Virus record (IMG/VR): IMGVR_UViG_3300043539_000498
Coordinates: 1-27,622 of that record
Reading direction: 5' to 3' (one strand)
DNA: 27,622 nucleotides
From: a virus
Each line of letters begins with the position of its first letter. Positions within the stretch are counted from its first letter, which is position 1. Shown piece by piece: positions 1-27,622 of the stretch. A program made the translations under genes and the position numbers. Below the pieces are notes generated by a model. It saw nothing but the letters and a program-made list of their open reading frames with translations, had not been told where the DNA came from and searched no databases.

Positions 1-387
1 AATAAATATGAATTTAAGAATAATACTGAATTCGATGTAGTATTTAGAATAAGGCCAGATTTTATATTTAATAATATTTATACTAATTATATAAATATAG
101 ATTCAATAACTAATAAAAAATTAAATGCAACTAAACAACTACCCGGAACAAATGGAAATTATAACATATTAAAAGATCAATTTCTTTTTGGATCTTCTAA
201 AATAATGGATATTTATTCAAATTCAATATATAGAGTATCGAAAGTTTTTACTGATGAAATTTTTGGAGATCCTGAAAATGTAATAACAAAAGCTATTGAA
301 AATTTTAAAATTGAAATAAATGAAATACCAGACATGGGTTTATTGTTAAGTGAAAATCCAAATGTTATACAGAACAGGACTAGATAA
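1..387 (+). CDS. Putative glycosyltransferase-like protein, C-terminal part
   Basis: The reading frame is open from the first base, so the N-terminus lies outside the window; about 128 residues are visible. Near the start is a segment reading VVFRIRPDF and further on DQFLFGSS followed by KIMDIYS. This R-x-R-x-D ... DQF.FG arrangement resembles WavE-like and related polysaccharide-synthesis or glycosyltransferase families, but this is recognition from memory. The stop overlaps the next ATG (TAATG). The two glycosyltransferase-type genes downstream fit a glycan-modification role. The family is uncertain; that it is a real coding region is likely. Confidence 0.5.
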   Translation, partial: NKYEFKNNTEFDVVFRIRPDFIFNNIYTNYINIDSITNKKLNATKQLPGTNGNYNILKDQFLFGSSKIMDIYSNSIYRVSKVFTDEIFGDPENVITKAIENFKIEINEIPDMGLLLSENPNVIQNRTR

Positions 388-506
388 TGAGCTTTATTTT
401 ATTTGATGTAGGAGCGAATATTGGTGCAGATAGTATACAAAGAACAAGAGATGATAAATCAATAATATGTAATGAAAATAATATCTACTTTAGGAGAATA
501 GTATGA
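387..506 (+). pseudogene. Remnant of a FkbM-type methyltransferase (39 aa)
   Basis: The short frame starts at an ATG overlapping the upstream stop and encodes 39 residues. It opens with ILFDVGANIGADS, which looks like motif I (the SAM-binding VGANxG loop) of FkbM-family methyltransferases. It then ends after about 20 further residues that match nothing I know. Complete family members usually run to about 200 residues or more, so the catalytic body is missing. No continuation is visible in the other frames before the next gene. It is most likely a deletion remnant in a glycan-modification cluster; a genuine small protein cannot be excluded. Confidence 0.45.
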
Positions 507-673
507 AAAAAAATTATATAGATACAATGAGTGAATATACAGAAGCTGACAAGCCCGGATTATGGGAAAATATTCGAAATAAAAAAGATCGCGAAGGCAA
601 GAAATATAAACCAGCTAAGCCCGGTGATCCTGATCGACCAGATCCAGAAGCGTACAAAAAAGCCCAGTCATGA
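503..673 (+). CDS. Small charged phage protein (56 aa), function unknown
   Basis: This gene starts at ATG 503, preceded by a good AGGAG at 492-496, and its TGA overlaps the ATG of the next gene at 670. The 56-residue product is rich in Lys, Asp and Pro. It carries GLWENIRNKK near residues 19-28 and KPAKPGDPDRPDPEA towards the end. Small proteins or tails with GLWxNIxxK followed by a KPxKPG segment recur in phage genomes, as far as I remember, without a settled function. There is no membrane segment or catalytic motif. The ribosome site and both overlaps make it a convincing gene; the role is unknown. Confidence 0.6.
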   Translation: MKKNYIDTMSEYTEADKPGLWENIRNKKDREGKKYKPAKPGDPDRPDPEAYKKAQS

Positions 674-1218
674 AAACGCTCCAAATAATAACGCCTTGCT
701 CAAGACCTCAAAACTTGCAAAAGATAAAAGAAAATATAGAGCAAGTCATAAAAGTCTCTTATGATTGGTATGTAGTATTTGACCGTAATACCGATCCAAT
801 CGAAATTTCTTCAGATGATATTAAAATTTATAAAAATCACGACACTCCAAGTCAGTTTGGAAATATGGAAAGAAATTACGCATTAAATTATAAAGATAAT
901 TATGAGTTTGTATATTTCTTAGATGATGATAATCTAATCCATGAAGATTTTATGGGACTTTTTAATTATATAGATCCAACGACTGATATCTATGTATTCA
1001 ATCAAGACTACAGGATGTTATCTGGAACCCATAAGGGATGCACAGAAGGCAACATAGACACTGCTTGTTTTTTAATGAGGTCAAAGATAATTGGAGATGT
1101 TCGATGGCATCCATCGGACTATGGAGCGGATGGGAGATTTATAGGAGATCTACAAGCTAATAATGTTGTAAAATTTATTCCAGTATTTTTTGCTAGGTAT
1201 AATATGTTAAGAAAATGA
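670..1218 (+). CDS. GT-A fold glycosyltransferase-like protein
   Basis: The product has 182 residues. The N-terminus reads LQIITPCSRPQNL, typical of the nucleotide-sugar binding strand of GT2-like enzymes. Around residues 86-92 is FLDDDNL, the DxD-type motif that coordinates metal and the nucleotide sugar. It is short for GT2 proteins (usually 230 residues or more), so it may be a minimal GT-A domain or lack a C-terminal acceptor part. It starts inside the stop codon of the preceding small gene, which suggests translational coupling. A plausible role is sugar modification of phage DNA, virion or host surface; the substrate cannot be read from the sequence. Confidence 0.65.
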   Translation: MKTLQIITPCSRPQNLQKIKENIEQVIKVSYDWYVVFDRNTDPIEISSDDIKIYKNHDTPSQFGNMERNYALNYKDNYEFVYFLDDDNLIHEDFMGLFNYIDPTTDIYVFNQDYRMLSGTHKGCTEGNIDTACFLMRSKIIGDVRWHPSDYGADGRFIGDLQANNVVKFIPVFFARYNMLRK

Positions 1219-1244
1219 AAACTCAATCTTCATGGAATCTTAAC

Positions 1245-1273
1245 TTGACAATGGGGTTGGGGTCGGTTATAAT
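1245..1273 (+). promoter_or_regulatory. Consensus sigma-70 promoter of the DUF1559 gene
   Basis: TTGACA at 1245-1250 and TATAAT at 1268-1273 are separated by 17 bases, a perfect match to the bacterial housekeeping consensus. It lies in the gap between the glycosyltransferase-like gene and the DUF1559 gene. Transcription should start near 1280. Such a promoter would be read by host RNA polymerase without phage factors. Confidence 0.85.
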
Positions 1274-1283
1274 AATTGAGTAC

Positions 1284-1308
1284 GAAGGACATCACGTTGG
1301 TGTCCTTC
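1284..1308 (+). promoter_or_regulatory. Stem-loop at the 5' end of the DUF1559 transcript
   Basis: Bases 1284-1294 pair with 1298-1308 over 11 base pairs, including one G-U, around a 3-base loop, followed by TTCTTTAAAC. It begins about four bases after the predicted transcription start. It could be a 5' stabilising hairpin, an attenuator, or a terminator for the upstream glycan genes. The tail is only moderately T-rich, so I favour a leader structure but cannot exclude termination. Confidence 0.55.
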
Positions 1309-1337
1309 TTCTTTAAACACTTGAGAGAAAAATAAAA

Positions 1338-2462
1338 ATGATCAAAACACAAAATGCTAATCGTCGTGGATTTACACTCATTGAACTGTTAGTTGTCATA
1401 GCCGTAATTGCTGTATTAATCAGCTTATTACTGCCAGCGGTGCAGTCAGCTAGAGAAGCAGCTAGGCGAGCGCAATGCACAAACAACCTCAAACAGTTAG
1501 GTTTGTCGGCTCATAATTTTGAAAACGCACAAGGTACATTTCCACGTTCTGGAGAGCATAATGTAACAGTTGGCAGCACAACTTATAAGACGCAGGATTA
1601 TCATAGTGCATTCACAATGATCCTTGGGAGTATTGAACAGGGTAATGTTTATAATCAGCTTAACTTGCAACTGCCATATAATTTCTCTGGTAATGTAACT
1701 GCAAGTGCAACAGTGATTAACACATTCTTGTGTCCAACAAACGCACTTGAAAGTGATAGACAGAACGGACGCGATAGTATTGGATTTGGTTGTATTGACT
1801 ATGCAACAGCTCCTTATACTGAGATCATGCCCGATGGTACTACAAAGTGGCAAGCTGGTTATGTTGGGCCAACGCCAGCTCCCGGATCATTGACTGGCAA
1901 CGCTTACGGCACATCTGCTTATAAAGCGTATGGATGTACAGTATGCTCCTCTAGTAAGATTTATCAAATCGACCCAGCAAAAGTTTTGGATGGAACAGTC
2001 GATATTAATAAGGGGGGAGCAACGATTGGCGCAACGACAGATGGCACATCTAACACTGCTATGTTTTATGAAGACACTGGTCGTAGCCCAAAGATGCAAG
2101 GTGTTGGAAACTACGCTTCCCCAACAACCGATTACGCTCCTGACTTGAATGCTCCCGCTCCTTACGTTCAGGGCGCTCGTCGCTCATGGAGATGGGGCGA
2201 TCCTGACAACGCCGCTGGCGTTTCAAATGTTATCAACAACAATAAGACAGGTGGATTTGGCAAACCAAGCTGTGGTGCTAATGACTGGGGCATCCATGAC
2301 TGCGGCCCAAATAATGAGATCTTCTCATGGCATCCCGGTGGAGCTAACATGGCAATGACAGATGGATCTGTAAGGTTTGTTAAAGATACAACAAATGCAG
2401 CGATTGTCAGAGCTTTGATCACGCGAGCTGGCAACGAAGTTATCTCAGCCGATTCTTATTGA
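1338..2462 (+). CDS. DUF1559 pseudopilin-like (H-X9-DG) protein
   Basis: The 374-residue product begins with a type IV pilin/prepilin signal: [19 protein letters not shown], with the prepilin peptidase site after Gly 11 and Glu at mature position 5. The helix is followed by [14 protein letters not shown] and [16 protein letters not shown], hallmarks of the DUF1559 (SBP_bac_10) family. The C-terminus carries the family signature [19 protein letters not shown] and a final TRAGNEVIS segment. The family is greatly expanded in Planctomycetes and is assumed to be cell-surface or pseudopilus-like. The gene is full length. It has its own promoter and terminator and is visibly more GC-rich than its surroundings (39 of 60 bases at 2161-2220), so it looks like acquired cargo. 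Function in a phage is unknown. Confidence 0.92.
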
Positions 2463-2484
2463 TATAACAAAAGTTAATAAATAT

Positions 2485-2514
2485 GAGTCGTCCTTTTGGG
2501 CGACTCTTTTTTTT
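2485..2514 (+). terminator. Rho-independent terminator after the DUF1559 gene
   Basis: GAGTCGTCC (2485-2493) pairs with GGGCGACTC (2498-2506) through nine pairs with one G-U, around a TTTT loop, followed by eight T residues (2507-2514). This is a textbook intrinsic terminator 23 bases after the stop codon. Confidence 0.92.
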
Positions 2515-2524
2515 GGAGAAAATA

Positions 2525-2887
2525 ATGGTAGAATTCTTATTACAGAACGAGATATTTGTATTTGGTAGTAATACTGAAGGTAGGCATGGTGCTGGAGCAG
2601 CTAAAGCTGCAATGGCTTGGGGTGCAGAATATGGAAAGAATAGCGGGCGTCAGGGGCAAACTTATGCTATAATAACTAAAGACTTACGAACTGGATTTAT
2701 CGGATGGGATTTTATCAGAGTTCAACTTGAAGTTCTTATGAAATACGCACAGAAAAATGATGATCTTGTCTTCTTATTAACTCCACTAGGAACAGGTCTC
2801 GCTGGACAAACTATTGAAAATTTAGATAATGCTATTAAAGATCTATATTTTCCAGATAATATAATTAAACTTTGGGAGAGTTATTAA
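2525..2887 (+). CDS. Macro-domain-like phage protein
   Basis: The start chosen is ATG 2525, with GGAG about six bases upstream; an upstream start would overlap the terminator. The 120-residue product opens with EIFVFGSNTEGRHGAGAAKAA and continues with GQTYAIITKDLRTG and TPLGTGLAGQ. The FGSN...GRHGAGAA and glycine-rich GTGLAG loops resemble small phage proteins related to macro domains, which bind ADP-ribose or related nucleotides. Whether this one binds or removes ADP-ribose is not shown. The gene ends with a TAATG overlap into the GT4 gene. I am fairly sure of the family resemblance and unsure of the activity. Confidence 0.65.
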   Translation: MVEFLLQNEIFVFGSNTEGRHGAGAAKAAMAWGAEYGKNSGRQGQTYAIITKDLRTGFIGWDFIRVQLEVLMKYAQKNDDLVFLLTPLGTGLAGQTIENLDNAIKDLYFPDNIIKLWESY

Positions 2888-3939
2888 TGTTTTTACAATG
2901 CCCTATAAATAGTCTTGGATATGGTCAAGTTGGATTTAATATAGCAAAACAATTAGCTAAACAACTTGGCGATAACTTGACAATCTTTCCAGTTGGTCAA
3001 CCAGAACCAGAGCTATATGAAGAATTATCCCAATTTGATTGGAGGAATAAGGATGAAAATCTAAAATGGTCTCAGCCATGCCTTAAAATTTGGCATCAAA
3101 ATGGACTACATGAATCTGTGGGCAGAGGAGAGAAGGTTGGATTTCCGATTTTTGAACTTAATCAATTCACAAAAGAAGAAAAGATGAGTATGAAAGCGTG
3201 TCACCAGCTTGTCGTATGTTCTAAATGGGCAAAAGATATTGTCGAAGATCAAATAGGTACAACTCCAAAAGTTATACCTTTGGGTATTGATAGATCAATC
3301 TTTAATGAAAATAATAACGTAAGAAGAAAGCCTACCATTTTCTTTAATTGTGGGAAGTGGGAAATTCGCAAGGGCCATGATATTATTAGGCAGTGCTTTG
3401 ACAAGGCTTTTAATAAAGAAGATAATGTGGAACTTTGGATGATGTGCGAAAATCCATTCTTAGGCGAGAAAAATAACGATTGGATCAATTATTATAAGCA
3501 ATCCCCAATCGCTAATAAAATTAGATTCATTCCAAGGCAAAAATATCATCGGGATGTGTATAATATTATGAGACAAGTTGATGTTGGAGTATTTCCAGTT
3601 CGTGCTGAAGGTTGGAATCTAGAATTATTAGAACTTCTTTCATGTGGTAAGCATGTAATTACAACTGATTATTCTGGTCATACAGAATTCACGAATAGAA
3701 ATAACTCTTATATCGTAGAAACAGATAAATTAGTATCAGCTCAAGATGGAATATGGTTTCACGGTCAGGGCGAATGGGCTGAACTTGGCAAAAGACAAGA
3801 AGATCAAATTATAAATCACATGAGAGAAACTCATAGATTAAAACAAGACAGTGAACTAGAACTAAACTTAGCAGGTATTGAAACTGCTATCAAATTCTCT
3901 TGGGAAAATACGGCAAGGGAGATCTTAAATGGAATTTAA
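2887..3939 (+). CDS. GT4-family glycosyltransferase
   Basis: The start is ATG 2887, overlapping the previous stop and preceded by GGGAGAG. The product has 350 residues with a GT-B layout. The N-terminal domain includes SLGYGQVGFN and a VGFPIFELNQF segment; a mid-protein VVCSKWAKD strand follows, then VIPLGIDRSIF. The C-terminal domain has FNCGKWEIRKGHDII and the EX7E motif EGWNLELLE followed by LSCGKHVITTDYSGHTEF. This retaining-enzyme signature points to transfer of a nucleotide-activated sugar. The acceptor (virion protein, DNA base or host glycan) is not evident. It overlaps the peptidase gene downstream by 11 bases, so the two are probably co-expressed. Confidence 0.88.
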   Translation: MFLQCPINSLGYGQVGFNIAKQLAKQLGDNLTIFPVGQPEPELYEELSQFDWRNKDENLKWSQPCLKIWHQNGLHESVGRGEKVGFPIFELNQFTKEEKMSMKACHQLVVCSKWAKDIVEDQIGTTPKVIPLGIDRSIFNENNNVRRKPTIFFNCGKWEIRKGHDIIRQCFDKAFNKEDNVELWMMCENPFLGEKNNDWINYYKQSPIANKIRFIPRQKYHRDVYNIMRQVDVGVFPVRAEGWNLELLELLSCGKHVITTDYSGHTEFTNRNNSYIVETDKLVSAQDGIWFHGQGEWAELGKRQEDQIINHMRETHRLKQDSELELNLAGIETAIKFSWENTAREILNGI

Positions 3940-4864
3940 TAGTCCAGAAGAGCTTTTAGAACAGTACAACAACGGATTGCAAGGCGCAGTGTGCGATCCA
4001 GTTGACATGGCTAAACTTATGCATGAATTACCACGTCCACTATTTGGAAATGTTGGCGATCAATTGTATGGGACAGGAAAAGGTGTTCTTTCTTTACCAT
4101 ATAAAGCAATTCAATATTTCTTTCCTTCTTTTGGAGGGGATGAAGCTCAAACCACTGGTGACTGTGTTAGTCATGCAACACGCAACGCTGTAGACATCAC
4201 TAGAGCTTACGAGATTCTATACGGAAAAGAGAAAGAATCTTTTGTGGCTAGAGGTGCTACTGAACCAATCTACGGTTCTAGGGGCTTTAGTGGTCAAGGA
4301 ATGCACTGTTCACAAGCCGCAAGATTCGTGAGTGTGACGGGTGGATTTTTACTTCGTCAAAAATATGAAACACTTGGTATTGACTTATCGACATACAACG
4401 CTAAAATAGGAATGAACTGGGGTGGAAAAGGCGTTCCTGAGCCAGTTGTAAAAGAATGTGCAGAACATAAAATTGCTACAGTAACAAGTGTAAATAGCAT
4501 CGAACAAGCTAGAGATCTATTAGCTAACGGATACGCTTTGTCTGTTTGCTCTAGCTATGGATTCTCTTCTCACAGAGATAAGAATGGAATAGCTGAACCT
4601 CAAGGTAGTTGGGCGCACGCAATGGCATTAATTGCATGTGATGACACTTATGAGAGATTTAATGAAATGCTATTTCTAGTTGGGAATAGCTGGGGTCTTT
4701 GGAATAGTGGCCCTAAATGGTATGAACAACCTGATGGAAGTTTCTGGGTTAGACAAAAGGTTGCTGAAGGTATGATCGGTGCTGGAGCAACATTTGCCTA
4801 TAGCAACTTCAATGGCTTTAAACGAAAGATGGATTGGACAAGAGTGAAGGAGATTTTCGCATGA
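3929..4864 (+). CDS. Papain-like (C1A-type) cysteine peptidase
   Basis: The 311-residue product has the order expected for papain-like peptidases: oxyanion Gln 74 and nucleophile Cys 79 in QTTGDCVSHATRNAV, His 230 in GSWAHAMALI, and Asn 253 in VGNSWGLWN, the classic NSWG box. There is no clear signal peptide. An N-terminal extension of about 70 residues precedes the catalytic Cys and could act as a propeptide or localisation segment. It is the first gene of a run encoding small membrane or exported proteins, with an ATGA overlap to the next, so it may act at the envelope, in prohead maturation, or against a host protein. Fold and catalytic residues are convincing; the substrate is unknown. 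Confidence 0.82.
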   Translation: MEFNSPEELLEQYNNGLQGAVCDPVDMAKLMHELPRPLFGNVGDQLYGTGKGVLSLPYKAIQYFFPSFGGDEAQTTGDCVSHATRNAVDITRAYEILYGKEKESFVARGATEPIYGSRGFSGQGMHCSQAARFVSVTGGFLLRQKYETLGIDLSTYNAKIGMNWGGKGVPEPVVKECAEHKIATVTSVNSIEQARDLLANGYALSVCSSYGFSSHRDKNGIAEPQGSWAHAMALIACDDTYERFNEMLFLVGNSWGLWNSGPKWYEQPDGSFWVRQKVAEGMIGAGATFAYSNFNGFKRKMDWTRVKEIFA

Positions 4865-5271
4865 ATTTAAAAAGCATAGCAGTTCTTGGACTTGGATTAA
4901 TTATTGGCTATAGCTATAGTGAATATAATATAGCCGAGGAACAATCTCAAGTATATGGATCTAGAGATATTCAATCAGATCTTAAAAAAGAAGTTGAGAG
5001 AGTTAATAGTATTTTAGATACTACAGAAAAGAAAAATATTAAAAAGGAAAATGTACCAAAGCCAGCTCCTCCAGCCCCTGAAATCGCGTGTAAATGTAAT
5101 GGGACTGGCGAAATAGTTCAGGCAGATGGCAATAAGCTCAAATGTCAATGCTCAAAAGATGGTGGCGTTTGTAAATGTAAACCAAAAGAAGAGCCGCCAA
5201 TTCAGACAACTCAACCCCAAGTACAACTTCAAGTACAACCCCAAGTGCAATATATTCAGGTGAACCCATGA
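4861..5271 (+). CDS. Signal-anchored protein with CxC zinc-ribbon-like segment and Q/P/V tail
   Basis: ATG 4861 overlaps the peptidase stop (ATGA). The 136-residue product begins with one hydrophobic segment (SIAVLGLGLIIGYSYS), then a charged linker. Next comes a cysteine cluster, CKCNGTGEIVQADG ... KCQC ... VCKCK, with three CxC pairs resembling a DnaJ-like CxCxGxG zinc-binding segment. It ends in a low-complexity tail made of PQVQ and VQPQ units. The membrane anchor puts the cysteine region most likely outside or in the periplasm. I do not recognise a named family. The overlaps with both neighbours indicate co-translation in the envelope cassette. Confidence 0.7.
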   Translation: MNLKSIAVLGLGLIIGYSYSEYNIAEEQSQVYGSRDIQSDLKKEVERVNSILDTTEKKNIKKENVPKPAPPAPEIACKCNGTGEIVQADGNKLKCQCSKDGGVCKCKPKEEPPIQTTQPQVQLQVQPQVQYIQVNP

Positions 5272-5609
5272 GTGTAGATGAACTAGCAAAAGAAATAGCC
5301 TCAAATATAGAGGATGGCGAGAACAACTACTCTTTTGATTTTGGTCTAATTGTAATTATTGGATCAATCATTATTGGAGTTCTTCAACTGCTAATGAAAT
5401 GCAATGTATTCGGAAGAAGTCTAGAAGATCGGGTTAAAAATCCCGGCCCATTAGACAAAATTCTATTACGTAAAGCTATAAAAGATAAACTTCCAAAAGA
5501 GTATGCCCATTTAAGACCACAAGTGCAGGATCTTATATTGGCAGAGTCAAAAAAAATAACATCGGAAAATTTTCAATCAATCGTTCAGGAGGCAAAAAAT
5601 GCAAACTAA
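5268..5609 (+). CDS. Small single-pass membrane protein, unknown
   Basis: The 113-residue product has one strong membrane segment, FGLIVIIGSIIIGVLQLLM, at about residues 25-43. An acidic N-terminus precedes it, and a basic, helical C-terminal region of about 65 residues follows. By the positive-inside rule the C-terminal part should face the cytoplasm. It starts within the stop of the upstream gene (ATGA) and overlaps the next by 11 bases. No family is recognised; it belongs to the membrane cassette after the cysteine peptidase. Confidence 0.65.
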   Translation: MSVDELAKEIASNIEDGENNYSFDFGLIVIIGSIIIGVLQLLMKCNVFGRSLEDRVKNPGPLDKILLRKAIKDKLPKEYAHLRPQVQDLILAESKKITSENFQSIVQEAKNAN

Positions 5610-5787
5610 AATTCAAGCATTGTTACAATCTCGCAGGTTCTGGGTTGCGGTAGCTGGCGTCTTAGCTGTAACAACAGAAAGTCTAGGAATTACTACCCTA
5701 AATTCAGAGCAAATTCAAAATATCGTTTTGTTGTGTGCAAGCTGGATTGTTGGCGATTCAGTTAGAAAGACAGAGGTATCACAATGA
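5599..5787 (+). CDS. Holin-like small membrane protein
   Basis: This 62-residue protein has two hydrophobic stretches, FWVAVAGVLAVTTESLGI and IVLLCASWIVGDSV. They are separated by a short NSEQIQ turn and flanked by basic ends. The size, two short membrane helices and charged C-terminus fit small phage holin-like proteins. AGGAGG lies about seven bases before the ATG. The position beside other membrane genes and a peptidase would suit a lysis function, but no lytic glycosidase or amidase is visible nearby. Holin is an inference from shape alone. Confidence 0.5.
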   Translation: MQTKIQALLQSRRFWVAVAGVLAVTTESLGITTLNSEQIQNIVLLCASWIVGDSVRKTEVSQ

Positions 5788-6074
5788 GTACAACTCAAAT
5801 AATTTTTTTAGGTCTTGGTATTGTTTTAATTCTATCATCTTTTGATTTCTCGTCTCTTCTTAAAAGACTAGAAAAAAAAGCTAGCGAAATAGACATTCCA
5901 AATATTATTCCAACACCAGCACCATCGCCGACTCCAGTCAATACAAAGGACAATTTAGTTGAAATTGTGCAAAAGTGGCAAGTCCTAAAGGATGCATGTG
6001 AAGAAAACAATCTATCGGAAGCTGTTATAAAACTAGATGAAATTTTCCCAATGTTAATTAAAGTGGATAAATAA
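5784..6074 (+). CDS. Signal-anchored small protein with Pro-rich linker
   Basis: The 96-residue product has an N-terminal membrane segment (IIFLGLGIVLILSSF), a basic helix, then a proline-rich spacer (IIPTPAPSPTPV). A final globular or helical domain of about 45 residues follows (VEIVQKWQVLKDACEENNL...). The layout of anchor, flexible spacer and small domain resembles Rz- or spanin-like envelope proteins in outline only. It overlaps the upstream stop (ATGA). The family is unknown. Confidence 0.6.
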   Translation: MSTTQIIFLGLGIVLILSSFDFSSLLKRLEKKASEIDIPNIIPTPAPSPTPVNTKDNLVEIVQKWQVLKDACEENNLSEAVIKLDEIFPMLIKVDK

Positions 6075-6075
6075 T

Positions 6076-6549
6076 ATGAAACCTAGAATATATTTAGGAA
6101 TTGTTTTTATATTGATTGGATTTTTTAGTGATAAAATTTCAGCAATTAATATTAATAAAGTTACAATACCATCAACTAATTACAACGAATTATTAGATTT
6201 GCAAAAACCTAATGATAAACTATATGATGAATTAAAAGATGTAAAATCTATTATATCAGGACCAGATGAAGTTTTTGATAGAGAAATTATTGCTATCTTT
6301 CATAATGAAATTGGCAAAAGGTTGCCCACTTATGAAAATATAACATCCATATCATTTGAAAATTTTTATGTGGAATCTGCTAAACTAACATTTAACAATA
6401 GACTTAGCAACAAATATAAGCCTTTAGGGGATAGAATGTATAAAATCATACTATCTACGCTTGGAGAAAATGAGGCAATCATAACTAAGGAAGAGCAGTT
6501 AGTTCTATCTGAAAAAATGAGAGCAATGGCTTGGATTTTATTAAATTAG
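6076..6549 (+). CDS. Exported or membrane-anchored protein, unknown
   Basis: The 157-residue product starts with a likely signal peptide or anchor (MKPRIYLGIVFILIGFFS) with a possible cleavage site near residues 20-25. It is followed by a soluble, mostly helical region with many charged residues and no cysteine pairs. It begins one base after the stop of the previous gene and is the last gene of the cassette: a new promoter starts directly after its stop. No family is recognised. Confidence 0.6.
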   Translation: MKPRIYLGIVFILIGFFSDKISAININKVTIPSTNYNELLDLQKPNDKLYDELKDVKSIISGPDEVFDREIIAIFHNEIGKRLPTYENITSISFENFYVESAKLTFNNRLSNKYKPLGDRMYKIILSTLGENEAIITKEEQLVLSEKMRAMAWILLN

Positions 6550-6551
6550 AC

Positions 6552-6594
6552 TTGACTTTTGAATGGGTTTTGGTATAATATACTAAAGCCCATT
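6552..6594 (+). promoter_or_regulatory. Sigma-70 promoter with a palindromic operator over the -10 box
   Basis: TTGACT (6552-6557) and TATAAT (6574-6579) are 16 bases apart. Bases 6562-6576 and 6580-6594 form an inverted repeat, 13 of 15 positions matching, centred on 6578. The -10 element therefore lies in the middle of a 33-bp dyad whose outer arms are AATGGG and CCCATT. There is no T-tract after it, which argues against a terminator and for a repressor or activator site. It would control the genes from 6612 onward. Confidence 0.72.
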
Positions 6595-6611
6595 ACAAAA
6601 AGGAGAAAACA

Positions 6612-6806
6612 ATGCAAAATCTAGATAAGATACTAAACGTATTAGAATCATATTATACTTTTAAAGTTAATGAACATTCGTATAAATTAAGTGAATTGCA
6701 TGACATTGATGATATAATTTTTAATTTTGAAGAATATAAAAAATATACAGAATGTTTAAACTTAATAAATAAAATGAGAGAAAATAAAAATGACGCCGAA
6801 GTATAA
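6612..6806 (+). CDS. Small acidic protein (64 aa), unknown
   Basis: This is the first gene after the operator-type promoter, with AGGAG about seven bases before the ATG. The product is small and highly charged, with a predicted helix-rich pattern (LDKILNVLESYYTF ... EEYKKYTECLNLINKM). It has no membrane segment or metal motif. Being first after a regulated promoter, it may be an autoregulator or an early protein, but I see no helix-turn-helix. It overlaps the next gene by 17 bases. Confidence 0.55.
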   Translation: MQNLDKILNVLESYYTFKVNEHSYKLSELHDIDDIIFNFEEYKKYTECLNLINKMRENKNDAEV

Positions 6807-7158
6807 TATATCCATATCACTAATTCCAGTGTTTGCAGATAAATCTAAAGATCAAACTAGCAAAGATTACTATAAAATACTATTAGATAATGAAAATAAA
6901 ATCATAACAAGATCTTTAATGGCTAGTCATCATAATTTAGAAGATTGTCTTCATCAAATATTTTCTGAATTTTTAAAAATAGATTACAATTGGGCTATGG
7001 TTACTCTTGCAGGATGTAGAAAAGTTAATACACACATAGAATTATTATATGTGTCTAATGCAATATACATGAATAATTGCAATAAAGACGGCCTATTTGT
7101 AAATACAAATGATTTCATGTCACTAATTACGGATAATTATTATGCAGAAAAAATCTGA
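6790..7158 (+). CDS. Unknown protein (122 aa) of the sigma-factor operon
   Basis: The product begins with alternating hydrophobic residues (YNISISLIPVFAD). It continues with DYYKILLDNENKIITRSL, which looks like paired beta strands, followed by a helix and further strands (MVTLAGCRKVNTHIELLYVSNAIYM). The profile suggests a small alpha/beta domain; the opening faintly resembles a Nudix-like strand pattern but lacks the Nudix box. It overlaps neighbours on both sides (17 bases each). No family is assigned. Confidence 0.5.
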   Translation: MTPKYNISISLIPVFADKSKDQTSKDYYKILLDNENKIITRSLMASHHNLEDCLHQIFSEFLKIDYNWAMVTLAGCRKVNTHIELLYVSNAIYMNNCNKDGLFVNTNDFMSLITDNYYAEKI

Positions 7159-7471
7159 TGGCGCAAATGAAATAGAAGAAGAAGAATTTCGCCCAAAATC
7201 TTTTATCATATTCTGTTTAGATGACGATGGAGAGATAGCCTTTGAAGCGTCTTGGGGAAACACGCCAGAAGATATAAAGAATTTTGCTACTCTGCTACAT
7301 CAAGTGAACAATGGAAATTTTGATACTATTATAGAAAGTCAACTAAAAGAACAGTCAAAAAATGAGCCTAACGGCTCAAAGAATTTCTCATTATTCTCTA
7401 AAACATATAAATCTCTTAATAGCCCTTCTATGCTAGTAATAGATCCAACGGAGGTGATATTAAATCAATGA
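7142..7471 (+). CDS. Unknown acidic protein (109 aa)
   Basis: The product has an acidic start (EIEEEEF), then an alpha/beta-looking core, SFIIFCLDDDGEIAFEASWG, followed by TPEDIKNFATLLHQVNNGNF. The DGEIxFExxWGxxxEDIKxFAxLL pattern could help future profile searches. There is no membrane helix. The ATGA overlap at the end couples it to the next gene. Within it lies a hairpin that would be a terminator for the opposite strand. Confidence 0.5.
   Translation: MQKKSDGANEIEEEEFRPKSFIIFCLDDDGEIAFEASWGNTPEDIKNFATLLHQVNNGNFDTIIESQLKEQSKNEPNGSKNFSLFSKTYKSLNSPSMLVIDPTEVILNQ
7357..7378 (-). terminator. Possible terminator acting on the minus strand
   Basis: TGAGCC (7363-7368) and GGCTCA (7373-7378) form a perfect 6-bp stem with a 4-base loop. 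On the minus strand the stem is followed by six T residues (complement of 7357-7362). It sits inside a + strand gene, so it could stop antisense transcription. The short stem makes chance occurrence possible. Confidence 0.35.
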
Positions 7472-7875
7472 AAAAAATAGCATGGGAAAACTGGAATGAA
7501 AAAGAAAAGGATTTAATTGAAATAAGTTCAATGGACTCTATAATGGGAAATGCGGATGATGAAATAGATGAAAATCAGTTAACTCAAATGGAAAGTATGC
7601 TAGGACCAATCATAGGAGATTTTAGAGCTAGTATTATACAAACTCCTTTTGGGTCAGTTCCAGCAGATTCAATTTTAAAGCCTTCCGATAGATGGGATTG
7701 TTGGATGGGATTTACCAATTTTGATATAACTATGAAAATATCCGACAGGATAAAAATTATTCATGGAGTTGAAGCGTTGAAGATAATGAGTAGATATACA
7801 TTTTGCGTAGGCGTAGGAAAAATGTTTAATTTTAGTTCTGTAAGAAAGGACATTGAAAATGCAGTCTGTAAGTAA
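7468..7875 (+). CDS. Unknown protein (135 aa) upstream of the sigma factor
   Basis: The product has an acidic first third (NADDEIDENQLTQMESMLG). A domain with conserved-looking aromatic and glycine residues follows (PSDRWDCWMGFTNFDI), then a hydrophobic, helix-like segment (ALKIMSRYTFCVGVGKMF). It begins within the upstream stop (ATGA) and overlaps the sigma-like gene by 17 bases. In this place it could be an anti-sigma or accessory factor, but nothing in the sequence proves it. Confidence 0.5.
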   Translation: MKKIAWENWNEKEKDLIEISSMDSIMGNADDEIDENQLTQMESMLGPIIGDFRASIIQTPFGSVPADSILKPSDRWDCWMGFTNFDITMKISDRIKIIHGVEALKIMSRYTFCVGVGKMFNFSSVRKDIENAVCK

Positions 7876-8362
7876 AGAAAAATTTCAAGAGGCATTGAAT
7901 AATGAATATTATTCTAAAATTTTACATAAAGTATGTAGAGAAAATTTAAATGGCGTGTGTAATAAAGATGAGATTAAGTCAATAATGATGAATACATTGT
8001 GGGATTGTCTAGGGAAATATAATAGTGCAAAAAATGTAAAATTCTCATCTTATTTATATAGAAGCATACAAAATAATAGTAGAAGAGTGTACAAAAAGAA
8101 GGCTAAAGAATTTAAAAATGTTCAAATCATAGATAATTTTCATTCAGTATTATCGTATGATAACAAAGCAAAAGAAGAAGTTAGGGATATTTTAAACGAT
8201 CTACAAAGTAAAAACGCTGAATTGCATCAGGTTATTATTCAAAAATTCTATTATAGAATGACGAATAAAGAAATTGGTGAAGCTAATGGATATGGAAAAG
8301 AAGCTGCAAGAAAAAAATTAAAAAAAGCTATAGAATTGTGTCGTGAATTGTGTATACTATAG
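7859..8362 (+). CDS. Sigma-70 family-like RNA polymerase sigma factor
   Basis: The start is placed at ATG 7859 because AAAGGA ends eight bases upstream; a TTG two codons earlier lies too close to it. The 167-residue product has a region 2-like helix (NTLWDCLGKYNSAKNVKFSSYLYRS followed by NNSRR) with the usual F-x-S/T-Y-L pattern. At about residues 135-155 it has a region 4-like helix-turn-helix (MTNKEIGEANGYGKEAARKKLKKAI). The layout and size match ECF or phage late sigma factors lacking regions 1 and 3. It ends in two consecutive TAG codons. It probably directs RNA polymerase to a subset of phage promoters, perhaps late ones. The target motif is unknown. Confidence 0.75.
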   Translation: MQSVSKEKFQEALNNEYYSKILHKVCRENLNGVCNKDEIKSIMMNTLWDCLGKYNSAKNVKFSSYLYRSIQNNSRRVYKKKAKEFKNVQIIDNFHSVLSYDNKAKEEVRDILNDLQSKNAELHQVIIQKFYYRMTNKEIGEANGYGKEAARKKLKKAIELCRELCIL

Positions 8363-8433
8363 TAGGAAAAGGAACCAAATATTACGGACAATAGGGAAAT
8401 AGATATTATATTTTATAAAAATGGAGAATTATC

Positions 8434-9066
8434 ATGGTTCCAAGCTCAAATAGTCATTTAAAAAATACCACTGGTGGCTCATATACAGCTCAACGCCAAG
8501 GTGGTACACTTATTGGATTATCTACCGCTACTTCAATTGTTACAAAAGCAATTCAAGTTAAAGATGTAAATCAAGTCGATCAAACAATCTATCCGGGGCC
8601 AAGAGAATTGAGTGGTGCTAAGACATACAACACCGCTAAAATTCTTTCCGGTGGAACATTCGCTTACAATTCCAATAGCAGATCAGGAAATACTTGGTTG
8701 ATCTCTAGAGTTGCAACAACTCTTGCTGGCGTATCCAAGACTTTCTTGCTGTTTATGGCAAATACAGTTACAGGTCCAAAGTATCCTTATTTTATTAAGG
8801 ATAGCTATGACAACAGCGCAACATTGATTCGCAAGAATCAGTTCAGTCGTACTGGCTGGAATACAGATGGTACAAAAATTAAGAAGAGAACTTCATGGAT
8901 TACAGATCCAACTGGTGCAGTGCCAGCTACAGCTGACTTTGGCACTTCAACATCTATTCCAACAAGAGCTATTCCGGGCGAATTATACATCTTGAATAAC
9001 TTCGTGACGTATAATCCAGCCACTTCATCTAATAAATATAACTACTCGGCCATTACTGGTAAGTAA
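8434..9066 (+). CDS. Gly/Ser/Thr-rich protein, possible virion component
   Basis: This 210-residue protein is rich in Thr, Ser, Gly and Asn, with few long helices (TGGSYTAQRQGGTLIGLSTA, LSGAKTYNTAKILSGGTFAYN). It looks like a beta-rich structural protein. It has GGAG about nine bases before the ATG and a strong intrinsic terminator directly after it. Its codons are richer in GC than the flanking small genes, which fits high expression. It follows the sigma-like factor, as a late gene would. No capsid or tail family is recognised; virion protein is inferred from composition and context. Confidence 0.5.
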   Translation: MVPSSNSHLKNTTGGSYTAQRQGGTLIGLSTATSIVTKAIQVKDVNQVDQTIYPGPRELSGAKTYNTAKILSGGTFAYNSNSRSGNTWLISRVATTLAGVSKTFLLFMANTVTGPKYPYFIKDSYDNSATLIRKNQFSRTGWNTDGTKIKKRTSWITDPTGAVPATADFGTSTSIPTRAIPGELYILNNFVTYNPATSSNKYNYSAITGK

Positions 9067-9075
9067 TTAAACTCA

Positions 9076-9108
9076 GGGGGATTGGGATTCCCAGTCCCCT
9101 TTATTTTT
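9076..9108 (+). terminator. Strong rho-independent terminator
   Basis: GGGG-A-T-T-GGG (9077-9086) pairs with CCC-A-G-T-CCCC (9090-9099), ten pairs with one G-U around a 3-base loop. It is followed by TTTATTTTT. It ends the transcription unit that begins at the promoter near 6552. Confidence 0.9.
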
Positions 9109-9120
9109 AGGAGATGAATT

Positions 9121-9525
9121 ATGATGACATGGCATGAAATTTTACCAAACTTAGGGGAGTTTATAAATAAAACTGGATTTCCAGTTGGATTATGGTTAAT
9201 CACAGGCTTTATAGTTTATAAACTTGGTAAAAAAGTTTTTGTTAAAATCGAACCTATTGTTGATGCGCATTTTGAACTCGTAACAGAACTCAAAAATAGT
9301 TCTAGCAGAACAACTGAAATACTAGAAAAGCAAAATGAAATTCTAGTGACAAATTTTAGTGTACATGCAAATATATTAAATGATCATACAAATAAACTAG
9401 ATAAAATAATGTATGGCAATGTAGAGCGAAATGAAATCTTAGAAGATGTTAAAAAAAAAGTAATCCCAATGTCTAATGGAATGGCGACTGCTGTCGCTGG
9501 AGCTTCAAATGGAATTAAAAGATAA
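9121..9525 (+). CDS. Membrane-anchored coiled-coil protein
   Basis: AGGAG stands about seven bases before ATG 9121. The 134-residue product has one membrane helix (FPVGLWLITGFIVYKLG) at about residues 20-36. A long heptad-like region follows (FELVTELKNSSSRTTEILEKQNEILV ... LNDHTNKLDKIM). Its outline is that of phage membrane proteins with a cytoplasmic coiled coil, including some spanin- or holin-associated proteins. No family is certain. It is the first gene after the terminator; no clear promoter is seen in the short gap. Confidence 0.6.
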   Translation: MMTWHEILPNLGEFINKTGFPVGLWLITGFIVYKLGKKVFVKIEPIVDAHFELVTELKNSSSRTTEILEKQNEILVTNFSVHANILNDHTNKLDKIMYGNVERNEILEDVKKKVIPMSNGMATAVAGASNGIKR

Positions 9526-9694
9526 GTTGGTTGAGATTTTGCTGAATCAGCTAAATTTCTCCCAGTCAGACCTTGACAAAGTGAAAGCAGTGTTGGATAA
9601 TATCAATGTAAGGAAGGTTGGCGACAAGACCTTCATTGATATCAGACTCAATAAAATAACCGTAGTTTTAGAAAGCGACAAGAATGAGTATTAA
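9509..9694 (+). CDS. Small protein (61 aa), unknown
   Basis: The start is set at ATG 9509, with GGAG six bases upstream; an ATG at 9476 in the same frame lies deep inside the previous gene with no ribosome site. The product reads as a helix (LVEILLNQLNFSQSDLDKVKAVLDNI) followed by two beta strands (KTFIDIRLNKITVVLE). It overlaps both neighbours (17 and 11 bases). Function is unknown. A near-consensus promoter is embedded in this gene. Confidence 0.5.
   Translation: MELKDKLVEILLNQLNFSQSDLDKVKAVLDNINVRKVGDKTFIDIRLNKITVVLESDKNEY
9573..9601 (+). promoter_or_regulatory. Possible internal promoter ahead of the nucleotide-metabolism genes
   Basis: TTGACA (9573-9578) and GATAAT (9596-9601) are 17 bases apart, within the 61-aa gene. 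It could drive the genes at 9684 and beyond, including dCMP deaminase and ribonucleotide reductase. In AT-rich DNA a chance match of this quality inside a gene is possible. Confidence 0.4.
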
Positions 9695-10031
9695 AATTGG
9701 CAATATTGATATTAAAGAAGAATTTGATTGGTCAAATGATATTTTGAGCTTCTTTAGATTCAAGCAAAATAAAGTTTTTTATTATTGTACAAGTATTCAG
9801 TTACTGGATGAGAGAGAGGGGTATCTAGCTTTCTCTCTTTCTAGTAAACTAGACAAGCTTTTTAAAGAGAGTGACTACAATATTAAAATGCTTCATGAGC
9901 TTATTAAACATGAGATTAAAGAATTTTACTTCTTATCGTTTGCAGATGAAGATCCTTCCAGTGAACAGATTGAATATGTGGGACAAATGGATAAAAAAGA
10001 TGTAGTTTTGCTATTGAAAATCGAAGAATAA
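9684..10031 (+). CDS. Unknown protein (115 aa)
   Basis: The product alternates strands and helices (MSIKIGNIDIKEEFDW, VFYYCTSIQLLDEREGYLAFSL, MLHELIKHEIKEFYFLSF) and ends in a charged strand (KKDVVLLLKIEE). It has no membrane segment or recognisable motif. It starts within the last codons of the upstream gene. It is probably a soluble alpha/beta protein; no family is assigned. Confidence 0.5.
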   Translation: MSIKIGNIDIKEEFDWSNDILSFFRFKQNKVFYYCTSIQLLDEREGYLAFSLSSKLDKLFKESDYNIKMLHELIKHEIKEFYFLSFADEDPSSEQIEYVGQMDKKDVVLLLKIEE

Positions 10032-10045
10032 TACAGGACTAAATA

Positions 10046-10249
10046 ATGATCAATTTAAAGACGGTAGATTTAGAGAAGCTTCAAAAATTAAATCGACAAT
10101 CAGTTCCCGGAACCGAAACAAATAAAAGACTTTCTGGATATTTTGCATACTTTGAGCCAAGAGAAGGTTATAATAAACTAATAGCCTATGGGCCTGAGCA
10201 TGAGGCTTTACAACTAACTTGGATTCACAAAGAGTATCTTACAAAATGA
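10046..10249 (+). CDS. Small protein (67 aa), unknown
   Basis: The gene begins 15 bases after the previous stop and ends in an ATGA overlap with the dCMP deaminase gene, so the two are likely co-translated. The product includes LEKLQKLNRQSVPGTETNKRLSGYF and ends FEPREGYNKLIAYGP with a short helix. There are no cysteines and no membrane segment. Function is unknown. Confidence 0.5.
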   Translation: MINLKTVDLEKLQKLNRQSVPGTETNKRLSGYFAYFEPREGYNKLIAYGPEHEALQLTWIHKEYLTK

Positions 10250-10731
10250 GAACCGACTGGGATCAATACTTCATGGCAATGGCCCACTTAGCCGCTGTGC
10301 GTTCACATGACGCTCAAACGCAAGTGGGCTGTGTTATTGTTAACGAAGATAATCATGTCGTTAGCATAGGATATAACGGTTTTCCAGCCGATACAAAGGA
10401 CGAGAATCTACCAATGATACGCCCATATAAATATCCTTATATGATTCACGCAGAACAAAATGCTTTGGCCAATATGATCGTAAAAGAAAAAAACTTACGA
10501 GCTTATGTAACTGGATATCCATGTTCTGTCTGTTCAAAAATACTATGGCAGAATGGGATTAGAAAAATTATAGTAGATAAGCATGGAGTTATTTATTCCA
10601 TGAGCAAAGATGATGTTAAGATCATCAATTTCCTAATAGAAAATGGATTACAAATTAAAGAAGTAGATTTTGAATATAGTGTATTCAGTAATCTAAGTAT
10701 CAAATTAAAAAACAAAAGGGCAAAAGAATAA
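10246..10731 (+). CDS. dCMP deaminase
   Basis: The start is ATG 10246, overlapping the upstream stop; a TTG start nine codons earlier would add unrelated residues. The 161-residue protein has the cytidine/deoxycytidylate deaminase zinc signature: His 68 and catalytic Glu 70 in HAEQNAL, Cys 93 and Cys 96 in PCSVC. The N-terminal RSHDAQTQVGCVIVN and GYNGFP segments are typical of phage and bacterial dCMP deaminases. It should convert dCMP to dUMP in the cytosol, feeding dTMP synthesis. With the dUTPase in this window it supports a dUMP-generating pathway, although no thymidylate synthase is seen here. The TAATG overlap couples it to the ribonucleotide reductase gene. Confidence 0.9.
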   Translation: MRTDWDQYFMAMAHLAAVRSHDAQTQVGCVIVNEDNHVVSIGYNGFPADTKDENLPMIRPYKYPYMIHAEQNALANMIVKEKNLRAYVTGYPCSVCSKILWQNGIRKIIVDKHGVIYSMSKDDVKIINFLIENGLQIKEVDFEYSVFSNLSIKLKNKRAKE

Positions 10732-12914
10732 TGTCGATTAAAGCTTTACAGGATTACACGTTTTCTGCAAAATATGCAAGATATTTACCAGATAAGAAAA
10801 GACGAGAAACATACAAGGAAAGTGTTGACCGGGTTAGGAATATGATGCATAAACAATATGCAGATAAGAGTGAAGAGCTACATGCAGATATTGATTGGGC
10901 ATATGATATGATGCTCAAAAAGAAGGGATTGGGGTCGCAGAGAGCATTGCAGTTCGGTGGAGATCCTATTTTTAAACATAACGCCCGTATGTTTAATTGT
11001 ACAGTATCTTTCATTGATAGAATTAGATTCTTTCAAGAGTGTATGTATATGCTTCTTTGTGGTTGTGGCGTAGGATTTTCAGTACAGAAAAAGCATATTA
11101 ATAAATTACCTAACTTATCGAAAGAAAGATCTGGCAAGGTAAAATATACAGTACCAGATGAAATTGAAGGTTGGAGCGATGCAATTGGAGTATTGCTCAG
11201 CTCATACTTTGAAGGCGAAACTGATTTTCCAGAATACAATGGAAAAGAAGTTCAGTTTAATTTCGACAAGATCAGAGCCAAAGGAACAAGAATTTCTGGA
11301 GGTGGAAAAGCTCCGGGGGCAGAACCGCTAAAGAAAGCTCTTGGTAATATTAAGAAAGTGCTAGACAATGCAGTTAATAGAGGAGATGGTAGACTTCAAT
11401 CAATCGAAGCATACGATATTGTTATGCACGCTGCCGATGCTGTTATTAGTGGCGGAGTGCGCCGTAGTGCTACCATTTGCCTCTTCTCGCCAGACGATAA
11501 AGAGATGGCTACAGCTAAAACTGGCAATTGGTTTACTGATAATCCTCAGCGGGGTCGCTCAAATAACTCGGCACTTCTTTTAAGGGGTAAAACAACTCCT
11601 AAACAATTTGCAGAATTAATGCAATCAGTTAAGCAATTTGGTGAGCCGGGTTTTGTATGGGCCGACGATGAAGATTTTATTGTTAATCCATGTGTTGAAA
11701 TTGGAATGTATCCGGTGGATGTAGAAACTGGCAAGAGTGGATGGCAAGGTTGTAATCTCTCTACAGTTAACTGTGCTAAAGTTACTACTGAACAAGATTT
11801 TTATGATGCAGTTAAAGCAGTAACTATTATTGGCACTCTTCAGGCTGGATTTAATAGTTTTCCATACTTAGGCGAAACTAGCGAGAAGATTTTTGCTAGA
11901 GAAGCATTACTTGGAGTCTCAGGAACTGGCTGGCTGGAAAGGCCAGAAATCTGCTTGAATCCAGACATTCAACGAAAGGCGGCAGAGCTTGCAAAAGAAA
12001 CAAACAAACTTGTCGCCAAGAAGATTGGAATTAATCAAGCGGCGAGAGTCACCTGTGTCAAGCCTGAAGGCACTGCTAGTTGTATCCTTGGCACTGCCAG
12101 TGGTATTCACCCTCATCATGCTAAACGCTACATTAGGCGTGTACAGGCGAATAAGGTGGAGGCGTTATACCAGCACTTCAACAAAATCAACCCTAGAGCG
12201 TGCGAAGAATCTGTTTGGTCGGCCAATAGGACCGATGACGTAATCGCCTTCTGTATTGAAGTTCCAGATGGGAGCAAGACAAAGAATAAGATTACAGCTA
12301 TTGAGTTGCTTAAGATCGTAAAGTCAACACAACAGAACTGGGTATTGCCCGGAACTAATATCGAGCTTTGCACTAAACCTTGGTTAACTCATAATGTAAG
12401 TAATACAATCAATGTTAAACCTGATGAATGGAATGAAGTAGAAGATTTTATCTATGCAAATAGAGAATTTTTCTGCGGCATTTCATTGCTTCCAGTTACT
12501 GGCGATAAAGATTATCCACAAGCTCCATTCACCGCTGTGTATTTACCTACAGAGATGATTTCTCATTATGGTGAAGGGGTAATGTTTGTGAGTGGATTAA
12601 TTGAAGTCGCTTTAACTTTATGGGAAGACAATCTTTGGGCAGCTTGCGATAGCATTTCTGGTCTTGGAAGTCCAATCAAAGGCAAGGCTAAAGTTGATTG
12701 GGTTGAAAGATGTAAAAGATTCGCAGATAAATATTTTAATAGCGATATTAAAGAGCTTACATACTGCATGAAAGATGTTTATAATTTTAAACTTTGGACT
12801 GAATTAAAACGCGAGTACAAAGAAGTGGATTACACAATTGTAGAAGAACAATATGATGATACTCAATTAGAACAAGCGATGGCGTGCGTTTCTGGAAATT
12901 GCGAATTGACATAA
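10731..12914 (+). CDS. nrdJ: Class II (adenosylcobalamin-dependent) ribonucleotide reductase, monomeric type
   Basis: The 727-residue product matches monomeric class II ribonucleoside-triphosphate reductases. Visible parts are Cys 90 in ARMFNC (likely the N-terminal redox cysteine), GCGVGFSVQ, the NPCVEIG box with Cys 321 as probable thiyl-radical site and Glu 323, and Cys 341 in GCNLSTVNC. The phosphate-binding region KPEGTASCILGTASGIHPHH follows. A C-terminal shuttle pair lies at Cys 719 and Cys 724 (CVSGNC). It reduces NTPs to dNTPs using vitamin B12 coenzyme and needs no oxygen or small subunit. The gap between the NPC and second cysteine is about 20 residues, longer than the 11 I recall for the Lactobacillus enzyme. 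It overlaps dCMP deaminase and the next gene by TAATG junctions. Confidence 0.92.
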   Translation: MSIKALQDYTFSAKYARYLPDKKRRETYKESVDRVRNMMHKQYADKSEELHADIDWAYDMMLKKKGLGSQRALQFGGDPIFKHNARMFNCTVSFIDRIRFFQECMYMLLCGCGVGFSVQKKHINKLPNLSKERSGKVKYTVPDEIEGWSDAIGVLLSSYFEGETDFPEYNGKEVQFNFDKIRAKGTRISGGGKAPGAEPLKKALGNIKKVLDNAVNRGDGRLQSIEAYDIVMHAADAVISGGVRRSATICLFSPDDKEMATAKTGNWFTDNPQRGRSNNSALLLRGKTTPKQFAELMQSVKQFGEPGFVWADDEDFIVNPCVEIGMYPVDVETGKSGWQGCNLSTVNCAKVTTEQDFYDAVKAVTIIGTLQAGFNSFPYLGETSEKIFAREALLGVSGTGWLERPEICLNPDIQRKAAELAKETNKLVAKKIGINQAARVTCVKPEGTASCILGTASGIHPHHAKRYIRRVQANKVEALYQHFNKINPRACEESVWSANRTDDVIAFCIEVPDGSKTKNKITAIELLKIVKSTQQNWVLPGTNIELCTKPWLTHNVSNTINVKPDEWNEVEDFIYANREFFCGISLLPVTGDKDYPQAPFTAVYLPTEMISHYGEGVMFVSGLIEVALTLWEDNLWAACDSISGLGSPIKGKAKVDWVERCKRFADKYFNSDIKELTYCMKDVYNFKLWTELKREYKEVDYTIVEEQYDDTQLEQAMACVSGNCELT

Positions 12915-13867
12915 TGAATGATTTAACATTAGTTAGGTATAATGTACAGGCTGTACTCTTGGAAGAGACTTTTCTTCCGGGGGTACAATCTTTATCTATT
13001 GATATACAGCAAGATTCTAATAATTTAGTTTCTTATGGATTACCCGATTCAGCAAGAACTTTTAGAAAAAAGCCAGTAGCGGATATTTCAATAAGACGAG
13101 CTTTGAGCAATAATACAGAGCCTCTATTAATTACTGGATCTTCTGGAATATTAGAATACTATGGTTTGTCAACATGGGAAAACGCAAAATCTTATAAAAT
13201 TGAAACAATTATCGGGGGAAAAGACTCTACAGTCGTTGAGCCGAGTGGAACATCTTTAGTGTTTGAGAAATGTTTACTGAGATCGTTAAATTATTCATTC
13301 TCATCGGACGGAAAATTTTCTGAAAATATTGGAATGTTTACGCATATGTTTGCCAGTGGATCGGGTGGAATGACAACAGGAAATAGAACTGGAATAGTAA
13401 AAACTCGTAAGGATTTTAATATATCTGAATGTCAATTCCCTTCTGAGTTATCTGGTATATTGAAAATGGAAACGAATAGAGTTTTAAAATCGGTAGACAT
13501 ATCCATGTCAATAAGTTGGGGGGAATTGCCTTTCCATGGACAAATGACATCATACAAGCATAAATTCATACAGTTTCCATTAGATATAACATGCTCTTTT
13601 AATGTTTTAGATCTAGGATATTCTCAATTAGAAAATGAGTATGATAAAACAACATATAATATAATTGACGATTATTATTCTGGTGAAACAGGACTGGCAG
13701 ATAGAGTAATTAAAATTAGCGCTGGAGGATTCTCTTACGACTTAGGCTCTGGAAATATTTTAACTTCAATTAATAGAAATGGAGGAGATGCAGAAAATAC
13801 AAACTATTCTACTTATACCTACACTTATAAAAATTCAAAAAATCAATTTAAAATAACAAGAGAGTAA
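12914..13867 (+). CDS. Possible virion protein (317 aa), unknown family
   Basis: The start is ATG 12914, overlapping the reductase stop. The product is beta-rich, with many Ser, Thr, Asn and Tyr residues (SLSIDIQQDSNNLVSYGL, MFASGSGGMTTGNRTGIV, NTNYSTYTYTYKNSKN) and no catalytic signature or membrane segment. This composition resembles phage tail or baseplate proteins. A Gly-Ser-rich loop lies near residues 145-160. A strong RNA hairpin lies in its early codons. Its place between the reductase and PhoH is unusual for a structural gene, so the assignment is tentative. Confidence 0.45.
   Translation: MNDLTLVRYNVQAVLLEETFLPGVQSLSIDIQQDSNNLVSYGLPDSARTFRKKPVADISIRRALSNNTEPLLITGSSGILEYYGLSTWENAKSYKIETIIGGKDSTVVEPSGTSLVFEKCLLRSLNYSFSSDGKFSENIGMFTHMFASGSGGMTTGNRTGIVKTRKDFNISECQFPSELSGILKMETNRVLKSVDISMSISWGELPFHGQMTSYKHKFIQFPLDITCSFNVLDLGYSQLENEYDKTTYNIIDDYYSGETGLADRVIKISAGGFSYDLGSGNILTSINRNGGDAENTNYSTYTYTYKNSKNQFKITRE
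12952..12987 (+). promoter_or_regulatory. 15-bp stem-loop in early codons of the 12914 gene
   Basis: Bases 12952-12966 pair with 12973-12987 at all 15 positions, three of them G-U, around a 6-base loop. It begins 38 bases after the ATG. A TATAAT lies just before it at 12938-12943, but I find no -35 box at the right distance. A role in translation control or RNA stability is plausible. Confidence 0.5.
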
Positions 13868-13871
13868 AAAT

Positions 13872-14567
13872 ATGTCAAACAAAAAAAGAGTTAGAAGAGT
13901 CACAGACAGAGACGTTCAGAGACTAACTTCAAATAGAAAAACTCTGCAACCAAAGAGCGAAAATCAGCGGGATTATATAGTATCTATGGTAGAAAATGAC
14001 ATCACTGTATGTACGGGGCCAGCAGGATCTGGAAAGTCGTCAGTTGCAGTGGGACTTGCTTGTGATTGGTTATTGAATAATAAAGTAGAAAGAATCATTA
14101 TAGCCAGACCAGCGATTGAAGCTGGCAGAGGATTAGGATTCTTGCCCGGTAATAAAGATGAAAAAATAGAGCCTTATCTTATGCCAGTGTTAGAAGAAAT
14201 CAATCAATATATTGGGAAAAATTTAGCAGACAATTATAGGGGACAGGGTATAATCGAATTATGTCCATTAGAGTATATGAGAGGAAGGAATTTCCATCAT
14301 TGCTTTATGATATTAGATGAAGCTCAAAACGCAACATATGAACAAATAAAAATGTTTCTAACTAGAATAGGAATGCATTCGCGTGCAGTAGTAAATGGAG
14401 ACCTCGATCAATCAGATCTACCATACAACATGCGAGACGGTTTACTAAATGTAATGAATAGACTAGAAGATCTACGTGGCGTTGGACTATGCGAATTAGA
14501 CGCCTCGGATATCGTGAGAAATCCTATAATCGGAAGATTATTAGAAAGACTTAAGCAGGATAGATGA
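13872..14567 (+). CDS. phoH: PhoH-like ATPase
   Basis: The 231-residue protein shows the PhoH fold: Walker A GPAGSGKS at residues 49-56, the signature ARPAIEAGRGLGFLPGNKDEKI, Walker B CFMILDEAQNAT, and sensor-like VVNGDLDQSDLP. It lacks a KH or PIN domain, as most phage versions do. PhoH proteins are ATP-dependent RNA or DNA helicase-like enzymes that are very common in large phages; their role in infection is unsettled. It starts five bases after the preceding stop, and its TGA overlaps the ATG of the next gene. Confidence 0.92.
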   Translation: MSNKKRVRRVTDRDVQRLTSNRKTLQPKSENQRDYIVSMVENDITVCTGPAGSGKSSVAVGLACDWLLNNKVERIIIARPAIEAGRGLGFLPGNKDEKIEPYLMPVLEEINQYIGKNLADNYRGQGIIELCPLEYMRGRNFHHCFMILDEAQNATYEQIKMFLTRIGMHSRAVVNGDLDQSDLPYNMRDGLLNVMNRLEDLRGVGLCELDASDIVRNPIIGRLLERLKQDR

Positions 14568-14827
14568 AAAAAATACTACCAATAGTCATAACTTGTGGAG
14601 CCTTAATTGGCTCCATAGTATATTATGACGCAGAAAATACATATACAAAACAGCAGTCACTGTATATAAATGAAGATTTTATTCAATTTTATGAAATGTT
14701 ATTAGATGAATCTAAATTATCAGAAGAGGAAAGAATTGCATATAGAGAAAGTTATAGAACTTTTTTAATATGGAGTGGCGAGGAATATAGAGAATACGAT
14801 CCAAATGAATATTTATTAGAGGAATAA
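14564..14827 (+). CDS. Small exported or membrane-anchored protein (87 aa)
   Basis: The product starts with a short hydrophobic segment (MKKILPIVITCGALIGSIVYY) that fits a signal anchor. A strongly acidic soluble part follows (FIQFYEMLLDESKLSEEERIAYRESY). The ATG lies within the phoH stop. No family is recognised. A perfect 7-bp hairpin lies in the early codons. Confidence 0.55.
   Translation: MKKILPIVITCGALIGSIVYYDAENTYTKQQSLYINEDFIQFYEMLLDESKLSEEERIAYRESYRTFLIWSGEEYREYDPNEYLLEE
14596..14615 (+). promoter_or_regulatory. Perfect 7-bp stem-loop in early codons
   Basis: TGGAGCC (14596-14602) pairs with GGCTCCA (14609-14615) around TTAATT. It begins 32 bases after the ATG of the small membrane gene and has no T-tract after it, so it is not a terminator. 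It may influence translation or RNA processing; chance is possible. Confidence 0.35.
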
Positions 14828-14828
14828 T

Positions 14829-15173
14829 ATGCCAGTATATCACTACAAATGCTCAAATTGTCCAGAGGATTTTGAGACTTTTCACAGCATTAAAGAGCCA
14901 ATTAGAAAATTATGCCCATCTTGCAATTTTGAAACTTTATCAGTTGTTTTAGACGGGATTCCCGCTATAATGAATAAAGGGGAAATAAAGACGATTGGAC
15001 AACTAGCTGAAGCAAACGCTAAAAAAATGGGCAAAGAGCAACTCCATAAAAAAATGACAGAAGATGGTATCTTCAAGAGAATCAAAGATCAGGAAAAAAT
15101 GGCAGAAGTTCGTAAAATAGCTTCGCTGTCAGAAGAAAAGAAGATTAAATATATAGAAACAGGAAAATTATAA
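14829..15173 (+). CDS. FmdB-type zinc ribbon protein
   Basis: The 114-residue product begins MPVYHYKCSNCPEDFETF, and a second pair lies in KLCPSCNFET. Together these give the CxxC...CxxC zinc ribbon of the FmdB/CxxC_CxxC_SSSS family. The first ten residues (PxYxYxCxxC) are diagnostic. The C-terminal half is basic and helical (QLAEANAKKMGKEQLHKKM). FmdB proteins are called regulatory, but their activity is poorly known; in phages they may contact nucleic acid or RNA polymerase. The gene abuts its neighbours. Confidence 0.78.
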   Translation: MPVYHYKCSNCPEDFETFHSIKEPIRKLCPSCNFETLSVVLDGIPAIMNKGEIKTIGQLAEANAKKMGKEQLHKKMTEDGIFKRIKDQEKMAEVRKIASLSEEKKIKYIETGKL

Positions 15174-15403
15174 TGCTAGATAGAGAAAAAAGAAATACAG
15201 CTCCTCACGTAGCTATAGTTAATTTCAATATTTTAGTACACAGAGTATTGCCAGATGGCAGTATAGATCCTCAAGTGATCGATTGCTCGGACTTATTTAT
15301 GGGTAATTATATTGCTAAACAAGGACAGGTCAGCATTCATGGATTTGATAAATGGGATTGTGTTAAAAATATAAAAGAACGATTAGAAAGACTTGTAAAA
15401 TAA
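15173..15403 (+). CDS. Small protein (76 aa), unknown
   Basis: The product contains two beta-type segments (HVAIVNFNILVHRVLPDGSI, PQVIDCSDLFMG) and a basic C-terminal helix (VKNIKERLERLVK). There is no membrane helix. It shares bases with the stop of the FmdB-like gene and with the start of the next gene, so it sits in a tightly coupled block. No family is recognised. Confidence 0.5.
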   Translation: MLDREKRNTAPHVAIVNFNILVHRVLPDGSIDPQVIDCSDLFMGNYIAKQGQVSIHGFDKWDCVKNIKERLERLVK

Positions 15404-15765
15404 TGGTAATAAAAAATGCGACAGAAGAAGAACTGAATAGTATGGGCATCTTACAACAGCAAGATAATACCACATATTTTTATGATAAAGCATATAACTT
15501 ATGTGATGAAAAAAAAGCTGTTGCAAAGATAGTGAAAATTCCATCTGAGACAAATGAATCGCATTCAGTTGTATATTATATCAAGCATGGCAGGGGTCAA
15601 TTATTTGATCCATACGGAATAGACATGAATAAAGCAAAAGCTTTCGATTTCCAGTTTAAAAAGGTAGATAACGAAATATTTGATAATTATTCTAAATATT
15701 TATCTACAAGAAGAGAAGTGTATCTAATTTCAGCTAGAAGATCATTTATCAATAAAGGATATTAA
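15403..15765 (+). CDS. Unknown protein (120 aa)
   Basis: The product has a mixed alpha/beta pattern. A central SVVYYIKHGRGQLFDPYGID segment may be a conserved core, and a basic C-terminus follows (LSTRREVYLISARRSF). There are no cysteine clusters or membrane segment. The start overlaps the upstream stop by one base. Function cannot be read from the sequence. Confidence 0.5.
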   Translation: MVIKNATEEELNSMGILQQQDNTTYFYDKAYNLCDEKKAVAKIVKIPSETNESHSVVYYIKHGRGQLFDPYGIDMNKAKAFDFQFKKVDNEIFDNYSKYLSTRREVYLISARRSFINKGY

Positions 15766-15766
15766 T

Positions 15767-15982
15767 ATGGCAAAAAAGAAACCAAAAATTGAACCAGAAG
15801 TGGTGGAAGAAGTAGTTCAAAAGCCTAAGACATTTGACATGTTTGCTAAGAAAAAAGACACTACATTTATTGCCATGACAAAAGAAGCGTCAATGATGGC
15901 AGATGAAAGTCATAGCAAAAGAAAAAATGTTATGCCTTCTCGTATTAAATCTTGCATTCATAAAATCAGGGAAGATCAATGA
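15767..15982 (+). CDS. Small basic protein (71 aa), unknown
   Basis: The product is lysine-rich at its start (MAKKKPKIEPE) and basic overall. It has a helix-like middle (FIAMTKEASMMADESHSKRK) and a basic C-terminal helix (MPSRIKSCIHKIRED). This would suit nucleic-acid or protein binding, but no known domain is visible. Its stop overlaps the next ATG (ATGA). Confidence 0.5.
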   Translation: MAKKKPKIEPEVVEEVVQKPKTFDMFAKKKDTTFIAMTKEASMMADESHSKRKNVMPSRIKSCIHKIREDQ

Positions 15983-16476
15983 TTTGTAAAGCATATAACG
16001 CACATATAAGAAAATTAATTGATCAACAAAATATACTATGGAAATGCATTTTATCTGATGGTACAGAAGTATGGTCAGATTTTAACTCTACTGAACATGA
16101 AAAAGATCCTTGGACACGTTTAAGAATCTATTGCGTTAATAATAATTTAAATATTAATAAAGTAATAGTTTTAGCAATTGGGGCAAGGGAAGAAACAGTA
16201 TTCGAAGATCAAAATGGGCTTGACGGGATTTTTATAGTAAGAGGCATGTCTAGAGATTTAATGGTGGATAGCTCTATAGAGTATAAATTTGTATCTTTTG
16301 GCTTATTAAATCAAGATACTAATAAAATATTAGTTAAAAAATATTTTTGGCCTGAATGTGCATTTGAGAAAAATATTGAAGAAAGATTATTAACACTAGA
16401 TAACGAAAAGTTAATGTTTTTCAAGAAAAAAATATGCGGAGATGATTGCAAATGTCAAAGCGTAGAACAGAACTAA
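15979..16476 (+). CDS. Unknown protein (165 aa) with C-terminal cysteines
   Basis: The product opens AYNAHIRKLIDQQNILWKC with ILSDGTEVWSDFN next, then beta-type segments (INKVIVLAIGAREETVFED, GIFIVRGMSRDLMV). Three cysteines lie near the end (ICGDDCKCQ), which might bind metal, though no fourth partner is obvious. It overlaps the next gene by 25 bases. No family is recognised. Confidence 0.5.
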   Translation: MICKAYNAHIRKLIDQQNILWKCILSDGTEVWSDFNSTEHEKDPWTRLRIYCVNNNLNINKVIVLAIGAREETVFEDQNGLDGIFIVRGMSRDLMVDSSIEYKFVSFGLLNQDTNKILVKKYFWPECAFEKNIEERLLTLDNEKLMFFKKKICGDDCKCQSVEQN

Positions 16477-16895
16477 GTAAGTATAAATCCCCGTCTACCG
16501 GGGATTTTTGCACTCCTGCTCAATATGTAGCTGAGATTATTTGCCAAAGACAGGCAAAGCATGAAAAAGCTGGGACATTACCTTATAAATTTTGGAATAA
16601 AGGTAAATGGAAAAGTATATACATTCGTCAAATCGGATTAGCAAATAAACTAATCAAAGAATTTGGCGAAGACGCTATGATGAAATTTGTTAATTCCAAG
16701 GAAGGCATCAGGACTATTTCTCTGGGGGCTAGGAATGTCAAAAATTCCTTACAAAGAATTAGGATTGAGCTTGACAATGCTCCAAAACATGATACAATTG
16801 AAATAATAGAGGTCAAAGAGTCTATCTATACTCCTAGACAATCTTTTGGAAACAAGACACTATTGCAGAGATTAAAGGAAATTGAAAATGGCTGA
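16452..16895 (+). CDS. Unknown phage protein upstream of recA (147 aa)
   Basis: ATG 16452 is chosen over an in-frame TTG two codons earlier. The product reads KYKSPSTGDFCTPAQYVAEIICQRQA and then YKFWNKGKWKSIYIRQIGLANKLIKEF, followed by a helical C-terminus. The first segment looks like a conserved phage motif from memory. The pattern of aromatic and basic residues would suit DNA binding, and the position beside recA suggests a recombination or replication accessory. That is inference. A terminator-like hairpin is built into codons 12-20. Confidence 0.5.
   Translation: MSKRRTELSKYKSPSTGDFCTPAQYVAEIICQRQAKHEKAGTLPYKFWNKGKWKSIYIRQIGLANKLIKEFGEDAMMKFVNSKEGIRTISLGARNVKNSLQRIRIELDNAPKHDTIEIIEVKESIYTPRQSFGNKTLLQRLKEIENG
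16485..16509 (+). terminator. Terminator-like hairpin inside the gene before recA
   Basis: AAATCCCCG (16485-16493) and CGGGGATTT (16499-16507) form a perfect 9-bp stem with a 5-base loop, and the T run extends to 16509. It starts 33 bases into the coding sequence at 16452. It has the form of an intrinsic terminator, though the T run is partly inside the stem. Confidence 0.5.
16771..16798 (+). promoter_or_regulatory. Likely promoter for recA
   Basis: TTGACA (16771-16776) and TACAAT (16793-16798) are 16 bases apart, about 90 bases before the recA ATG and within the preceding gene. Together with the hairpins on either side it would make recA a separately transcribed unit. Confidence 0.5.
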
Positions 16896-17895
16896 AACTG
16901 TAATGGATAAAGAATTTATAAAAAAATACGGCGACTATGTTACTACAGGAGATAAAGTCCTTGAGACGAAGAGAAATTACAAAACCATATCAATTAGTCC
17001 TGCTATTGATTTGGCTCTCGGTGGTGGTGTTAAAGAGGGTTCTTGGATGATCTTGTCCGGCCCCCCAAAGGTCGGGAAAACTACAACAACCATGCAGATT
17101 ATCGCCAATTGTCAAGCCCTTGGTCGTAAGATCATCTATCTTGATGTTGAGGGTCGTTTAAAAGAAATGAACTTTGAAGTTCCGGGGATTGACCCATCTA
17201 AAGTTCAGGTTATTCGCTCTGGTGATGAGCCATTGGCAGCAGAAACATTTCTTGATATTGCAAGAAAACTAGTAGCTGCAAAAGAAAATGAAGGGTGTGT
17301 TCTAGTAATTGATTCCATCTCATCACTTATTCCTTTGCGAGATCTTGATGAGGATATTAGTGGAATGACAAGACCGGGGCTACCTAAGATTCTTTCTGAC
17401 TTTGTTAAGAAGCTAGGGCAAACAGTTCCTAATCAAAAGTGTTTAATTATTCTTATTACGCACATGATTACTAATACAAGTGGCTATGGCAAGTCAAAAA
17501 TGGCCGATGGCGGCGTTAAGATCCAATTCCAAGCAGATACTCGTATGGAAGTCAAGACGGTAGCACCTTGGGAAGCGGCGGGGTCTTCTAAAGAGAATAA
17601 GAATGTTATCGGTCTCAAGGTAACATGGGATGTGCTATGTTCTTCTATTGGATCACCATATAAGACCTGTGAAAGCTGGATTAGGTTTGGTCATGGCATT
17701 GATAAAGTTCAAGAAATTCTTATGATTGCTATTGACCTTGGATTAATTTCAGTTGCTGGGTCATGGTATAATCTAGACTTTATCGAGAGTGAAAAGGTCA
17801 AACTTCAGGGGCAGGAAAAAGTATATAATTATCTTGGTGAACATCCAGAATTTTATGCTTTGCTTGAACTTAAAGTTAAGGAAATGTTATATTGA
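16888..17895 (+). CDS. recA: RecA/UvsX-type recombinase
   Basis: ATG 16888 follows AAAGGAA with seven bases spacing; a TTG two codons earlier is less likely. The 335-residue product has ISISPAIDLALGGGVKEG, Walker A GPPKVGKT at residues 58-65, and the core strand KIIYLDVEG. Walker B is CVLVIDSISSLIP, and a loop region follows (LIILITHMITNTSGYGKSKMADGG then VKIQFQADTRMEV). It should polymerise on single-stranded DNA and catalyse strand exchange for phage recombination and recombination-dependent replication. The bacterial RecA C-terminal acidic tail is absent. The TTGA overlap links it to an endonuclease-like gene. Confidence 0.9.
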   Translation: MAETVMDKEFIKKYGDYVTTGDKVLETKRNYKTISISPAIDLALGGGVKEGSWMILSGPPKVGKTTTTMQIIANCQALGRKIIYLDVEGRLKEMNFEVPGIDPSKVQVIRSGDEPLAAETFLDIARKLVAAKENEGCVLVIDSISSLIPLRDLDEDISGMTRPGLPKILSDFVKKLGQTVPNQKCLIILITHMITNTSGYGKSKMADGGVKIQFQADTRMEVKTVAPWEAAGSSKENKNVIGLKVTWDVLCSSIGSPYKTCESWIRFGHGIDKVQEILMIAIDLGLISVAGSWYNLDFIESEKVKLQGQEKVYNYLGEHPEFYALLELKVKEMLY

Positions 17896-18305
17896 AAATT
17901 ATAGGATTGGATCGGCAAGAATATTCATGGATTCCAAGTAATAATATTGTTGATACGTCAAAAAGATCTGGATTACACAATAGGGCTAAAGAACTATTAA
18001 AGGAAAAATATCCTAATGATAGAATTTTAGAAGAACTAGTGTTACCGGGGACAAAGACATCAACTAGAAAATCCACCCTAAAGGCGGATTTTTTCATTCC
18101 TATGAGAAAACTTATTGTTGAAGTTCATGGTGAACAACACACAGAGTTTAATAACTTCTTTTTTAAAAGTAAAATGGATTTTTATAAAGCTCAAGCTAGA
18201 GATAGAGATAAGAAGCAGTGGTGTGAAATAAATAATTTAGAATTAATAGAACTGTTTCATAGTGAATCTATTGAAGAGTGGAGAAATAAGATATGGAGGA
18301 ACTAG
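17892..18305 (+). CDS. PD-(D/E)XK-like endonuclease (DUF559/Vsr-like fold)
   Basis: The gene appears to start at TTG 17892, inside the recA stop; AAGGAAA about nine bases upstream supports it, and no in-frame ATG occurs for about 90 codons. The 137-residue product has LKADFFIPMRKLIVEVHGEQH, where Asp and Glu fit the D...E-x-x core. It continues with ARDRDKKQWCEINNLELIEL, a pattern found in DUF559 and Vsr-like nucleases. The lysine of the core is replaced by His (EVHG), as in several members. Next to recA it could act in recombination, for example on branched or damaged DNA. A terminator-like hairpin lies within it. Confidence 0.68.
   Translation: MKIIGLDRQEYSWIPSNNIVDTSKRSGLHNRAKELLKEKYPNDRILEELVLPGTKTSTRKSTLKADFFIPMRKLIVEVHGEQHTEFNNFFFKSKMDFYKAQARDRDKKQWCEINNLELIELFHSESIEEWRNKIWRN
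18068..18094 (+). terminator. Terminator-like hairpin inside the endonuclease gene
   Basis: AAAATCC-A-CC (18068-18077) pairs with GG-C-GGATTTT (18083-18092), nine pairs with one A-C mismatch around CTAAA, and the T run continues to 18094. It sits about 170 bases after the end of recA, within the coding sequence of the next gene. Confidence 0.45.
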
Positions 18306-18775
18306 AAGAAAAGATAAAAAAATTCCATGACAATATTGATAATTGGATTAAAGAGAGTAAAATAGATTATGGAACTGATTTTGGAGACAAGGCAGACGAG
18401 GTAGCAAAGATACTAAACTATTCTCGCGAAGAATTAAAATCCATGACATTTCCAGATTACCAAGCTTCAATCTTCTTGCTCAACCAATATCTTATGCATG
18501 TAAAAAGCATTATAGCAAGAGAGAAAGCTGTTAAAGCTTGGGCAGAACAAGGTATATGGTATATTGTTACAGGTGTTAGCCATGACAAATATGCAAAATG
18601 GGAAGAGAAATACCACTCAGCTATTAGAAATCATAAGTCAGGATTAAAATTGCAAACGCTTAAAACAACAGCTGAGGCTAGAATATTAGCTGGAGAAGCA
18701 ACAATTGGATCAATAGAAAACGCTATGAAAGTTTTTGAAAATATGGGGAGAAATAAAAGCTATGAGCGATCTTAA
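18293..18775 (+). CDS. Unknown mostly helical protein (160 aa)
   Basis: The product is almost entirely helical by pattern: KIKKFHDNIDNWIKES, then VAKILNYSREELKSMTF and YQASIFLLNQYLMHVKSII. No cysteines and no membrane segment are present. A conserved-looking WAEQGIWYIVTGVSHDKYAKWEEKY segment lies near residues 83-107. It overlaps both neighbours and sits between the endonuclease and dUTPase genes, so it is probably a DNA-metabolism accessory. No family is recognised. Confidence 0.5.
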   Translation: MEELEEKIKKFHDNIDNWIKESKIDYGTDFGDKADEVAKILNYSREELKSMTFPDYQASIFLLNQYLMHVKSIIAREKAVKAWAEQGIWYIVTGVSHDKYAKWEEKYHSAIRNHKSGLKLQTLKTTAEARILAGEATIGSIENAMKVFENMGRNKSYERS

Positions 18776-19259
18776 AGAACAGGCTAAAAAAATTATAGCC
18801 AAAGGTAAATCTCTAGGAGATATAGAATTAATAAATATGGGTCTTGATATGCTAGAAGCTTATAATCCAAGCGAAGACATTTTATCTATTGAGCCTAAAG
18901 CAAAAGACAATACTGATGTTGAAATTACACAACAGAAACCAAAATCCGTCATGTTACGAGATGCATTTGATATGTCGATGTTTAAAACTAATAAAGAATC
19001 AAACGTCTCTACTAAATTTGGAAAAAAAGTCGCTGTATCAACGTCACGTCATGAAAATAAATTTTTAGACGATGGAACTGAAGCTGCGGAATTAAAAGGT
19101 CAAACTCCAGATTTCAAACCTTCGGATAGAAATAGAAAAGTTAAAATGATGGAAGCTATATGCCAAGTATGCGGGAAAAAAGAAATTAAAAATGAAATTT
19201 TTGTTATTGGACGGGAATTTTATCGTTGTGAATCTTGTTTATTGAAAGGGAAATCATGA
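18762..19259 (+). CDS. Unknown protein with C-terminal CxxC...CxxC zinc finger
   Basis: The start is ATG 18762, with GGGGAG about twelve bases upstream. The 165-residue product has a helical N-terminus (LKEQAKKIIAKGKSLGDIELINMGLDMLE), a long probably disordered charged middle, and a compact C-terminal finger. The finger reads ICQVCGKKEIKNEIFVIGREFYRCESCLLKG, with four cysteines spaced CxxC...CxxC. It overlaps the dUTPase gene by an ATGA-type junction. A nucleic-acid or protein-binding role is likely but unproven. Confidence 0.58.
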   Translation: MSDLKEQAKKIIAKGKSLGDIELINMGLDMLEAYNPSEDILSIEPKAKDNTDVEITQQKPKSVMLRDAFDMSMFKTNKESNVSTKFGKKVAVSTSRHENKFLDDGTEAAELKGQTPDFKPSDRNRKVKMMEAICQVCGKKEIKNEIFVIGREFYRCESCLLKGKS

Positions 19260-19702
19260 GTATATTGGAAAGTCGTGAACTGGCAGTTAAGTTACTTACA
19301 CCAACCGCAAAACTTCCAGACAAAGCTAATACATTTGATGCTGGACTAGATTTGTATAATGATGAGAAAGATGCAATTACAATTGCTCCGGGGCAACGTA
19401 GGCTTATTTCAACTGGCATTGCAATAGCGATCCCAAAGGGCTTTGTTGGGCTAATTTGGCCTCGCTCTGGTCACGCAGTTAAAAAGGGGATCGATACTAT
19501 GGCTGGAGTGATTGATTCGCCATACAGAGGAGAAGTGAAGGTTTTGCTGGTCAATGAAAGCGATGAATATCAAACTTTTAATTTTGGAGATAAAATTGCA
19601 CAAATTTTAATCCAATACTCTCCAGATTTTACTCCTGTAGCTGTTGATAATTTAAGTGAAACTTCTCGCGGAGAAAATGGGTTTGGGAGTTCAGGGTCTT
19701 GA
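19256..19702 (+). CDS. dut: dUTP diphosphatase (trimeric dUTPase)
   Basis: ATG 19256 is used; an in-frame start seven codons upstream lies inside the previous gene. The 148-residue protein shows all five dUTPase motifs in order: AGLDLYN, WPRSGHAVKKGI, the substrate-binding GVIDSPYRGEVKVLLVN, GDKIAQILI, and the C-terminal SRGENGFGSSGS. It hydrolyses dUTP to dUMP and pyrophosphate. This keeps uracil out of DNA and supplies dUMP together with the dCMP deaminase. The TTGA overlap leads into a tiny membrane-protein gene. Confidence 0.93.
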   Translation: MSILESRELAVKLLTPTAKLPDKANTFDAGLDLYNDEKDAITIAPGQRRLISTGIAIAIPKGFVGLIWPRSGHAVKKGIDTMAGVIDSPYRGEVKVLLVNESDEYQTFNFGDKIAQILIQYSPDFTPVAVDNLSETSRGENGFGSSGS

Positions 19703-19727
19703 CATATCTCAAAATAGGGTTTATACT
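19699..19727 (+). promoter_or_regulatory. Promoter-like site at the dut gene end
   Basis: TTGACA (19699-19704) and TATACT (19722-19727) are 17 bases apart at the end of dut. The same bases encode the start of a 34-residue membrane peptide. The site may be a real promoter for the 19800 gene and the helicase region, or a by-product of that coding sequence. Confidence 0.5.
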
Positions 19728-19803
19728 ATTCATAGCGTTTTACTGTATAGTATCGTATAGAATAATCAGCGGCACAATCATAGGGGAAATGAGTGACAAA
19801 TGA
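19699..19803 (+). CDS. Tiny membrane protein (34 aa), TTG start
   Basis: A frame starting at TTG 19699 overlaps the dut stop (TTGA) and ends in TGA overlapping the ATG of the next gene, so it tiles the gap exactly. GGGAG and AGGG lie upstream. The product is 34 residues with one membrane span, KIGFILFIAFYCIVSYRII, and a short polar tail ending GEMSDK. The precise tiling and clear hydrophobic helix argue for a real gene. The non-ATG start and overlapping promoter-like motif keep the confidence moderate. No function is known. Confidence 0.5.
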   Translation: MTYLKIGFILFIAFYCIVSYRIISGTIIGEMSDK

Positions 19804-20027
19804 ATACACTAGTAGCACTGGCAGCAATGTCGTTAGGTCAATTCTTTGTGGTTAATCCACAAATTCCAGTTGTGGTTCAGCAACCCCAACCAATCGTAGT
19901 CCAATATCAGTATGTAGTACAACAACCTCAATATGTAGTAATACAAAGGCCAATATATGTTCCAATATATCAACCAATTTATCAGCCCGTATATTATCCA
20001 TATCCAATCTATAGAATTTACCCTTAA
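19800..20027 (+). CDS. Low-complexity V/Q/P/Y protein (75 aa), probably exported
   Basis: After a short hydrophobic start (MNTLVALAAMSLGQFF) that may be a signal peptide, nearly all of the remaining residues are Val, Gln, Pro, Tyr and Ile. They form loose repeats: VVQQPQPIVVQYQYVVQQPQ, then IYVPIYQPIYQPVYYPYPIY. It has no cysteine and, apart from an arginine near the end, almost no charge. Such a chain could form an extended, sticky or polyproline-like surface or wall-associated protein. It directly precedes replication genes but does not look like one. I recognise no family. Confidence 0.55.
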   Translation: MNTLVALAAMSLGQFFVVNPQIPVVVQQPQPIVVQYQYVVQQPQYVVIQRPIYVPIYQPIYQPVYYPYPIYRIYP

Positions 20028-20037
20028 GGAGAATACA

Positions 20038-20418
20038 ATGAGTGAAGAAAAGAATCCATTAAATGTTTATAATCAACTAGAGATTATTAAAAATGCTGTT
20101 GACCAGATTGAAACAATTCATGTATATGAACTTGCCAATCGCCAATTTGGAACTTCAACAGAAGAAGAGCTAAAGGTGCGAATCGACGAGTTAGATAAAC
20201 AAATTCTTGAGTATGAATTGCAACTTGCAGACTCGCAATCTTATATTGACAGTATATTAGACTCAAACAAGAGATTACTTGAAGCAAATAATCAACTTAT
20301 CTCCGAAAAGAATCTAGCCTTAGAAAATCGCCAACTGACACAAGATCAGGCAGATAAAATAATTTCTGCGTATAAGAAATTGCCTCGACTTGTGAAGAAG
20401 TTTTATGGAGTGAATTAA
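20038..20418 (+). CDS. Coiled-coil protein upstream of dnaB (126 aa)
   Basis: AGGAG precedes ATG 20038 by about seven bases. The product is a long, charged helical protein: NQLEIIKNAVDQIETIH, then heptad-rich EEELKVRIDELDKQILEYELQLA and further helix to the basic end LPRLVKKFYG. It ends one base before dnaB. Position and coiled-coil content would fit a helicase accessory or loader, but there is no ATPase motif; this is inference. Confidence 0.55.
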   Translation: MSEEKNPLNVYNQLEIIKNAVDQIETIHVYELANRQFGTSTEEELKVRIDELDKQILEYELQLADSQSYIDSILDSNKRLLEANNQLISEKNLALENRQLTQDQADKIISAYKKLPRLVKKFYGVN

Positions 20419-20419
20419 T

Positions 20420-21868
20420 ATGAGCCAGTCCGAATTGCAGAACCTTCCAGTTGAACGTGCCGTCCTCGCTGGCATCTGCCAGTTCGGACTGGAAGTTTAT
20501 GTTGAACTTGACTTTTTGCAAGCAGAATACTTTAGCCACGAATTAAATCAGGTTATATTTACATGCTTACAAGACGTTATCAACAATAATCAGAATATTG
20601 AATATCTCTCTATATTCTCAACAGCTCAAAAGCTTGGCGTGTATGAATTAATTAATAAAGCGACTGAAATGAGTTTCATACGGTCGCTTTTTAATTTTCC
20701 TATCAATAAAGATAATATACCTAAGTTTGCAGCTAAACTAACTAAGCTTAAATTAGCTAGAGATATTAAGAAGACGTTGTCTATATGTGATAAGTCAATG
20801 ACTAAGATCACAGGTGATGAGAGCGTAGAAGATATTATTGGCATGGTTGAAACTCCAATTATGGAGATTACATCTCTTGCGTATAAAGAGCAGAACAATA
20901 AGACAGTTCTCTTGGGGGAAAATATTGATGAGTATGTTGAATATCTTATTAATAATCCTTCTGACTATCTTGGTATTCCTACCGGATTCCCTAGATTCGA
21001 CGAAGCAATAGGTGGTGGACTCCGAAGAAAGTCAGTCACTCTAATAGGAGCTAGAACTGGCGTTGGTAAAAGTGTTATCTCTACCAATGTTGCAAAGTAT
21101 GTTTCGGAAGTTTATAATATTCCAGTTCTATATTTAGATACAGAAATGGATCTTGGAGACCAAAGAAACCGTATGTTAGCAAACATTAGCGGAATTAAAA
21201 TCAACGACATTGCAAAAGGGGTTTTTGCTAAGAGTTTTAACTCTAAAGAAAAGGTGATTGCCGCAGCTAAGCTGATTGAAAAGATACCATATCACTATAT
21301 ATCAATTGCTGGTCAACCATTTGATAATATCCTTAACATTATTAAAAGATGGGTTCATCAATATGTTGGATTTGATGAGAATGGTAGAACTAAAGACTGC
21401 TTAATTATATACGATTATTTCAAGTTAATGAGTTCAGCTGGGCTAACCGCTGCTATGCAAGAATATCAGGCTTTAGGTTTTCAGATTACAAAGATGAATG
21501 ACTTCTGTATTAAATACGACTTACCATGTTTATCTTTTGTGCAGCTTAATCGAGAAGAGGAAATTGCACAATCTGATAGGCTTCAGTGGCTTGCATCTAC
21601 TGTTGCTAAATTTCAAATGAAAAGCGATGAAGAAGTGGCAGATGATGGCGATGACAATGGAAATCGTAAACTTGTTATTATTAAAGCTAGACATGGATCT
21701 GGACTTGAATATGGCAACTATATCAATGTTAAAATGAATGGCGCAATTGCTAAACTTACTGAATGGTACACTAGAGATGAAATTAAGAATGGAGCGGCAA
21801 ATGCAAGTCAAGACAACTCCTTCGAAATTCGAGAAGGTGAGTCGGGAGAAGATTTATTCGATATGTAA
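20420..21868 (+). CDS. dnaB: DnaB-type replicative DNA helicase
   Basis: The 482-residue product has a DnaB N-terminal domain (LPVERAVLAGICQFG ... FSHELNQVIFTCLQDVI). A RecA-like motor domain follows, with GIPTGFPRFDEAIGGGLRR, Walker A GARTGVGKS at residues 210-218, and PVLYLDTEMD. Walker B-like CLIIYDYFKLM and FVQLNREEE complete it. It should unwind DNA as a hexamer ahead of the phage replisome and pair with the DnaG-type primase just downstream. GGAG lies nine bases before the ATG. The 3' end overlaps the primase gene by 68 bases. The early codons form a 17-bp stem, and a terminator-like hairpin occurs at 20657-20700. Confidence 0.92.
   Translation: MSQSELQNLPVERAVLAGICQFGLEVYVELDFLQAEYFSHELNQVIFTCLQDVINNNQNIEYLSIFSTAQKLGVYELINKATEMSFIRSLFNFPINKDNIPKFAAKLTKLKLARDIKKTLSICDKSMTKITGDESVEDIIGMVETPIMEITSLAYKEQNNKTVLLGENIDEYVEYLINNPSDYLGIPTGFPRFDEAIGGGLRRKSVTLIGARTGVGKSVISTNVAKYVSEVYNIPVLYLDTEMDLGDQRNRMLANISGIKINDIAKGVFAKSFNSKEKVIAAAKLIEKIPYHYISIAGQPFDNILNIIKRWVHQYVGFDENGRTKDCLIIYDYFKLMSSAGLTAAMQEYQALGFQITKMNDFCIKYDLPCLSFVQLNREEEIAQSDRLQWLASTVAKFQMKSDEEVADDGDDNGNRKLVIIKARHGSGLEYGNYINVKMNGAIAKLTEWYTRDEIKNGAANASQDNSFEIREGESGEDLFDM
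20425..20492 (+). promoter_or_regulatory. 17-bp imperfect stem-loop over the first codons of dnaB
   Basis: CCAGTCCGAATTG-CAGA (20425-20441) pairs with bases 20475-20492 over 17 pairs, with one G-U and one bulged base; the outermost ten pairs are perfect. The loop is 33 bases. It begins five bases after the A of the ATG, close enough to block ribosome binding when folded. It could be an RNA control element or, as DNA, a cruciform or protein site. Confidence 0.6.
20657..20700 (+). terminator. Terminator-like hairpin inside dnaB
   Basis: AAAGCGAC (20657-20664) pairs perfectly with GTCGCTTT (20683-20690). An inner helix TGAAA (20665-20669) with TTTCA (20674-20678) extends it, leaving a 4-base bulge. 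TTAATTTT follows. It lies about 240 bases into the dnaB coding sequence. Confidence 0.45.
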
Positions 21869-22874
21869 TGAATTATCGGATAAAGCCCCATCTCTACTTA
21901 ATGCTTTAAAAATTGAATATATAGAATTTCCCAATAGACTAGCATTTCCATGTCCAGTGCATGGAGGAGATAATTGCGAAGGATCATGCATATTTACCGA
22001 TGGAGCTAAAACCAAAGGGAATTGGGTATGTTGGACTCACTCCTGTGAAAAAGACTATGGTAAAAATATGATAGGCTTTGTAAGAGGAGTTCTTTCTCAA
22101 AGAGAAGGTAAAGAAGTTAATTTTTACAAAGCTTTAAATTTTTCACTTTCATTTTTAAATAAAAAAATCATAGATATACCAGAAGAAAAGATAAGTGAGA
22201 GCATCTATGAGATTAATAAGATTAATGAAATATTAACTCGTAAATCTGAAAAGATAGAATTAAATATATCTAGAGAGCAAGTAATATCAACTCTTGATAT
22301 TCCGTCAAAATACTATATAAATAGAGGTTTTTTGCCAGAAACTTTAATAGCTTTTGATGTCGGAGAGTGTTATAATTCTAATAGACAAATGTTCAATCGA
22401 GCAGTCGTACCCGTATATGATGAAACTTCTCAATATGTTGGATGCGTTGGAAGAGCAACTGATGAGAATACTAAGCCAAAGTGGTTTAATAGTAAAGGTT
22501 TCAGAAAATCATTCTTTTTGTATGGATTATGGGTTACTAAACCATATATTCAACAAACATCAACTATTGTGCTTGTAGAAGGTCAGGGAGATGTTTGGAG
22601 ATTATACGAATCAGGGATTAAAAACTGTGCTGGTATATTTGGTTCTGATCTTAGTGAAGACCAATTAATCAATCTTGAAGAGCTTGGAGTAATGAATATT
22701 GTTATATTAACAGATAATGATGAAGCAGGACAAAAGGCAGCAGAAGGCATTATCCAAAAGGGTGATAGAAGATTTAATTATTTTACACCTAAGATATCAA
22801 AGAAAGATATCGGAGATATGTCTATTGAAGATATAAATAATGAACTTAAACCACAAATTAAAGGACTTTTTTAA
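21801..22874 (+). CDS. DnaG-type DNA primase
   Basis: ATG 21801 is chosen because GGAG lies six bases upstream; earlier in-frame starts lack this. The 357-residue product has an N-terminal zinc-binding region (CPVHGGDNC at 51-59, then CWTHSC at 77-82). A TOPRIM domain follows, with VLVEGQGDVWRL (Glu of the ExxD type) and IVILTDNDEAGQKAAEGI (the DxD). It should lay down RNA primers for the phage polymerase. It is shorter than bacterial DnaG because a C-terminal helicase-binding domain is not evident. Its reading frame overlaps dnaB by 68 bases, which ties the expression of helicase and primase together. Confidence 0.88.
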   Translation: MQVKTTPSKFEKVSREKIYSICNELSDKAPSLLNALKIEYIEFPNRLAFPCPVHGGDNCEGSCIFTDGAKTKGNWVCWTHSCEKDYGKNMIGFVRGVLSQREGKEVNFYKALNFSLSFLNKKIIDIPEEKISESIYEINKINEILTRKSEKIELNISREQVISTLDIPSKYYINRGFLPETLIAFDVGECYNSNRQMFNRAVVPVYDETSQYVGCVGRATDENTKPKWFNSKGFRKSFFLYGLWVTKPYIQQTSTIVLVEGQGDVWRLYESGIKNCAGIFGSDLSEDQLINLEELGVMNIVILTDNDEAGQKAAEGIIQKGDRRFNYFTPKISKKDIGDMSIEDINNELKPQIKGLF

Positions 22875-23704
22875 TGAGCAGAATGCTAGCTTTCTCAGGT
22901 AAGAAACAATCAGGCAAAAATACCCTATGTAATTTTTTACATGGGCAACAATTAAGAGCGTTTGGTATTATTGATGGGTTTGAAATTACAACCGATGGCG
23001 AATTAGTGGTAGATACTATTCTTAGAGATGAAAGCGGAAAAGATACCAGAGGCAAAGGTTTTATTGATATTACACGAATAGATCTAGAGTTTGCGGTGTG
23101 GGCAATGGATAATGTATGGCCTTTTGTTAAACATTACGCTTTTGCAACTACATTAAAAGAAATATGCATAGGTTTATTTAATTTAGAAAAAAGCTCAGTA
23201 TATGGAACTGATGAAGAAAAAAATAAGCTAACCCAGTATAAGTGGGAAGATATGCCTACGAAAGTTAAAGGTAAAACTGGTTTTATGACCGGAAGAGATT
23301 TTATTCAATATTTTGGAACTGATATTTGTAGAAAAATCTTCTCAGAAGTTTGGACTAGTAGAGCTATAAAAGATATTCAGTTAGAAGAGTCTAAGCTGGC
23401 GATTATTACAGACGCTAGATTTGTCAATGAAGTTGAAGCAGTAAAGACCGCTGGAGGAAAAGTAATTAGACTTACTAGAACTAGTTTAAAAAATTCCAAT
23501 TTAAGCGATAGTCATGAAAGCGAAACTGCATTAGATGGATATGAAAATTTTGACGCGATAATTGATAATCAAAACATGACAATAGAAGAGTCATGCCAAG
23601 AATTAACTAAAATTTTAGAAGAGTGGGGATGGTCTACTAGCGAACTAATCTTAGCTAATCAAGAAGAATCTTCTCGACGACAAACAGTAACGTCAATCAA
23701 ATGA
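22874..23704 (+). CDS. Deoxynucleoside monophosphate kinase
   Basis: The 276-residue protein begins MLAFSGKKQSGKNTL, a Walker A loop at about residues 9-17. It carries FMTGRDFIQYFGTDICRKIF and AIITDARFVNEVEAVKTAGG, features I associate with phage dNMP kinases of the T4 gp1 type. It should phosphorylate dNMPs to dNDPs, linking dCMP deaminase, dUTPase and DNA synthesis. It overlaps the primase stop (TAATG) and the next gene (ATGA). The C-terminal 30 residues are polar and probably disordered. Confidence 0.85.
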   Translation: MSRMLAFSGKKQSGKNTLCNFLHGQQLRAFGIIDGFEITTDGELVVDTILRDESGKDTRGKGFIDITRIDLEFAVWAMDNVWPFVKHYAFATTLKEICIGLFNLEKSSVYGTDEEKNKLTQYKWEDMPTKVKGKTGFMTGRDFIQYFGTDICRKIFSEVWTSRAIKDIQLEESKLAIITDARFVNEVEAVKTAGGKVIRLTRTSLKNSNLSDSHESETALDGYENFDAIIDNQNMTIEESCQELTKILEEWGWSTSELILANQEESSRRQTVTSIK

Positions 23705-24732
23705 TCACTACTTACTTTAGATCATCCAGTCTTAATAACTGGAAATACTGTGAACTCCAATACTTTATGACATACGTTCTCGGACATTATTCTCCGTCAG
23801 GAAAAAAGGCGGATTTGGGAACGATAACGCACGCAGTGCTTGAAACTTTAGCAATATGTAAAAAGAGAACCCAGTTTAATAAAAGATCAACAATGAAAAT
23901 CACTCAGGAACCCTTGGGTGACTTTTCCTTCACTGACGCTGAATTATATACAGAGGCATTTGTAAATAAAGTGTTAGATAGAAGTTTTGAATTCTATAAA
24001 GCAAATTCCAAGCATAATGAATTCAACGAGAAAGATTATCAGTTTTGTTATAAGATGGTATGGGATACTTTAGGATATAACAATGGTCAATTTGATCCAC
24101 GTAATCGCAAAGTGATTGATACAGAACCCCACTTTGATATCCCAATTTTGGAAGACTGGGCAAAGTTTGAGTTTGAATTGCCGAACGGGGAAAAAATGTC
24201 TGGAAATCTTGCTATCAAAGGAACAATCGACCTTGTAACCGAGATGGAAGATGGTACAATAGAAGTAATCGATTGGAAGACTGGACAGAGGCTTGATTGG
24301 GCCACTGGAGAGCGTAAGGACTACGATAAACTAATGAAGGATACTCAATTGCTGTTATATCACTATGCAGTTAGTAAAATGTATCCTAAATATAGAAATT
24401 CGATCATGACTATCTTTTTCTGTAGAGATGGTGGACCTTTCTCTCTTGCGTTTGATAAAGAGGATGATGATAAATTTCTTCTATATTTGAAAGATATGTT
24501 TAAGGAGATTGTATTAAATCAAAATCCTAAACCAATATCTAAAGATAGAGGAAGTTTTAAATGTCAAAAGCTTTGTCATTACTATAAAACAAATTGGCAA
24601 GACACTAATCAAACTATGTGTCACCATATTGATAATCAATTACAAACTATTGGAATGGCTGAAACAGTTAAGAATTTCTCTAAGCCCGGTTTCACCATTG
24701 GAAAATATAAAGATCCGGGAGCTGTGGAATGA
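23701..24732 (+). CDS. RecB/Cas4-like PD-(D/E)XK nuclease, probable Fe-S cluster
   Basis: The 343-residue product matches the RecB/Cas4 nuclease group. It has an early Cys in NNWKYCELQYF, then His in GTITHAVLE, Asp in IKGTIDLV, the Glu-x-x-Asp-x-Lys core in EVIDWKTG, and the QLLLYHYAV motif. Three later cysteines (KCQKLCHYY and TMCHH) plus the early one could hold an iron-sulphur cluster, as in Cas4 and AddB. It probably processes DNA ends for recombination or replication. It starts in the stop of the kinase gene and overlaps dnaE (ATGA). A terminator-like hairpin lies near 23900. Confidence 0.85.
   Translation: MITTYFRSSSLNNWKYCELQYFMTYVLGHYSPSGKKADLGTITHAVLETLAICKKRTQFNKRSTMKITQEPLGDFSFTDAELYTEAFVNKVLDRSFEFYKANSKHNEFNEKDYQFCYKMVWDTLGYNNGQFDPRNRKVIDTEPHFDIPILEDWAKFEFELPNGEKMSGNLAIKGTIDLVTEMEDGTIEVIDWKTGQRLDWATGERKDYDKLMKDTQLLLYHYAVSKMYPKYRNSIMTIFFCRDGGPFSLAFDKEDDDKFLLYLKDMFKEIVLNQNPKPISKDRGSFKCQKLCHYYKTNWQDTNQTMCHHIDNQLQTIGMAETVKNFSKPGFTIGKYKDPGAVE
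23900..23926 (+). terminator. Weak terminator-like hairpin inside the nuclease gene
   Basis: Bases 23900-23908 pair with 23913-23921 over nine pairs, two of them G-U, around a 4-base loop, followed by CTTTTCC. It is weaker than the others and may be chance. Confidence 0.3.
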
Positions 24733-26231
24733 TATTGCCAGTTATAACAACACACTATTCATTATTGAAAGGTTTCATCAAACCAGATGAAGCTGCCAAG
24801 AAATGTAAAGAATTAGGTTATACTCATTGCTTAATTGCTGATATTGAAACTATTAGTGGTGTTGTTGATTTCTTCAATGCCATAAATAAAGCTGGGATTG
24901 TACCCATTCTTGGAATGCAAGCCGACAATGGGTATTACATTGCTAAATCCCTAAAAGGATATAGAGCTTTAATTAAGTTAGCATCTAAAGAGAAGATAGA
25001 ATATGCCAAAGAAGACATGCAATTTTACACAGAAGATCAACTAGCAGTTATGCCAGTTTATTATGCTGAACAAAATGATGCAATTCTTCATAGGATGGTA
25101 TTGTGTCTTAACTTTAAAACTACACTCAAGAGAGCTAAAGATGTGGACATGGGAGAATATAAAAAGTTTTTCGAGTCTGATCATTATTTCTTTCATCCGG
25201 TCCATAGGATTATACCTAGCGAAAAGCAATATTTTGGAACTAAACAGTTATATTCTGAATTACAACAGTATAGCATTCTTTCTAAGCCTAAATTACCTCG
25301 CGTAGATTGTGGAGATATGTCTGAGAATGATTATCTAACACAATTATGTAGAAATGGCTGGCGAGCAAAACTTATGCATTTAAAAGATGATAAGAAGAAG
25401 GAATATACTAATCGTATTAAGTATGAGTTGTCTGTTATTCATGGATTTGAACTATCTGGATACTTTTTAATTGTGCAAGACATTATTAACTATGTAAGAA
25501 AGAATGATTGGCTACCGGGACCGGGGCGTGGAAGTGCTGGTGGATGTTTAGTATCATATTTACTTGGGATTATTGATATTGATCCCATGAAATACGATTT
25601 ACTATTCTCTAGATTTTTAAATGCTGGTCGATTTACTAAAGACAACATCTCATTGCCCGATATTGATATGGACGTTCCATCCGTTCACCGTGATGAAATT
25701 ATTGACTATATCAAGAACAAGTATGGCAATGAAAGAGTGTATCAGATGATTACATTTGGTCGTTTACAGGGTAGATCAGCAGTCAAGGATGTTGCTAGAG
25801 TTTATGGGGACTTATCTTTTAGTGAGTTAAATGAGATCACTGAGAGTTTACCACAAGAAGCTAGCATCTCGGATGAGCTGGAAGAAATGGATATCAAATC
25901 AGTTATTCGATGGACTCTTGAAAATGATCCAAAGAAACTTGAAAAGTGGTGTAGAATTGATAAGGAAGGTAATTTGTCTGGTGAGTTGTCAGATCTGTTC
26001 TCTCTTGCTATAAGAATAGAAGGAACTTATAAATCTCAAGGAAAACACCCGGCAGGAGTAATTATTTCTAATGAAGATCTAATCAATGATGCACCTCTTA
26101 TCACAGATAAGAATGGTCATAGATTAGTCGCATTTGAAATGCATGACTTGGATAAGGTTGGTTTGACTAAATTTGATGTGCTTGGGATTAACTTACTAGA
26201 TAAAATTATGCAGATTACAGATAAGGATTAA
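24729..26231 (+). CDS. dnaE: DNA polymerase III alpha subunit, N-terminal fragment (PHP and palm)
   Basis: The 500-residue product is the first part of a bacterial-type DnaE. A PHP-like N-terminus (THYSLLKG, LIADIETISG) is short and has lost the usual metal-binding His residues. The palm follows, with PGPGRGSAGG near 266-275 and the catalytic pair Asp 313 and Asp 315 in PDIDMD. Then come SQGKHPAGVIIS and GLTKFDVLG with the third Asp at 483. The protein stops 17 residues later, so all three catalytic aspartates are present but fingers and beta-binding parts are missing. Those continue in a separate gene at 27161. Two other genes lie between. No intein sequence is visible at the break. Confidence 0.92.
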   Translation: MILPVITTHYSLLKGFIKPDEAAKKCKELGYTHCLIADIETISGVVDFFNAINKAGIVPILGMQADNGYYIAKSLKGYRALIKLASKEKIEYAKEDMQFYTEDQLAVMPVYYAEQNDAILHRMVLCLNFKTTLKRAKDVDMGEYKKFFESDHYFFHPVHRIIPSEKQYFGTKQLYSELQQYSILSKPKLPRVDCGDMSENDYLTQLCRNGWRAKLMHLKDDKKKEYTNRIKYELSVIHGFELSGYFLIVQDIINYVRKNDWLPGPGRGSAGGCLVSYLLGIIDIDPMKYDLLFSRFLNAGRFTKDNISLPDIDMDVPSVHRDEIIDYIKNKYGNERVYQMITFGRLQGRSAVKDVARVYGDLSFSELNEITESLPQEASISDELEEMDIKSVIRWTLENDPKKLEKWCRIDKEGNLSGELSDLFSLAIRIEGTYKSQGKHPAGVIISNEDLINDAPLITDKNGHRLVAFEMHDLDKVGLTKFDVLGINLLDKIMQITDKD

Positions 26232-26232
26232 C

Positions 26233-26466
26233 ATGAAGGAAAAATTTCTAGACTACGCAACTGTTATCAGGGATGGTAATGACATTGATTTTAAAGACTT
26301 GAGCTTATCTGATCTAAGAAATCATGTTCCTTGGTACAGAGAGAAGAAGAATGGAATATACCAAGTCCATAATAATAAATTTTCACAAATCTTTTACGAT
26401 CTAAACGAAGCTATTGATAAATTTTTAGAATTGAGAGAAACCTATGTCACTAAACAGCAATCGTGA
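26233..26466 (+). CDS. Small unknown protein between the dnaE halves (77 aa)
   Basis: The gene begins two bases after the dnaE fragment stop. The product reads FLDYATVIRDGNDIDFKDLS, then LRNHVPWYREKKNGIYQVHNN, and ends in helix DLNEAIDKFLELRETYV. It is charged and soluble, with no endonuclease motif (no LAGLIDADG, GIY-YIG pair or HNH). It overlaps the exonuclease gene by 23 bases. It could bridge the split polymerase, but nothing in the sequence proves it. Confidence 0.55.
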   Translation: MKEKFLDYATVIRDGNDIDFKDLSLSDLRNHVPWYREKKNGIYQVHNNKFSQIFYDLNEAIDKFLELRETYVTKQQS

Positions 26467-27151
26467 TTTTTTAGTATTCGATTTTGAGACTACAGGTAAA
26501 AACCCTAATAAGTGTCAGCTAACTCAAATATCAGCAATCGTATTGCATGGTAAGAAGTTAACACTTCAGCCGGGTGGAGTATTTGATATTGAAGTACGTC
26601 CTGAGTTTGACGATCAAAAAGCAATTTTATCTGGCTTTGATCCTGTTGAACAAGAAGCTCTTGACGTAACTCGTAAAACTCGCGAACAATTAGAAAAAGC
26701 TGTTGGGCCTAAAGTTGCTTGGCAGCAGTTCTCTAATTTTGTAACTAAGTTTAATATGAAGGGGTCTCCATACTTTGCCCCAATTCCTGTAGGGTTTAAT
26801 ATCAATAACTATGATATGCCAATCTTAAATAGGTATTGTCAAATGTATGGGCCATCTGAAGAAAAAACCGGAAAGCAAAAGCTCGTTCATCAAATTTATA
26901 AAGTAGACATGATGGATGTATTATTTGGATGGTTTGAAGATAACGACTCAGTTAAGAAATTAAACATGGGATATCTGAGAGAGTTCTTTGGATTCCCCGA
27001 AGAGAGTAAAGCAAACGCCCACAACGCTATTTATGATGTTGTTGACACTGCAAATATCTTTGTCAGATTTATGAAGTATCAACGCAAGTTAAACTCTAAG
27101 ACTAATTTTGAGAAGTCATTTGCAGACGCTCCTATGGATATTACTATATAA
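26444..27151 (+). CDS. DnaQ-like 3'-5' proofreading exonuclease (DEDDh)
   Basis: The 235-residue protein has the three exonuclease motifs: ExoI FDFETTG (Asp 13, Glu 15), ExoII GFNINNYDMPIL, and ExoIII HNAIYDVVDT with the His and Asp of the DEDDh class. This corresponds to the epsilon subunit of DNA polymerase III. It lacks an obvious clamp-binding C-terminal motif. Lying between the two dnaE fragments, it should supply the proofreading that the degenerate PHP domain cannot. It overlaps the 77-aa gene and is followed by the second dnaE part nine bases later. Confidence 0.9.
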   Translation: MSLNSNRDFLVFDFETTGKNPNKCQLTQISAIVLHGKKLTLQPGGVFDIEVRPEFDDQKAILSGFDPVEQEALDVTRKTREQLEKAVGPKVAWQQFSNFVTKFNMKGSPYFAPIPVGFNINNYDMPILNRYCQMYGPSEEKTGKQKLVHQIYKVDMMDVLFGWFEDNDSVKKLNMGYLREFFGFPEESKANAHNAIYDVVDTANIFVRFMKYQRKLNSKTNFEKSFADAPMDITI

Positions 27152-27160
27152 GAGGAACTA

Positions 27161-27622
27161 ATGGTTCAAATTGAAGATATCAAAAATTTTGACGACGAAG
27201 CGACTTGGGATCTGATTTGCAGCGGAAGAACTAAAGGGGTTTTTCAATTAGAATCCAGATTGGGTTCCAGTTGGGCAAAAAGGGCGCAGCCTCGCTCTAT
27301 CGAGGAATTAGCTGACTTAGTATCCATTATTCGCCCCGGCACGCTAGAGGCCGAATTAGACGGCAAATCTATGACCAAGCACTACACAGATCGCAAAGCT
27401 AAGATTGACGAGACTAAATACTTACACCCAGCATTGGAGACGGTGCTGGGTAAAACTTATGGAATTATCGTTTATCAAGAGCAAGCTATGCGTATTGCTA
27501 CAGAGATTGCTGGCTTTACACCTGAAGAGGCCGATTCACTTCGTAAAGCTATGGGTAAAAAAGATGCGGCACTTATGAAAGAAGTTGAAGAGAAGTTTAT
27601 CAATGGAGCTAAGACTAAAGGA
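27161..27622 (+). CDS. dnaE: DNA polymerase III alpha subunit, fingers fragment (partial)
   Basis: ATG 27161 follows AGAGGAAC and opens a frame that runs off the window. The 154 visible residues continue DnaE exactly where the first fragment ends: GRTKGVFQLESRLG, LVSIIRPGTLE, HPALETVLGKTYGIIVYQEQAMRIA, and ADSLRKAMGKKDAAL. These are the fingers-region signatures (GVFQLES, RPG, YGIxxYQEQ, RRAMGKK). It has its own start codon and ribosome site, so it is expressed as a separate protein and must assemble with the N-terminal part. The C-terminus is unseen. Its first 250 bases are visibly richer in GC than the neighbours. Confidence 0.92.
   Translation, partial: MVQIEDIKNFDDEATWDLICSGRTKGVFQLESRLGSSWAKRAQPRSIEELADLVSIIRPGTLEAELDGKSMTKHYTDRKAKIDETKYLHPALETVLGKTYGIIVYQEQAMRIATEIAGFTPEEADSLRKAMGKKDAALMKEVEEKFINGAKTKG

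Follow-up and report, generated by a model that had tools for sequence, protein, structure and literature searches.

In phage T7, RNase III sites stand beside T7 promoters; they are processing hairpins cut by RNase III, and the promoters belong to the phage polymerase. The junction described here comes from part of the genome of an uncultured phage; this fragment is a virus record of 27,622 bases and is called the window below. The junction is like the T7 sites in bringing a hairpin and a promoter together at a border between gene blocks, and the RNase III cleavage and the phage polymerase set the T7 sites apart.

The closest known design is found in phage T4, in gene e and I-TevI. For genes e, soc, 49 and I-TevI, a promoter is placed in the DNA that encodes the 5' side of a hairpin, which forms in read-through transcripts only (PMC3014915, PMC2988022). 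In gene e and I-TevI the promoter is a late one and the hairpin closes the Shine-Dalgarno site or the AUG in early read-through RNA (PMC3014915, PMC2988022). Our junction shares with these four genes a promoter within hairpin-coding DNA and a promoter-started RNA that would lack the 5' arm. It differs from the T4 leaders in having a sigma-70-type promoter, a -10 box at the apex of the hairpin and a Shine-Dalgarno site outside the stem. In part it would act as they do, but we do not class it with the gene e type because the test for sequestration only in read-through RNA failed. Shine-Dalgarno sequestration is rejected as the explanation, since the computed openness of the site is inconsistent among haplotypes.

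In Aeromonas phage 25, seg43 has a stable hairpin, and the downstream gene is a homing endonuclease (PMC2988022). In both cases a ribosome-binding site that is not sequestered follows directly on the base of the hairpin, but our junction also has a putative sigma-70 promoter at the apex, which the passages on seg43 do not describe (PMC2988022). The likeness to intrinsic (rho-independent) terminators is a stable RNA hairpin shortly past a stop codon, with U-rich tails in most relatives. Unlike them, the window and one relative (L074) lack the tail, a promoter sits in the apex and a Shine-Dalgarno site adjoins the stem. A literature search of partial coverage returned no matching phage description of an overlapping terminator and promoter. 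The junction is best called a putative sigma-70 promoter with its -10 box as the apex of a terminator-like hairpin. Stop and start signals are probably combined in this palindrome, and the protein-binding operator first proposed for it is unlikely.

The junction and its genes

The upstream block ends with a gene of 157 aa (6076-6549, + strand) whose product has an N-terminal hydrophobic segment and no match in Pfam or PHROG. Orthologs that are 51-82% identical directly precede the same junction in relatives, and none of the bacterial genomes searched carries the gene. On the other side, the Shine-Dalgarno sequence AAGGAG (6600-6605, +) precedes a 64-aa ORF (6612-6806, +) that opens the downstream operon. 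This ORF is an extra in the window; the relatives inspected start directly with the ortholog of the gene after it. Three genes follow on the same strand (6790-7158, 7142-7471 and 7468-7875), to which Pfam and PHROG assign no function and which keep an identical order in relatives. The operon closes with a sigma-like gene (7859-8362, +), which matches PHROG 1740 (sigma factor) at 1.1e-8 and Pfam Sigma70_r2 at 3.6e-5, narrowly missing the cut-off, with r4 at 0.0024. The starts of its orthologs suggest that it probably begins at ATG 7859 and not at TTG 7853. Apart from the extra ORF, gene order at the junction is identical in the six relatives inspected.

Between these two units lies a near-palindrome with arms AATGGGTTTTGGTAT (6562-6576) and ATACTAAAGCCCATT (6580-6594). 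AAT stands between the arms, and 13 of their 15 positions are complementary. The two that do not match are T/G and G/T, which are G·U wobbles in + strand RNA, a point that the initial annotation had passed over. Read as + strand RNA, 6562-6594 is predicted to fold into an unbroken 15-bp stem (13 Watson-Crick and two G·U pairs) with the loop AAU, at a dG of -22.1 kcal/mol and a z of -4.95; none of 200 shuffles folded as well. Its score of 31.0 puts it among the two strongest gapless hairpins of the 27.6-kb window; in 20 dinucleotide-shuffled windows of that length no hairpin scored above 28.0. The hairpin starts 12 nt past the stop codon of the upstream unit's last gene, the position of the stable hairpin in an intrinsic terminator, and ends 5 nt ahead of AAGGAG. 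An Rfam search of the window returned zero families at gathering score.

The same DNA carries a putative promoter. The -35 box TTGACT (6552-6557, +) is followed by a 16-bp spacer, within the usual 16-18 bp, and TATAAT (6574-6579), and the two hexamers agree with the consensus at 11 of 12 positions. TGG before the -10 box makes it an extended -10 (TGG-TATAAT, 6571-6579, +), placed at the hairpin apex. From sigma-70 promoter geometry the transcription start is predicted near 6586 on the + strand, about 7 nt past the -10 box and within the 3' arm. We infer the start, the promoter activity and termination from sequence. The initial annotation had already noticed 15-nt arms matching at 13 positions around the TATAAT, with TTGACT correctly spaced, and all of this stands. 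It also proposed a promoter ahead of an operon whose last gene is sigma-like, which agrees with a putative sigma-70-type promoter whose boxes are conserved at 12 distinct orthologous junctions. Its remark that the palindrome is followed by no T-tract holds for the window (ATTACAAAAAGGAG) and fails for most relatives.

Covariation among relatives

A search with the upstream protein found 17 loci with the same junction, which together with the window give 12 distinct versions, ranging from near-identity to 51% protein identity. All of the relatives are uncultured phages, and the region 5500-8500 has no DNA-level relatives among cultured phages. The arms remain paired in 11 of the 12 versions even though their sequence has changed, as in L059 (GGGCTTGGTA...TACTAAGCCC), L062 (AGGTCTAGTA...TACTAGACCT) and L074 (GGTGGATGGT...ACTGTCCACC). 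Nine core pairs can be followed through 11 hairpin haplotypes; all 99 cells hold standard pairs, none is broken, and six of the pairs show changes on both sides. This 100% pairing compares with 85.8% (sd 1.7) in shuffles, none of 500 reaching as high, and with no more than 51.5% once the partners are shifted along the alignment (42-52% for a shift of one column). On the upstream-gene tree, which is moderately supported, parsimony counts 22 changes of pair state and zero broken states.

The departures from Watson-Crick pairing are all of one kind. On the + strand 16 of the 99 core cells are G·U and none is A·C, though eight of the 16 sit at a single site that is linked to the extended -10 motif and so represent fewer independent events. 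Not every stem pair is free to vary, because this motif limits which bases some of the left arm can carry. The longer gapless stems contain 26 G·U pairs, and no stems to match them arise if A·C is permitted in place of G·U. RNA from the + strand of the junctions folds at -17 to -25 kcal/mol, against -7 to -16 for the - strand. In alignment A2 six versions have a nine-pair helix that covers 25 bp, four have one of 26 bp, and that of L071 covers 33 bp. We conclude that these data fit selection acting on an RNA hairpin, since the arms covary, the asymmetry is G·U only, and the variable span is one that a loop would tolerate and a protein dimer would not.

Conservation of the promoter is of a different kind, with TTGA and TATAAT invariant in the 11 aligned haplotypes. 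One 33-bp stretch appears to bear two signals, a promoter at the level of DNA and a hairpin at the level of RNA. Both are kept in orthologous junctions with protein identity as low as 56%, and paired changes rewrite the arms around a constant TATAAT. The distant relative L075 keeps both promoter boxes and has lost the hairpin. There the ATG and the -10 box overlap, and expression of the first gene would therefore have to come from upstream transcripts.

A covariance model gives one strong match in each relative's record, always at the junction. Pattern and covariance searches both return a single strong copy per record, and we reject a repeated regulatory element for that reason. A perfect hairpin around GTATAATATAC in an unrelated viral contig (L004:5300-5366) is excluded as evidence, having no convincing -35 box and a core that the search pattern itself required. 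It lies just ahead of a start codon in a 110-nt stretch that folds at -47.5 kcal/mol, and its outer stem covers the Shine-Dalgarno site.

A hairpin joined to a putative promoter

The reading we favour, with somewhat better than even confidence, is that the palindromic DNA encodes an RNA hairpin at the end of the upstream unit and is fused to the host-type sigma-70 promoter of the next. Polymerase arriving from upstream would transcribe the whole hairpin, which would stop it or otherwise insulate the read-through message; termination in the style of an intrinsic terminator seems the most likely outcome. Polymerase started at the promoter would begin near 6586, inside the 3' arm, and the hairpin would be absent from its RNA. 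A leader of about 26 nt would then run straight into a free Shine-Dalgarno site.

The case for termination comes from the position of the hairpin at the end of a gene block, from the tails and from two further junctions of these phages. In eight of the 10 haplotypes checked, the 8 nt that follow the last G-C pair are U-rich, with four to six T, and the ten have a higher mean tail score than pre-Shine-Dalgarno sites in the same phages (P about 7e-4, a value that carries no phylogenetic correction). The spacer between stem and ribosome-binding site (6595-6599, +) is U-rich in most relatives and A-rich in the window. The window's tail (ATTACAAAAAGG) is not U-rich (P 0.35), nor is that of L074. 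Termination is argued at the level of the family and more weakly for the window, because the U-rich tail is absent from these two; in them it may be weak or replaced by some other role. Ordinary terminators made of a hairpin and a T-run stand immediately ahead of Shine-Dalgarno sites at the two further junctions of the window, 2485-2506 and 9075-9101, and this order is conserved there in relatives.

The junction may separate blocks of genes expressed at different times, since the operon it would drive ends in a sigma-like gene. A more elaborate scheme, which we consider distinctly doubtful, would make it a two-way switch. Upstream polymerases would cross the promoter before the hairpin stopped them, so heavy upstream transcription would occlude the promoter of the sigma operon. 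The hairpin would bar upstream transcripts from that operon, and the sigma-like factor would be timed to a silent upstream block. As a compact stop-and-start part, the junction is testable in vitro.

Alternative explanations

The first alternative is that the hairpin insulates translation or RNA processing. In read-through RNA it would hinder the adjacent ribosome-binding site or mark a boundary for cleavage or decay without stopping polymerase, and promoter-started RNA, lacking the 5' arm, would be translated freely as in T4 gene e and I-TevI. The stem ends just 5-12 nt or so upstream of the Shine-Dalgarno site, the T4 cases are precedents (PMC3014915, PMC2988022), and the U-tract that the window lacks would not be required. 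In five of the 11 hairpin haplotypes (L059, L060, L068, L069 and L070) the predicted opening of the site is at least 5-fold lower in read-through RNA than in RNA begun at the promoter. However, the window's own site is equally open in both RNAs (P 0.20 and 0.23), L062, L063 and L074 show the reversed sign, and termination is what the U-rich tails found in most relatives suggest. We regard this explanation as possible but rather unlikely.

The initial annotation had taken the palindrome for an operator, on which a dimeric or tetrameric regulator would repress or activate the promoter. The dyad does cover the -10 box with 13/15 symmetry. The conservation in relatives on which that proposal was to stand or fall divides in two; pairing is conserved, but the sequence of the half-sites is not. 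Their spacing is not fixed either, and the spans of 25, 26 and 33 bp would place them on different helical faces. In a DNA dyad G/T and A/C asymmetries are equivalent, being the same thing viewed from two strands, but only G·U is seen and never A·C. Nor does the window hold a further copy beyond what chance would give: the dyad search that the initial annotation had suggested finds the exact dyad once, and two matches elsewhere with two mismatches are at chance level. A 155-kb relative has 35 correctly spaced TTGAC/TATAAT sites, all on one strand, where the control has two; a strong hairpin occurs at one of the 35, the orthologous one (score 23.5, the others at most 12.5), and the dyad is absent at its other promoters. 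The covariation, the asymmetry confined to G·U and the varying spacing therefore lead us to reject the operator, which we consider highly improbable. A palindrome that covers a -10 box ought to be examined for a G·U bias before it is called an operator.

Least credible of all is that a cruciform, or a hairpin in single-stranded DNA, exposes the promoter or hides it, in the manner of single-strand plasmid promoters. The + strand does fold when treated as DNA (-11.5 kcal/mol, z -3.66), but the sole type of departure is G·T, which stabilises DNA poorly, the boxes look like those of an ordinary duplex promoter, and RNA better suits the U-rich tails and the placement of the Shine-Dalgarno site.

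Other observations

In the 155-kb relative, more than 25 near-consensus TTGAC/TATAAT promoters are packed together on one strand between 86 and 126 kb (L050-L051), often preceding short ORFs and, at least once, a tRNA-like sequence.

The stretch that separates the sigma-like gene from the one after it, 8363-8410, holds a strongly conserved purine-rich leader (TAGGAAAAGGAACC ... GGACAATAGGGAAA) that occurs once per relative. It is possibly a phage-specific promoter or a translation leader.

Pfam matches of 2.5e-42 and 1.1e-8 give the phage gene at 1338-2462 a DUF1559 product with a methylation motif like that of type IV pilins. This product is 76-79% identical over nearly its full length to genes from bacterial MAGs, three of them titled Candidatus Kuenenia (planctomycete), a similarity that suggests a planctomycete host. 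Ahead of it, at 1245-1308, a perfect TTGACA-17-TATAAT promoter is followed about 10 nt on by a strong hairpin and a T-rich stretch, and the arrangement is kept in relatives. This hairpin lies at the extreme 5' end of the predicted DUF1559 transcript and resembles an attenuator leader.

Finally, DNA polymerase III alpha appears to be split in the window. One ORF (24729-26231) carries the PHP and polymerase NTPase domains, and an apparent continuation with the motif VFQLES lies about 0.9 kb later, at roughly 27160-27622, where it is cut by the end of the record. A small ORF and an exonuclease gene lie between the two halves.
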